Origin: Desulfocapsa sp.
GTDB taxonomy: Bacteria; Desulfobacterota; Desulfobulbia; Desulfobulbales; Desulfocapsaceae
Length of the DNA stretch: 55,358 nucleotides
Direction: 5' to 3'
Assembly: GCA_030145625.1 (NCBI GenBank)
Contig: JAQYVF010000023.1
Location: 1-55,358, forward strand
The position numbers and the translations under genes are program-made. The notes under the pieces were generated by a model that had not been told where the DNA came from, did no database searches, and worked only from the letters and a program-made list of their open reading frames with translations. Below are positions 1 to 55,358 of the stretch, one piece after another (positions within the stretch are counted from its first letter, which is position 1; every line of letters starts with the position of its first letter).

Positions 1-2264
1 ACTTTCGTCAGAAAAAGAATACGCAGCTCACGGCCATCAAAATCACCTCCGCCGCCCGCAAAACGCATTGTGCAATAACTGGCAACAGAGTCAGGCTCAC
101 AAAGGGTGTCCACCACGGTGAAATGATACCCAAAACGGATATTCATGTTCAAATATTCTTTTCCCAGCACTGCGTAACTGGCCGAGTCGGAACTGCTCTG
201 GAAGGCAAATGCATCACTCATGGCCAGTCGATCATAGCCCTTCCAGTCATAATAGACCTGGTCACCCCAGCTGATATCAGGATCACTCAAACCCCGCCAC
301 AAAGCCTGAAAAGGAGTTGAGCGCACCTGATCAACAGTGATCGTATCAAGAGTGACAGCACTCTTGTCCAAACCACCATCCACATCCACAAGAAAGACCT
401 CAAAGGGCAACTGCGTCTGCAATTTCTTTTTTACTCCCCTCCTGCTCCCCTGCCGCCCTCCGATTGAAAACATGGTTTGTACTGCCATTTCATGGGCGAA
501 ACGAATAATGTCATGAAAAGATCGACAGGACTCAGGGCTAAACTCCCTGGCATGCGGATCAACAAGTTTCAGGGGAGTAATAAAATCCAGAACAGCTCGT
601 AATTTTCGATAAAACGGAAGGTCCTTATCACGTTCATAGGCAGGAATCGTTTCTCCTGACACAACATTTTTTCCGGGATATACAGCCAACCCATCTGCCG
701 AGACGGTCACCGGCTGCCCGTGCTTAATACAGTTGATATCCTGACCTACACCGAGCAACAGCGGCACGCCAAATTCTCTGCAGACTGTAGCAAAGTGCCC
801 TGCTGCACTTCCCAGTTCGGCCACCACCCCACTGACCTGATGCAGTACTTTCACATAACTCGGCAGCGTTTCCCGAATGACCAGGATAGAACCGGGAGCA
901 ATCTGTTCAAGGGGATGTGCCAAATCAAGACACCATGCCTTTCCACTCCCAACTCCGGATGCGGCCATAACACCGCTACAAAAAAGTTGCTTAACAGAAC
1001 TTTTTATGCCTAACGACTCTGATTTTTTTTCAGAGCCATAGATTTTTAAAGGTCGGCTTTGCAAAAAGACAAAAGAACCATCTTCCTGCATGGCCCACTC
1101 AATATCCTGGGCTCTCATAAAATATTTTTCAATCTCAAGCCCCTTTTCAGTCAGGTCAAGTAGCTGCTTCTCTGTCAATGCATATTCTTTGTTTTCCCCA
1201 TTGAGCACATTATTATGCACCAGACAATTTCTGATTTTATCAACAGTAAAAACATCCGGAATCAAGGTTCCGCTCACCACAGACTCTCCCAAACCTCGTG
1301 CCGCATGCACAAATAACTTTTCTCTTTTAATACCTGCAGGGTCAGCGGTATAAAGGACTCCCGCCGATCGGGCTGCAACCATCTCCAACACCATGACCGC
1401 CATTGGTGTCTCTTCATCACTCAGTCCGCAATGTATACGATAGGCCAAGGCCTCGGGACTATACTTGCTGCTGAGCACCTCTAGATAGGCAGTGAGAAGG
1501 CTATCCGGTTTCACATTCAGACAACTGGTATACTGACCGGCAAAGGAACAGTGCCCGTCCTCACTGAGCGCACTGGAACGTACAGCCAACAAGAAATTGC
1601 CCGACTTATTTTTCATGAGTTTTTCAGAGGCAATCTGGATAGCATTTTCGACATCAGGCGGAACATCAGCCTTTCTGATCAAGGCTACAAGTTTTGCAGA
1701 TATTCGTTGTAAGGAGTCGACGGCCTGTAAATCTATCTCACTGAGCAGTGCATTAATGTCAGGACGGAGATTGTTGTATTCAATCAGATAAAAAAAGCTG
1801 TTTGTTGTAACAACAAAACCTGATGGAATAGCCAGATCAAGAAAACGGGCAAATTCTACCAGGCTGGTCGTTTTAGAACCTGCGAGTTCAGTAGGGATTA
1901 TTTCTTCTGTCAACAGAAGGACAAACGGAGGCCCGGAATTCAGAGCAGGCGGAGCCATAAGAAAACGGCAGTAAAAATCAAATTTACGGAAATATGCAGA
2001 CAAGTTAACAAAAGAGCCTGGCGCCATCTGCCCAAGACTGCTGACCATCCCTTCCACATTCTCTGCCAGGGCCTCATATCTCAAGGCAATTCTGGCAAAA
2101 TCTTCCTTCTTTCCCTGATAGTACAGGCTTTCGAACTCTGCCATCAACTCATGACAGCGACTGTCAAAAGCCAACAACCTCTGAAAAGCGTCATAGGTTT
2201 GCCGCAGTATGGCACCCGGCGCAAAAACTCTGTACGTCCAGTATTTAAAAAGATTCATTGGCAT
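1..2264 (-). CDS. PEP synthase / pyruvate,phosphate dikinase-like protein (partial, 3' end off left edge)
   Basis: Reading leftwards from an ATG at 2264 (a second in-frame ATG lies at 2258), an open frame of about 754 codons runs off the window. After a ~100-residue helical leader comes the ATP-grasp domain of pyruvate/PEP dikinases: a LAGSKTTSLVEFARFL stretch, then AVRSSALSEDGHCSFAGQY, GVLYTADPAG, and DIEWAMQEDG with FLQSRP. Next comes the swivelling phosphohistidine domain, GSAAGHFATVCREFGVPLLLG, in which the His of the usual SHxAIvaRE motif is kept, and then a block with HDIIRFAHE. The family moves phosphate from ATP through this His to pyruvate; I do not see the PEP-binding TIM barrel that true PpsA carries, so the acceptor may be different. 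The gene is divergent from the sensor kinase gene at 2476. The domain calls are firm, the substrate is not. Confidence 0.85.
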   Translation of the reverse strand, partial: MPMNLFKYWTYRVFAPGAILRQTYDAFQRLLAFDSRCHELMAEFESLYYQGKKEDFARIALRYEALAENVEGMVSSLGQMAPGSFVNLSAYFRKFDFYCRFLMAPPALNSGPPFVLLLTEEIIPTELAGSKTTSLVEFARFLDLAIPSGFVVTTNSFFYLIEYNNLRPDINALLSEIDLQAVDSLQRISAKLVALIRKADVPPDVENAIQIASEKLMKNKSGNFLLAVRSSALSEDGHCSFAGQYTSCLNVKPDSLLTAYLEVLSSKYSPEALAYRIHCGLSDEETPMAVMVLEMVAARSAGVLYTADPAGIKREKLFVHAARGLGESVVSGTLIPDVFTVDKIRNCLVHNNVLNGENKEYALTEKQLLDLTEKGLEIEKYFMRAQDIEWAMQEDGSFVFLQSRPLKIYGSEKKSESLGIKSSVKQLFCSGVMAASGVGSGKAWCLDLAHPLEQIAPGSILVIRETLPSYVKVLHQVSGVVAELGSAAGHFATVCREFGVPLLLGVGQDINCIKHGQPVTVSADGLAVYPGKNVVSGETIPAYERDKDLPFYRKLRAVLDFITPLKLVDPHAREFSPESCRSFHDIIRFAHEMAVQTMFSIGGRQGSRRGVKKKLQTQLPFEVFLVDVDGGLDKSAVTLDTITVDQVRSTPFQALWRGLSDPDISWGDQVYYDWKGYDRLAMSDAFAFQSSSDSASYAVLGKEYLNMNIRFGYHFTVVDTLCEPDSVASYCTMRFAGGGGDFDGRELRILFLTK

Positions 2265-2475
2265 TGCATGGCCACCCGGACAATCATAAGCGAGTATTGA
2301 GAGTCTAACTTCTCAAAATAATATCTTTTCCCATAAAGAATAGCAAGGCAACTCACAGGCATCAAAAATTTGGTAGGAACTTGATCAAACCATTGAAGAT
2401 GCAAGAAGTAATTATTCTTGGATACTGAGAGAAAAATTTGATACCATACAACACGTTCAAGAAAAGATATCGAGT

Positions 2476-4257
2476 GTGAAAAAGATTTTTTGGGTTTTTA
2501 TGAAAACAACTTCAGGACTTACTAAGCAGATCTTTCTGGCCATGGCTATTGCCGGCCTTTTTCCCCTGCTGGTTATGGCCTTTCAAAATAACTATTTTGC
2601 CAGACAGACCATTGAGAATGTTGAAAAAGAACATCTCGCTTTTTCCCTGCGCTCCCGTCAGCTCTGGCTGCGAACCTGGGTAAGTCATACCCGCCGAGAT
2701 TTTTACCACCTGGCCTTTGATAATGGCGACAAAAAAGACTTGAGTGATGAAGAGATCTTTCTTCAGGCGGCGAGGAAACTTTTCAAGGGACATCTGACCT
2801 ATCGCTCCATCAGCCTCTACCGGCCCGACTGGTCACTTCTCATTCGCTATCCAGAAGAGTTCAAGGAAGAAGTCCCATCTCCTTCAAAGGCGTATCGTAA
2901 CAAACTCCAGGCCCCCGGTTCACTGTTTGTAGTAGATGATGATTATCGCAATATCGGCAAAGAAGTCATCCTGCCGGTGGGACAGGGATTCCTGAATCAA
3001 CAGGGTCAAATAGGGGCCTTTTTGGTGGCCGAAGTCAACCTGAGCCGTTCTTTGGGTCGAATTCTGGCAGACACCTCTGACCTCAATGCCGGAGGCAGCT
3101 ATATTCTTGCCTCAGAAACAGGTAAAATCCTTTATCAAGCACCGATATCCGGCAGCGAGACAACATCTGATGAATGTGCCTGGACTACTGTCCCCTCGCA
3201 GGTCCTGACCAGTGCGTCCTGGGAAGTACACAAAATGCTGAACTGTAATGACGATGCTACCTACTTCATCAGTGCCCCCATCCCTGAATTCAAATGGCTG
3301 CTCATAAGTCAATTTGAAACCGGCAACGCTCTCCAGCAATTTGAAAAGTATATCTTTTATGGTCTGATCACTGCCTTTTTCACCTTAATAATCCTTATAC
3401 TTCTGGCCAAAAATCTCTCAAAACGCCTCGCCGCTCCCCTTGATGAACTCACCAGAGTTGCGCGGCAGATCAGTGGAGGCCAAAATAACGAGCGCCTACC
3501 GCCCTTTCAGGAAGAATATGCGCAGGAGGTCGGCGTGGCCTTTAATGCCATGATGGATGCCCTGGAAAAACAGCAGCAATCCGTCATCCAAAGCACCACC
3601 CTCAGTACGGTAGGCAAGATGAGTTCAAGCCTGGTACATGAGATGCGCAACCCTCTCTCATCCATCAAGATCAACCTCCAGGCCATAGCCAGGAAGATCA
3701 AAGATGATGAGGGGTATAGCGAGATGGCAACTATTTCACTGATGCAGGTAAATCGCCTGGAAGGAATGTTCAAGGACCTGCTCCAGTTCAGCAAGCCCAT
3801 AGATATTCACAAGAAACCTATCAAATTTGCCGATCTTGTGAATGAGGCATTAGCCAGCGTAAAGCCGGAGGCAGAGAAAAACAATATAGATATCCAGGTA
3901 GAAGACCAGCTCCAGGATTTCCCCTTCCAGGCCGACAAAGAAAGCTCCTGCCGAGCCTTAATTAATCTGGCGAGCAATGCCATCCAGTGGTCTGAGTCCG
4001 GCAGTGTTGTCACCATTAGCGGCAGGCGTCCCACTGAAAGCAAAGGGGTGGCAATTATTCAAGTAACCGACACAGGACCAGGCCTGCGACCGGAACAGAT
4101 GGAAAGAGTGTTTCAGCCATTTTTCACCACCCGTGAACTGGGTACCGGCCTTGGACTGGCCAATGTGAAAAAGGTAATGGACTACCAGGGTGGATCAGTT
4201 CTTGCTAAAAACAACCCCACTGGGGGAGCAAGCTTTTCACTTATCTTTAAGGATTAA
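2476..4257 (+). CDS. Sensor histidine kinase (membrane, HAMP, HisKA, HATPase)
   Basis: A 593-residue inner-membrane sensor kinase. A first membrane segment (about residues 17-36), a periplasmic sensor region of ~270 residues and a second membrane segment (about 295-315) precede a HAMP linker. The HisKA box is LVHEMRNPLSS with the phospho-acceptor His388; the ATPase domain shows the N box NLASNAIQW, DTGPGLRP and GTGLGL. It should autophosphorylate and pass phosphate to the regulator that starts 6 bp downstream. The frame opens with GTG at 2476; an ATG at 2500 is an alternative, and neither has a strong ribosome binding site. It is the first gene of a five-gene operon whose next products (porin and PstS-like protein) suggest the periplasmic domain reads a small solute, which is inference. 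Confidence 0.93.
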   Translation: MKKIFWVFMKTTSGLTKQIFLAMAIAGLFPLLVMAFQNNYFARQTIENVEKEHLAFSLRSRQLWLRTWVSHTRRDFYHLAFDNGDKKDLSDEEIFLQAARKLFKGHLTYRSISLYRPDWSLLIRYPEEFKEEVPSPSKAYRNKLQAPGSLFVVDDDYRNIGKEVILPVGQGFLNQQGQIGAFLVAEVNLSRSLGRILADTSDLNAGGSYILASETGKILYQAPISGSETTSDECAWTTVPSQVLTSASWEVHKMLNCNDDATYFISAPIPEFKWLLISQFETGNALQQFEKYIFYGLITAFFTLIILILLAKNLSKRLAAPLDELTRVARQISGGQNNERLPPFQEEYAQEVGVAFNAMMDALEKQQQSVIQSTTLSTVGKMSSSLVHEMRNPLSSIKINLQAIARKIKDDEGYSEMATISLMQVNRLEGMFKDLLQFSKPIDIHKKPIKFADLVNEALASVKPEAEKNNIDIQVEDQLQDFPFQADKESSCRALINLASNAIQWSESGSVVTISGRRPTESKGVAIIQVTDTGPGLRPEQMERVFQPFFTTRELGTGLGLANVKKVMDYQGGSVLAKNNPTGGASFSLIFKD

Positions 4258-4263
4258 AGAATT

Positions 4264-5610
4264 ATGATCAAAATTCTTATCATCGATGATGATCTGGCCC
4301 TGGCCAGATCCCTGGAAATTCAACTCAAGGCAGAAAGCCATCAGGTCGCTGTGGCCCACAATGTCTCGGACGGCATGGAAGTTCTAGATGAATTTGTTCC
4401 CGACCTGGTATTACTGGACCTTAATCTTCCTGACACACACGGCCTGAAAGCCTTACCGGCCATTCTTAATAATCTGCCCGGCGTCATAGTGGTTATCATG
4501 ACAGGTAATACGGAAAATAAAGAGGCCGTGGATGCCATGCGTGACGGTGCCTTTGACTACCTGCGTAAGCCATTGGATCTTGATAAACTGTTGCAGATGG
4601 CGGTCAAGGTGGAATCGTTAAAAAAGAGTCCTCTTTCCAGTGAAGCTGACAAGGAAGGGTCTCCCCCCAAAGTATTTTCTTTGCAAATGATTGGGTCTGA
4701 CCCAAAAATAATAGATATCCATAAACAGATAGGTCTCCTGGCTCGTAACAGAATAACACTACTTGTCACAGGGGAATCCGGCACCGGTAAAGAGGTAGTG
4801 GCCCGTATTCTTCATGAAGCCTCGGCACCGGATCAGCCATTTGTGGCCATCAACTGTTCCGCTTTTATCTCAACCCTTCTTGAAAGCGAACTTTTCGGCT
4901 ATGAAAAAGGGGCCTTTACCGGTGCAGATCAAGCCAAAGAAGGAAAACTGGAATTTGCCGGCAAGGGCACCGTTTTCCTGGATGAAATTGGTGACATGTC
5001 ACTGGATCTACAAAGTAAACTGCTTCGAGTTCTCCAGGAGGATGAATTTGTCCGGGTGGGAGGACTCAAGCCCAGGATGCTTAAGGCTCGAATCGTGGCG
5101 GCCACCCATCGCAATCTTCAGGAAATGGTCAAAAAAGGCACCTTCAGGCAAGATCTCTTTTACCGGCTCAATGTGGTAAACATTACAGTGCCCCCTCTGC
5201 GAGAGCGGAGGGGCGATATCGACCATCTAGCAGAGTACCTTCTTGCCAAAATTGCCTCTAAGATAGGGCGTCAACCACTTCCTCTGAATGCAGCCGGACG
5301 CAAGAAACTCCGGACCGGCAATTGGCCTGGTAACGTCCGCGAACTGGAAAACTGTCTGACCCGTTCCATGGTTCTGGCCCATGGCAGAGAAATCGATACC
5401 GATGATCTGGTCATAGAACAGAACGACGATCAAGAGCAGGCATTCCATCCTGTATGCGGCACCCTGGCAGCCACCGAAAAGATACATATAAGCCAGGCAC
5501 TGGAAGAGCATAACTGGAATATCACCCACACCGCTCTCACTCTTGATGTTTCTCCCACCACCCTCCGCAAAAAGATCACCGATTATCACCTTAAGCGAGC
5601 TGAATCCTGA
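4264..5610 (+). CDS. Sigma-54-dependent response regulator, NtrC type
   Basis: A 448-residue activator of sigma-54 RNA polymerase. The receiver domain (1-120) has the acidic pocket IDDD and phospho-acceptor Asp52 in LLDLNLPD. The AAA+ domain has Walker A GESGTGKE (Lys176), the sigma-54 contact loop GAFTGAD (216-222) and Walker B VFLDEIGD (237-244), followed by RLNV..PPLRER and NWPGNVRELENC. The C-terminal Fis-type helix-turn-helix lies at about 405-445 (NITHTALTLDVSPTTLRKKI). It is the cognate partner of the kinase encoded just upstream. Its stop overlaps the start of the porin gene (TGATG), implying translational coupling. A sigma-54 promoter with a possible upstream dyad lies at 9187-9259, downstream of the operon, and is a candidate target. 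Confidence 0.95.
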   Translation: MIKILIIDDDLALARSLEIQLKAESHQVAVAHNVSDGMEVLDEFVPDLVLLDLNLPDTHGLKALPAILNNLPGVIVVIMTGNTENKEAVDAMRDGAFDYLRKPLDLDKLLQMAVKVESLKKSPLSSEADKEGSPPKVFSLQMIGSDPKIIDIHKQIGLLARNRITLLVTGESGTGKEVVARILHEASAPDQPFVAINCSAFISTLLESELFGYEKGAFTGADQAKEGKLEFAGKGTVFLDEIGDMSLDLQSKLLRVLQEDEFVRVGGLKPRMLKARIVAATHRNLQEMVKKGTFRQDLFYRLNVVNITVPPLRERRGDIDHLAEYLLAKIASKIGRQPLPLNAAGRKKLRTGNWPGNVRELENCLTRSMVLAHGREIDTDDLVIEQNDDQEQAFHPVCGTLAATEKIHISQALEEHNWNITHTALTLDVSPTTLRKKITDYHLKRAES

Positions 5611-6821
5611 TGTCCTTTTCTTCTTTCCCATCTATGAGGGTACAGCTTTTATCCCTTACGACATTTTTCTGTATGCTGTTCCCCCCATCTCTCTGGGCCA
5701 TTAATTTAGGAAGTGACAGGGTTCAGTTGCACGGCTTCCTGACTCAGGGATATCTGGAGAGCAACGGCAACAACTTTCTCGGGACTACCGAGGACGGTAC
5801 CTTCCGCCTCACTGAAATAGGTCTCAATATCAATGCCCACCTTACAGATAAATTTCGTTTGGGCGGACAGGCCCTTTATTGCCATTTGCCGGCAAACAGC
5901 AAGGGTAAAATCCGTGCCGACTGGCTGGTTGCGGAGTATCATTTCACCGATCCCTTTGGGGTGCGACTGGGTAAGATCAAGATGCCCATGGGGCTCTATA
6001 ATATGGAACGTGATTCTGACTTCCTACGCCCTCTCATCTTTCTTCCGCAATCCATCTATGACGAAACCCGCCGAGATTCATGGCAGGCCCATTGGGGAGG
6101 GGAAATATATGGCAATCTCCTCCTGAATACCTGGGGAGACGTAGATTACCAACTCTTTGGTGGTCGCATTCAGTATGATGATGACTCTCTGGCTACCCTC
6201 GCTGCCACCGAGATTGTAAGTCGTTACAACAAAAATAATGCATTGCGACTCAGCACAGACGATCTGAACCGAGAAAACAATTATGTGTATGGTGCGGCGC
6301 TGTTTTTTAATTCCTCTATCCCAGGACTGCGAGGAGCTCTGACCTTTTTGAGCCTGGAGGACGAGTCCTGGCTTTATGACAAGCAGGTGAACAACCTGCG
6401 GGTGAAAAGCAAAATTGTAGCCTCCTTAGAATACTCCTGGCAACAGTTTAGTTTGGCTGCCGAATACAGCGAGACTGACCGCAAACAAGAACAATTGAAT
6501 GTCGTAACACTGAACGGCCCATCCCAGGCCTGGTATCTGCTCTTGAGTTACTCCCCCATAGAAGCGTTGACCTTTTCCCTGCTCTATGATGAATATTATC
6601 GACTCAAAAACAACCGCCATGAGCCGGCAGGCCCCAGAAACCTCTACCCCTGGCGTAAGGATCTGGCTGCATCCCTGCGCTATGACATTAATGAGCATTG
6701 GACATTCAAGGCCGAGTGGCACACCATTGACGGCGCAGCCTTCTACATGGGGTTCTTCAATCCGCAGGGCACTGAGCGCTACTGGCAGTATGGCGCCCTG
6801 AAACTCTCCTTTAACTTTTAA
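5610..6821 (+). CDS. Outer-membrane porin-like beta-barrel protein
   Basis: A 403-residue protein with an N-terminal signal peptide (hydrophobic LLSLTTFFCMLFPPSLWA, probable cleavage after LWA). The rest alternates short aromatic-rich beta strands and polar turns (for example VQLHGFLTQGYLE, FGVRLGKIKMPMGLYN, YWQYGALKLSFNF) and ends in Phe, the signature recognised by the Bam machinery. Length and layout suit a 14-16-stranded porin; the GKIKMPMGLYN segment resembles those in phosphate/oxyanion-type porins (OprP/OprO-like), but I cannot fix the substrate. Its start codon overlaps the regulator stop, and it is followed after 2 bp by a PstS-like gene, so signalling and solute entry are encoded together. 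Confidence 0.8.
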   Translation: MSFSSFPSMRVQLLSLTTFFCMLFPPSLWAINLGSDRVQLHGFLTQGYLESNGNNFLGTTEDGTFRLTEIGLNINAHLTDKFRLGGQALYCHLPANSKGKIRADWLVAEYHFTDPFGVRLGKIKMPMGLYNMERDSDFLRPLIFLPQSIYDETRRDSWQAHWGGEIYGNLLLNTWGDVDYQLFGGRIQYDDDSLATLAATEIVSRYNKNNALRLSTDDLNRENNYVYGAALFFNSSIPGLRGALTFLSLEDESWLYDKQVNNLRVKSKIVASLEYSWQQFSLAAEYSETDRKQEQLNVVTLNGPSQAWYLLLSYSPIEALTFSLLYDEYYRLKNNRHEPAGPRNLYPWRKDLAASLRYDINEHWTFKAEWHTIDGAAFYMGFFNPQGTERYWQYGALKLSFNF

Positions 6822-6823
6822 TC

Positions 6824-7270
6824 ATGACAATGAATTTAAAAAGGAGAACAGGTGGTTTTCTACTAGCAATATGGCTCTTTACCGCTGGCGCGGTGGGTGC
6901 GGAGCCACAGGAAAATTTTATGATGGTGATCAATGTACATAATGATATAACCAGTATCAGCCGCAAAGATGCTGAGCTCATATTTCTCAACAAAAAACGA
7001 AGCTGGCCGGATGGCCAAAACATTAGTGTGCTCATTAACGAGGCTCCTATAACCTATGACTCTTTCAGCCATACTGTCCTGAGGAGATCACCACATCAGT
7101 TTTTGATCTTCCGCAAGAAAATGTTGTTTCGCGGTCAGGGCATGCCGCCTCCCACAGTGAAGACGGACAAAGCTGTTATCGCCTTTGTTTCCGGGAACGT
7201 GGGTGCTATTAGCTATGTCAGCTCCGATGCCGTGACGCCGGCAGTGAAGGTTATTGCAGTTACACAGTAG
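6824..7270 (+). CDS. PstS-like periplasmic substrate-binding domain protein (single small domain)
   Basis: A 148-residue exported protein with a signal peptide (residues ~8-27, cleaved around VGA-EPQ). The mature part follows the small-domain PstS/PBP_like_2 pattern: ISRKDAELIFLNKKRSWPDG (family: sxxelxxIFxGkxxxWpdG), F/R residues in the middle, FRGQGMPPPTV and a closing GNVGAISYVSSDAV (family: xxGAIGYv). At about 120 mature residues it is less than half of a full two-lobe PstS, a size often found next to or fused to signalling proteins. No ABC permease or ATPase is encoded nearby, so it more likely presents a ligand to the sensor kinase or cyclase than feeds a transporter. It starts 2 bp after the porin stop and ends 8 bp before the cyclase. 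Confidence 0.78.
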   Translation: MTMNLKRRTGGFLLAIWLFTAGAVGAEPQENFMMVINVHNDITSISRKDAELIFLNKKRSWPDGQNISVLINEAPITYDSFSHTVLRRSPHQFLIFRKKMLFRGQGMPPPTVKTDKAVIAFVSGNVGAISYVSSDAVTPAVKVIAVTQ

Positions 7271-7278
7271 GTCTTGGT

Positions 7279-8952
7279 ATGAATATCCTCCGCAATATTC
7301 GCAGTAAAATATTGGCCTGTGGCAGTGTGGCCCTCTTGAGTTACCTTGCTGCCACTCTGGCTACCACCTGGGTGAATAACGAAACTAAACTGTCCATCAC
7401 CCACGTACAACAGGTCGACCTGCCTCTCTCCTCTAAAGGAATCCTTGTTCACAGTCTCTTTAACACCCAAAGTAAAAAATATGAAAACGGCCTGCTCACC
7501 GGTGAACCGAGAGAAGTCAGCCAGGCAAATATGCTCCATAAGCAGATAGCTCCCCTGCTTGATGAGTTGGCGAGGCTGGTCAATGCCAACCATGATGACA
7601 TCTACCCTCATATCCTTGCCCTGCGCGATGCTTACAACAATTATTTTGTCATGGCCTCTCAATATTACATGGAGGCGGTGCAAAAGGGTGATATCTTTGC
7701 CTCCCGCAATGAAGTCCATCAGCTTGGAAAACTCCAAACCGACCTCAATGCCAACTTCAAAGAGGTTACCGGGGAATTGCAGGAGATGATCGTCGCGGAC
7801 CTTGAAAGAAATAACCAGCGTATTGATCGTTATACCCGGTTACTCCACATCTTTTTCATCCTCTGCCTCCTGATCACAATCATGGTAATTAACTGGCTCG
7901 CCAATAAGGAAATCATCGCTCCTCTGGAGAAAATCAAAACGATGATTGGTGATTTCAGTTGCGGCAGAATTATCCAAAAGCCACAGAGCAGCCTGGGAAG
8001 AGATGAGATTCAGGAACTGGCAAACTCCTTCTGGCAGATGACTCGCGAGCTTAAGCTCATAACCGTATCTCGGGACTATGTTGATAATATCATAAACAAT
8101 ATGTCCGACTCACTCATTATCTTAAGTCCCGACCTGACCATTGAGACCGCCAACCATGCGGCTCTGACCCTCCTCCATTTCTCAAAAGAGGAATTGGAAG
8201 GATGTTCCTTCCGAAATATCTTCCGCCATCATGAAGAAACCGTTACCACTTCTCTCTTTCATGGCTTTCTTGAGGGCAAGGCGGTTGTCAACCTTGAGGC
8301 CCTTTATATTGACTACGAGGGACAACCTATTCCAGTTCTTTTTTCAGCCAGTGCCCTCTACCTTCCCGATGGCTCTCTGCAGGGTATTTCCTGTATGGCC
8401 CGTGATATCAGCGAACTGAAAGAACAACGAGATGAGCTGGAATTCCTGGCCAATTTTGATAAACTCACCGGTCTGCCTAACCGCAATCTCTTTTTTGACC
8501 GCCTGACATTGACAATAAACGAGGCCAAACGGTATGGGCATATCTTTGCCCTCTTCTATCTTGATCTCGATAATTTCAAACCTCTCAATGACAAGTATGG
8601 ACATGAGGCCGGAGATCTTGCCCTGCAAGAGGTGGCAAGACGCCTGCAGAATACAGTACGAGAATCCGACACTGTGTCCAGACTGGGTGGCGACGAGTTC
8701 ACCGTCCTGCTGAGCAGGGTTCAAAACAGTGAAGATGCCACAAAGGTGGCCATCAAAATTCTGGACACCATTAGCAAACCATTCCTTATCCATGGAAACC
8801 AGAACACTCTGGGAGTCAGTATCGGTATTTGTCTCTCCTCTCCTGAGCTCACCAGTGCGGACAAGCTGATAAAAAATGCAGATACGGCCATGTACGCTGC
8901 CAAAGCGCAGGGCCGCAACTGTTTCATCATTTCCGCCCCGGATCAAGAGTAA
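7279..8952 (+). CDS. Membrane diguanylate cyclase (HAMP-PAS-GGDEF)
   Basis: A 557-residue protein predicted to make c-di-GMP from two GTP. A membrane helix (about 10-28), a ~155-residue mostly helical periplasmic domain and a second helix (about 187-206) lead to HAMP (about 208-262), a PAS domain (about 268-385, ending in the PAC-like GISCMARDISELKE) and a GGDEF domain. The active-site motif GGDEF (470-474) is intact; RESD at 461-464, five residues upstream, is a canonical RxxD inhibitory site, so product feedback is expected. As the last gene of the kinase/regulator/porin/PstS-like operon, it suggests that the same periplasmic signal is sent both to sigma-54 transcription and to c-di-GMP. 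Confidence 0.93.
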   Translation: MNILRNIRSKILACGSVALLSYLAATLATTWVNNETKLSITHVQQVDLPLSSKGILVHSLFNTQSKKYENGLLTGEPREVSQANMLHKQIAPLLDELARLVNANHDDIYPHILALRDAYNNYFVMASQYYMEAVQKGDIFASRNEVHQLGKLQTDLNANFKEVTGELQEMIVADLERNNQRIDRYTRLLHIFFILCLLITIMVINWLANKEIIAPLEKIKTMIGDFSCGRIIQKPQSSLGRDEIQELANSFWQMTRELKLITVSRDYVDNIINNMSDSLIILSPDLTIETANHAALTLLHFSKEELEGCSFRNIFRHHEETVTTSLFHGFLEGKAVVNLEALYIDYEGQPIPVLFSASALYLPDGSLQGISCMARDISELKEQRDELEFLANFDKLTGLPNRNLFFDRLTLTINEAKRYGHIFALFYLDLDNFKPLNDKYGHEAGDLALQEVARRLQNTVRESDTVSRLGGDEFTVLLSRVQNSEDATKVAIKILDTISKPFLIHGNQNTLGVSIGICLSSPELTSADKLIKNADTAMYAAKAQGRNCFIISAPDQE

Positions 8953-9186
8953 GCTCTCAACCTCCTCCCCTTGAAAATTGGACTTTATTGCTGCAAAAAG
9001 CTGTTCCTTTCCCACTCTTGATTTTCTCCTTCCCATATTCACATGCCACAAGCCTCTATTCCGAACCTGTTTTCTCCTCAAAATCGCTGCACAGATTCTA
9101 ATGAGCTGTTGACCAGTTTCTGACTGCCTAAACATTTCCTCCCACTTTATTAAGGTTCCAGCCAACTTTTTTTCAGAAAATAACGT
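8953..9186. other. Gap: no gene seen
   Basis: Non-coding stretch between the cyclase stop and the regulatory region of the secreted-protein operon. I see no convincing terminator, RNA or small gene. A long frame on the minus strand crosses it but runs antisense through the cyclase gene and has no recognisable protein content. Confidence 0.5.
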
Positions 9187-9207
9187 TGTCATTGCAGAAA
9201 ATTGACA
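9187..9207 (+). promoter_or_regulatory. Candidate activator-binding dyad upstream of sigma-54 promoter
   Basis: A perfect inverted repeat TGTCA-N11-TGACA (9187-9191 and 9203-9207). It is centred about 75 bp upstream of the start point implied by the sigma-54 promoter at 9244-9259, a spacing and size suited to an NtrC-type dimer with a Fis-like helix-turn-helix. Assignment to the regulator at 4264-5610 is inference from proximity. Confidence 0.4.
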
Positions 9208-9243
9208 GCTTGTGGCGGCTAAATATCTCTTTCTATGTGCTTG

Positions 9244-9259
9244 TGGTACGTTCTCTGCA
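9244..9259 (+). promoter_or_regulatory. Sigma-54 promoter
   Basis: TGGTAC-GTTCT-CTGCA matches the sigma-54 consensus TGGCAC-N5-TTGCA at 14 of 16 positions, counting N5, with the essential GG (9245-9246) and GC (9257-9258) exactly 10 bp apart. Transcription would begin near 9271, giving a ~45-nt leader before the ATG at 9317. It lies next to an operon that encodes a sigma-54 activator. Confidence 0.65.
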
Positions 9260-9316
9260 ATGCTGAAACTCATACAAACAGTAGTATCCTTATTAATCTT
9301 GAGGGAGGGAAGCACT

Positions 9317-10759
9317 ATGAAACAAAATAGAAAGTTGATAGCCGCAGCTGCGGCTCTGGGTCTGGTGAGCGCCGCTGGCGTTGCTCAGGCGGATGTTATC
9401 AGCCAGTGGGATATGTCCCTGACATCTCCGGCCCAGTCACAACAGGTCATTGCTTATGTATCCGGGATCCCCTATACCGGATTTGACATTTTTAACTACG
9501 TAGAGCCAAACTCCCTGGTGGATCCCAACACCGGTGCAGCTGCCACCGACGGATTCATGCCAAGTGGCTGGGTTCTGTTTTCAGGGGGGGCAACAAATCT
9601 CTATACCGATAGTTTCATAACCACCCAAAACGGTGCCATGACATGGAAGGAGAGAGATACCCAGGGACCGGGGCTAAGCGTTGTCACCGGTGATGATGTG
9701 GATGGCACAAACTGTGTCATGTCTGCCGGCTGGGACCCATATGCCAGCACGGGGTGGGGAACCGACATCAAGCAATGTAGTGATGAGTGGCAATCAAGTA
9801 AGCGCTTCAAGCTGGTGAGCTATGTACTGGATGGCCCTGTTGATTTGACCTTTGATGTCAGTGTCACCGGTACCGCCGATGTGTATCGGCTTCTGCAGAA
9901 GTATGGTAACCAGACAGGAAGTCGGGCCACCGGCTACACCCAGGAACTTGGCTTCATCGTTAATGGTCAATTCCAGAATGCCACTCCTGGTGATGGCATT
10001 GCCTTCTGTGGCAAAAACGGTACCCTCTATGACGATGCTGCCCCCACTCCCAGTTCGGTCATGAACCAGGGTGAACTTGACGCCCTTATGGCCCACGGAC
10101 TGTTTGGCGCCCCTGACAAACATCACTCCTCCGCTGGATATTACAACCCCTATGTTCGTGGAACCTTCGGCCTGCTGGCTGGTGAGACCTTTATCACCAC
10201 CACCGGTCTTGCTGCAGTCCATCGTGACCTGTTCGGCGAATGGCTCCCCTCCAACCAGATGAAGGGTGCCTTCTACTACGATGACGACGGCAATCCTTAC
10301 ACCGACAACCTGCTCACCGCCAGCTGCGACGGTGCCTTTGATGAAGAAGCTGCCCTGGCCGGCGCCGCTAATGCCGGTTGTGACGGACAGTGGGTAACCT
10401 ACCGCGAAGATTATCAGCTCCGTGATGCTGATGGAGATGGTATTGTTAATGAAATCGCCCCGTCTGTGGGTACCGATATCCGTCCACCCATTCCGGTTGA
10501 CGCTGCCACCATCGATGCATGGATGGCCGATCCAATGTGGATGCCCGGCTACATCGATGATCTGGCCAATGTAAACATCAATGCATACATCTCAGTGGCC
10601 GATGCCAATTACTGGCCCACCGCAGATGGAAACGGCAACGCCAGCTTTACCATCAGGATGACACCAACCTTTGATGCTGCCGTGGCCCAGGCCGAGCCTG
10701 GTCTTACCGATCCTGAAGCATTCGTAGTCAGCATCAATGCCCCAAACACGGTGAACTAA
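9317..10759 (+). CDS. Secreted protein of unknown function, 480 aa
   Basis: The ATG at 9317 is preceded by a strong ribosome binding site (GAGGGAGGGA) and opens a classic signal peptide (KLIAAAAALGLVSAAGVAQA, cleaved before DVI). Upstream in-frame starts exist but would sit before the sigma-54 transcription start. The mature protein is acidic and rich in Gly, Asp, Thr and Tyr, with no membrane segment, no Cys-rich haem motif and no C-terminal anchor. Segments such as DADGDGIVNE (around residue 370) look like calcium-binding loops. I do not recognise the family. It is followed after 48 bp by a second secreted gene, then a structured repeat and a terminator, so the two form one operon that is probably sigma-54 driven. 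Confidence 0.85.
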   Translation: MKQNRKLIAAAAALGLVSAAGVAQADVISQWDMSLTSPAQSQQVIAYVSGIPYTGFDIFNYVEPNSLVDPNTGAAATDGFMPSGWVLFSGGATNLYTDSFITTQNGAMTWKERDTQGPGLSVVTGDDVDGTNCVMSAGWDPYASTGWGTDIKQCSDEWQSSKRFKLVSYVLDGPVDLTFDVSVTGTADVYRLLQKYGNQTGSRATGYTQELGFIVNGQFQNATPGDGIAFCGKNGTLYDDAAPTPSSVMNQGELDALMAHGLFGAPDKHHSSAGYYNPYVRGTFGLLAGETFITTTGLAAVHRDLFGEWLPSNQMKGAFYYDDDGNPYTDNLLTASCDGAFDEEAALAGAANAGCDGQWVTYREDYQLRDADGDGIVNEIAPSVGTDIRPPIPVDAATIDAWMADPMWMPGYIDDLANVNINAYISVADANYWPTADGNGNASFTIRMTPTFDAAVAQAEPGLTDPEAFVVSINAPNTVN

Positions 10760-10807
10760 AGCTAACGTTTTTGAATCAATGATCATCCTGAATATTGGAG
10801 AAATATA

Positions 10808-11194
10808 ATGAAGGTAGCAAAAATAATTCTTTTGGCGATGGTAATCGCCTTGGCAAGCACCAGCCTTGGCATAGCTGCCGGCTCAGTGCAGAGGAATCAG
10901 TCCACATATGTGTCTGCAGATGTAAAAAATACCGAAAGCTACGACCTGCAGGCTGCTGTCAAGCTTCTAGGTTATGACAAGGTCGGCAATGCAGTGGGCC
11001 ATGTCTGCCGCGAAGTGACCCTGCCTGCAAACGACACGACCACCGTGACATATCGCTGGCGAGCTCCATCCTACAAAACCGGTCTCTACTGGTCATCCAA
11101 GGTCGATATCGACGGTGTCTGCAGCAACCATGACGGTGATGACACAGACAGTGACAGCGACAGCGATGGAGACAGTGACGACAGTGACGATTAA
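10808..11194 (+). CDS. Small secreted protein with Asp/Ser-repeat C-terminal tail
   Basis: A 128-residue protein starting at an ATG with a GGAG site 8 nt upstream. A signal peptide (residues 1-24, cleaved near GIAAG) precedes a ~80-residue domain that looks like a beta sandwich (alternating strands such as TTTVTYRWRAP and TGLYWSSKVDIDGVC) with two Cys (in VCREV and GVCSNH) able to form a disulfide. The last ~20 residues are only Asp, Ser, Gly and Thr, encoded by a GACAGT-like hexamer run (11135-11190). Such a tail could bind calcium or repel or attach to surfaces; this is inference. It is the second gene of the sigma-54 promoted pair. Family unknown. Confidence 0.8.
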   Translation: MKVAKIILLAMVIALASTSLGIAAGSVQRNQSTYVSADVKNTESYDLQAAVKLLGYDKVGNAVGHVCREVTLPANDTTTVTYRWRAPSYKTGLYWSSKVDIDGVCSNHDGDDTDSDSDSDGDSDDSDD

Positions 11195-11238
11195 TCAAAG
11201 TCACTGAAGAGTATCAGGACCTGTCTATCAATAATTGA

Positions 11239-11393
11239 AGGCCACCTTGCAAAATTACCTTTTCGCCCAAACTCTTCGTTATGAGATAAATTTTATCCTC
11301 GGAATATCCTATGGAATATCCTATATATGCCTGCGGTAAAATTTTTCTCATGCCTCGATTTTGAACGAAAATTCTAATTTTTCAAGGTACCCT
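11239..11393 (+). repeat. ~150-bp structured dispersed repeat, copy A
   Basis: This stretch reappears at 33081-33225 on the other strand with about 85-90% identity by eye. Its core is a long hairpin: ATGAGATAAATTTTA pairs with TAAAATTTTTCTCAT, and its ends (GGCCACCTTGCAAAATT and AATTTTTCAAGGTACCCT) are imperfect inverted repeats. This copy carries an extra tandem GGAATATCCTAT unit in the loop. It lies 44 bp after the stop of the 10808-11194 gene, in the same orientation relative to its upstream gene as copy B. No coding capacity. Confidence 0.85.
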
Positions 11394-11413
11394 GAAGATC
11401 ATCTTCACACTCA

Positions 11414-11458
11414 CCCCTTTCCGGCCTTCAATGACCGGAAAGGGGGAATTCTTTTTTT
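11414..11458 (+). terminator. Strong intrinsic terminator
   Basis: CCCCTTTCCGG (11414-11424) pairs perfectly with CCGGAAAGGGG (11435-11445) across a 10-nt loop and is followed within 7 nt by seven T. It ends the operon of the two secreted genes, after the structured repeat. Confidence 0.9.
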
Positions 11459-11513
11459 CTGATTCCCGCATTACAGAGATTCTTCCCCAAACAACAAGTG
11501 AAAGGAGGGTACC

Positions 11514-12800
11514 ATGAGTGAACCTCGAAGAGATGTCACGTGGATGACAGCAATCGTTATATTTCTATGGGTTGTGTCCCTCTTTGCTGTTCTCGCTACT
11601 CAGTTTCCACAACTCTACCTCCTCGCCACATACGAAGATCTGCCCGGAGAATGGACACAGGTCTTCTTCTTTACAACAACACTCATTACCTCTCTTCTTC
11701 TGGTCACGAAGACAAATCCCAACCGTCTCTTTTTTGCCCTCCTGGCACTGGCCTGTCTCTATGTGGTAGGCGAAGAAATATCCTGGGGCCAACGCCTGTT
11801 TTCTTTTACAAGTCCGGAATTCTTTCAGCGCCATAATCTTCAGCAGGAGGTCAACCTCCACAACTTTCTCACCGGTCCGACGGCAACCTGGCTAAAAAGA
11901 CTCATTGAGATTGGCCTTGTTGCAGGTCTGGTAGGGTATGGCCTGATCTACCCTCTATTGCAGAGGAGCGGCAATAGGCCGGCACAATGGCTGGCAGACC
12001 ACGGTCTACCTGTCCCGCCACTCTACCTCAGTCCCTATTTTGTCACAGGGGCACTTTGTGAAATTCGCCTCTTTTCATTTAATGAGGCCGAAATTGCAGA
12101 GCTCCTCATTGCCATGGCCCTGGCCTTCCTGTGCCTTCACCATCTTCTCCTGAATCGGGAAGGCCAGGTACATGCGCCCTGGGTGCCGGCAACAGTCATG
12201 ATCGGGGTAGTTTTTCTCTCTCTCGCTGGGGCAGGATTCGTGAGTTGGTATTGCTGGAACTCACCGGAACTGCATGAGCAAATGACAAAACGGATCACGG
12301 CCGGTCAGAAAAAATTTGCCCAGCGCTATTGCCGTTATGACGATTGGCAAAATGCAGCTACTCTCTATGAGGCCCTTCTCAGCAAGCGCCCTGAAAACAG
12401 AGCCCTGTTGCGTAGTCTGGCCCAAACGTATAAAGAGATGGGGGACGAACAGAAGTTTCTTGCCACCAATGGCAAAGCCATCCGCCTTGACATGATGCAG
12501 TATGGCCGTAATCCTCGGCAAATAGCAGTTAATCTCTCGCTTTTTCAGAGTTTTCAGCAAAACGGCAAGCAGGAAAAGGCGCAATTGCATCTGGCAAAAG
12601 CCATGGTGGAAAGCCGTGACAAGGTACTGCTGGAGCCCTATAATGCCGGCAGTTTTTACTGGTACGGCAAATGCCTGCAGGCCATAGGTGACACTGCTGC
12701 AGCCAGAGAACAGTTTGCCCAGGCCGTGTCCATGAACCCCAGATCAAAGAAATACCTCCAAGCCTATCGTAAAAATCTGCAGAAGGGACAAAAAAGCTGA
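11514..12800 (+). CDS. Polytopic membrane protein with C-terminal TPR repeats
   Basis: A 428-residue protein with an excellent ribosome binding site (AAAGGAGGG) before the ATG. About six membrane helices fill the first ~250 residues. Between them lies the conserved loop GEEISWGQRLF ... NLQQEVNLHN, a motif I recall from a widespread family of uncharacterised bacterial membrane proteins; its Glu, His and Gln look like a possible active or metal site. Residues ~270-425 form about four TPR-like units (for example WQNAATLYEALLSKRPENRALLRSLAQTYKEMGD and GSFYWYGKCLQAIGDTAAAREQFAQAVSMNP, shown by the pattern of small and aromatic residues). Function unknown. It stands alone between a terminator and an 820-bp gap. 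Confidence 0.82.
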   Translation: MSEPRRDVTWMTAIVIFLWVVSLFAVLATQFPQLYLLATYEDLPGEWTQVFFFTTTLITSLLLVTKTNPNRLFFALLALACLYVVGEEISWGQRLFSFTSPEFFQRHNLQQEVNLHNFLTGPTATWLKRLIEIGLVAGLVGYGLIYPLLQRSGNRPAQWLADHGLPVPPLYLSPYFVTGALCEIRLFSFNEAEIAELLIAMALAFLCLHHLLLNREGQVHAPWVPATVMIGVVFLSLAGAGFVSWYCWNSPELHEQMTKRITAGQKKFAQRYCRYDDWQNAATLYEALLSKRPENRALLRSLAQTYKEMGDEQKFLATNGKAIRLDMMQYGRNPRQIAVNLSLFQSFQQNGKQEKAQLHLAKAMVESRDKVLLEPYNAGSFYWYGKCLQAIGDTAAAREQFAQAVSMNPRSKKYLQAYRKNLQKGQKS

Positions 12801-13620
12801 TTGATATGGATTATCCCTTTGGGTGCCAGACTCATGGGACCCAGGAAAGATGGTACCCTTGCATGAACCCACAAAAAACATGCTATTCTATCATGCCGCT
12901 GGCCAAGATGATTACCGATAGTTCTTTGCGAAAAGTAAGCTCCTTTGATCCCGCAGCAGTTTTGGTACAATGAGAGAACAGAATGACATATTTCCCAAAG
13001 CCCTATCACTTTGAAATTTTATGCTCTATTATTTTTACTTTTTCATTCGACCTCCCAAACCGACAACTATTCCTACCACACCATAACAACACAACCTCAT
13101 TGTATACTCCTCCCCGCTGACATTTTAAGTTACTTCTCACAAAAAGTCGGCCTAGGCTGCTGCTCTAAGAGCAGTTGTTATTCATTCTAAAAAAATCATT
13201 ATCTTACATTGGCCGGACCGCAAAATCTTAACAGATAGGATTTCCCCTTTCATGTACTGCTCAAATTTCACTCTCCCTGACGCCACGTTGCACTCTAACA
13301 AAAAATAGAATACTTGCTTGCGACAAAAGTCTATGGTAACGGAGATAAGCACCAAACGAAAAGAAGAACTCACAACTCTCAAGTTGAGATTAAGACAACA
13401 GCTGATTATCTTGATATAATTCCCAAAAACAAGATCGGCAGGAACAGACAACTCAAATACCAGAAAGACCGGATACAACAAAGCATATCACACGTTACCA
13501 ACGATTCCTTTTCATTCTGCAAACAGCCTGTTCAATACAGTGTGATTCCAACGAAGATGAGAGCCCAAGTCAGTAGCAGCTGATCTTTATAAAGAATCGC
13601 CGAAAAACAATGGTGGTCTC
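12801..13620. other. 820-bp gap with one perfect palindrome; no supported gene
   Basis: AT-rich stretch with no gene I can defend: the short frames on either strand show no family features. A perfect palindrome CTGCTCT-A-AGAGCAG (13160-13174) could be an operator. Because the SulP gene that follows lacks its first membrane half, I looked for remnants of that half here and found none. Confidence 0.5.
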
Positions 13621-14703
13621 ATGTCTGCACAACATCCGCAGTCTACACATGCATCGATCTGGGTCCGTTTCTTTCCTTTCCTGCTCTGGCTGAAAGGGTA
13701 TGGCTCCCGGGACTTTCGCAGTGATGGGCTAGCAGGCCGAACAGTGATCATAGCCCTGGTCAGCTTTGCAGAAACCTATTCAGTGGGGAAGGCCATATCC
13801 AATAAAAGAAAACAGAAAGTAGATATTGACCAAGAATTTATTGGCCAGGGACTTGCGAATCTCATAGGCTCCTTCTTTCACTGTTACCCGGTCAGTGGTT
13901 CTTTTTCACGTTCAGCGATCAATTTTGCCGTCGGTGCCAAAACAGGCATCTCCAGTATTATATCGAGCCGTTTTGTTATTCTGTCCCTGCTCTTTCTCAC
14001 CCCACTTTTTACAAATATCCCAAAAGCCGCACTTGCAGCACTTGTTATCAACGCAGTGCTTCTCCTCTTCACCCCCAAAGAGGTTTTTGCCCTGTTAAAG
14101 AAAAATCGCCATGACGGCATCGTTGCCGTCACAGTTTTTATCATGGCACTTGTCATCAAACCTGATTACGCCCTGCTCCTGGGAGTCATGATGTCTCTCA
14201 TTTTTTTCCTCTGGAAAACCATGCACCCGAGCGTCCGGATAACCAAAGATCCGGAACTCAATATGTTTGTGAACGGTGATCTGACGAACAAACCGGATTG
14301 GCCGCAAATTCTGCAGTTACGGATAGACAGTGAAATTTATTTCGGAAATGCCCAGTTTTTTGCTGAGCACATTCTTGAGCGGCTGGAAGAATCTTCCTCT
14401 TCTGTCAAATATCTCCTTCTCGATTTTCAAGCAGTGAACTTTATCGACATTACCGGCATTGATGAACTGCGTGTACTTATGGAAGACATCAAAAGCAGAG
14501 GTGTCCAGCCGGCATTTATAAATATCACCCCGCCAGTCGAGAAGGTTTTCATCTCTTCCGGTCTGATGAATGACATTGATCCCACCCTGATTTTTGATGG
14601 CAAGGGCAAGGCAACCAAACAGCTTTTCAGTCATCTTGATCAAGAGTATTGCAGAAACACATGCCCAAATACTCTGTTCCAGGAGTGTATCGCTCTAAAA
14701 TAA
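13621..14703 (+). CDS. SulP-family anion permease lacking most of its first membrane half, with STAS domain
   Basis: A 360-residue open frame. The start (FLLWLKGYGSRDFRSDGLAG) is the normal SulP entry up to the residues before membrane helix 1. It then jumps straight to RTVIIALVSFAETYSVGKAI, which in full-length SulP proteins lies after some 240-330 more residues. The second half is well kept: GLANLIGSFFHCYPVSGSFSRSAINFAVGAKTG (conserved NxxGSxFxxYPVxGSFSRSAxN, shown here in part as consensus), TPLFTNIPKAALAALVI, then a C-terminal STAS domain (about 230-340, LLLDFQAVNFIDITGI). SulP proteins normally carry sulfate, bicarbonate or similar anions through a 14-helix core; without helices 1-7 transport seems impossible unless the product works with another protein. 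The reading frame is intact across the join, so it may be a recent deletion or a repurposed product. Confidence 0.82.
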   Translation: MSAQHPQSTHASIWVRFFPFLLWLKGYGSRDFRSDGLAGRTVIIALVSFAETYSVGKAISNKRKQKVDIDQEFIGQGLANLIGSFFHCYPVSGSFSRSAINFAVGAKTGISSIISSRFVILSLLFLTPLFTNIPKAALAALVINAVLLLFTPKEVFALLKKNRHDGIVAVTVFIMALVIKPDYALLLGVMMSLIFFLWKTMHPSVRITKDPELNMFVNGDLTNKPDWPQILQLRIDSEIYFGNAQFFAEHILERLEESSSSVKYLLLDFQAVNFIDITGIDELRVLMEDIKSRGVQPAFINITPPVEKVFISSGLMNDIDPTLIFDGKGKATKQLFSHLDQEYCRNTCPNTLFQECIALK

Positions 14704-14767
14704 CATGGCAGACAAGACACAATTCCTGCAGCTAAACACCACGAAAGAGTTCCCTAAGGGAGACAGC

Positions 14768-16135
14768 ATGAATCTTCAACCTCTTTTTGCACCTAAAAGC
14801 CTGGCTGTATGTGGCGTTTCCCTTGCCAACGACAACCATCCAGCCAATGTGATTTACAACAAAAACCTTCTGCGCTTCCCTATTGATGTGTATCCCGTAA
14901 ATCCGAAGGGAGGGACAATTCGGGGTGAAAAGGTTTATACGGCTATTGATCAGATAGACAAGCCTGTTGATATGGCAGTAATCGCCGTGCGGGCGGAACA
15001 CGTACCGGAAATACTCAGGCAATGTATAAGAAAAAAGGTGAGAGGTGCCGTTGTCATATCAGGTGGGTTTGCCGAGGCAGGGAGGCAGGATCTGCAGGAT
15101 CAACTCGTCGAAATCGCCACACGGGCAGATTTTCCCTTTATCGGGCCTAACTGTCTGGGGATATATGCTCCGTCCCAGGTTGATACTTTTTTTCTACCCA
15201 GTGAGCGAATGGTCTATCCGGGTAAGGGGAAAGTTGCCATAATCAGCCAGAGTGGCGGTATTCTTGTTGATCTCCTGGTCAAATTCGCCGGAGAAGGCAT
15301 AGGACTCTCTCTGGCTGTCAGTATCGGCAATAAAGCCCTGGTCAAAGAGGAACAGTTCCTGCAATTCCTAGCCAATGATCCGACAACCTCGGTTATAGCG
15401 TTTTACATTGAAGGATTCGGGCAGAACGAAGGCCGCAGATTTGTTGATGCAGCACGAAAATGTAAAAAACCGGTTATTGTTATGAAGGCCGGAAAAACCC
15501 ACGGCGGTAAGAGAGCTGTTTCAAGCCATACAGCCTCGTTAGCCGGTGATTACAAGGTACTGTCCGACATCTTTGCTCAGTATGGCATCGTTGAGGCAAA
15601 AAACGAACAGGAACTGCTTTCCTTTTGCGAATCCTTAAGCAGCTACCCGGATTCTTCGGCCAGAAAAATTGGCATCATTACCGGCAGCGGAGGTCACGGT
15701 GCCATGGCTGTTGATGCCTGCCTGTCGCACGGCCTTGAAGTGCCGCTGTTACCGGACGCTGAACAGAAATCCTTACAAGATTCCCTTTCCCCAAGCATTC
15801 GATCCATTGCCGCCACAGGCAACCCCATTGATCTGACCGGAAGTGCTGTGGAAGATGATTTTGCCATTGCCACCTCTGCCTTGCTCGATTCATCAGAAGT
15901 TGACTGCGTACTGGTTCTGCTTCTCCCCTATCTACCTGGAATTTCTTCCGATCTCAGCGCCCGCATAAGTCAGATTGCCCAAAAAACCGACAAGCCGCTG
16001 ATCGCCTATGTCCCTCATGTGGAACGATACCGGATGCTTATCGAAGGTTTTGAGTTCAACAAGGTACCTGTCTCACCATCAATCGAAGGTGCAGTATTGA
16101 TGGTCGATGCACTGCACAGGAGATCATCATGCTAA
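14768..16135 (+). CDS. ADP-forming acyl-CoA synthetase, alpha subunit
   Basis: A 455-residue protein from the ATG at 14768, chosen because AAGGGAGA lies just upstream; an earlier in-frame ATG at 14705 directly abuts the permease stop and lacks such a site. The CoA-binding Rossmann domain (APKSLAVCGVSLANDNHPANVIYNKN, then YPVNPKGG), the succinyl-CoA-ligase-like domain with IGPNCLGIY and ISQSGGI, and SSHTASLAGD with the phospho-acceptor His are all present. The enzyme converts acyl-CoA, ADP and phosphate to acid, CoA and ATP (or the reverse) through phosphohistidine. The beta subunit gene overlaps by 7 bp. In anaerobes such pairs conserve energy from acetyl-CoA or aryl/branched acyl-CoA; the substrate here is not determined. 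Confidence 0.92.
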   Translation: MNLQPLFAPKSLAVCGVSLANDNHPANVIYNKNLLRFPIDVYPVNPKGGTIRGEKVYTAIDQIDKPVDMAVIAVRAEHVPEILRQCIRKKVRGAVVISGGFAEAGRQDLQDQLVEIATRADFPFIGPNCLGIYAPSQVDTFFLPSERMVYPGKGKVAIISQSGGILVDLLVKFAGEGIGLSLAVSIGNKALVKEEQFLQFLANDPTTSVIAFYIEGFGQNEGRRFVDAARKCKKPVIVMKAGKTHGGKRAVSSHTASLAGDYKVLSDIFAQYGIVEAKNEQELLSFCESLSSYPDSSARKIGIITGSGGHGAMAVDACLSHGLEVPLLPDAEQKSLQDSLSPSIRSIAATGNPIDLTGSAVEDDFAIATSALLDSSEVDCVLVLLLPYLPGISSDLSARISQIAQKTDKPLIAYVPHVERYRMLIEGFEFNKVPVSPSIEGAVLMVDALHRRSSC

Positions 16136-16815
16136 GTAAAATCAGAGAGATGCTTTCCGTATCAGCCATGGAGTACGGCTGGGTAATGGAACCAGATGCC
16201 AAGAATATCCTGCAACTGGCAGGAATCGATGTACCCGTATCCTGCTGGGCCAAGACCACGGAGGAGGCGCTTGCGTTTGCGGCAAAACAGGGGTATCCAT
16301 TGGCGATGAAGGTTGTCTCACCGCAAGTACTTCATAAATCGGATGTGGGTGGCGTGATTATCGGAATCAACACCAAAGAATCATTACTTGCCGGGTTTGA
16401 AAAAATGACCCGACTTAACGGTTTTGCCGGGGTACTTATTGAGGAGATGTTTCAAGGAATCGAACTCATTGCAGGCGCAAAAATTGATTTTCAATTTGGC
16501 CCTGTGGTGATGTTGGGTATAGGCGGTGTAAGTGTTGAAATCTACCAGGATACTGTCATTCGCATGGCTCCGGTAGACAGCAAGGATGTCGAATCAATGG
16601 TAGAACACCTCAAGGCACACAGCCTTCTTAAGGGATTTCGCGGAGCAAAACCAATCAACATGGCAGCCCTGACCAATCTGATGACAACCTTCTCGCAGCT
16701 GGTCACTGACTTGTCTGCCGATATCGAATCCATCGACCTGAACCCGGTTATCTGCAATGAAGAACGGTGCGTTGCCGCAGATGCAAGGATAATACTGCCC
16801 TCTGCAGGGAATTAA
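16129..16815 (+). CDS. ADP-forming acyl-CoA synthetase, beta subunit (ATP-grasp)
   Basis: A 228-residue ATP-grasp protein. Family blocks are clear: YGYPLAMKVVSPQVLHKSDVGGV-type nucleotide loop (seen as GYPLAMKVVSPQVLHKSDVG), GVLIEEMFQGIELIAGA, FGPVVMLGIGGVSVEIYQDT, GFRGAKPINMAAL and SIDLNPVI. It supplies the ADP/ATP site for the His-containing alpha subunit encoded upstream; the 7-bp overlap of the genes fits equal synthesis of the two. The length is the usual one for stand-alone beta subunits (220-240). Only non-coding sequence follows for ~200 bp. Confidence 0.92.
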   Translation: MLSKIREMLSVSAMEYGWVMEPDAKNILQLAGIDVPVSCWAKTTEEALAFAAKQGYPLAMKVVSPQVLHKSDVGGVIIGINTKESLLAGFEKMTRLNGFAGVLIEEMFQGIELIAGAKIDFQFGPVVMLGIGGVSVEIYQDTVIRMAPVDSKDVESMVEHLKAHSLLKGFRGAKPINMAALTNLMTTFSQLVTDLSADIESIDLNPVICNEERCVAADARIILPSAGN

Positions 16816-17022
16816 TCAAACGCCCACGGCTCCAGGTCAAAAACAATCAGATATTCTCCAAGCCATTCTGTTGGCAGGAAGACTTGGAGAATCACATCCG
16901 ATAACAAATACATGGCAATTGAGAATAATGGTTGGCGATTTTTTCAATCAGTACGTACAAAGCCAGAGAGTTCGTCTTTGTGTATGAATAGCTGTGATAG
17001 GACAATGGAGATAAAACGGTAA

Positions 17023-18819
17023 ATGATTGCAGATAAGGCGTTACTACTTTCCCTGGTGATCTTTACCGGTATTTTTTGTCAGTGGCTGGCTTGGCGGGTA
17101 AAACTCCCGGCCATTCTCTTCCTCCTCTGCACCGGCATTCTTGCAGGCCCGGTCCTTGGCTGGCTGGATTCCGATGCCCTCTTTGGCGACCTGCTCTTTC
17201 CCTTCATCTCACTTTCTGTTGCGATTATCCTTTTTGAGGGCAGCCTGACTCTCCAGTTTCATCAGATAGCGGGACTGAGGAAAGTAATCCGGAATATGGT
17301 GTCCGTGGGTGCTCTTATCACCTGGCTGATCACTTCGGCAACAACCCATTACGCCCTGGAATTTTCTTGGGAGCTCTCCTTTCTTTTCGGTGCCATAACC
17401 GTTGTCACCGGACCGACTGTGATAGTACCTCTCCTGCGTACGGTCAGACCCAGTGCACCGGTGGCCAATATCCTGCGCTGGGAAGGGATAGTCATTGATC
17501 CCATCGGTGCCATCATGGCCGTTCTAGTCTATGAATTCATCCTGCTGGGTGCCGGCAGCAATGCCATGAGCCATACTTTTTTGGCTTTCGGCAAGATGAT
17601 CGCCATTGGCCTTGCCCTGGGGTCAGTATCTGCCTACCTGTACGCCACCCTGCTTCGCCTTCACTGGCTGCCTGAATTTCTCCACAACGTCAGCACCCTG
17701 GCGATGGTGATCATGGTCTTCAGTCTGTCGAACACCCTGCATGACGAGTCAGGCCTGCTGACGGTCACGATAATGGGCATGTGGCTTGCCAACAGCAAAG
17801 CCGTCCCCATTAATGAAATCCTTCATTTCAAAGAGAGCTTAAGTGTACTGCTGATCTCCGTACTTTTTATCGTCCTTGCCGCCCGCCTGGATTTTCATAT
17901 GTTTGTGCAACTCGGCTGGCCGGCACTTTTTGTCTTTCTTTCCATCCAGTTTCTCTCTCGCCCTTTAAGCGTTGTCATCTCGGCCTTTGGCTCCAGTCTG
18001 AGCTGGCCGGAGCGTCACCTCCTGGCCTGGATTGCCCCCCGAGGGATTGTGGCGGCAGCTATCTCCGCACTTTTCGCTATCAGACTGGAGGAATCAGGCT
18101 ACACAGAGGCATCGCTGCTGGTCCCCTTAACTTTCATGGTGATCATCGGCACTGTGGGACTGCAAAGCACCACTGCCGGATTTATTGCCAGATGGCTTGG
18201 AGTGGCAGAACCGGATCCGAAAGGATTTCTCATCATCGGTGCCAATCGCGTTGCCAGAGCGATTGCCCAGGCTCTTAAAGAACATGAATTCCGGGTAGTC
18301 CTGATTGATACCAGCTGGGAGAAGATCAGTATGGCACGGATGGAGGGTTTGCAGACCTACTACGGGCAACCCGTTTCTGAACATGCCGACCGGCATCTTG
18401 ATCTGGTCGGAATCGGCAGAATGCTGGGACTGTCCCCTCGAGGTTCACTCAACTCACTGGCCTGCATGTATTATCGGATGGAACTGGGCTACAATGCTGT
18501 TTACGCCCTGCAGACCGAAAAGGAAAAAGATATTACCGAAGACAGAAAGAGTGGTTCGGCCAGGAAATGGGCCACGCTCTTTGGAAAAGAGGTGACCTTT
18601 TCCTCCTTAATGGCCGGCCTGCATGAAGAATGGTCCATCCGCAGCACCATGCTGACGGAAAGTTTTACCTATGAAGACTATCTCAGCACATACCGGAAAC
18701 GGGCAATTCCTCTTTTTGCCCTTAGTCCAAATGGCACGGTGACAATTTTCACCGTGGAAAAACAGCCTGTTCCCGGGGCCGGTTGGACCCTGCTGAGTTT
18801 TGTGGCCCCGCAAGAATAA
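17023..18819 (+). CDS. CPA-type Na+/H+ antiporter with C-terminal TrkA-N domain
   Basis: A 598-residue protein. Residues 1-390 are about 12 membrane helices of the Na+/H+ exchanger fold, with LLCTGILAGPVLG, FEGSL, the FGAITVVTGPTVIVPLLRTVRP helix (shown here across a 22-residue region, key residues T-G-P-T), EGIVIDPIGA (the Asp of the ion-binding pair) and a late WIAPRGIVAAA. A Rossmann RCK/TrkA-N domain follows (~395-500: FLIIGANRVARAIAQALKEH, VVLIDTSWEK), which usually senses NAD(H) or ligands, then a ~95-residue tail. It exchanges protons for Na+ or K+ at the inner membrane. It stands alone after a ~200-bp gap. Confidence 0.9.
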   Translation: MIADKALLLSLVIFTGIFCQWLAWRVKLPAILFLLCTGILAGPVLGWLDSDALFGDLLFPFISLSVAIILFEGSLTLQFHQIAGLRKVIRNMVSVGALITWLITSATTHYALEFSWELSFLFGAITVVTGPTVIVPLLRTVRPSAPVANILRWEGIVIDPIGAIMAVLVYEFILLGAGSNAMSHTFLAFGKMIAIGLALGSVSAYLYATLLRLHWLPEFLHNVSTLAMVIMVFSLSNTLHDESGLLTVTIMGMWLANSKAVPINEILHFKESLSVLLISVLFIVLAARLDFHMFVQLGWPALFVFLSIQFLSRPLSVVISAFGSSLSWPERHLLAWIAPRGIVAAAISALFAIRLEESGYTEASLLVPLTFMVIIGTVGLQSTTAGFIARWLGVAEPDPKGFLIIGANRVARAIAQALKEHEFRVVLIDTSWEKISMARMEGLQTYYGQPVSEHADRHLDLVGIGRMLGLSPRGSLNSLACMYYRMELGYNAVYALQTEKEKDITEDRKSGSARKWATLFGKEVTFSSLMAGLHEEWSIRSTMLTESFTYEDYLSTYRKRAIPLFALSPNGTVTIFTVEKQPVPGAGWTLLSFVAPQE

Positions 18820-18861
18820 AAAAAACTGACATCAACAACAGAAAGCAGGAAAGGTGCATAA

Positions 18862-19245
18862 ATGGCGGCAACAAAAAAAGATTCAAATGATCACAGGAAG
18901 GAGGCTTCCCTTGACGCAGCTCTGCGTGATCGTGAAATCAGGCAGAAGACATACAGAGAGCGGGCACTTAAAATTTTTCCATGGGTATGTGGAAAATGCG
19001 GGCGCGAATTCAGCGGCAAAAAAATTCGAGAACTGACAGTCCATCATAAAGATCATAACCACGAAAACAACCCGCCTGACGGCAGCAACTGGGAACTTTT
19101 ATGCCTCTACTGCCACGACAACGAACATTCGCGATTTCTTGATGTCGAATGGTGTGACACACCTGCTCCCGGCAGCACTGACAATCCTGTCACAACCCAT
19201 ACTCCCTTCTCAGCACTGAAGGATATGCTCGTTAACAAAAAGTGA
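18862..19245 (+). CDS. yajD: HNH nuclease family protein YajD
   Basis: A 127-residue protein closely matching enterobacterial YajD. It has YRERALKIFPWVCGKCGREF, the core RELTVHHKDHNHENNPPDGS, NWELLCLYCHDNEHS and a short basic tail. Two CxxC pairs (CGKC and CLYC) bind a structural zinc, and HH..N..H make the HNH metal-finger active site. The family is widely conserved but its biological role is unproven. It ends 8 bp before the convergent 1028-residue gene. Confidence 0.9.
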   Translation: MAATKKDSNDHRKEASLDAALRDREIRQKTYRERALKIFPWVCGKCGREFSGKKIRELTVHHKDHNHENNPPDGSNWELLCLYCHDNEHSRFLDVEWCDTPAPGSTDNPVTTHTPFSALKDMLVNKK

Positions 19246-19253
19246 CACTCCCC

Positions 19254-22200
19254 TCAATCCTGGGCCTCACAGCGGAGAGCCAATTCCTGAAGGGACTTCA
19301 GATACTCTTCCGAACAATCGAGATAAAAAGATAAGGCCCGGGAGAACTTTTTACCCAAGACCCCGTCGACAAACAGCTGACTGATCTGTCGCTGCTGGGA
19401 AAGAACAAGCTGGGAGGCCACCATGATCCGCCGTTCCTCCCCAGACATGGCTTTCATTATCGAAGGCAGTGTACTGGTCGCCCGAGGCTGATACATCCAG
19501 ATATAGAGAAGATCGAGGGCATTGATAATGACTATTTTCCCCAAATCCGGGTTCTTTTTAGCCATGGCCTTCATGAATTCTTTGGGCGACTCGAGCATCT
19601 CAAGCACATCTGCCTCCGGAAACAGTATCTCCAGGGCGGCATAAGTTTCAAAGACCTGGGCGATCTTGGCCGAATAATCCATGGACCGGAAACCAATATT
19701 GTTGAACCGATCAGCCAATCCCTCAATAAACCCGGCCACACAGTCCGAAGCCAGTTTGGAAATGACAGCAGCCCACTTCTGCAGTATATCGTTTACCGCC
19801 ACCACATTGGAACCACCAAGCATCCAGCCGACAACCCCGTTAAAGAGGATCGCCAGTGGAATGGAAAGGATGCTGCGGAAAAAATTACCGTATACTGCAC
19901 CCTTGGGCAGGCCCCGGAAAATATTGTGACCCGAGATGTAGACCCCGTTAGCCAGTGCCATAAAGGAATAGAGGGCAACCGGATTTGTTCCCGTGGTGAT
20001 GCCAAACATCTTTTCGAGAATCAGAGTCTTGACAATCAGATCGAGCAAAGGGACGGAGAAACCGGTAAAAAGCAAGGAGTAAGACAGCCTGTCCCAGCTC
20101 ACATACTCCTTCCATTTCAGAAGAGGAGAACGGGCGAAACCGCCCGCTCCGAGGACAGACTGGATGATATTTCTAAGCCCTGTAATACCAAACCAGATGA
20201 ACGCACCGAAATAGGCGAGAAACCACCAGTCTTTAGTCAGGGCAAAGGTGGCGAAAGCAGGAATGAAACCGATAAATATCCTAAGTCCATTTTTCAGATA
20301 ATGATTCAGATACTCCAGAGGGATTTTTTCCTGCTCACCTGCATCATCACGAATCTCAAGCGATAACCCGTTATCCTGCACGGCCTGCATCCATCCCAGG
20401 GTAGCCACATTGCCATTGGGTTCCATGTGAGCGGAATAGGCCTGCACCACCCAGTCCTTCTGCCGCTCATACCCGAAGTTGAGTCCTGAAAAAACAGGCA
20501 CCAGGGCACATGACGGAGTTAACCCGATACTCTTCTGATCCCAGGGAACATTTCCATAATCCGATATCCCGTTGTAGTGATTCCTGGGAAGATACGTCAC
20601 CTGCAGGTGTACGGTAATCCGTACAGGGATATTCCAGCGACTGGGCTGCCGTTTACGATCCAGTTCTCTCCTCGCACGACGCGGTAGGGTCTCCTTCATG
20701 ACCATTCCCATGCCATAACTGTTGCGAGAACCACCAGTGGAATCGCTGCCAATACGGGATTTGAGTTTTGAAATCTTGTAAAACCCTTGCAATGTCAGCA
20801 TATTGTACAATATAGAAGTGAGTTTTTCCCTCCTTTGTTTCATCTCCGGGGTTAAGGCATCAGCCTCTTTCACATCGTGAATAATCTTCTGAATGACTCG
20901 TTTCAGATTGATGATATTGCCCTGATTAATTGCCAGCTGGAGCTTGTTAATCTCTAGGTAATGAATTGCCTTGCCTCTGGTATAGTCCTTCAGATTAAAA
21001 ATTTCCAGATGGGTAATCTTCCCCTGACAGTCGTTAAGAAGCTCCAGAACATCGGCCGGGCTGAGTTCGCTCAAATTCAGGGTAACCCGTGAGCCGGTAT
21101 GAAGACCTTCCAGCCGGCTGAGAAGCTCTTCCGGAGAAAACAAGAGCATGCCAGGCACATCAGGATCATCATGCGGTACAAAGGGATTATGGATATCCGG
21201 ATTTTTATCCGGCTGCAGAAAACTCTCGATGATGGCATCAGGGTCCAGGGTATTCATAACCTCAACGGCATGCGTGATATACAGCCGCTCGTCCTGATCT
21301 GCCTCCACCCACCTTTTTCGAAATATCAGCACCTGCTGCCGCATGGCCAACAGCATATGATTGTAAATAAACTTGGCGAGATGCAGAAGCGAAGGCTGTC
21401 CTGAACCAACAAAGGTGATGAAATCCTCCCTGGCAAATACGGGAAGATTAGTGCCGTACGCCTCATTGATCACCGGTCGGTGCCTGCTGTTAAACTCCTT
21501 AAACACGTCAAACACATAACACTGTTGAAATTTGGAAACCTTACGACCTTCATCCATGAATGCCCTGGCCGGACCATCTTTGATGAAATTGAGGAAATCC
21601 TGACTGTCAGCAAAACCACGCGGAGCCCAGATGAATTTGACGTACCGGCCACGAAATCTGGCAGAAAATTCTATGCCTATCCTGACGGTGATACCCATGA
21701 TCTCAGCCGACTCCAGTAATTCAGCGGCCACCTCTACATTGATATAATTGTAGTAAATCACCGTAAGACGGCGGATGCCTTTTATCCAAGCATCCATAAT
21801 CAAATGGGTCGACGACTTGCGCCCCTTGGTATTGGCGTCGTGCACATGATCATCGAAAGCGATCTGGTTCCACTCCTCCGGCATCTCGATCAGATGGTAC
21901 TTCTTCAACTGACTGCGGACAAAACGGGGTTTGCCGAAGGTAGCTGTCCGGAAATCACGGGCAAGTTTTAACTGCCGCAGAAAGTCTCCCTTAGAGCGGA
22001 TAAGTTCCTTCATGATCTCAAGCAGGACCCGGGCCGTATTCCTGCGCAGCATACTCTGTGAACTGCACAGCACCTCATCGCGTAAACAGCGGAGTGCATT
22101 CTGTCGATCCGCTGCCTTTCCCGCCTCGAGAGAACCCAGCAGATGAATGACCGCATAGGCGATACGCAGGGCCATGGAGGCAGTCATTCCCTTGATGCCG

Positions 22201-22340
22201 TGGGGATGGAGATAGGGAATCAGCAGATTTTTGATGAGCTTGTGGGCTGCATCACGATTGAGAACATCATTGACGATATTCAACAGGACATAATCATTTT
22301 GGTCGAAAAAATACCTGGATACCCGTTTCTTTGGGATCAT
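19254..22340 (-). CDS. 1028-residue membrane protein with degenerate PHP-like domain
   Basis: Not a family I know by name. A helical start (1-150) is followed by a segment laid out like a PHP phosphoesterase domain (about 160-300). It has motif I as DDHVHDAN (His165, His167), an A..KGIRRLTV strand, then a helix and MGITVRIGIEFSA where PHP proteins carry the GxE metal ligand (Glu224). The usual TDH motif is replaced by YYNYIN, so the site is incomplete. The middle (~300-620) is charged and helical. From ~675 to ~900 there are about five to six membrane helices (NGLRIFIGFIPAFATFAL, WWFLAYFGAFIWFGITGL and others), then a helical cytoplasmic tail. A single-gene unit facing yajD; its promoter region holds TATAAT near 22380 (minus strand). 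Confidence 0.8.
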   Translation of the reverse strand: MIPKKRVSRYFFDQNDYVLLNIVNDVLNRDAAHKLIKNLLIPYLHPHGIKGMTASMALRIAYAVIHLLGSLEAGKAADRQNALRCLRDEVLCSSQSMLRRNTARVLLEIMKELIRSKGDFLRQLKLARDFRTATFGKPRFVRSQLKKYHLIEMPEEWNQIAFDDHVHDANTKGRKSSTHLIMDAWIKGIRRLTVIYYNYINVEVAAELLESAEIMGITVRIGIEFSARFRGRYVKFIWAPRGFADSQDFLNFIKDGPARAFMDEGRKVSKFQQCYVFDVFKEFNSRHRPVINEAYGTNLPVFAREDFITFVGSGQPSLLHLAKFIYNHMLLAMRQQVLIFRKRWVEADQDERLYITHAVEVMNTLDPDAIIESFLQPDKNPDIHNPFVPHDDPDVPGMLLFSPEELLSRLEGLHTGSRVTLNLSELSPADVLELLNDCQGKITHLEIFNLKDYTRGKAIHYLEINKLQLAINQGNIINLKRVIQKIIHDVKEADALTPEMKQRREKLTSILYNMLTLQGFYKISKLKSRIGSDSTGGSRNSYGMGMVMKETLPRRARRELDRKRQPSRWNIPVRITVHLQVTYLPRNHYNGISDYGNVPWDQKSIGLTPSCALVPVFSGLNFGYERQKDWVVQAYSAHMEPNGNVATLGWMQAVQDNGLSLEIRDDAGEQEKIPLEYLNHYLKNGLRIFIGFIPAFATFALTKDWWFLAYFGAFIWFGITGLRNIIQSVLGAGGFARSPLLKWKEYVSWDRLSYSLLFTGFSVPLLDLIVKTLILEKMFGITTGTNPVALYSFMALANGVYISGHNIFRGLPKGAVYGNFFRSILSIPLAILFNGVVGWMLGGSNVVAVNDILQKWAAVISKLASDCVAGFIEGLADRFNNIGFRSMDYSAKIAQVFETYAALEILFPEADVLEMLESPKEFMKAMAKKNPDLGKIVIINALDLLYIWMYQPRATSTLPSIMKAMSGEERRIMVASQLVLSQQRQISQLFVDGVLGKKFSRALSFYLDCSEEYLKSLQELALRCEAQD

Positions 22341-22764
22341 CTCAATTCACAATCACAGAATAAAACAACAGGACTTCACATTATAACAATTCGTTACAGC
22401 AACTTAACAAGACAACTCACTCTCATTGATACGTGATATTCCATCTGTCATTGTCAACTAACAGTTATTGAACAATAACACAAATAAGAATATTGTAGCC
22501 TGTCATTTCTTTCAATCCACCAAAGTCGGAAGCAGGCAGGAGACTGCCCTTCTTAATTTCTAAAAGAGATCGAGGCAGGCAATACCTCAACACCTGTCAC
22601 GCTTGCAGCCGGGAGAACAAGTTAACAGACAGGCATCCCCCCTTCCTGCAAGAGCATGTCAACATGTCACTTTGCGCAAAAGGAGACAACTGACTTGCGA
22701 GAAACAGACGAAGGGGAAAGGCCATCGGCAGATGACGCCAACTGGGAGAAGAGGGGAATTTTTT
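22341..22764. other. Gap between membrane-protein gene and TrkH remnant
   Basis: No gene is supported. The proximal part is the leader of the minus-strand 1028-residue gene: reading leftwards, TTGTTATAATG gives a good -10 hexamer (TATAAT) about 40 nt before its ATG, though no clean -35 sits at the right distance. The rest shows nothing I can interpret. Confidence 0.45.
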
Positions 22765-23300
22765 TCAGACGTAAGGGAAGGAATCAATTTTCCTTTTAAA
22801 ACTCCAAAAATCTGGATGCAGCATTGCCAGGAAGGGTATCAGTTCCAGTCTCCCGACGATCATATTAATGATAAAAATAATTTTGGTTGCCACCGACAAT
22901 CCGCAAAAGCTCCCATCGGCCCGATTTCACCAAAGCCCGGACCGATTTCACCAAAGCCCGGACCGATATTACCAATAGTGGCCGCCGTACCCACCAGTCC
23001 GATGGCTGCATCACCCTCAATAGCGGTGACAATAAGAGCTGAAGCAGTCATCAGGGCAATATAAAAGAGGAGAAAACCGAGAATCTGTCTCTGAACATCT
23101 CCGGCCAAGGTTTTGCGGTCAATTTTGATCGGCAATACGGCCTGATGATGAATAATCTGAGTTATCTCACGCCTGAGATATTTGTAACCGAACAGCACCC
23201 GGATCACTTTCACGCCACCACAGGCAAAGCTTTCCCTGCCGCAACGACCAACTGTTTTGGAGAAGAATATTCCGATAGATCCTGTTATGGTTTTAGGCAC
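22765..23300 (-). pseudogene. TrkH potassium-channel subunit, C-terminal remnant with frameshift
   Basis: Read on the minus strand, GGVKVIRVLFGYKYLRREI, VLPIKIDRKTL, QILGFLLFYIALMTASAL and TAATIGNIGPGFGEIGP match the last third of TrkH (family: GGIKVIRVL..K.LRRE, pore-loop TxGNVGPGLG). The reading frame then breaks near 22895. In the next frame the protein resumes as VATKIIFIINMIVGRLELI and LAMLHPDFW, the normal TrkH ending (family: MLIGRLEI..l.lf.P.FW), with a stop at 22765. Nothing matching the first two thirds is present upstream, where the NtrC-type gene ends at 23396. The fourth pore loop contains a perfect 21-bp tandem duplication. The segment cannot make a working K+ channel subunit. 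Confidence 0.82.
22921..22962 (-). repeat. Perfect 21-bp tandem duplication in the TrkH pore loop
   Basis: Two identical 21-bp units (22921-22941, 22942-22962) follow each other directly. On the coding strand they double the residues GPGFGEI of the fourth selectivity-filter loop, keeping frame. It is probably a slippage event in the decaying gene. Confidence 0.95.
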
Positions 23301-23395
23301 TTACCAGCCCCTGCACCAATCTCCCCAACACACCACTCAAACAACACAGCCGATGTATAGTCAATAATTTCCTGTCTTTTTGTGACAAAATAATT

Positions 23396-24826
23396 TCACG
23401 AAGAATGCTGCCTAAAATCATGGGATTGGATATGACAGCGTCGCAGCAGGCGTTGAAAAGCCTGACGTTCCATACCACTGGCTCTGGCCGCTGCAGATAC
23501 ATTTCCGTTGCTTTTAGTCAAAGCCGCTTTCAGATAGCGAGAGGTGAAATGCGTAACCACTTCTTCTTTAGCCTCCTTGTAGGAAAGCTTATCGGCAAAG
23601 ACAGGTATTTCTACTCCTGCATTGCCTGAACACCCCTCCTCCAACTCTTCTGGATTGAGAAGATCGGCTGGAGTTATGATAGTTGATGAGGTGAGAAGTA
23701 CCGCTCGATTAATACGATTCTGCAACTCGCGAACATTCCCCTTCCACTCCCTGCGCATAAGACATTGCAAAGCGTCCTGGGAAAGTTCCATTCCCTGACG
23801 TTGATATTCCTGCGCATATCTTTTCAGAAAATAGAGCGCCAGCAGAGGAATATCTTCCTGCATTTCATGAAGACCAGGCATGGTAACCGTCATCACGTTC
23901 AAACGATAAAAGAGATCTTCTCGAAATTCACCTCTGGCCATCTTTTTTTCAAGATCCTGATTGGTGGAAGCCAGGACACGGACATCCACTTTTACTGTGC
24001 TGGTCTGGCCCAGAGGTTGAATCTCTTTCTCCTGCAGTACCCGCAACAATTTGGTTTGCAGAGAAACCGGGATATCGGCAATCTCATCAAGAAGAATCGT
24101 GGAACCTGCCGCCTCCAGAAAAAGCCCGTCTTTATCACGGTCGGCTCCGGTAAAGGCGCCTTTGGCATACCCAAAGAGCTCACTTTCCAGAATCTGTTCA
24201 GGAAGAGCCGGACAGTTGACTGTAATCATCTTTCTCTTCCCGCGCTTACTCATCTTATGAATTGTCCTGGCCGCAACCTCCTTACCAGTACCCGACCCTC
24301 CTCGAATAAGGACAGTTGCATCACTCTGGCCAAGACGGGTCAAAAGCTCTATTGCCTGACGCAGGGGACGACTCTGCCCTACAAATTCAGTGGGTTTATC
24401 TGTTTTTTCCAGCTCTTGATGGAGCTGCAGATTTTCCCGGAGGAGCTGTGTCCGTTCAAAGGCCCGAAGAACAACCTGGCTGATTTTCCTGTTATCAAAG
24501 GGTTTTTCCATGAAATCATATGCCCCGTTTTTCAGAGCTGTGACAGCCATCTCAATGGTCCCATAAGCCGTCATAACAACAACACTGATATTACGGTCCA
24601 GGCCGGTCACCTTGTCCAAAAGTTGCAGCCCATCCATATCCGGCATGACAATATCAGTAAGAATCACATCCGGTTGCCAGGACTTAAGCAAGGTTATTGC
24701 CTCAAGTCCGGATTGAACGATGGAGACCTCACAGTCACAATTTTTGGCCAGAACCTTGCGCAGAAGATGAAGCAGATCTAACTCATCATCCACAATCAGA
24801 AGCCGCTTTGAAGGAGTATTTGCCAT
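23396..24826 (-). CDS. Sigma-54-dependent response regulator, NtrC type (no adjacent kinase)
   Basis: A 476-residue activator. The receiver domain has LIVDDE, phospho-acceptor Asp58 in ILTDIVMPD and the KP of MEKPFD. The AAA+ domain has Walker A RGGSGTGKE, sigma-54 loop GAFTGAD and Walker B ILLDEIAD, then REDLFYRLNV and EWKGNVRELQN. A Fis-type helix-turn-helix (GNVSAAARASGMERQAFQRLL) ends the protein. It starts 6 bp after the phosphatase gene and is clearly co-transcribed with it. No histidine kinase is encoded in this neighbourhood, so phosphate must come from a distant kinase. Its targets are unknown. Confidence 0.94.
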   Translation of the reverse strand: MANTPSKRLLIVDDELDLLHLLRKVLAKNCDCEVSIVQSGLEAITLLKSWQPDVILTDIVMPDMDGLQLLDKVTGLDRNISVVVMTAYGTIEMAVTALKNGAYDFMEKPFDNRKISQVVLRAFERTQLLRENLQLHQELEKTDKPTEFVGQSRPLRQAIELLTRLGQSDATVLIRGGSGTGKEVAARTIHKMSKRGKRKMITVNCPALPEQILESELFGYAKGAFTGADRDKDGLFLEAAGSTILLDEIADIPVSLQTKLLRVLQEKEIQPLGQTSTVKVDVRVLASTNQDLEKKMARGEFREDLFYRLNVMTVTMPGLHEMQEDIPLLALYFLKRYAQEYQRQGMELSQDALQCLMRREWKGNVRELQNRINRAVLLTSSTIITPADLLNPEELEEGCSGNAGVEIPVFADKLSYKEAKEEVVTHFTSRYLKAALTKSNGNVSAAARASGMERQAFQRLLRRCHIQSHDFRQHSS

Positions 24827-24832
24827 TTTTTT

Positions 24833-25804
24833 CTACACCCCTCTCCCGTCCCGCATAACCTGAAAATATTGTTGCACAAAACGACCGGACACAGTATCAG
24901 CAATGGAAAAATGCAAAACACCCTTGGGCGGGAAAGAGCCGGTCAAGGCAAGGAATATATCACGGGAAAGCTTGGCTGTTGTGGTGTCAAGCATACTCCT
25001 CTGCTCACTGTCCCGAACCTGACGGCAGCGCAGAGGACGTTGGCCACAGATCAAACAGGTTCCTTCTGCAAAAAGAGGACAGAGATATTCCATACCACTC
25101 TCATCGTTTTCTCCTGCTGCCCCTTCTATTTTGGCCTTAAGAGCCAGCTCCAGGACATCATGACGATTTTCTCGGCTTAAGCTTGAATTTATAACATGGC
25201 TGACATGGACTGCCTCTACTAACTGCAATTCAAAAGAATGACGACAGAGAGTAACATCAAGCTCTGGTGCTCCAGCCTCCTCCAGCAATACTGAGTAGTC
25301 ATGAAGAAAGGGGATAAGGTCAACAGTTTCCGGATTTTCAATACTCGGCTCCCGGGCATCCAATTGTCCCTGCTGCTTCCCATATTTCCTGAGCAGCTTC
25401 CACTGACTATAGTTGCTAGGATTGGCGCGGGTTCCTTTCAGTCTTTTTTCCGTAAATTTGAGACCAAGCCCGCGACGCAAGAGATAAGCGGATACAAAGG
25501 TACCGGTACGTCCAATGCCATGGCGACAATGAACAAGAACCTTTTTCTTCAGGAAAAGTGCCTCATCCAGCCATTGCAGGGCCTGTTCCATAAGCTCCAT
25601 ATCCGGGGCACACTCATCAGGGATAGGGAGAAAGTAGACTTCAAAACCAGATTTTTCTTCAAGCTCATGCAGATCACAAAATTCTCCGCACAGATTGACG
25701 ATGGCTCCAATTCCTTGATCCTTGATAGAATCAAGTTCTTCATAGGACATCGGGGCATACCCCACGGCCAACTGATTCGTTACCCAAGTAATGATATATG
25801 ACAC
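24833..25804 (-). CDS. Dual-specificity (tyrosine-type) phosphatase with Cys-rich C-terminal domain
   Basis: A 323-residue protein beginning with GTG at 25804 behind an AAAGAGAAAGA purine run. Residues 1-150 form a cysteine phosphatase domain: general-acid Asp63 (PIPDE) and the P-loop VHCRHGIGRTG with Cys93 and Arg99 (family HCxxGxxRT). It would hydrolyse phosphate from protein or small-molecule substrates through a Cys-phosphate intermediate. After residue ~180 comes a second domain holding LCPLFAEGTCLICGQRPLRCR-type spacing (four Cys in CPLFAEGTC, CLIC and RPLRC), similar to the YkgJ-like CxxC..RP..C metal or Fe-S motif. The fusion and its pairing with a sigma-54 regulator are unusual. Confidence 0.85.
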   Translation of the reverse strand: MSYIITWVTNQLAVGYAPMSYEELDSIKDQGIGAIVNLCGEFCDLHELEEKSGFEVYFLPIPDECAPDMELMEQALQWLDEALFLKKKVLVHCRHGIGRTGTFVSAYLLRRGLGLKFTEKRLKGTRANPSNYSQWKLLRKYGKQQGQLDAREPSIENPETVDLIPFLHDYSVLLEEAGAPELDVTLCRHSFELQLVEAVHVSHVINSSLSRENRHDVLELALKAKIEGAAGENDESGMEYLCPLFAEGTCLICGQRPLRCRQVRDSEQRSMLDTTTAKLSRDIFLALTGSFPPKGVLHFSIADTVSGRFVQQYFQVMRDGRGV

Positions 25805-26453
25805 ATCTTTCTCTTTCTCTTTAAATTAAGGAGCTGCCCAAAGCTTACGAATCGATCTTTTTATCATTATCTCATTTTTGAGACGCATGTCCATTACTTT
25901 TGTCACCCTCAAAAAACAGTCCATGACCTCTATCCGTTTCAATATCCCCTTTGCACCCAGTCAATACTCTCCACTGCCTGACAACAAAGGAAATTCTTAC
26001 CACTAATCTTCAGCACATCTCTGTGTCATTCCCGCGGGAATCTAGGAGATCTTGCCAAATAATCTGAATTCCCGCCTATGCTGGAATGACTTTGCGACAA
26101 GGGAATACTTATGAGATATCAATGTGCCACCTGGATTACTTCTTGTTTGGCTGAGTTTGAATGGTAATCATAAAGGAAATAATTAAAGCCATTCCCACTC
26201 CCTCTTACAAAACAGCATTGGGACACTTAAGAATATCAGATATATTTTTCTCTTCATTCCCCTAACAAAAGAGCAGGACCATAATCTCCCCTTACATCAC
26301 GCCATACTCTTTCCAAAAAACCCAGAAATTTCAAATTTCAATGAATCAGACATCATTTCGATTCCATTTTTCATGGTATACTGGTACTATAAATAAAGTA
26401 GAGACAAGTACCTATCGATTGAAAATTACTACTTTATTCGGAATCCGCCAGCC
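25805..26453. other. 649-bp divergent intergenic region
   Basis: It separates the minus-strand phosphatase/regulator operon from the plus-strand c-di-GMP genes and must hold both promoters. TATACT (26376 area) and TATAAA lie about 60-75 bp before the ATG at 26454, but I cannot assign -35 boxes with confidence. It also holds the imperfect palindrome listed separately. No gene is supported. Confidence 0.5.
26025..26090. repeat. Palindromic intergenic repeat (GTCATTCC...GGAATGAC)
   Basis: GTCATTCCCGCGGGAATC at the left and a CCCGCCTATGCTGGAATGAC end at the right form inverted ends around ~30 bp of unrelated sequence. The GTCATTCCCGC...GGGAATC theme is a common intergenic palindrome of many proteobacterial genomes (small REP/MITE-like units). 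Only this copy is in the window. Confidence 0.6.
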
Positions 26454-27632
26454 ATGTCCTCATTCAACCACCCCTCTTCGTTCTCCAACCTGCAGCAAGA
26501 TATTCTTTCTTCTCTCAGCAGTGCCCCCGGAGACAGCAAAACCCAATGTCAACACCTGCAACCCCTCTTAAAGAAAAAGAAAAAAGAAGTCTGTAAAATC
26601 ATTCTCTACAACCTGGTCCAACTGAATTTTACTCAGGATAATAGCTGTGAACACTGGGATGCCATTGTCCAACATGCCCAAAAACTGCAGACAACCCTCA
26701 AACGAAAGGTTGGCTTGGCAACTGTTGCCTGTGACTATTTCAGCACAATCAACCCCTGCCTGGACAATCCAAAGCTGATAGAGTTCGCCAGGCTTGAGGA
26801 AACTCTGAAATCTGCCCACCATGATTTCCTAACCGGTTTACTGAGCCGAGAGGCCTTTCAAAATTTCTTCGAACAGGAGATCTCCAGAGCCACCCGACAC
26901 GGCCAGAACACCACCCTGGTCTTCTTTGATCTGGACAAGTTTAAAACAATCAATGATACACATGGCCATCTTATCGGGGACAAGGTGCTGAAACAGGTTG
27001 GAAAAATAATCCTTGATTCAAAACGGAAGGAAGATATGGCCTGTCGCTTTGGAGGGGATGAGTTCCTTCTTCTTCTCCCTGAGACCAGTAAATCAATGGC
27101 CATACGTGTCAGCAAAAAGATCCATAAACAGCTCAACAACCTGACCATTGTCCATGAAGAACAACCTATCCATGTTCGTTGTAGCGGTGGCCTGGCCTCT
27201 TTTCCCCTCGACAGTAACACAGGTAGGGGGATAATGGACTGCGCAGACCAGGCCCTGTATCAGGCCAAGAGCAGAGGGACCCATCAACTCATCCATTATG
27301 CCAAAGAAAAACGGACCTACTCAAGAAACGACTTTGAAAAAAGTATCTGCATCTACTCCACTGAGAAAAAGAAGAATATAAATAACAGTAAGGCGAAGAA
27401 CATCAGTGAAGGAGGACTCCTCATCTCCAGTGACACTGCGTATTCCATCGGAACACACCTGGAACTGGAAATTCCTCTGCAAGATGCATCTCCTCTTACC
27501 GTCACTGGTTCAGTAGTACGGATAGAACAGTTCGGCCCCCGGAATTTCGATCTGGCCTTATGTTTTTTCCTCTCCGACGGCAGCGCTACCAAAGCCATAG
27601 CCGATTACATACTGCAAAAACGTGCCCGTTAA
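26454..27632 (+). CDS. Cytoplasmic diguanylate cyclase with C-terminal PilZ domain
   Basis: A 392-residue soluble protein. An N-terminal helical region (1-130) leads to a GGDEF domain starting at DFLTGLLSREAF, with FFDLDKFKTIND, intact GGDEF at 200-204 and an RxxD inhibitory site RKED at 191-194. Residues ~300-390 are PilZ-like: RTYSR fits RxxxR and NISEGG fits (D/N)xSxxG, the two c-di-GMP binding elements. The protein may therefore both make and bind c-di-GMP, or be tuned by it. First of three plus-strand genes that end in an HD-GYP phosphodiesterase, so synthesis, binding and breakdown are encoded together. Confidence 0.92.
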   Translation: MSSFNHPSSFSNLQQDILSSLSSAPGDSKTQCQHLQPLLKKKKKEVCKIILYNLVQLNFTQDNSCEHWDAIVQHAQKLQTTLKRKVGLATVACDYFSTINPCLDNPKLIEFARLEETLKSAHHDFLTGLLSREAFQNFFEQEISRATRHGQNTTLVFFDLDKFKTINDTHGHLIGDKVLKQVGKIILDSKRKEDMACRFGGDEFLLLLPETSKSMAIRVSKKIHKQLNNLTIVHEEQPIHVRCSGGLASFPLDSNTGRGIMDCADQALYQAKSRGTHQLIHYAKEKRTYSRNDFEKSICIYSTEKKKNINNSKAKNISEGGLLISSDTAYSIGTHLELEIPLQDASPLTVTGSVVRIEQFGPRNFDLALCFFLSDGSATKAIADYILQKRAR

Positions 27633-27714
27633 CAAAAAGGGAGGCCAGATTCCTTTAAAAATATGAGAACAGGACATAAAGATTTTTCATTAAAATTGGC
27701 AACAGATTGATTCT

Positions 27715-29868
27715 ATGAGCATACCCGTGACCAATCAAGTCAAAAACCAAGAGATAAGACAACTCACGGAATTGCTTTCCCTACTCCACATCGCCTTAAA
27801 AAACATCCGCTTCTACCCAGCCGGGCACGAGGTGGTAAAGACCCGGACAGCAGCAGCTCACCGCATACTTACCAGGCTACTGAGCAAAAGAAAGATATTA
27901 CTATTCGGTATTGCCAGAGACACGATCACCTTTGAAGAAAACCCTCTTGGAGAAGACTCGATAGCCTGCACTTCTTTTGCTCAAACCCTCAGCCGCCATG
28001 AAATTGGTTCCCTGACCTTCTCCTCTGGTGTCAGCCAGCACTCCCTCTTTTTATTTCTCAAGACTGTCGGTGTCCTTCCTGAACACAGAAATGAGAGCAG
28101 AAGCCTGGAACAGGAACTTTCTTCCCTGAATATCTCTCATATTCAAATCGAAACTGTAGATTATAGCTATTTTGACCAGATCGAAAACAAGCCTGCAGGC
28201 GACATTCAAGCAGACCCCATAACCTGGTTAAGTTTTGCAAACAAACTCACCAGCGGCATGCTGGGTCATGCGAGCAACAACCTTGACAATATCAGCAACA
28301 AACTTACTACCCCTGAAGGACTTGCGGCGGCTCTTAATAGTCATGCCCACACTCAACCTGGTATCATTCAAGACTACTCCAGACTCCTTGACCAGGTATT
28401 ACAGCAATCCTCACAGGAGAATCCTTCCCTCTCTTCCTTTGGCGGAAAAGAACTCAACAAGATATTGACTTCACTCAACCCGAAACTCCGCAGTCAATTT
28501 CTTAACGCAACCCTTGAACGATGCGACAAAAACCTGGAACTAACCGACCCCGAAGAGATACTGGGAAAATTCTCCGACAGCCTGGTGCTTGACATGCTGC
28601 AACAGGTCAACAAAAAAGGCTCTACTGTCTCTCCGGCCCTGCTGAACCTCATCGAGAAAATATCCCACATACGCTTTAACCCTGACTCCGGCTCCACATC
28701 CACCATGTCCAAACGGGAAATCAGCAACCTTCTGGAACCGGAAAAATATGACCAATACGTTGGCAAAAACTACCACCAGACCCTCAGTCAGCTCTCAAAT
28801 GTGAAAGCAGCAGGTCACTCTCCTCCTCCCGGCTTCCCCATGGAACAGCATCTGGCAACGCTGGGAGATGATCATCTGAACAGGCAGATTGTTCGCGCCA
28901 CTCTTATTTTTATGGAGGAGACGGAAGGGGTTACCGACTATACGGAATTCGCCAACAGACTCATGGAGTTCACCCTTGAACTTCCCGAGACCGGATCCTT
29001 TGACCTCCTTCTCTCCATCGCCAAGAGCCTGATACGCCATGCCAGCAAAAAAAGATCTGCCGCCACCAGAGGAGCAGCCGCCGAATGCCTCAAAGAACTG
29101 ACTGACTCCGATTTCCTCGACCGAGTCCATTCAGCCCTGCAAGGGGCATCGGACCCGGAAAAACAGATCGCCACATCCTTCCTTATGCTCCTGGGTCCGG
29201 ATATCCTGGATCAAATGATCAAAATATTCTACATGCAGCAGCATGTGTCTGAAAACGATCCACTTGTCACTGTATTCAAAAAATTCAGGGTAGAAACACT
29301 GACCAGGATCTTCAAGATTCTGCCAAAGGAAAATGTTGCCCGTATCCAGAAATTGCTTCTTCTTGTCCAGTATCTCGGCACACAGGGAACAGCCCGGCTT
29401 TTACATGCACTACTGGATCACGACGACATCGACATTCGCTCCCAGGTCCTTGATCTCCTCCTTCCCTTAGAGGACGAAGAGGCCTTTGCCACCCTGGAAT
29501 CCATGCTTGCTTCAAAAAACAGCCTGCTGGTTGAATCAGCCATTGAACGCTGCAATCTCCACAAACCTCCAGCCTGTGTTCCAAACCTTCTCCAACTCCT
29601 CGAATATCAGTTTATCAAAGAATCAGCCATTGAAAGAAACCGAAAGCTGTTTTTGGTGCTTGGCCGTATCGGTGACAACAGGGCCTTGCCCGCTCTGGAG
29701 AAAATTGCTTTTTCAAAATGGCTTTTCCATCGGCAAGCCGTCGCAACAATGAAACGTGTGCTCTTTTACTCCCTCAAGGGATACCACCCCAAAGACCGAC
29801 TTGACCTGGTACAAAAAGGGCTGCAGTCAAAAGATGAGGAAATTCGCAAGATATGCAGCACACTTTAA
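27715..29868 (+). CDS. HEAT-repeat-like protein of c-di-GMP cluster
   Basis: A 717-residue soluble, helix-rich protein without membrane segments. Residues ~15-150 (LTELLSLLHIALKNIRFYPAG, LFGIARDTITFEENPLGED, HEIGSLTFSSGVS) align by eye with the N-terminal domain of the HD-GYP protein encoded next. The centre (~180-540) is a helical array of unclear type, and ~560-715 has HEAT-like pairs of helices with alternating Leu and an occasional D/R (for example DIDIRSQVLDLLLPLEDEEAF, DNRALPALEKIAF). Such arrays usually bind partner proteins. The gene lies between the GGDEF-PilZ and HD-GYP genes with short spacers, so a scaffold for the phosphodiesterase is a reasonable guess but not shown. Confidence 0.82.
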   Translation: MSIPVTNQVKNQEIRQLTELLSLLHIALKNIRFYPAGHEVVKTRTAAAHRILTRLLSKRKILLFGIARDTITFEENPLGEDSIACTSFAQTLSRHEIGSLTFSSGVSQHSLFLFLKTVGVLPEHRNESRSLEQELSSLNISHIQIETVDYSYFDQIENKPAGDIQADPITWLSFANKLTSGMLGHASNNLDNISNKLTTPEGLAAALNSHAHTQPGIIQDYSRLLDQVLQQSSQENPSLSSFGGKELNKILTSLNPKLRSQFLNATLERCDKNLELTDPEEILGKFSDSLVLDMLQQVNKKGSTVSPALLNLIEKISHIRFNPDSGSTSTMSKREISNLLEPEKYDQYVGKNYHQTLSQLSNVKAAGHSPPPGFPMEQHLATLGDDHLNRQIVRATLIFMEETEGVTDYTEFANRLMEFTLELPETGSFDLLLSIAKSLIRHASKKRSAATRGAAAECLKELTDSDFLDRVHSALQGASDPEKQIATSFLMLLGPDILDQMIKIFYMQQHVSENDPLVTVFKKFRVETLTRIFKILPKENVARIQKLLLLVQYLGTQGTARLLHALLDHDDIDIRSQVLDLLLPLEDEEAFATLESMLASKNSLLVESAIERCNLHKPPACVPNLLQLLEYQFIKESAIERNRKLFLVLGRIGDNRALPALEKIAFSKWLFHRQAVATMKRVLFYSLKGYHPKDRLDLVQKGLQSKDEEIRKICSTL

Positions 29869-29932
29869 GGACAACGGTGCAGCTTGCGCTGACATGCCGC
29901 CAACCGTAACAGCAGAGGATCAAACAGGGAAT

Positions 29933-31144
29933 ATGATTCTGAGCAAACAAAAACAGGCCAAAATCCTCGATCAGAAAATTTCTACCACCCTTTACCTGCT
30001 GAGGACAATTATCACCAATTCCCGTCTCTATTCCATCGACAATGAGAAGGTCAGAGAGATGATAAGCAAGGCCTTTAACAGCCTCAATGAGATCCTGAGG
30101 AGCACCAGGGAATTAACCCTTCTTATCATTGACAACGATCTAATCATCAACAACCGGGCAATCCGGCCCGAAGAGGCTGAACACTTCACCCTCTTCATCA
30201 CTATTCTCAAACAAAAAGAGATCGGCCATGTCACGTTCAAAAAAGGGATAACACCAAGAGAATTGGTTCAATTCCTCTCCGATCTCTCCTCTCCCCTGAG
30301 CCAATCGGTATACAACGGCGCCGGTATCTCCTGCGGAAAATTGGGTTTTAAAGAAGATCTCAGAGATACCATTTCTTCATCTCCCTCACCCGCTGCCACG
30401 GTGAGCAAAGGCGAGGTTACTCCCAGAGACCAGGAACTTATGGACAAGCTGAAATCACTGTCGCAGGAACAGTTGATTCTGGCTCAGGAACTCTACTTTT
30501 CCGTCAAGCAGAAAAAAGAATATAATCTGCATGGAGTTCGGGATGCCATGTCCTCCTTTGTCACCCTCTTTTCACAAAATCTGAATCCCCTGTCCATGCT
30601 GACAACTCTCAAGTCCGGTGATGAATACACCTTTACCCATGTCATCAATGTCTGTATCCTTACCCTGGCACAGGCAGAGTCGCTGGGTTTTAAAGATCAA
30701 CATCTCTACGACATCGGCATCACTGCGGCACTCCATGATATCGGCAAGGTCTTTATTCCGGACGAAATCTTAAACAAACCAGCAAAGCTGGATCCGGAAG
30801 AACGGGAAATCATCGAGACCCACTCCATGAAGGGGGCGGGATACATACTCAACCTCAGCAATGTTCCAAAGCTGGCAGTACTGGCGGCCCTGGAGCATCA
30901 TATTCGTTTTGACGGCAGCGGCTATCCAAATATTGGCAGGAACTGGAAAACCCATATTATCAGCCAAATGATCTCCATTGCTGACACCTATGACGCCATG
31001 CGCAGTTGCAGGCCCTACCACGACCCAGCCCCGGAAAAGAAAATTATCGATGTACTGATCAAAGAAAAGGGGTCAAGCTTCAACCCCTTGCTCGTAGACA
31101 ACTTCCTGACCATTCTCAGCAGGAACAAGTCCAAACCGTTTTAA
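29933..31144 (+). CDS. HD-GYP c-di-GMP phosphodiesterase
   Basis: A 404-residue protein. I chose the ATG at 29933 because AGGGA precedes it and because the N terminus then aligns residue for residue with the HEAT-like neighbour; an ATG at 29894 is also in frame. Residues ~10-120 are the shared N-terminal domain (LLIIDNDLIINNRAI, KEIGHVTFKKGITPRELVQFL). The HD-GYP domain begins near 220: THVINVCILTLA, LHDIGK with His268-Asp269, HSMKGAGYIL, LEHHIRFDGSGYP (the GYP motif) and ISIADTYDAM. All metal ligands and the GYP residues are present, so it should break c-di-GMP to pGpG/GMP. It converges on thiD with a 19-bp gap. Confidence 0.93.
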   Translation: MILSKQKQAKILDQKISTTLYLLRTIITNSRLYSIDNEKVREMISKAFNSLNEILRSTRELTLLIIDNDLIINNRAIRPEEAEHFTLFITILKQKEIGHVTFKKGITPRELVQFLSDLSSPLSQSVYNGAGISCGKLGFKEDLRDTISSSPSPAATVSKGEVTPRDQELMDKLKSLSQEQLILAQELYFSVKQKKEYNLHGVRDAMSSFVTLFSQNLNPLSMLTTLKSGDEYTFTHVINVCILTLAQAESLGFKDQHLYDIGITAALHDIGKVFIPDEILNKPAKLDPEEREIIETHSMKGAGYILNLSNVPKLAVLAALEHHIRFDGSGYPNIGRNWKTHIISQMISIADTYDAMRSCRPYHDPAPEKKIIDVLIKEKGSSFNPLLVDNFLTILSRNKSKPF

Positions 31145-31163
31145 CTCTTTTCCAGTCGCTCCC

Positions 31164-31976
31164 TCAAACGCTCCACCAGTTGTGAAAGTGATGCACCGGC
31201 CCGTGCCCCGCACCGATCTTAACTTCCGCCCCTCCTTGCAGGGCTCCATCGATATACTTCTTGGCCTCTCGCACAGCATCAGGCAACGTTATTCCTCTGG
31301 CCAGGCAAGCGGCAATGGCCGAAGAGGTAGTGCATCCGGTACCATGACTGTTTGGCGTATCTATACGCGGGCTTTCGAGCTCCAGAATCTCTCCTCTCAG
31401 ACGATCATAGAGGAGATCAACACTAGTGGACTCAATGAGAGCCCCTCCCTTGAGGAATACCCGGTCACAGCCAAGAGCTGCCAGATCCCGACAGGCATCA
31501 GCCATCTGTGACCGTTCCCTTACAACCCTGTCAAGTAGTACCGAGGCCTCTGCCAGATTAGGAGTGATAACCGTGGCCATGGGAAAGAGATACTCTTTCA
31601 GAGCCTGGACCGCATCATCCTGAAGCAGCTTATCCCCGCTCCTGGTCACCATCACCGGATCCAGGACAATGGCAGAACAGTCATATCGTTGCAGACACCG
31701 GGCCACGGTCCTGATAACCTCCGGAGAATGGAGCATCCCTATCTTCACCACATCTGTTCCGATATCGGTCAAAACCGCATCCATCTGCTGAGCGATAAAT
31801 TCCGGAGGAACCGGATGAATGGCTGTGACAGTAACCGTATTCTGTGCGGTCAGGGCCGTTATCACAGACATGCCGTAACAGCCGAGGGCAGAGAAAGTTT
31901 TCAGATCCGCCTGTATGCCTGCCCCGCCCCCGCTGTCTGAACCGGCAATAGTCAATGCTCTGAAATAGTTCTTCAT
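31164..31976 (-). CDS. thiD: Hydroxymethylpyrimidine/phosphomethylpyrimidine kinase
   Basis: A 270-residue ribokinase-fold enzyme from the ATG at 31976, which has AAAGGGGG directly upstream; the frame extends further upstream to 32033 inside the preceding gene but without a comparable site. ALTIAGSDSGGGAGIQADLK, TALTAQNT, KIGMLHS, LDPVMVTRSGDKLL, TPNLAEA, FLKGGA and the catalytic SHGTGCTTSSAIAA are all ThiD hallmarks. It phosphorylates HMP and then HMP-P to give HMP-PP for thiamine. Last gene of a thi operon headed by a TPP riboswitch. Together with the upstream ThiXYZ-like transporter it suggests salvage of pyrimidine precursors. Confidence 0.95.
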   Translation of the reverse strand: MKNYFRALTIAGSDSGGGAGIQADLKTFSALGCYGMSVITALTAQNTVTVTAIHPVPPEFIAQQMDAVLTDIGTDVVKIGMLHSPEVIRTVARCLQRYDCSAIVLDPVMVTRSGDKLLQDDAVQALKEYLFPMATVITPNLAEASVLLDRVVRERSQMADACRDLAALGCDRVFLKGGALIESTSVDLLYDRLRGEILELESPRIDTPNSHGTGCTTSSAIAACLARGITLPDAVREAKKYIDGALQGGAEVKIGAGHGPVHHFHNWWSV

Positions 31977-32022
31977 CCCCCTTTCCCCTTCTTTTGCAAA
32001 AACTTCCACAGCAACACTTTCT

Positions 32023-32958
32023 CTACCAGACATGAATCAAGTCCACTGCCTTGACCGGTTTTTCAATCAAGCCATGCTCCAGTGAAAAATCGGCAAAACG
32101 CTGCCAGGCAACAACATCAGAGACCCCTGGAGTTGCATAAAAGGGGAAAGTCAGATGAAAAGCCTCAGTCTCCGTACGAGAATCTGCCTCGGGAACAGCC
32201 TTGAGATAGGTCTTCAAAGCCTCTTCCGGATGCTCGCGCATAAATAGTGTTGCCGCCTCTACTGCCTGAACAAATCCTCTGACACTCTCTTTTTTCTTGG
32301 CAAGGGTCTTGGCTCCGCAGACAAAGATCAACTCTTCGTAATCGGGAATTCCCCATTTCTCCAACTCAAAGTACCCAGCTTCCAGATTCTCATGGGCCAT
32401 CGTCACTGTTTCATAGGTCTTAAAAGGACCCATCACCGCATCCACCTTCCCTGCAACCAGTGCTGGTACAATGGTAAACCCCACATTGATTGCTTCATAA
32501 TTCTGCACCCCGTTGATGGTCATAAAGGCCTTGAGCATAACATCCATGAGTCCGGGAACCGTGTAGCCGATTTTTTTCCCCTCCAGATCCTTGGGAGTCT
32601 CTATTCCTGAATTTTTCAGAAATAAAAGAGTAGTCAAAGGATGCTCCACCAGCCTGCCCACCACCCTGACATCCAGACCGGCGGATGCCGCAATAATGGT
32701 CTGAGGCTCATAAGAAACTGCCATATCCACGTTTCCGGAAGCGGCAAGTTTAAGACCATCCGCCGTCTCAGAGGGAGAAATGATTTCCACTTCCAGTCCT
32801 TGTTCCTTAAACAATCCCCTCTCCTGCGCCACATAAATAGGCAAATGATCAATATTGGGAAACCAGTCCAGCATCAGGGTCAGCTTCTGGGCCGATGCCG
32901 GAGTCACGCAGAAAAAAAATGAACAAACGACAAATATTGCAGCCAATTGTTTTTTCAT
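32023..32958 (-). CDS. thiY: Thiamine-precursor ABC transporter, substrate-binding protein (NMT1/THI5-like, ThiY)
   Basis: A 311-residue exported protein with a signal peptide (cleaved after ASA near residue 23). The THI5/NMT1 fold is clear: LTLMLDWFPNIDHLPIYVAQERGLFKEQG-type opening (seen as LMLDWFPNIDHLPIYVAQE), SETADGLKLAASGNVDMAVSY, LEGKKIGYTVPGL and the late FPFYATPGV. The family binds N-formyl-4-amino-5-aminomethyl-2-methylpyrimidine or HMP in the periplasm. It belongs with the permease and ATPase genes upstream, although a 150-bp structured repeat lies between it and the permease gene. Followed by thiD. Confidence 0.92.
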   Translation of the reverse strand: MKKQLAAIFVVCSFFFCVTPASAQKLTLMLDWFPNIDHLPIYVAQERGLFKEQGLEVEIISPSETADGLKLAASGNVDMAVSYEPQTIIAASAGLDVRVVGRLVEHPLTTLLFLKNSGIETPKDLEGKKIGYTVPGLMDVMLKAFMTINGVQNYEAINVGFTIVPALVAGKVDAVMGPFKTYETVTMAHENLEAGYFELEKWGIPDYEELIFVCGAKTLAKKKESVRGFVQAVEAATLFMREHPEEALKTYLKAVPEADSRTETEAFHLTFPFYATPGVSDVVAWQRFADFSLEHGLIEKPVKAVDLIHVW

Positions 32959-33080
32959 GAAGAGTATCCTTCTGTTAAGTTTGACAATTTTATAAAACCC
33001 AATTTTTCAGATGGCTCTGTGAAAATTTTGTACCACTCAGATATAAAGCAGATAATGCTTTTTCACTTCCCCATAAATTT

Positions 33081-33225
33081 AGGGTGCCTTGAAAAATTAG
33101 AATTTTCGTTCAAAATCGAGGCATGAGGAAAATTTTACCGCAGGCATATATTTGATATCCCGAGGATAAAATTTTCCTCATAACGAAGAGTTTGGGGGAA
33201 AAAGCAATTTTGCAAGGTAGCCTTT
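33081..33225 (-). repeat. ~150-bp structured dispersed repeat, copy B
   Basis: Second copy of the element at 11239-11393, on the minus strand. ATGAGGAAAATTTTA and TAAAATTTTCCTCAT form a perfect 15-bp stem. Compared with copy A the sixth base pair is G-C instead of A-T, a paired change that keeps the stem. The extra GGAATATCCTAT unit of copy A is absent. The element begins at the thiX stop codon (33224-33226), i.e. directly 3' of a gene and inside the thi operon. Confidence 0.87.
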
Positions 33226-33970
33226 AATGATTTTCTTTCCAGCAGATACTCTTTCTCTCCAGCCAACCCACTCCAAACCAGAGAAAGAGTCCCATAAGGG
33301 ACAGCCAGAGGATTACAGCAAAGACTAAATCAACTTTCAAGCGGGCATTGGCTTGAATCATCAGGTAGCCCAGACCCTTTTGTGCGCCAACCCACTCGCC
33401 GATCACCGCGCCGATGGTGGCCACCGTCACCCCCACCCGCAGTCCGGCAAAAAAATGCGGTAGAGCCCATGGCCAGTAAAGCAGACGCATGGTCTGCCAG
33501 AATCCTGCCCCCATGAGACGAAATAAAACCCGAAATTCACGGTCGCAGCCCTTAAACCCTTCCAGCAGACTGACGGTTATGGGAAAAAAAATGATGATTG
33601 CCGCCATCAGTACCTTGCCCGCCATCCCGTATCCCAACCACACGACAAGCAGCGGGGCCAGGGCAAAGACAGGTATGGCCTGGGAGGCAACAAGAAACGG
33701 AGAGAGCGCCTTTTCCAGCCAGGGATAGGCAAACATTGCCATGGCCAGAGGGATTGCCACCGCCAGGGCCAGAGCGATACCACAAATAATTTCCAGGCCG
33801 GTGATTAAAGCATGGGGCAGGATCAGTGGAGCCTGCAGCAAAGCAGTTCGGCCAATGACCGAGGGCGGCGGTAGGATAAAATGCGGAATCTCCAGAATAC
33901 GACAAGCCGCCTCCCACAGACCAAGAAGCAGAAGTAATATGCCAAGAGCCAGGAAATTAGCACGAGACAT
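33224..33970 (-). CDS. thiX: Thiamine-precursor ABC transporter permease (ThiX)
   Basis: A 248-residue inner-membrane protein of the SsuC/TauC/ThiX type with about six helices. It has the entry LGLWEAACRILEIPHFILPPPS and the cytoplasmic EAA-like loop where it meets the ATPase (FRVLFRLMGAGFWQTMRLLYWPWALPHFFAGLRVG region, key residues G-A....R...P.A.P....G.R), then IGEWVGAQKGLGYL. The start overlaps the end of the ATPase gene by 14 bp. The substrate assignment rests on the TPP riboswitch upstream and the ThiY-like and thiD genes downstream. Confidence 0.92.
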   Translation of the reverse strand: MSRANFLALGILLLLLGLWEAACRILEIPHFILPPPSVIGRTALLQAPLILPHALITGLEIICGIALALAVAIPLAMAMFAYPWLEKALSPFLVASQAIPVFALAPLLVVWLGYGMAGKVLMAAIIIFFPITVSLLEGFKGCDREFRVLFRLMGAGFWQTMRLLYWPWALPHFFAGLRVGVTVATIGAVIGEWVGAQKGLGYLMIQANARLKVDLVFAVILWLSLMGLFLWFGVGWLERKSICWKENH

Positions 33971-34712
33971 GGTCGATATCTCCCTGCAGCTTTTGCAGAA
34001 TAGTATCCTTCATGGACAACAGCTCGGGATCATCGAAGCGCCTGGGTTTTTTGCCATGGAGAACAATTTTCTCCCTGATCGCCATAGGTTTCACACTGAG
34101 CAGATAGAGATCATCGGCCAGGAGCAGGGCTTCATCCACATCATGGGTGATCATGATCAGAGTCCTGTCAAACTCACTCTGCAGCAAGACAAGCAGAGAC
34201 TGTAGACTTTTTCGGGTAATAGCATCAAGTGCCGAGAGGGGCTCATCAAGCAGGATCAAGTCTCGGTTGAACATGAGGGTTCGTACCAGGGCGCAGCGTT
34301 GACGCATCCCTCCGGAGACCTGATGAGGCAGATGCTCTTCATAACCGGACAGTCCCAACCGGGAGAAGAGTTGACTGGCTCGAGAGCGGGCCATGTGAAG
34401 GTCGCCGCCTCCTGTCCGGGCCGGTAGCAGACTGTTATCGAGAAGAGAAAACCAGGGAAGGAGCAGATCCTTCTGGTGCATATAGGCAGCCAGTTCTCCA
34501 AGGTGACCGACCTCTTTCCCCTGCCAGCACAACTGTCCTGCATCAGCAGCCGTGACCCCGGTGAGAACATCGAAAAAGGTGCTTTTACCGCAGCCGGACG
34601 GGCCAATAAGCACAGCAAAACGATTCCGGGTCACTGTAAGATCAAATCCGGAAAAGACAGGCTGCTGGTCAAAAACCTTGGTTAACCCGGAGACAGAAAG
34701 CATCATCCACAC
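33957..34712 (-). CDS. thiZ: Thiamine-precursor ABC transporter ATPase (ThiZ)
   Basis: A 251-residue ABC ATPase: Walker A GPSGCGKST, Q-loop MHQKD, signature VSGGMRQR, Walker B LILLDEP, D-loop SALDA and switch His in ITHDVDEA. The frame opens with GTG at 34712; ATG codons at 34706 and 34703 are alternatives, and no strong ribosome binding site decides between them. First gene after the TPP riboswitch. It powers the ThiX permease. Confidence 0.93.
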   Translation of the reverse strand: MWMMLSVSGLTKVFDQQPVFSGFDLTVTRNRFAVLIGPSGCGKSTFFDVLTGVTAADAGQLCWQGKEVGHLGELAAYMHQKDLLLPWFSLLDNSLLPARTGGGDLHMARSRASQLFSRLGLSGYEEHLPHQVSGGMRQRCALVRTLMFNRDLILLDEPLSALDAITRKSLQSLLVLLQSEFDRTLIMITHDVDEALLLADDLYLLSVKPMAIREKIVLHGKKPRRFDDPELLSMKDTILQKLQGDIDHVSC

Positions 34713-34830
34713 TCAACAGGGAAATACCCCTGAAAATTAAAGGGAAGTTTTTAGGATCGCTTAAGGGAACCTTGAATGAAAGAACGCTGAATCCAGACAG
34801 AGGAAGGGAAAAAGAGACAGCAAAAGGCGA

Positions 34831-34930
34831 TGTCGGCTTCCCTTCGCCAGTATGACCTGGATCAGGTTCCAGGGGTCGAAACTTATCAGTTTCCTCTCAG
34901 CCGATAAAAATCGGCTCCCCCAGTCCGTCT
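34831..34930 (-). promoter_or_regulatory. TPP riboswitch (THI element)
   Basis: On the minus strand the conserved THI-box order is present: GGGGGAGCC, GGCTGAGAGG (34891-34902), GACCCCTGGAACCTGATC (34860s-34877) and TACTGGCGAAGGGAAG (34838-34853). It lies ~120 nt before the thiZ start. TPP binding is expected to lower expression of the thiZ-thiX-thiY-thiD operon; I see no clear terminator hairpin after it, so control may be of translation. Confidence 0.95.
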
Positions 34931-34960
34931 AGTACGCTGCAACAAAGTTGCTGAAAAGCA

Positions 34961-34989
34961 AGCTAACCTGATCCGCCAAAATTTGTCAA
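34961..34989 (-). promoter_or_regulatory. Candidate sigma-70 promoter of thi operon
   Basis: On the minus strand TTGACA (34984-34989) is followed after 17 bp by TTAGCT (34961-34966), a weak -10. The predicted start falls just before the TPP riboswitch. Confidence 0.45.
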
Positions 34990-35064
34990 CCAGGCAGATA
35001 CAAAAGCCTTATTATTCGCTCACGCTTATTTCTCCTGCTTCGAAACAAACAGTTTACAGCTGAA

Positions 35065-36234
35065 TCAGGGAAAAAACGTCAGGAGTGGTTCCTGTTTTTT
35101 TAAATCCTTAAGAGAATAATGTGTCCCCCGCCAGTCAATACCCTGATTGACAAGGGTTGTCCAGACCGCTTGCATCACTATATAAACAATAAAATACGGG
35201 GTAATAAGAGACCAGGGCAAAGAAGTGCGCCGCACTTTCATGCCGCCGGCATTGCATAAAAAGACTCCAAAACGACACAGCATGGTGAGTCCAAAAAAGA
35301 TCCTGGCCGTTCCCTGAGCCAGAAACAGTCCCCAAAATGGAACAATGGTCATCACCACAATCCCGAGAATACCGACAGCAGCATAGGCGACTCGATAGCT
35401 ATAGAGGGCAAAGATATTTTTCATCAGACCACGGACCATCTCAGCAACAGTCTCATACCACCGAACCTGGACGAAATCTCCGCCAAGCAGACAGTCCTGG
35501 CTCAATCCCTGCTCTTTTACCTTCTTCCCCAGCATAATATCATCAATGGGATGCATTTTCAGGGTCGCATGGCCCCCCAGTTTCCAGTAAGCATCCCGGC
35601 TGATCATATTAAAGGCACCCACCCCGATAAAAGCCCTGCTGTCTGAATTTCTGACATTCCAGGGTTTGAGGAGAAGAAAAAGACCACCCAGGGCATCGAC
35701 CACCATTGCGTTAAGCAGTCCTCCCTGTGCCACATTACGAAAGATCAGGGAAAGATGGTCCAGCCCTTCACCAACAAAATAAGCCACAGCGCGACTGAGG
35801 GTGGATGGCTCCATGACAATATCAGCATCGGTAAAGAGCAGGATCTGCCCCCGAGCCTGCATTGCTCCCCAATACAGGGCATGATTTTTGCCGAGCCATC
35901 CCGAAGGAAGTTCCGTTATCTGCTCCACCCGGATCTCTGGAAACTCCAGCCCCAAAGCTGTAAGGAGCGCGTAGGTCCCGTCTGTGGAACGATCATCGAT
36001 AATGATGATCTCCAGGTTCGAGTAGTCCTGTTGCAACAGAGAACGCAGAGCGGGCTCCAAGGTTGTCTCTTCGTTACAGGCAGGCACAATGATGGAGACA
36101 AGAGGCGTTTCCAGGGAATCATCCGGCTGCACAGCCCCCAGACTTTTCATCTTCCGGCTCCCCAAGAAGATCTGGAACAAGGTGCAGAGACTCAGGAGAA
36201 AGAGAAAAAAGGAAAAAATTGTCAAAAAAGACAT
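35065..36234 (-). CDS. Membrane-associated family 2 glycosyltransferase
   Basis: A 389-residue GT-A enzyme. An N-terminal membrane helix (FLTIFSFFLFLLSLCTLFQI) precedes the catalytic domain: SIIVPACNEETTLEPAL, IIIIDDRSTDGT (nucleotide-sugar Asp pair), FTDADI (the DxD-like metal motif), then HPIDDIMLGKKVKEQG and QVRWYET (the QxxRW-like acceptor/processivity segment). Three to four C-terminal helices follow (about 270-370). It resembles hopanoid-associated HpnB and other lipid or exopolysaccharide glycosyltransferases; acceptor and sugar are not determined. It is 133 bp downstream of the beta-helix gene on the same strand. Confidence 0.88.
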   Translation of the reverse strand: MSFLTIFSFFLFLLSLCTLFQIFLGSRKMKSLGAVQPDDSLETPLVSIIVPACNEETTLEPALRSLLQQDYSNLEIIIIDDRSTDGTYALLTALGLEFPEIRVEQITELPSGWLGKNHALYWGAMQARGQILLFTDADIVMEPSTLSRAVAYFVGEGLDHLSLIFRNVAQGGLLNAMVVDALGGLFLLLKPWNVRNSDSRAFIGVGAFNMISRDAYWKLGGHATLKMHPIDDIMLGKKVKEQGLSQDCLLGGDFVQVRWYETVAEMVRGLMKNIFALYSYRVAYAAVGILGIVVMTIVPFWGLFLAQGTARIFFGLTMLCRFGVFLCNAGGMKVRRTSLPWSLITPYFIVYIVMQAVWTTLVNQGIDWRGTHYSLKDLKKQEPLLTFFP

Positions 36235-36367
36235 AAGTTATAGGGAATCACATCCTCCACGCACAGAAACCACCTGGAATCAGAAAATTTGATTGTAAGA
36301 TAAGAAAGTTATAGTACCATTTTTATTCTCACATAAAAACTTCTCTCCACAGTTTTTCTATCGATCA

Positions 36368-37303
36368 CTAAAAACACGCAATGTTCAATGCAGCAAAATT
36401 CACATCATAGGCCCCAACACAGGTTAATCCAATGCCGGCCACTGCTCCATCCAGCAAAGTACCAGCGACTTTGGCCTTGGCATCGACGCCCTGGGTTACA
36501 ATACTTTTCACTCCCTTTAAAGTAGAATTTTTTATCGTTACCAAAGAGGAAGTGCCCTCAATCAATACTGCCGCGGTGTACTGCCCCCCTGACGCAGTGG
36601 CAGTCACATTGGTCATCGTCGGGGAAGAGTTGTTATTGTCCACAGCATAGGAAGAGCCTGTCCCGGACGCAGTAGTAGTGGTCACCTTCACATTGCTCAT
36701 CGTCGGTGAGGAGGAGGTGGTGTTATCCACACCTCTGGCGTTAGCTTCCGAGGACACAGTAACACTCATATGAGTCATCGTTGGTGAAGAAGAGGAATTG
36801 AGCACACCATAGCAGTACAATCCGGAAACACTGACGGTCACATCTTGAATGACCGGTGAGCTGTTTTCATTCCAGATACCGGATGAATAATTAGTAGGTC
36901 CGGTATTTTCTACAGTCAGGTCACTCAGGGTGGCGTGATCGGCTCCGGAGATGATGGCGGTGCTGGCATCAAACGAATAAGCCCAGATTGCACCGGTCAG
37001 CTTGGTGCTCTGTTCCCCAGTACCGATAACAGAGACATACTCCTTCATCACCAGAGTCTCCGTCATGGTATATACTCCCGGACCAATCAACACCACATAG
37101 GGATTAGAAGCGCTGGCATTGGTAATAGAGTTAACCGCAGCCACAGGATTGGTAAAATCCCCACCCTGCGCGGAAACAGTCACAACATTTGCCAGTTTCT
37201 TGGCAGAATTAAGCGGAATAACAACCGCTTTATTGTGGGCGGCCGCTACCGACAGTGAAAAACAAATCGTGAGAAACACAAAAACAGTCGTTACACATTT
37301 CAT
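36368..37303 (-). CDS. Secreted right-handed beta-helix protein
   Basis: A 311-residue exported protein from the ATG at 37303 (GGAAGAG upstream). A signal peptide (cleaved after VAAA) is followed by a ~100-residue cap shared with the neighbour (VVTVSAQGGDF, NPYVVLIGPGVYTMTETLVMKEYVSVIGTG) and then repeated ~25-residue coils with the N(S/T)SSPTM.NV..T. pattern. The cap resembles the pectin-lyase-fold start of carbohydrate esterases/pectinesterases, but no catalytic Asp/Arg set is evident. It is probably a surface or adhesin-like structural protein. It lies 92 bp downstream of the frameshifted paralogue and behind the same c-di-GMP riboswitch. Confidence 0.85.
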   Translation of the reverse strand: MKCVTTVFVFLTICFSLSVAAAHNKAVVIPLNSAKKLANVVTVSAQGGDFTNPVAAVNSITNASASNPYVVLIGPGVYTMTETLVMKEYVSVIGTGEQSTKLTGAIWAYSFDASTAIISGADHATLSDLTVENTGPTNYSSGIWNENSSPVIQDVTVSVSGLYCYGVLNSSSSPTMTHMSVTVSSEANARGVDNTTSSSPTMSNVKVTTTTASGTGSSYAVDNNNSSPTMTNVTATASGGQYTAAVLIEGTSSLVTIKNSTLKGVKSIVTQGVDAKAKVAGTLLDGAVAGIGLTCVGAYDVNFAALNIACF

Positions 37304-37395
37304 TCTCTTCCCCCATATACTGATATAAAAAATGACAAAGTACGTCCCAACCCTTCTCCGGGACAAAACGTTGTCTTCTAACTACTCCCGGCAGC

Positions 37396-38435
37396 CTATA
37401 AACTTGATAGTTGACAGGTGTCAAGCAAGGCCGTAGCCACACCATTATCTGAATTGACACAGGTTAACGTTCCACTATCCTTCGTCACCCCACCAAGAAT
37501 GGACGACTGCATAACCCGAATGATACCACCGCCCACATATATTCCACCATCACTGCCCTCCAGCGTACAATGCCGGGTAGTGATCGTATTATCCGAACCG
37601 AGAGAGTTAAAAATACCGTAATTGGACGTCCCCCCGGATGCACTGGTGGTCACATTACTCAGACGAAGAGAGGAAGAACCAGTGTTGGTTACACCATGGG
37701 TATTCATTTCCCCGCCGAATGCGCGAGCAGTGACGTTAACCATACTCGGTGAAGAGGAGGTATTCCATATACCATAGCTATATCTTCCCCCGGATGCACT
37801 GGCGCTTACGTTGTTCATTCTTGGAGAAGAGGAGCCATTATACACACCCCAGTTATTTACCCCCCCGGATGCGCTAGCGGTCACGTTGATCATAGTCGGA
37901 GAGGAGGAGGTGTTAAACACACCACTGCAGTAGGCCCCCCCCGATGCGCTGGCGGTCACATTCTGAATGAGTGGTGAACTGTGTTGCTATTGTAAAGAGC
38001 AAACCAAATTGACGAGCTGCCAGCGTCGGGATTGATGTTTTCTAGGGTGAGATCACTCAGAACAGCATTGTCGGCTCCGGAAACAAGAGCAGAGTTCGCA
38101 TCAAGAGAACCGCCACCTATTGCGCCGGTCAGTTTGGTACTCTGCTCCCCTGTCCCCATGACGGAGACATACTCCTTCATCACCAGGGTCTCGGTCAGGG
38201 TATATATTCCCGGACCAATCAGTACCACATAGGGATTGGAAGGTCCGGCATCGCTAATGGAATTAACCGCTGCCACAGGGTCAGTAAAATCACCGCCCTG
38301 TGCAGAAACAGTCACCACATGTGCCAGTTTCCTGGCCGAATTGATTGGAATGATGACCACATTGTCATGGGCAGCTGCTACTGAGAGTGAAGAACAAGCC
38401 ATGAAGACCGCAAGAACAGACACAAGCCATTTCAT
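37396..38435 (-). pseudogene. Secreted beta-helix protein, paralogue of the next gene, split by a 2-bp frameshift
   Basis: The first frame (38435-37956) starts at an ATG with GGAGGG upstream and encodes a signal peptide and the cap domain. It goes out of frame at about 37980, where AGCAACACAGTTCACC has one extra AC compared with the expected AGC AAC AGT TCA CC. Beyond it the second frame (to 37396) continues with SSPLIQNVTASASGG and four to five ~25-residue coils (N.SSSP.M.NV.ASASGG). Restoring the frame gives ~345 residues, similar to the downstream paralogue. It could be a true pseudogene, a dinucleotide slippage switch or a sequence error. It is the first gene behind the c-di-GMP riboswitch. 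Confidence 0.82.
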
Positions 38436-38459
38436 ACTCTACCCTCCATATAGTCACAT

Positions 38460-38499
38460 AAAAAAAGCCGAGTTGTCACAAAATTCTGACAACCCGGCT
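38460..38499 (-). terminator. Intrinsic terminator of the c-di-GMP riboswitch
   Basis: On the minus strand AGCCGGGTTGTCA pairs with TGACAACTCGGCT (one G-T mismatch) and is followed by seven T. It sits between the aptamer and the start codon at 38435, and its left arm is also the 3' end of the aptamer, the usual arrangement for a transcription switch. Confidence 0.88.
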
Positions 38500-38556
38500 A
38501 TCTGCGAAAGACCCGTGGCTTTCCGTCCCTGCTTTACAACAGGTTTGGCTTTTCTA
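38490..38556 (-). ncRNA. Cyclic-di-GMP-I riboswitch (GEMM-I)
   Basis: On the minus strand the GEMM-I core is present: AAGCCAAACC, a hairpin CCTGTT-GTAA-AGCAGG capped by a GNRA (GUAA) tetraloop, GGGACGGAAAGCC, then CACGGGTCT and AGATAGCCGGGTTG. Against the consensus (GGCAAACC and GACGCAAAGCC) positions 21 and 46, which pair, are C and G instead of G and C, so the pair is kept. Position 20 is G, as in c-di-GMP binders rather than the A20 cGAMP variants. Because the terminator left arm is part of the aptamer, ligand binding should prevent termination (an ON switch), which is inference. It controls the two beta-helix genes. Confidence 0.85.
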
Positions 38557-38562
38557 ATTGAC

Positions 38563-38592
38563 ACTATATTGCAAAAATGGCATGGGTGTCAA
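38563..38592 (-). promoter_or_regulatory. Sigma-70 promoter of the riboswitch / beta-helix operon
   Basis: On the minus strand TTGACA (38587-38592) and TATAGT (38563-38568) are 18 bp apart. The implied start point, near 38555, is at the first base of the riboswitch aptamer. Confidence 0.75.
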
Positions 38593-38629
38593 GACAGACA
38601 ACCTGACACGATTTGGAAGTGAGCAGCTC

Positions 38630-38895
38630 AGAGATAAAAATCCGGGCCCAGAGGACCCGGCCTTGATTGCCCCTTAAAGGGGGAATTTCACTTATACCCA
38701 TTGGCACTCGCTGAGCACCACAGAAGATGCCGAAAAAGGAGTTTGAACTGTTTGAGCGAAGCGAGTTTTCAAACTCCCGGCATTTTCGAGGAGCGCAAGG
38801 AAGTCCGAAGGACCGAGGGACACGGGGGCCCTTTCTTTTGCTTCGTTTTCTTTGGGCATGCAAAGAAAATGAAGAGGTACAACATTATCAAAATG
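38630..38895 (+). repeat. Dispersed intergenic repeat with several hairpins
   Basis: A GC-rich stretch of stacked hairpins: GAGTTTGAA...TTCAAACTC (38740-38776), and CTTCGTTTTCTTTG-GGCATG-CAAAGAAAATGAAG (key arms CGTTTTCTTTG and CAAAGAAAA, 38842-38875), preceded by GACCGAGGGACACGGGGGCC. I recognise the CCCTTTCTTTTG...TTTCTTTGGGCA.GCAAAGAAA theme as a repeat common in proteobacterial intergenic regions; short frames over it are often mis-annotated as proteins. It lies between mltG and the riboswitch promoter. No second copy is in the window. Confidence 0.65.
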
Positions 38896-38913
38896 GTTAA
38901 GCCAATTTGCTCT

Positions 38914-38939
38914 GACCTGGCCTAAAAGACCAGGTTTTT
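38914..38939 (+). terminator. Terminator-like hairpin
   Basis: ACCTGG-N9-CCAGGT followed by TTTTT on the plus strand. No plus-strand gene ends nearby, so it may belong to the dispersed repeat just upstream. For the minus-strand mltG it lacks a T run. Confidence 0.5.
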
Positions 38940-38966
38940 CGTTTTAAAATAAAAAATGACAGATAC

Positions 38967-40049
38967 TTATTCTCTCATTATCTTACTCTCTGTCCTCCTG
39001 ATCTTTTTCCTGCCCCGCTGGTACTTATTCACAGCCCGGTTGTGTTCGCGAAGGCTCTCGGAAAAATAATGACTGCTATTATTCTTGGAAACAAAATAAA
39101 GATAGTCACTTTCTGTCGGATGGAGAACCGCTAACAACGCCTCTCCACCTGGGTTACAGATCGGACCAGCCGGAAGCCGCTTCAGGGTATAAGTATTATA
39201 GGGTGAGGGCGTTTTTAGGTCTTTACGGGTCAAGTTACCGCTAAAATTCTCAATCCCATAGATCACGGTGGGATCGGACTGCATACGCATCCTTTTTTTC
39301 AGACGGTTGTGAAAGACACCTGCTATCAGCGGACGTTCCGAGGCCCGACCTGTTTCCTTTTCCACCATGGAGGCCAGGATCAAGATTTCATAAGGAGAAA
39401 GTGTGGAGGGAGCATCAGTCTGTAGATCTTGCCATACAACAAAAAAACGACGAACCTGCATACGAAGGAGATCTGCAGTCGTATGTCCCTTGCGAGTCAG
39501 ATGATAGGTATCCGGGTAGAGATACCCTTCCAGACTTGTCCTTGACTCCAAGCCCAGACTTTTTAGAAACTCAGGATCATTTGCCAGGCGTATAAACTCA
39601 TCCCGGTCACACCAGCCACCAGAGGCAAAAATTTCTGCAATATCAACAATGGTCAAGCCCTCCGGAATGGTAACCGCATGCTGAATCGGGCGGATAGTGG
39701 CAAGTTCCCTGAGCAGTTCTCCAGGTGTCTGCCCCCGATGCAGTGCAAATTCACCTGCCTGCAGTTTTGCAGAAAGCCCGAGAAAACGAGCCAGGACCAG
39801 GAAGCGGATATCATCAGAAACCAGGCCGCCATCACTGAGAATTTTGCTGATCTCTCGAACAGCTGTCCCTGCTGGGACAATTACAGTGACCGTTTCAGCT
39901 CTATTCCCATCAGCCTTTTGCCCGGCATAGTGGGCCAGCCATCCTAGCAGACACAAAGAGCTCAGCAAAAGAAAAAGGACCACCCCAAGGGTGATCCTTT
40001 TCAAAGACGAGTTTCTCCGGGGAAGCTCCTGTTCGATCTCTTCTGTCAC
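38967..40049 (-). CDS. mltG: Endolytic peptidoglycan transglycosylase MltG
   Basis: A 360-residue protein with one N-terminal membrane anchor (about 19-40), a LysM-like region (VIVPAGTAVREISKIL), and the YceG catalytic domain: GYLYPDTYHL, ILASMVEKETGRASERPLIAGVFHNRL-type block (catalytic Glu230 in MVEKE), MQSDPTVIYG, SPYNTY and LPAGPICNPG. It cuts nascent glycan strands near the membrane and so ends chain growth. It is encoded after lon, 47 bp apart and on the same strand. Confidence 0.96.
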   Translation of the reverse strand: MTEEIEQELPRRNSSLKRITLGVVLFLLLSSLCLLGWLAHYAGQKADGNRAETVTVIVPAGTAVREISKILSDGGLVSDDIRFLVLARFLGLSAKLQAGEFALHRGQTPGELLRELATIRPIQHAVTIPEGLTIVDIAEIFASGGWCDRDEFIRLANDPEFLKSLGLESRTSLEGYLYPDTYHLTRKGHTTADLLRMQVRRFFVVWQDLQTDAPSTLSPYEILILASMVEKETGRASERPLIAGVFHNRLKKRMRMQSDPTVIYGIENFSGNLTRKDLKTPSPYNTYTLKRLPAGPICNPGGEALLAVLHPTESDYLYFVSKNNSSHYFSESLREHNRAVNKYQRGRKKIRRTESKIMRE

Positions 40050-40096
40050 AGCTCTCCGGCTATTTCATGATAAGTAAAGGATACAACAGAGACAAC

Positions 40097-42496
40097 CTAT
40101 GCCTTTTTTTCCTTCTTTTTCGTAGTACTAAAGGCAATCTGCACAACCTCGTCCATATCCTTGACCGGAAAAAACTTCATGGTTTTGCGAATCTCTGACG
40201 GGATCTCCACCAGATCTTTTTTATTCTGCTCCGGGATAATTACCTTGTTAATACCGGCACGAACCGCGGCCAATGCCTTTTCCTTGAGTCCGCCGATGGG
40301 CAGGACTCGACCACGCAGGGTAACCTCACCGGTCATTGCCAGACATTTTGCCACTTTCTTACCGGTAATGGCTGAATAAATAGCTGTGGCCATGGTAATT
40401 CCTGCTGAAGGACCATCTTTAGGGATAGCACCAGCCGGGACATGGACATGCAGGTCATGCTTATCAAAGTAATCCTCTTTTACGTCAAGATCTTGCACAC
40501 GACTCCGGCAGTAAGTCAGCGCTGCCTGCACAGACTCTTTCATCACATCACCGAGTTGTCCGGTCAGAGTCAATTTCCCCTTTCCAGGCATGATATTGAC
40601 CTCGATCTGCAGAATCTCGCCCCCCACTTCGGTCCATGCCAGTCCTGTAACCAAACCCGGTTGATACAGAGTTTCAAGCTCTGATTCTGGGATGGTCTTG
40701 GGCGGCCCAAGGTAGCGATCAATGGTATTGCGAGTGATCGAATAAGGTCCTTTTCCGCCTTCTGCAATTTTTCGCGCCACTTTTCTGCAGATCTTACCGA
40801 GTTCCCGCTCCAGGTTTCTGAGTCCTGCCTCATGGGTGTAGTGCGTCACGATATACTGAATGGTCTCATCTGTCAGACGGAGATGTCTGCCTTTAATTCC
40901 ATTTTCCTTTATCTGCCTGGGCAGCAGGTACTTGCGGGCAATAACCACTTTTTCTTCCAGGGTGTATCCCGACAGCTCGATCATTTCCATCCTGTCCAGA
41001 AGCGGCCCGGGAATGGTGTCAGTCCTGTTTGCCGTGGTAATGAACATGACCTTGGACAGATCAAAAGGCATATTCATATAATGATCGGTAAACTCAAAAT
41101 TCTGTTCCGGATCCAGGACTTCAAGGAGTGCAGATGAAGGATCGCCACGATAATCAGAACCGATTTTATCAACCTCATCCATCATAAAGAGAGGATTATT
41201 GGAGTTGACGATTTTGAGACCCTGAATAATCCTACCCGGCATGGCCCCGATATAAGTACGGCGATGCCCTCGAATTTCAGCCTCATCACGCATACCGCCC
41301 AAAGAGAGACGATAAAATTTCCTGCCCATGGCCTTGGCAATGGATTGCCCCAGCGAAGTCTTACCCACACCTGGGGGACCGACAAAACAGAGAATAGGCC
41401 CCTTGGTGGAGGGGTTCAGCTTACGAACTGCCAGATATTCCAGAATACGTTCTTTAACCTTATCAAGCCCGAAGTGATCTGCATCCAACACATCTTTGGC
41501 TGCCTTCAGATCCAGGCGATCTTTGCTTCCTTTTTTCCAGGGTACATCCAGAATCCAATCGATATAGGTTCGGATGATAGTGGCCTCGGAGGAGTCAGGA
41601 TGCATCATCTCCATGCGGCTGACCTGCTTTTTGGCCTCTTTACGCACGGGTTTCGGCATTTTGGTCTTCTGCAGCTTACGCATCAAATCATCAATTTCCT
41701 GACCGCGCTCGTCTCCATCACCCAGCTCTTTCTGCAGGGCATGCAGTTGTTCACGAAGGAAGTACTCACGCTGAGACTTGCTCATCTCTTCCTTGGCATC
41801 CGACTGAATCTTGGCCTGCACCGTAGAGACCTCAAGTTCCTTGGTCAATAACTCGTTGACCAGTTGCAGACGTTTAATCGGATCAAGCTCTTCAAGAATG
41901 GACTGAGACTCAGTGATTTTCAAACGCAGATTGGACCCCACCAGATCCGCAAGTCTGCCCGGCTCCTCTATATTGTTAATAATCATCATCAGATCAGCAG
42001 AGAGGATGCCGCGCAAAGACATGATTTTCTCAGTCTGCTCACGCACAGTGCGTATCAGGGCCTCTGTCTCCACATTCACATCCTCCACTTCAACTTCCTG
42101 AAGGACATCGATCTTGACCTGAAAATGTGGATCTGTGCTCACATATTCCTTAATCTTTGCCTTGGCAACGGCCTGGACTAATACCTTGAGCCGCCCATCG
42201 GGAAGTTTCAGGGTCCGCATCACCATACATACCATGCCCACGTCATACAGGTCTTCCGGCTCCGGATTGTCTCGAGTGGCATCCTTTTGAGTGACCAGCA
42301 TGAGCAGCTTGTCTCCGTCCTGGGAGGAATTTACTGCATCCACCGAACTGGGACGCCCGACAAAAAGAGGGATAATCATGTAATTAAAGACAACTACATC
42401 ACGCACAGCCATCATCGGCAATTCATCCGGGATGACCATATTCTCATGATTGGTAAAATCATCCATTCCAATGGACAATGAATCATTAAATTCCAC
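40097..42496 (-). CDS. lon: ATP-dependent protease Lon
   Basis: A 799-residue protein beginning with GTG at 42496, 8 nt after a perfect AGGAGGT. The LAN substrate domain ([23 protein letters not shown] region) is followed by a coiled coil, the AAA+ module (Walker A GPPGVGKT, Walker [11 protein letters not shown]) and the serine-lysine protease domain with PKDGPSAG (Ser697) and [10 protein letters not shown] (Lys740). The Ser-to-Lys distance of 43 equals that of the E. coli enzyme. It degrades damaged and regulatory proteins in the cytoplasm. A sigma-70 promoter lies ~80 bp upstream; no heat-shock-type operator is evident. Confidence 0.98.
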
Positions 42497-42576
42497 AAAG
42501 ACCTCCTAGTATGAGAAAAACAGTATATGCTGCCCTGCCTCTCCTCGTCATCTGGTAAATTATTTAACCAGCTTTT

Positions 42577-42604
42577 TTTATATAAAAAAAATTTGAATTG
42601 TCAA
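42577..42604 (-). promoter_or_regulatory. Sigma-70 promoter of lon
   Basis: On the minus strand TTGACA (42599-42604) is followed after 16 bp by TATAAA (42577-42582). A small hairpin (CTGGTT...ACCAG, 42551-42570) would form at the very 5' end of the message. Confidence 0.7.
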
Positions 42605-42772
42605 AATATCGCAAAAACTTAAACACTGCCTATATTGAAGTCAAGCCGCCAATCACTCCTGAATCGGTTTCCACCCTTTTTTTCTTGAATATTTTCACAT
42701 TTTCCACCATACTGAGGCCTCCTGTACCAACCCTTTCCATGATTTTTCCTTTTCCAGATTCAGGTGAGAAAA

Positions 42773-43573
42773 ATGCTGAACACACAATCCTTTTTTGACC
42801 TGTCCCTATTCCCACACGCCGCACTCTTCGCAAAAGAAAAGCCGGTATGGGAAGCACTCAATACGCTGACAGCATACATGGATAATCACAGCTATCCCAG
42901 CCTAAACAGCCCCCTGCTCCCGGACAGTACCCCTCTGCCATTGAGCGTCATCCTTCATCACGGAAATATTCTCTCCAGCGTAGGTTATACCATTGAGTTC
43001 GGTGATACAACAAAAGGCGGATTAACGGTCAAAATGGGTGAAATTGTACTGACAGGAGCCTCAGTAATTATGGCTGGGGCCACTCTCGTTGGCAACAAGG
43101 TGGATATCGGCGAAGGTGCTTTCATCGAAGGGGGAGCATTGATCAAATCGCCGGCCATCATCGGAGACCACACAGAGGTGCGGCAGGGAGCCTACCTCCG
43201 AGGCTACTGCCTTACAGGAAAAAGCTGTGTGATCGGACACACCACCGAGGTAAAACACTCCATATTTCTCAACGATGCCAAAGCCGGTCATTTTGCCTAT
43301 CTTGGCGACTCCATTCTGGGTCAGGACAGCAATCTCGGTGCCGGAACAAAATTTGCCAACCTCAAATTCCTTGGCGGCAACGTGTCCATCCGCACGGAAA
43401 AGGGCATAATCGATACCGGCCGAAGAAAATTCGGCGCCATCCTCGGAGACCGCGCACAGACCGGGTGCAACTCCGTCACCAACCCAGGGACCATAATCGG
43501 CAAAGGGGGAATCCTGATGCCTAACACCACAGCCCCCTCCGGCTACCATCCCCCACAATCCATCATACGCTAG
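42773..43573 (+). CDS. Left-handed beta-helix (hexapeptide) transferase-like protein
   Basis: A 266-residue protein; I place the start at the ATG at 42773 with AGGTGAG as its ribosome binding site, rather than at the GTG inside that site. After an ~85-residue helical start come hexapeptide turns typical of left-handed beta helices (LTGASVIMAGATLVGNKVDIGEG, PAIIGDHTEVRQGAYLRG, CVIGHTTEVKHSIF; the I/V-G repeat is the key pattern). It resembles the C-terminal domain of sugar-1-phosphate nucleotidyltransferases (GlmU/RmlA-like), but no nucleotidyl-transfer domain is present. It is probably an acyltransferase or sugar-binding homologue. Single gene, divergent from lon. Confidence 0.85.
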   Translation: MLNTQSFFDLSLFPHAALFAKEKPVWEALNTLTAYMDNHSYPSLNSPLLPDSTPLPLSVILHHGNILSSVGYTIEFGDTTKGGLTVKMGEIVLTGASVIMAGATLVGNKVDIGEGAFIEGGALIKSPAIIGDHTEVRQGAYLRGYCLTGKSCVIGHTTEVKHSIFLNDAKAGHFAYLGDSILGQDSNLGAGTKFANLKFLGGNVSIRTEKGIIDTGRRKFGAILGDRAQTGCNSVTNPGTIIGKGGILMPNTTAPSGYHPPQSIIR

Positions 43574-43992
43574 TACGAACCTGTCACACCTTCCTGATCC
43601 TATTCCACACCTGCTTTATTGTGATTAGAGTCACATAGAACTCCCCTGAACCCTAAACTGCAATAAAGCAGGCAGAAAAAATTAGGGCCTGACATACCAT
43701 CGTCTCAGCATTGACGAGATACATGTCCCTATCAACATAAGCCCAGACTCTTAGGACAACATCCTGTCATCACTCTTTTTTTCTTAAACCACTGCAACTC
43801 AACCAACCTTATCAACATTTACCACTCCCTCTCCCTGCTCCACTTCTTTCCTCCCCCTCCCCTTTCATGACATCTTTTCTCATTTTTTTATCAGCTCCTG
43901 TTTCTTTTCTCTTGATTTTGTGCATTATTCCATTATATTTTGTGCATTGGCACGATACGCGTGTCTTTTTTTCTTTATCCCAAGGACACATT
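43574..43992. other. Intergenic region upstream of the NifX/MinD cluster
   Basis: Apart from the CRP/HcpR-like site and its flanking inverted repeat (43610-43672), I see only AT-rich pyrimidine runs on the plus strand. The frame of the NifX-like gene extends upstream to 43867, but the AAGGA before the ATG at 43993 and the family start at MKIAIS argue for the shorter form. Confidence 0.5.
43610..43672 (+). promoter_or_regulatory. CRP/HcpR-type operator within a 12-bp inverted repeat
   Basis: TGTGATTAGAGTCACA (43620-43635) is a perfect TGTGA-N6-TCACA palindrome, the form recognised by CRP/FNR-family regulators including HcpR of sulfate reducers. It is embedded in the left arm of a perfect inverted repeat, CCTGCTTTATTG (43610-43621) and CAATAAAGCAGG (43661-43672). 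It lies 358 bp before the NifX-like start codon. Confidence 0.5.
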
Positions 43993-44448
43993 ATGAAAAT
44001 AGCAATTTCAGCAACAGGCAGTACTACAGACTCTATGGTTGACCCGCGTTTTGGCAGGGCAGCATGGCTCCTCATCATAGACAGCAGCACCGGCAATTTG
44101 ATCGAGGCTATAGACAACTCTCAAGGCCGGGAAGTTGCTCATGGAGCAGGAATCAGCGCTGCAGCCCTGGTCGCCGACAAAGGCGTCGAAGCAGTACTCA
44201 CCGGAAGAGTCGGCCCAAAGGCTCTCCCGGTCATGGAAAAGGCGGGTATCAAAATGATAAATAATGTCAGCGGCAGCATCCTGGAAGCTCTCACCCAATT
44301 TAGCGGAAACATCGCCGAAACCTTTCCACCTGAGACAAACAAAACAGTGGAGGGTGCAGCACCAGTATCTCAAGGAGAATGCGGTTGCGGTAAAGGCCAG
44401 GGTAAAGGAATGGGGAATGGCCAAGGACGCGGTCAATGTCGCAGATAA
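43993..44448 (+). CDS. NifX/NifB-associated (dinitrogenase Fe-Mo cofactor biosynthesis) family protein
   Basis: A 151-residue protein starting with MKIAISATGSTTDSMVDPRFGRAAW (first 20 residues show the family: PRFGRA). It has DNSQGREVAHGAGI, VEAVLTGRVGPKAL and a Gly/Cys-rich tail (GECGCGKGQGKG...GQC). The family binds Fe-S or Fe-Mo cofactors or precursors. It is not evidence for nitrogen fixation here, because no nif genes are present and such proteins commonly stand beside MinD/ferredoxin ATPases in anaerobes, as they do here. The tail Cys residues could hold a cluster. Confidence 0.9.
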   Translation: MKIAISATGSTTDSMVDPRFGRAAWLLIIDSSTGNLIEAIDNSQGREVAHGAGISAAALVADKGVEAVLTGRVGPKALPVMEKAGIKMINNVSGSILEALTQFSGNIAETFPPETNKTVEGAAPVSQGECGCGKGQGKGMGNGQGRGQCRR

Positions 44449-44567
44449 AAAGTAGACAAGACTCCTCTCATTCCTTTTGAACCCTGCACCAGTGCCCATC
44501 CTCTACGGTTAGACTCCCAAACAGACGGAAGTGAGGTACGGGTAAACTCTTCTCGGAGAATATTAGT

Positions 44568-45407
44568 ATGCAGATAGCAGTTGCCAGCGGTAAAGGCGGC
44601 ACCGGAAAAACAACGATTTCTACCAGCCTTGTCCTCTGTGCTGATGAACCGGTACAGTACCTTGACTGTGACGTGGAAGAACCCAATGGCCACATTTTCC
44701 TGAAACCGGACCTCATTTACAGTGAAACCTGTTCGGTGACTGTCCCAAAGATTGACGAATCACTTTGCACACTCTGTGGCGAATGCCGCGATATATGCAG
44801 ATACAATGCCATTATCCAGTTTGGTGAAAACGTGATGACCTTTCCTGAACTCTGTCACTCCTGCCTGGGCTGCTTCCGGGTTTGCGATGAGGAGGCTATC
44901 ATGCAAGCAAGAAGAGAGATCGGGGTACTGCAATGGGGGATGGCCGACACTATCCACTTTGTTCATGGTCGAGTCCGAATCGGGGAAGCCATGGGCGTGC
45001 CCTTACTCAAGGCTGTGAAGAAAAAGGCGGACAGCAAAAAACTGGTCATCATTGATGCCCCACCCGGCACATCATGTCCCTTCGTGGAAAGTATCAAAGA
45101 TGCCAACTACGTCATCCTGGTGACGGAGCCCACGCCCTTCGGCCTCCATGATCTGAAACTCGCTGCCACTGTACTAAAGAACTTTAATCTTCCGGGTGGT
45201 GTCATCATCAACCGCTCCGACCTGGGAGATGACCGGGTAGTCCAGTGGTGCAAAGCCGAAAGCATACCGATTCTACTCCAGATCCCCTTTCAACGATCCA
45301 TTGCTGAAGGGTATGCCCAGGGACAAAACCTGGTGGAGACAGTTCCGGAGTTGCGCGACACTTTTCGCGACCTGGTGAGAAACCTGAATATGACAGTCGG
45401 CTGTTAA
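44568..45407 (+). CDS. MinD/Mrp-type ATPase with inserted 2x[4Fe-4S] ferredoxin domain (first of pair)
   Basis: A 279-residue P-loop protein. The deviant Walker A KGGTGKTT (9-16) and DAPPGTSCP mark the MinD/NifH/Mrp class. A ferredoxin segment is inserted after residue 60, with two CxxCxxCxxxC sets (Cys67, 70, 73, 77 and Cys96, 99, 102, 106). Family members are thought to assemble, carry or insert Fe-S clusters. The genes for the NifX-like protein and a second, similar ATPase flank it, the latter only 10 bp away, so the two ATPases may form a heterodimer. Confidence 0.93.
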   Translation: MQIAVASGKGGTGKTTISTSLVLCADEPVQYLDCDVEEPNGHIFLKPDLIYSETCSVTVPKIDESLCTLCGECRDICRYNAIIQFGENVMTFPELCHSCLGCFRVCDEEAIMQARREIGVLQWGMADTIHFVHGRVRIGEAMGVPLLKAVKKKADSKKLVIIDAPPGTSCPFVESIKDANYVILVTEPTPFGLHDLKLAATVLKNFNLPGGVIINRSDLGDDRVVQWCKAESIPILLQIPFQRSIAEGYAQGQNLVETVPELRDTFRDLVRNLNMTVGC

Positions 45408-45417
45408 GGGAGAAGAG

Positions 45418-46281
45418 ATGAAAGAAGTATTGATCGTAAGTGGCAAAGGCGGGACAGGAAAGACCAGCATCGTCGGCTCCTTTGCCCATATGGCGGAAAA
45501 TAAAATCCTGGTGGACTGCGATGTTGATGCCTCGGACCTCCACCTTCTCCTTGCCCCACGCCCCAGAGAAGCACATGACTTTCGCTCCGGCGTCAAGGCC
45601 CGAGTAGAGACAGACAAATGCAATGCCTGCGGTCTCTGTGCCGAACTCTGCCAATTTGAAGCCGTAAGCATGGAGGAAACCGCATCCATCTCCTCTCTTT
45701 CCTGCGAAGGCTGTGCTATCTGCTCTCATTATTGTCCGGAACAGGCCATTTCCCTGGACGAAAACCACTGTGGTTCCTGGTATATCTCAGACACCGACTA
45801 CGGACCTCTGGTCCACGCGCAACTCTTTGCCGGGGAAGAAAACTCGGGCAAACTGGTCTCCCACATCAAGAGTCAGGCACGACAACTGGCAGAATCGACC
45901 ATGACGGAACTCATCCTCATCGACGGTGCGCCCGGTATAGGCTGTCCGGTCATCGCCTCTCTTTCAAATGTGGATATGACACTCATCATCACCGAACCCA
46001 GCCAGTCAGGACAACATGACCTGGAGAGGATCCTTGACCTGACCGACCACTTCAAGCTTCCTGCCATGGTCTGCATCAACAAATGGGACCTCCACCCTGA
46101 GATGAGCGAAAAAATCGAAACGACCTGTCACAATCGGGATGTAGAAATTCTTGGTAAAATCCCCTTTGATCCAATGGTGGTTGCCTGCCAAGTCCAGGGA
46201 GTTCCGGTGACCAACAGCGATATAAGCCTGGCAGCCTATTCGATAAAAAGCCTTTGGAATAACTTGCAAAAAAGGATTTAA
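45418..46281 (+). CDS. MinD/Mrp-type ATPase with inserted 2x[4Fe-4S] ferredoxin domain (second of pair)
   Basis: A 287-residue paralogue of the preceding protein: SGKGGTGKTS at 8-17, DCDVDASDLHLLLAP, ferredoxin Cys sets at 68, 71, 74, 78 and 96, 99, 102, 106, then DGAPGIGCPVIAS and ITEPSQSGQHDLERI. The Cys spacing is the same as in the first copy although the sequences have diverged. Start at an ATG with GGGAGAAGAG upstream. It ends ~100 bp before fumarase. Confidence 0.93.
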   Translation: MKEVLIVSGKGGTGKTSIVGSFAHMAENKILVDCDVDASDLHLLLAPRPREAHDFRSGVKARVETDKCNACGLCAELCQFEAVSMEETASISSLSCEGCAICSHYCPEQAISLDENHCGSWYISDTDYGPLVHAQLFAGEENSGKLVSHIKSQARQLAESTMTELILIDGAPGIGCPVIASLSNVDMTLIITEPSQSGQHDLERILDLTDHFKLPAMVCINKWDLHPEMSEKIETTCHNRDVEILGKIPFDPMVVACQVQGVPVTNSDISLAAYSIKSLWNNLQKRI

Positions 46282-46378
46282 AAAAGCTCTTTTTTTTCAG
46301 TTATCATTGTTTTGTGTTCAATGTTAAAATGCTCTTACAAAGAAGTAACAATGAGAACCATCTTTGGGAGAGCTTTTT

Positions 46379-47899
46379 ATGACCATCATCAGCAGTCAGG
46401 ATTTTATCAGCTCCATTACCGACAGTCTGCAATATATTTCTTACACCCACCCCCGCGACTTTGTCCAGGCCATGGCCCGGGCCTATGAACAAGAGGAAAG
46501 CCAGGCAGCCAAAGACGCCATGGCCCAGATCCTCATCAATTCCAGAATGGCAGCCATGGGACAGCGTCCCATCTGTCAGGATACCGGCATCGTAACCGTC
46601 TTTCTCAAGATTGGCATGAACTGCCGTTTTGACACCGACCAGAGTATTCAGGAACTGGTAGACGAGGGAGTACGCCATGCCTATCTTAATCCAGACAACC
46701 CCTTACGGGCCTCGGTGGTTGCAGATCCAGCCGGTAAACGGCTCAACACCCGGGACAATACCCCGGCAGTCATCTATACCGAACTGGTCACTGGCTCCGC
46801 CATTGATATTCGCATTGCAGCCAAGGGCGGCGGTTCGGAAAACAAGAGCCGTTTTGTTACCCTCAACCCCAGCGATTCCATTGTCGACTGGGTAGTGCGT
46901 ACTGTTCCCACCATGGGGGCGGGCTGGTGTCCTCCGGGAATCCTTGGAATAGGAATCGGAGGAACGGTGGACAGGGCCATGGTGCTTGCCAAAGAGTCTC
47001 TGATGGAGCCCATTGATATCCAGGAGCTGATAGCCAGGGGTCCGGCAAACAGAATAGAAGAGTTGCGCCTGGATATTTATGAAAAGGTCAACGAACTGGG
47101 GATCGGGGCACAGGGTCTGGGTGGCCTGACCACGGCTCTTGATGTCAAGATCCTTGATTGCCCAACCCATGCCGCCTCTCTCCCCGTGGCCATGATCCCC
47201 AACTGTGCTGCCACCCGGCACATTCACTTCACTCTCGATGGCACTGGACCTGCTGAGTTTGCCCCGCCTCGCCTGGAAGACTGGCCAGAGATCAAATGGG
47301 AAGTAGGGAAAGGCGTCAAACGAGTTCAACTCGACGGAATCACTGCCGAAGAAACCGCCTCCTGGCAGCCGGGCGAAACTCTGCTCCTCAACGGTACGAT
47401 TCTCACCGGCCGGGATGCCGCCCATCGCAGGATCCAGAGCCTGCTCGAAGCAGGAAATCCCCTTCCCGATGGCGTCGATTTCAAAGGAAAATTCATCTAC
47501 TATGTCGGCCCGGTTGATCCCATCGCAGGCGAGGCCGTAGGACCGGCCGGCCCCACCACCTCCACCCGCATGGATAAATATACGGAGATGATGCTCAGCC
47601 AGACCGGCCTCATGGGCATGATCGGAAAATCGGAACGGGGAGATACGGCCATTGATTCCATCCGTCGCCATGGAGCCGTCTATCTCATGGCCGTGGGCGG
47701 CGCTGCCTATCTGGTTTCCAAGTCCATCAAAAAGGCAAGAGTCGTGGCCTTCGAAGACTTAGGGATGGAGGCGATCTACGAATTCGAGGTTCAGGATATG
47801 CCTGTTACCGTGGCGGTTGACAGCAGTGGGGAGTCCGTCCACAAAACAGGCCCTGCCCTCTGGAGCCAGAAAATACGGGACTACCGAGAACGCAAATAG
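46379..47899 (+). CDS. Fumarate hydratase, class I (one-chain, Fe-S)
   Basis: A 506-residue enzyme from the ATG at 46379, with GGGAGAG 6 nt upstream. The alpha part has RPICQDTGIVTVFLKIG and GAGWCPPGILGIGIGGT, with Cys residues and IPNCAATRHI providing the three cluster ligands. The beta part has GPTTSTRMDKYTEMML and AVYLMAVGGAAYL. This is the fused FumA/FumB-like form that interconverts fumarate and malate using a [4Fe-4S] cluster and is oxygen-sensitive, fitting an anaerobe. No partner subunit gene is needed or present. Confidence 0.95.
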   Translation: MTIISSQDFISSITDSLQYISYTHPRDFVQAMARAYEQEESQAAKDAMAQILINSRMAAMGQRPICQDTGIVTVFLKIGMNCRFDTDQSIQELVDEGVRHAYLNPDNPLRASVVADPAGKRLNTRDNTPAVIYTELVTGSAIDIRIAAKGGGSENKSRFVTLNPSDSIVDWVVRTVPTMGAGWCPPGILGIGIGGTVDRAMVLAKESLMEPIDIQELIARGPANRIEELRLDIYEKVNELGIGAQGLGGLTTALDVKILDCPTHAASLPVAMIPNCAATRHIHFTLDGTGPAEFAPPRLEDWPEIKWEVGKGVKRVQLDGITAEETASWQPGETLLLNGTILTGRDAAHRRIQSLLEAGNPLPDGVDFKGKFIYYVGPVDPIAGEAVGPAGPTTSTRMDKYTEMMLSQTGLMGMIGKSERGDTAIDSIRRHGAVYLMAVGGAAYLVSKSIKKARVVAFEDLGMEAIYEFEVQDMPVTVAVDSSGESVHKTGPALWSQKIRDYRERK

Positions 47900-47990
47900 C
47901 AGGTAACAGGCCTTCCCGTCACCTGAAGACCATTAGCCAGACCAGGAAGACAATAATTGTAGCACGAAACGAATTTCCGACAGGAACATC

Positions 47991-50900
47991 ATGATAAAAA
48001 AACACAAAATTTGTTGGTTCAGGGGAAATGTATTTTCCACTCTGCTATGGACAGCTCTTCTTATACTCTCTACCAGTTGCAATCAGAGTATGGCCAGTAC
48101 GCTTCGCATAGATACCGGTTTTACTCCTACTTTTACTGATAACTTCCAAGGAGATTTTGTCTATATCAATGGCATCCGGGAACAAAAAGATGGGAAAGTC
48201 CTGGTCGCCGGCTGGTTTGACAATGTTAATGGCACCAGTCGCCGCAGCATTGCCCGAGTCAACGGCAATGGTTCATTGGATTTAAGCTACAACCCAGGAA
48301 GCGGTGTCGACAATGAGATCAAAACTATCGGCCTGCAGACAGATGACCGCGCAATCCTGGCCGGTTATTTTGATAGCGTAAACAGTGTCAGCAAAAAAAA
48401 TCTGGCCAGACTCAATCTTGACGGTTCCCTTGACACCTCTTTCACTGCCCGGGCCGACTCACCGATCTGGGCCATGGATATTTTAGACGACATCATTACC
48501 ATTGGCGGCCAGTTTTCGGAAGTTAATGCTTTCGGACGGGAAAATGTAGCCCGCTTAAATGCTAATGGCAGTCTTGACAGCACCTTTAATCCTTACGCAG
48601 GTGTAACCTCTGGAGGCGGCACTCATTGGGTCCGCGCCGTGGCCACCATCCCCACCATTATCGATTTACTTGGCACGCGAGCCGACAAGGTCCTGGTGGG
48701 AGGCGATTTCACCTCGTTTAATTACGCTCCCTACAAAGGGCTGGTCCGCCTGACCAACACCGGTACCGTGGACACCTCCTTTTCCATAGGCTCCGGCTTT
48801 AACGATAACAGCATGGTTACCTCCCTGGCCGTCCAACCCGATGGCAACTATCTCGTCGGCGGAACCTTTATCAGCTTTAATGGGACGCCCCGTTATAGAA
48901 TTGCCCGCCTCCTCAGTACAGGCGCCTTAGATACCTCCTTTAACTGCGTGGTCAACGGCGGCTATGGAGAGGTTGACTCCATAGCCCTGCAGGAGGACGG
49001 CAGGATTGTTATCGGCGGTAATTTTACCACGGTAAACGGGATGGCCAGAATGAATGTGGCCCGCCTGAACCCGGACGGCAGCCTCGACATGGAGTTCAAT
49101 CCCGGTGCCGGTACCGACGCCACTGTGAAAACCGTTGTCTCCACAGGCCAGGGTCAGATTCTCCTTGGCGGCTTTTTCACTTCGGTAAACGGTGAAAGTC
49201 GTGCACATGTGGCCCGCTTCAACGGCGATCCATCCATGGCCGGCGGAGCAGCCAATCCCTACACCGTCTTTGCAGGGGGCAAGGATGACTGGAAGCAAAT
49301 CAATCTGCCCAGGCCCACCGTAAATAGTGGCACCCTCGACCTGCTGGTTGAAGGTACACTCTATTACCTTTCAACCGTGGGTCCGCCAATCTACCTTCAT
49401 CTCACCTATAATTCCAACCAGCATAAACCTTCTTCAATCAGTTTTGGCAATCGATGGAGCTTTCTCTATGAATCCTCAATTCTTCGCCAAAGTACCAACC
49501 AGATCCTTCTCCGCAAAGGCACAGGTGAACAGGAGACCTATACCAGCCTGATCAATCTGACCAGTGCAACCCCAATCGCCCCCGTCACTCTGAGTCCTGT
49601 AAAAGGGAAATTCAATCAGCTGATCTGTTATGGAACCTATTGGGAATACATAGAAAAAGACACCGGCTACACTTACAGATTTGACGAACTGAGTTCCGCC
49701 CTGCCTGCCTATCTGACCAGTATCAGCGACCGAAACGCCAATACCGTGACCATTACCACAGACCTCAACACAGGCCGTATCCAGAAGATTATCGGGCCCG
49801 CCAACAGAGAGATCAGTTTTACCTATACCCCCGCCGGCTATTGCAGCAAGATCACGGTGCCGGATGGACGAACAGTTGAGTTTCTCTACGATGGATTCGG
49901 ACAACTCGTCCAGGTCAAGGACATGATTGGCTACCTTGGAAAATACACCTATGATAACGGCTTAATAACAAAAAGTGACTTGGGTGGTTACGGTTCCACC
50001 GGCGGTGGACATGAAATGACCTTCACCTACGGTGACAAGACCTGGGGGAACGGAAAATATGTCTCCGCAACCCAGTCGGCAATGGGCAAGACCCTGATTG
50101 CACCGATTAACAACAGTATCAATCAGGTGCGATGGACCGACCCCCGGGGCCAGGTGACAACCATGAAGACAGAAAACGGAAGAACCACCGGTGTTGTTGA
50201 TCCATCCGGGGCTAACCGTTCTTTGAGTTATGTGGAAGGCATGCTCAGCAAGTACACCAGCGGCACAGGGCAAAACACCTCTTTTGAGTATGACAGCCGT
50301 GGCAATACCACAGGGTCCACCGATGCCACGGGCAAAAAAACCAGCTATTTTTACGATTCCAAAAACAACCTGATCCAACGTCGAGACGCCCTGGGAAACA
50401 CTACAATTTTTGATTACGACGGAGACAACAACCTGATACGGGTCCGCTATCCCAATAGTACTGCTCTAAATTTTGCTTTCTCCCCCAAGGGACAATTAAC
50501 GACGTATACCAATGCACGAGGAAAAATCACCAGCTATGCATACGACAGCTACGGCAATCTGTTAACAATCACGTCACCGGATGGTGGCATTGTCACCTAT
50601 ACCTACGGGAGTACAGACAAATACAGTCGCTGTTATAAGACCACCGATAGCCGTGGCAATCAAAAGACATACTCCTATGACAAAAACAACAGAATTACCG
50701 CGGTATCTTATGGCGCTAGCATCCCCTATGATGCCCAGGTACGCTATACCTATAACGCACTGGATCTCCTCTCAGCAACAGATGAGCTGGGCAAAACAAC
50801 GCGGGTACAGCGCAATGACAATTCCCAGATTACCTGGATCTTTGATCCACTGAACAGGGCAACACAATTTCAATACGACCCCAATGGCAATCTGACCAAA

Positions 50901-52895
50901 CAGATCAACCCCCTGGGCCAGAGTATCAAAACCAGTTATAACGCATCCAGCCGGCCTGTTCAAACCACTGACCCCATGAACAAAACCCTGCTGAGGAACT
51001 ATGACCCAGAGGGCAACCTGCTCTACTTAAGAGATGCCAATTACAACACCACCAATTTCACCTATGATGCCAATAATCGCCTGAAGACCATCAGAAATCC
51101 CCTGGACCAGACTATCACCAAGACCTACGATGCTCTGGGACAGGAGACCGAGACGGAAAACAACCGCGGGATCAAGGTAATCCGCGAATATGACAAAGTC
51201 GGCAATGTAGTCAGAAAATCATATGATGGTTCGATACAGGTCGATTATGCTTATGATGCCTCCAACAATCTCCTTTCTTCCGACCACACCACCCTGGGCA
51301 CAAAAACCTATACCTATAATGACAGCGGCAGGGTAGCGACCATCACCTGGCCGGACTCCAAAAGCGTCTCCTTTCTGTATAACAGTGAAGGACATGTCAC
51401 CTCTACAACCTATCCTGACGGCCTGGCTGTTTCCTATTCCTATGACAGCTTCTGTCGTCGTAAACTGCCTTCCGAATTCCGACATGGTCCCCCCGATGAT
51501 GTCAGCCCTCACAAAGAAAAAAAGAACCAGGTAACCACCATGTCCTGGCCAGGCGGTTCGCTTTCCCTACAATACGACAAGGCCGGTAATCTCCTGGAGG
51601 AAAACAGATCCAACGGTACCGTTTCCAGCTACCTCTATGATGTGAACCGCAAAATCACTGCCATCAATCACAAGTATGGGACTACCAGTTTCCTCAGTAT
51701 CAATAATATCTATGATGACGCGGGCAGACGCCTTTCCTCCCTTGACAGTCAGTCCATGACCCCTCCCCTCCCTGCCGGCGCGGCGAACATCAGCTATGAC
51801 AATGCGAACCAGATGCTTTCCTATGGTTCCACCAATTTCAGCAATGATGCAGACGGGAACGTGACAGCCATCGGCGGCTCATTTGCCGCAAGCTATGACG
51901 CGGAGAACCGACCCGTCACCACCATCAACGGAGCGACCACCACCTACTCCTTTGATGGCGAGGGGAATCCCTACCGTATTGTCAAAAACGGCGTTACTCA
52001 GTACTACCACTTTGATCATGGAGGAAGGCTGTTATTTATCAGTGACTTTACCGGCAACATGGTCTCCCGTTTCCTCTACCGGGGCAATCGCCTGGTCGCC
52101 CAACAGGCCCAAAACAGCCTATGGTATTTTTATCATTTCAGTACAAACGGCAACACCCTCGCCATGACCAAAAGTGATGGCACAGTGGTGGCCGAATATG
52201 CCTATTCACCCCATGGCCTGTATACCTCACTGGGAACCCCACCCTATAATCCCTTTACCTTTGCCGGTCAGTTCGGTGTCCTGCAACAGGAAGGTGATAT
52301 TTTCCTCATGACAAACCGAATGTATATGGCCACAACCGGCCGTTTCCTGCAACGAGACCCGCTGGGATTGACCGGAGGCGTGAATCTTTACGTCTATGCC
52401 GGGAATAATCCCGTGGGCTACGTTGACCCCCAGGGAACATTTGAACTGGACCCCGGCGACATCGACGAGGCCCCGCAGACTTCCGAAGGCACGGCTGACC
52501 TGGACACCGAGGAACTCCCTTATCACACGGATGAGGGTATTGATCCGGAAACCGCAGATGCGATTGCCGAAACGGTTGATGACGCACTGGCCCTTTATGG
52601 CTCGGTTCCCGGTTCCCCCAATGGCAATTTTGTCAATGCAGCCCGGGCAACCAGAGATGGCAATTACGCCAAGGCAGCCTGGGAAGTCTGCAAGGGTGCC
52701 ATTGGCTGTGCGCCGGGACCTGGCACAGCCATCAATATCGCCATTGATACCACGGAAACGCTTCTGGCAAACGCCAAAGGCAATGGTGGAAAAAAAGTTT
52801 CAGGTGGATATCAAAAGCCTAAGCTCAAATCAAAGGACGGCCGAGATTTATCACGCTATGGATTACGCCAGGAACTTGGAGGCCCGCCAAGGTGA
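47991..52895 (+). CDS. Large exported delta-60 repeat / RHS (YD-repeat) protein
   Basis: A 1634-residue protein. The N terminus has a membrane-spanning signal (LLWTALLILSTSCNQSMAS); it may be a lipoprotein (Cys in STSC, weak lipobox) or be cut after MAS. Residues ~45-415 hold about seven delta-60 beta-propeller units (pattern: DGK.LVGG.F...NG..R..IARL..DGSLDTSF). Residues ~440-1480 are RHS/YD repeats (YDSYGNL, YDANNRL, YDPNGNL) that build a hollow beta shell, closing with FLQRDPLGLTGGVNLYVYAGNNPV then DPQG (~1482). The last ~150 residues are unique, acidic at first and basic at the end, with no nuclease motif I recognise. An odd non-repeat patch (CRRKLPSEFRHGPPDD) lies near residue 1155. It is possibly a polymorphic toxin or a surface adhesin. 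Confidence 0.92.
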   Translation: MIKKHKICWFRGNVFSTLLWTALLILSTSCNQSMASTLRIDTGFTPTFTDNFQGDFVYINGIREQKDGKVLVAGWFDNVNGTSRRSIARVNGNGSLDLSYNPGSGVDNEIKTIGLQTDDRAILAGYFDSVNSVSKKNLARLNLDGSLDTSFTARADSPIWAMDILDDIITIGGQFSEVNAFGRENVARLNANGSLDSTFNPYAGVTSGGGTHWVRAVATIPTIIDLLGTRADKVLVGGDFTSFNYAPYKGLVRLTNTGTVDTSFSIGSGFNDNSMVTSLAVQPDGNYLVGGTFISFNGTPRYRIARLLSTGALDTSFNCVVNGGYGEVDSIALQEDGRIVIGGNFTTVNGMARMNVARLNPDGSLDMEFNPGAGTDATVKTVVSTGQGQILLGGFFTSVNGESRAHVARFNGDPSMAGGAANPYTVFAGGKDDWKQINLPRPTVNSGTLDLLVEGTLYYLSTVGPPIYLHLTYNSNQHKPSSISFGNRWSFLYESSILRQSTNQILLRKGTGEQETYTSLINLTSATPIAPVTLSPVKGKFNQLICYGTYWEYIEKDTGYTYRFDELSSALPAYLTSISDRNANTVTITTDLNTGRIQKIIGPANREISFTYTPAGYCSKITVPDGRTVEFLYDGFGQLVQVKDMIGYLGKYTYDNGLITKSDLGGYGSTGGGHEMTFTYGDKTWGNGKYVSATQSAMGKTLIAPINNSINQVRWTDPRGQVTTMKTENGRTTGVVDPSGANRSLSYVEGMLSKYTSGTGQNTSFEYDSRGNTTGSTDATGKKTSYFYDSKNNLIQRRDALGNTTIFDYDGDNNLIRVRYPNSTALNFAFSPKGQLTTYTNARGKITSYAYDSYGNLLTITSPDGGIVTYTYGSTDKYSRCYKTTDSRGNQKTYSYDKNNRITAVSYGASIPYDAQVRYTYNALDLLSATDELGKTTRVQRNDNSQITWIFDPLNRATQFQYDPNGNLTKQINPLGQSIKTSYNASSRPVQTTDPMNKTLLRNYDPEGNLLYLRDANYNTTNFTYDANNRLKTIRNPLDQTITKTYDALGQETETENNRGIKVIREYDKVGNVVRKSYDGSIQVDYAYDASNNLLSSDHTTLGTKTYTYNDSGRVATITWPDSKSVSFLYNSEGHVTSTTYPDGLAVSYSYDSFCRRKLPSEFRHGPPDDVSPHKEKKNQVTTMSWPGGSLSLQYDKAGNLLEENRSNGTVSSYLYDVNRKITAINHKYGTTSFLSINNIYDDAGRRLSSLDSQSMTPPLPAGAANISYDNANQMLSYGSTNFSNDADGNVTAIGGSFAASYDAENRPVTTINGATTTYSFDGEGNPYRIVKNGVTQYYHFDHGGRLLFISDFTGNMVSRFLYRGNRLVAQQAQNSLWYFYHFSTNGNTLAMTKSDGTVVAEYAYSPHGLYTSLGTPPYNPFTFAGQFGVLQQEGDIFLMTNRMYMATTGRFLQRDPLGLTGGVNLYVYAGNNPVGYVDPQGTFELDPGDIDEAPQTSEGTADLDTEELPYHTDEGIDPETADAIAETVDDALALYGSVPGSPNGNFVNAARATRDGNYAKAAWEVCKGAIGCAPGPGTAINIAIDTTETLLANAKGNGGKKVSGGYQKPKLKSKDGRDLSRYGLRQELGGPPR

Positions 52896-52981
52896 AACCT
52901 GAAACCAGAAGACAATACATCTACATCACCTGCAAGTTCGTTGGTTATCTTACTGAAAATCTGCTGAGCAAACGACCTATT

Positions 52982-53440
52982 ATGAAAAATATCACCCTGT
53001 GTTCACTATTCCTATTGCCCTTCCTCTCATTGTGTCCAGCAGCAGAGGCCGGAAATGCCTATTACGAGTATGACGCCAATGGACGTTTGCTGCAGTGCAA
53101 CTACTCAAGTCAGGCCATGGTAAGATATACCTACGATGCAGTGGGTAATGCCACATCCATTACCAGCTTCCAGGCTGCCCCCTTTGTCGATTCAGACAGT
53201 GACGGGATCGACGACAACTGGGAACTCTTCTATTTTCAATCACTGCAGATCGCAAATGGGACAACAGATTTCGACAAGGATGGGTATACAGACTTAGATG
53301 AATATCTCCTGTGGAAGGCAGGAACCCTTGATGACAGCGGTGTCGCATTCACCCCACTCACCTATAACCTGGGTCCGAAAAATCCTTCCAAGAACAGTAT
53401 TTTGCTGATGATTATACCGGTGCTTTCTGCGAACCGGTAA
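52982..53440 (+). CDS. Small secreted protein with one YD repeat and calcium-loop repeats
   Basis: The frame opens inside the end of the RHS gene, but the ATG at 52982 begins a clear signal peptide (LCSLFLLPFLSLCPAAEA), giving 152 residues. The mature start has a single RHS-type unit (YYEYDANGRLLQCNY, VRYTYDAVGNATSI), followed by two Asp-rich loops like thrombospondin type 3/EF-hand loops (DSDSDGIDDNWE and DFDKDGYTDLDEYL). It may be a detached piece of a larger RHS gene or a small companion of it. Its hydrophobic end is ILLMIIPVLSANR, which could be a crude membrane anchor. Confidence 0.78.
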   Translation: MKNITLCSLFLLPFLSLCPAAEAGNAYYEYDANGRLLQCNYSSQAMVRYTYDAVGNATSITSFQAAPFVDSDSDGIDDNWELFYFQSLQIANGTTDFDKDGYTDLDEYLLWKAGTLDDSGVAFTPLTYNLGPKNPSKNSILLMIIPVLSANR

Positions 53441-53489
53441 AGAGAGAAAACGGAGTTATAATTCGAACCGATATTCCAACAGGAACATT

Positions 53490-53777
53490 ATGAGACAAAC
53501 AAACAAAATCGGTTCGGTGAGAACACGTTTAACCACTTCTCTCTTCCTAGCGATACTTTCTATCATATCTATCAACTGCGACCTGGCTAAAGCTGAAATT
53601 CTTCGACAGGATGACATGCCCCATGGCAGCGGTGTTTATACTTATCCCGATGGTAGGAAAACGAAACAGACGTTTAATATGGGCCAGCTGCTTTCAGAGG
53701 AAGAAATAGTTTCACAAAATTCTGAAAAGAAGCCATACACGCCACCATCTGGCCATCGATGGCAAAAAGCCAAATAG
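53490..53777 (+). CDS. Small secreted MORN-like protein
   Basis: A 95-residue protein with a signal peptide (LTTSLFLAILSIISINCDLAKA) and one MORN-like unit, HGSGVYTYPDGRKTKQTF. The 26 bases before its ATG closely resemble those before the RHS gene at 47991 (both end TTCC.ACAGGAACAT.ATG), a hint that this leader was duplicated. Function unknown. It lies between the YD-repeat gene and a long secreted helical protein gene, all on one strand. Confidence 0.7.
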   Translation: MRQTNKIGSVRTRLTTSLFLAILSIISINCDLAKAEILRQDDMPHGSGVYTYPDGRKTKQTFNMGQLLSEEEIVSQNSEKKPYTPPSGHRWQKAK

Positions 53778-53906
53778 CATAAGAATACTTGTAACATATG
53801 TGTTTCCCCAATTTTCATCTATTTTCTTACAGCTATAATAGCTATTCCGCCGGGTGTATCTGTTTGCAAGAAGATTTCTGATACCAACAATAAAACTGAA
53901 GGTTCT

Positions 53907-55358
53907 ATGCGTATTCTACTTGTTGTTTTAATAAGTCTACTCTGTCAATTCCCCTCTTCTGCCAATGCTGCTCTCTACGAAGAACTCGATTTTGAAACGC
54001 AACAGAAAATCCTCAAAAAACTGAATACCCACCTGCCCAAAATGATCACAGTCGATGATGGGCTCAAAGAGTATGCGGAGTATGTAACAGGCAACGTACC
54101 ACTCTTTGCATCCAACCTTGGAAAACTCAGCGCAGGAGAATACACCCCGATTATTTCTCAATCTCTTTCCCTTGGTGGTGACAAGCTGGCAAAATATTTT
54201 GAAAACACCCTTGAAGATGGCAGTTTAGGGAAGGTCGGCTTCTCCTATCTAATAGGAAAATTGAGCAGTTTTAAGAAAATCGGATTGACTCTAATGGATA
54301 TAGATAAGAGTTGGGGCGATGTGGGAGATGTTGTCTGGCAGGAAACGAAGACTGTTTTAGCGGAAGATGCCCAGAAGATCAGTGGAAAGGCAGCTAAAAG
54401 TGCTTTCAACTGGGTGTTCGGTAACCGCAATATTTTAGGATTTAGCCCAGTTGAATTATACCTCATGGGAATTGAGGTTGAAAAACAATTTATTGATGTC
54501 GAAATACGCCGATACACAATCGAGAAAACAAATAATTTCTACGACCCATATCTACAACTAAGAAAAGAGGGAAAAGACCATTATACGGCATGGAATGATA
54601 GTAACAGAGGGCCGCACAGTGTAGGGGCAGGTGCTTTTTTTGCCCTGGGCGATATGTCAGACCAGCAGCTCATGGACCTTTTTGAGAAGTGTTACCAGAG
54701 TCAAACATTTAGCCACAATCTATATGAGTTTATGAAATATGAACTGGACAGGGATGTAGCCAGAGAAAAGGCTGATCTGGCCGACTCCTTCCGTGGACCA
54801 AAATCAACGTTTCAGAAAGAGGTGCAGGCCTTTTGGGATAAGTACCGTAAATACTTAAATGAACTTATTGATGAAGCAATAGAAGAGGATGCTGAATTGA
54901 AAGAGCGGTACGAAAAAGCTCTCCAGCAGGCCGACAAACTTTTACAAGAACTCAAAAGCAATGATACAAAACGGCAATCTGCCTGTGAAAATTATACAAA
55001 CTATCACCAGATCAGAGAAGACGCCCTTGATACTGCTTATGGTGCTGAAGCAGCAGCAGAAAAGCTTGATACACTTTTTGACCAGCTCGCAAAATGCCCG
55101 GAGATGTACAATACACTAGAGAAAATTAATAACGATCTTAAATCATTGAAAGAATTACACGAAAAAAATAAGAACTTTGCAGAGGCTTTCAACCAATCAG
55201 TATACGAGGTGTGTAGCAGCGCAAACTCCATCAGGGGGAGTAAGGATAAAAAAGAGGCCAGAGTACTGTTCAACAAAACAACGGATCAGGCAAGGAGTGC
55301 AAAGCAAAAGGGCACGCAGGCAAAGAAAATGAAAGAAGAGCTCTCTAAAAAAAGGGGG
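53907..55358 (+). CDS. Secreted helical (coiled-coil) protein, partial (3' end off right edge)
   Basis: From the ATG at 53907 an open frame of 484 codons runs without a stop to the window edge. A signal peptide (ILLVVLISLLCQFPSSANA) is followed by a long, charged, mostly helical chain. Residues ~130-190 include an amphipathic stretch (KSAFNWVFGNRNILGFSPVEL), and from ~290 onward heptad-like coiled coil dominates (ELIDEAIEEDAELKERYEKAL, key pattern of Leu every 3-4 residues). I do not recognise the family. It is the third gene after the RHS protein and also exported; a role connected with that protein is only suggested by position. Confidence 0.8.
   Translation, partial: MRILLVVLISLLCQFPSSANAALYEELDFETQQKILKKLNTHLPKMITVDDGLKEYAEYVTGNVPLFASNLGKLSAGEYTPIISQSLSLGGDKLAKYFENTLEDGSLGKVGFSYLIGKLSSFKKIGLTLMDIDKSWGDVGDVVWQETKTVLAEDAQKISGKAAKSAFNWVFGNRNILGFSPVELYLMGIEVEKQFIDVEIRRYTIEKTNNFYDPYLQLRKEGKDHYTAWNDSNRGPHSVGAGAFFALGDMSDQQLMDLFEKCYQSQTFSHNLYEFMKYELDRDVAREKADLADSFRGPKSTFQKEVQAFWDKYRKYLNELIDEAIEEDAELKERYEKALQQADKLLQELKSNDTKRQSACENYTNYHQIREDALDTAYGAEAAAEKLDTLFDQLAKCPEMYNTLEKINNDLKSLKELHEKNKNFAEAFNQSVYEVCSSANSIRGSKDKKEARVLFNKTTDQARSAKQKGTQAKKMKEELSKKRG

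Follow-up and report, generated by a model that had tools for sequence, protein, structure and literature searches.

We found that the minus-strand leader ahead of a gene for a beta-helix-like exported protein in Desulfocapsa sp. is best explained as an ordinary c-di-GMP-I (GEMM-I) transcriptional ON switch with weakened ligand recognition, a switch of which about 19 well-preserved copies occur in the genome; we put the probability of this reading at roughly two in three. The leader lies in an analyzed stretch of 55,358 nucleotides (contig JAQYVF010000023.1 of assembly GCA_030145625.1), referred to below as the window. In the literature searched, including searches on c-di-GMP-I-GGC, GEMM-I variants and C92U and covering few subscription papers, this switch was not described. 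Taken alone, it matters little and belongs to a known kind. The lineage, however, appears to carry numerous c-di-GMP-I ON switches built alike, mostly ahead of exported proteins, which would constitute a regulon.

Layout of the leader and its RNA family

A putative sigma-70-like promoter (TTGACA-18-TATAGT at 38563..38592; 11/12 matches in a consensus scan), the GEMM-I aptamer (38484..38558), an intrinsic terminator (38460..38499, a 13-pair stem at 38499-38466 and then six unpaired T) and the start codon of the exported protein at 38435 follow one another on the minus strand. This is the order that a preliminary description of the DNA had given for promoter, aptamer and terminator. The RF01051 profile search proposed there returned 65.2 bits against a gathering cut-off of 35, and the aptamer also scored above the cut-off of RF03167 (61.6 bits against 59; E 3.7e-12 over the window); the RNA is a member of the GEMM-I family. 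Numbered on the Rfam model alignment, its key positions are G20 (38549), C21 (38548), G46 (38523), A47 (38522) and U92 (38489). Both pocket bases, G20 and A47, are present, and the fold and the Rfam alignment contain P2 and P3, with P2 capped by GUAA, a GNRA loop; the retained G20 and tetraloop had been correctly noted before.

The leader from 38558 to 38466 had a folding energy of -35.8 kcal/mol (z -4.16), and none of 200 shuffles was equally stable. At this length the terminator fold wins, whereas the aptamer alone keeps the GEMM-I fold (P2 with its GUAA loop, P3 and two lower P2 pairs) at -19.3 kcal/mol. The stability of the aptamer alone did not go beyond that of shuffled sequence (z -0.91), and the argument for its reality is therefore the Rfam match and the covariation of its helices across family aptamers, not folding energy. 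These family aptamers are the 77 distinct sequences among 89 rows, which cover the best-listed matches and in a few cases have a gap at position 20 or 21. The genome itself contained 21 RF01051 matches, 20 of them over the cut-off, and 23 RF03167 matches; setting aside the weak L041-L044, which are degenerate copies of 27-39 bits (RF03167), left the 19 strong copies. Among the degenerate copies, L042 has A20 and A46, L043 has A46 and U92, and L044 has C45. It was noted that L038 and L039 (C121:5032-5234) are tandem copies separated by 53 nt; both have a terminator of their own, and a single exported protein is encoded downstream of the pair.

The preliminary description had placed C21-G46 in the aptamer and singled out the swapped pair as noteworthy. 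The assignment was right, and the orientation proved to be ordinary. G20, C21-G46 and A47 were all present in 19/19 strong own copies, and the pair was C-G in 55, G-C in 19, G-U in 1 and gapped in 2 of the 77 distinct family aptamers, covarying freely and broken in none. An exact pattern with C21, G46 and A47 matched at least 114 stretches in the sequence collection, whose titles name Vibrio, Photobacterium, Methylomonas, Sulfurovum, Marinobacter, Acidobacteria and many sulfate reducers, spanning several phyla; 80 of these stretches were scored, giving pattern loci that are by construction selected for C21, G46 and A47. In the structure of the Geobacter cGAMP riboswitch (4YAZ), the available excerpts of PMC6274999 give P2 with C15-G40, with A14, A41 and C75 corresponding to positions 20, 47 and 92, and the pilM paper, as excerpted, places G38 and G39 at the bottom of P2 (PMC9262584). 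The counts in the genome and family, the pattern loci and 4YAZ together make the swap a clade-level orientation of a covarying pair, already in print since at least 4YAZ. It was thus rejected as a novelty, and it gives no sign of an altered ligand.

Terminator overlap and switching direction

The left arm of the terminator is the 3' strand of P3 together with positions 91-94. It begins 16 nt inside the 3' end of the aptamer in the window and 15-21 nt inside it in the strong own copies, so that the preliminary claim of a left arm made from the aptamer's 3' end holds, with a 16-nt overlap and a 13-pair stem. The overlap was found in 19/19 strong own copies and 21/23 own copies in all, in 52/77 family aptamers compared with 6/77 when the downstream DNA was shuffled, and in 35/92 pattern loci compared with 6 after the same shuffling; its partial occurrence among the pattern loci indicates that different platforms are in use elsewhere. 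All strong own copies pair position 92 within the terminator, as C-G in 18 and as U-A in the window, where U92 pairs with the A at 38476. Because position 92 and the 3' strand are shared, aptamer and terminator are mutually exclusive. The compensating change in the terminator indicates that U92 is real and that the terminator has been maintained, and it says nothing in favor of the ligand still being bound.

This mutual exclusion lends support to the ON wiring that had been proposed as probable. Ligand would lock P2, P3 and the 3' strand into the aptamer fold, leaving the left arm of the terminator occupied, and RNA polymerase would read through; without ligand, the 3' strand including position 92 would fold into the terminator. 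From this arrangement we infer a transcriptional ON direction for the window copy. The pilM riboswitch of Geobacter metallireducens has the same architecture: the available excerpts of PMC9262584 describe it as an ON switch, with the counterpart of C92 sequestered in its terminator.

In the window, 14 nt separate the end of the -10 box from G20, compared with 20-30 nt in the eight own copies whose -10 box is convincing; the best-scoring -10 boxes of L032, L035, L037 and L040 are even closer to G20, but their -35 matches are poor. Such spacing would probably place the start site at about 38555-38558, and a promoter this close would leave helix P1 nearly absent. Two P1 pairs are non-standard in the Rfam alignment of the window aptamer, and the P1 pairs G38554-C38488 and AAUU/AAUU need transcription to start at or before 38559. 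A weak or non-canonical P1 is not peculiar to the window copy: a canonical P1 pair is missing in 12/77 family aptamers, and position 93 is A in 7/19 strong own copies. It was also observed that L022, L024, L025 and L031 share an upstream promoter-like sequence (approximately TTGTCA, about 11 nt, and an extended -10; TGATATAAT), which is unlike the TTGACA-18-TATAGT of the window.

Downstream genes and sister copies

The first gene (37396..38435, minus strand) encodes the beta-helix-like exported protein and is frameshifted, with ORFs at 38435-37956 and 37959-37396; its similarity to the paralogue passes from one frame to the other near 38000, as read in both frames and in the DNA. The second gene (36368..37366, minus strand) is an intact, beta-helix-like paralogue with a signal peptide probably from 37303. 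It gave a weak Pect-lyase_RHGA_epim match (26.1 bits, cut-off 27) and an all-beta AlphaFold single-sequence model of low confidence (mean pLDDT 44) that was too poor for structure search, and a sequence search of solved structures returned no match at E 0.01 or better. The sub-threshold match, the repeat pattern and the poor all-beta model support the exported beta-helix targets of the preliminary description as beta-helix-like proteins. A glycosyltransferase family 2 gene (35065..36234, minus strand; PF00535) is possibly in the same transcript, and no minus-strand terminator-like site was listed between 36234 and 36368. The beta-helix protein occurs in 5/60 family genomes, namely its own and four of another genus. 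An orthologous switch-gene pair in relatives was rejected, with no GEMM match in any of the five other-genus loci L295-L299.

We then considered what follows the sister copies. Judged by eye, the first gene after 15/19 strong copies (14 genes, two tandem copies sharing one) has a signal-peptide-like or Tat-like N-terminus; two further first genes are without such an N-terminus and two were not judgeable. An intact beta-helix paralogue follows directly after the degenerate L044, for which no terminator was detected. The gene after L025 looks by eye like a relative of a 1634-aa protein encoded in the window (47991-52895, plus strand) that has a DUF5122 beta-propeller and RHS repeats. The window also contains a TPP riboswitch (34822-34931, minus strand; 74 bits) upstream of a gene for an ABC-transporter ATPase and, further on, one for phosphomethylpyrimidine kinase.

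It was noted that the motif KVVV[IV]PL stands right after the signal peptide and is common to many otherwise different exported proteins (L253-L263 in the own genome and L302-L326 in the family). A degenerate DNA pattern for it had 11 matches in the own genome and none in the control, 9 of the matches being N-terminal by eye, and a GEMM copy lies upstream in 5 of these 9. A stricter pattern matched 21 against 0 in 8 genomes of the genus and 32 against about 20 over the 60 family genomes. The string KVVVIPL was not found in the literature searched, and the motif is perhaps an export or anchoring tag.

Position 92, the probable ligand and related riboswitches

Position 92 is expected to be C, the Watson-Crick partner of the ligand, and the alignment of the window aptamer has U there (38489, minus strand). 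Membership in RF01051 stands by score, whereas the claim of a c-di-GMP sensor is lowered by this base. Position 92 is C in 18/18 other strong own copies and in 77/77 family aptamers, so that among these only the window has U; among pattern-locus aptamers it is C in 91/93, U in 1 and a gap in 1. U92 also occurs in the degenerate own copy L043 (28 bits), and the combination of G20, A47 and U92 occurs in three other aptamers, L051 (Methylomonas methanica) and L332 and L333 from the phylum. These three (L051:4816-4905, L332:1498-1587 and L333:1469-1572) are well-formed GEMM-I aptamers of other bacteria; by eye, L051 and L333 precede genes for apparently exported proteins, and L332 a gene for a flippase-like one. 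A shifted register with C38488 as position 92 is conceivable because P1 hardly fixes the register, and is disfavored because U occupies this place in L051 and L333, whose P1 helices have 3 or 4 pairs on inspection by eye.

The two bases were also surveyed in the phylum with DNA patterns in 395 genomes and backwards controls. The U92 pattern gave 9 matches in 9 genomes (control 2), with 2/9 loci at the Rfam cut-off, and the C92 pattern gave 123 among the matches listed, in 81 genomes (control 2), which were mostly GEMM-like as judged by eye. The own genome scored 0 with both patterns because its P3 loops are shorter than the pattern gap (18-20 against a minimum of 22), and the U92:C92 ratio is rough since such short loops are missed.

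The preliminary description overlooked U92, the apparently near-absent P1 and the frameshifted state of the first gene, all of which bear on function more than the 21-46 swap. U92 makes normal function less certain, not more, and with C92 changed to U, a minimal P1 and a broken first gene, weaker c-di-GMP control would be expected than at the sister copies. The pocket bases G20 and A47 point to c-di-GMP, the usual ligand, as the probable one here. The genome gave 32 GGDEF hits, equal to 31 domains as two hits are pieces of one, and two hits lie inside the window. On the plus strand, the window carries two diguanylate cyclase genes (7279-8952 and 26454-27632), one of PAS-PAS-type GGDEF and one of GGDEF-PilZ architecture. 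No cGAMP-type (Hypr) cyclase was seen in 29/29 domains read, of 31, each with Asp at the probable Hypr Ser position, which was mapped by the residue spacing in PMC6456294.

One rival reading is a decaying switch, in which C92U and the loss of P1 broke ligand binding and a working terminator mainly keeps a broken gene off. The degenerate L043 and L044 demonstrate that such copies decay, and the window copy may be doing so as well; its U92 recurs in the genome only in L043, its first gene is frameshifted, and L044 (27.2 bits), ahead of a beta-helix paralogue, is degenerate with no terminator found by search. However, the window copy retains P2, P3, G20, A47 and its tetraloop, the terminator base opposite position 92 changed in step, the promoter is near consensus, the second gene is intact, and U92 is present in well-formed aptamers elsewhere. 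A C92U mutant of Vc2 has moreover been crystallized (3MUR, 3UD3 and 3UD4, according to the available excerpts of PMC10671752), and we consider decay possible but rather unlikely.

Altered specificity would be another explanation, with the G20/U92 pocket preferring G alpha and A beta, that is 3',3'-cGAMP, reversed relative to the Geobacter A20/C92 riboswitches. Relative to 4YAZ, as covered by the excerpts of PMC6274999, positions 20 and 92 are both exchanged, with C21-G46 and A47 unchanged; the set G20/A47/U92 is found again in L051, L332 and L333; and Vc2 with the double mutation G20A/C92U reportedly binds c-di-AMP, according to a source available in part. The Asp in place of the Hypr Ser (29 of 31 domains), a gene context with nothing pointing to cGAMP, and G-U pairing, which would still permit c-di-GMP, make this reading very unlikely. 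In a related and distinctly doubtful form, the four G20/A47/U92 aptamers, from unrelated settings, might be a rare recurrent natural GEMM-I subtype that prefers a mixed G/A cyclic dinucleotide (e.g., 3',3'-cGAMP in the opposite orientation to the Geobacter class) or has a broadened c-di-GMP/cGAMP range. Such natural U92 copies are in any case ready-made RNAs for asking how GEMM-I specificity drifts. For the 3',3'-cGAMP riboswitches (GEMM-Ib) A20 is diagnostic, and the window has G20 at 38549. True membership in c-di-GMP-I-GGC, an Rfam variant that would bring its own behavior, appears highly improbable: RF03167 is the best match of the window aptamer in Rfam clan competition, but its consensus has G at position 47, where A stands in the RF01051 consensus, in the window aptamer and in each of the 19 strong own copies. 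Taking GGC from the consensus to denote positions 20, 47 and 92, we rejected filing under this variant on A47.

Read as an ordinary c-di-GMP-I ON switch with weakened ligand recognition, the window copy shares features with three known riboswitches, each as described in sources available in part. Vc2 of Vibrio cholerae has the same G20, A47 and P2/P3 fold, and its laboratory C92U mutant (3MUR, 3UD3 and 3UD4) the same U92; unlike the window, Vc2 combines G21-C46 with a strong P1 and works as an OFF switch at the level of translation (PMC9262584). Cd1 of Clostridioides difficile binds its ligand without detectable P1, so that the minimal P1 of the window need not be fatal, but it is an OFF switch in which aptamer and terminator can coexist, unlike in the window (PMC9262584). 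The pilM riboswitch, of the 3',3'-cGAMP class, differs in having A20 and C92 where the window has G20 and U92 (PMC9262584, PMC6274999) and in a P1 that is stable with ligand (PMC9262584), compared with one that appears nearly absent in the window. It resembles the window in C21-G46 at the foot of P2 and in A47 (PMC9262584, PMC6274999), and in an ON wiring whose terminator engages the ligand-pairing base, as the sequence of the window suggests for its own copy (PMC9262584).
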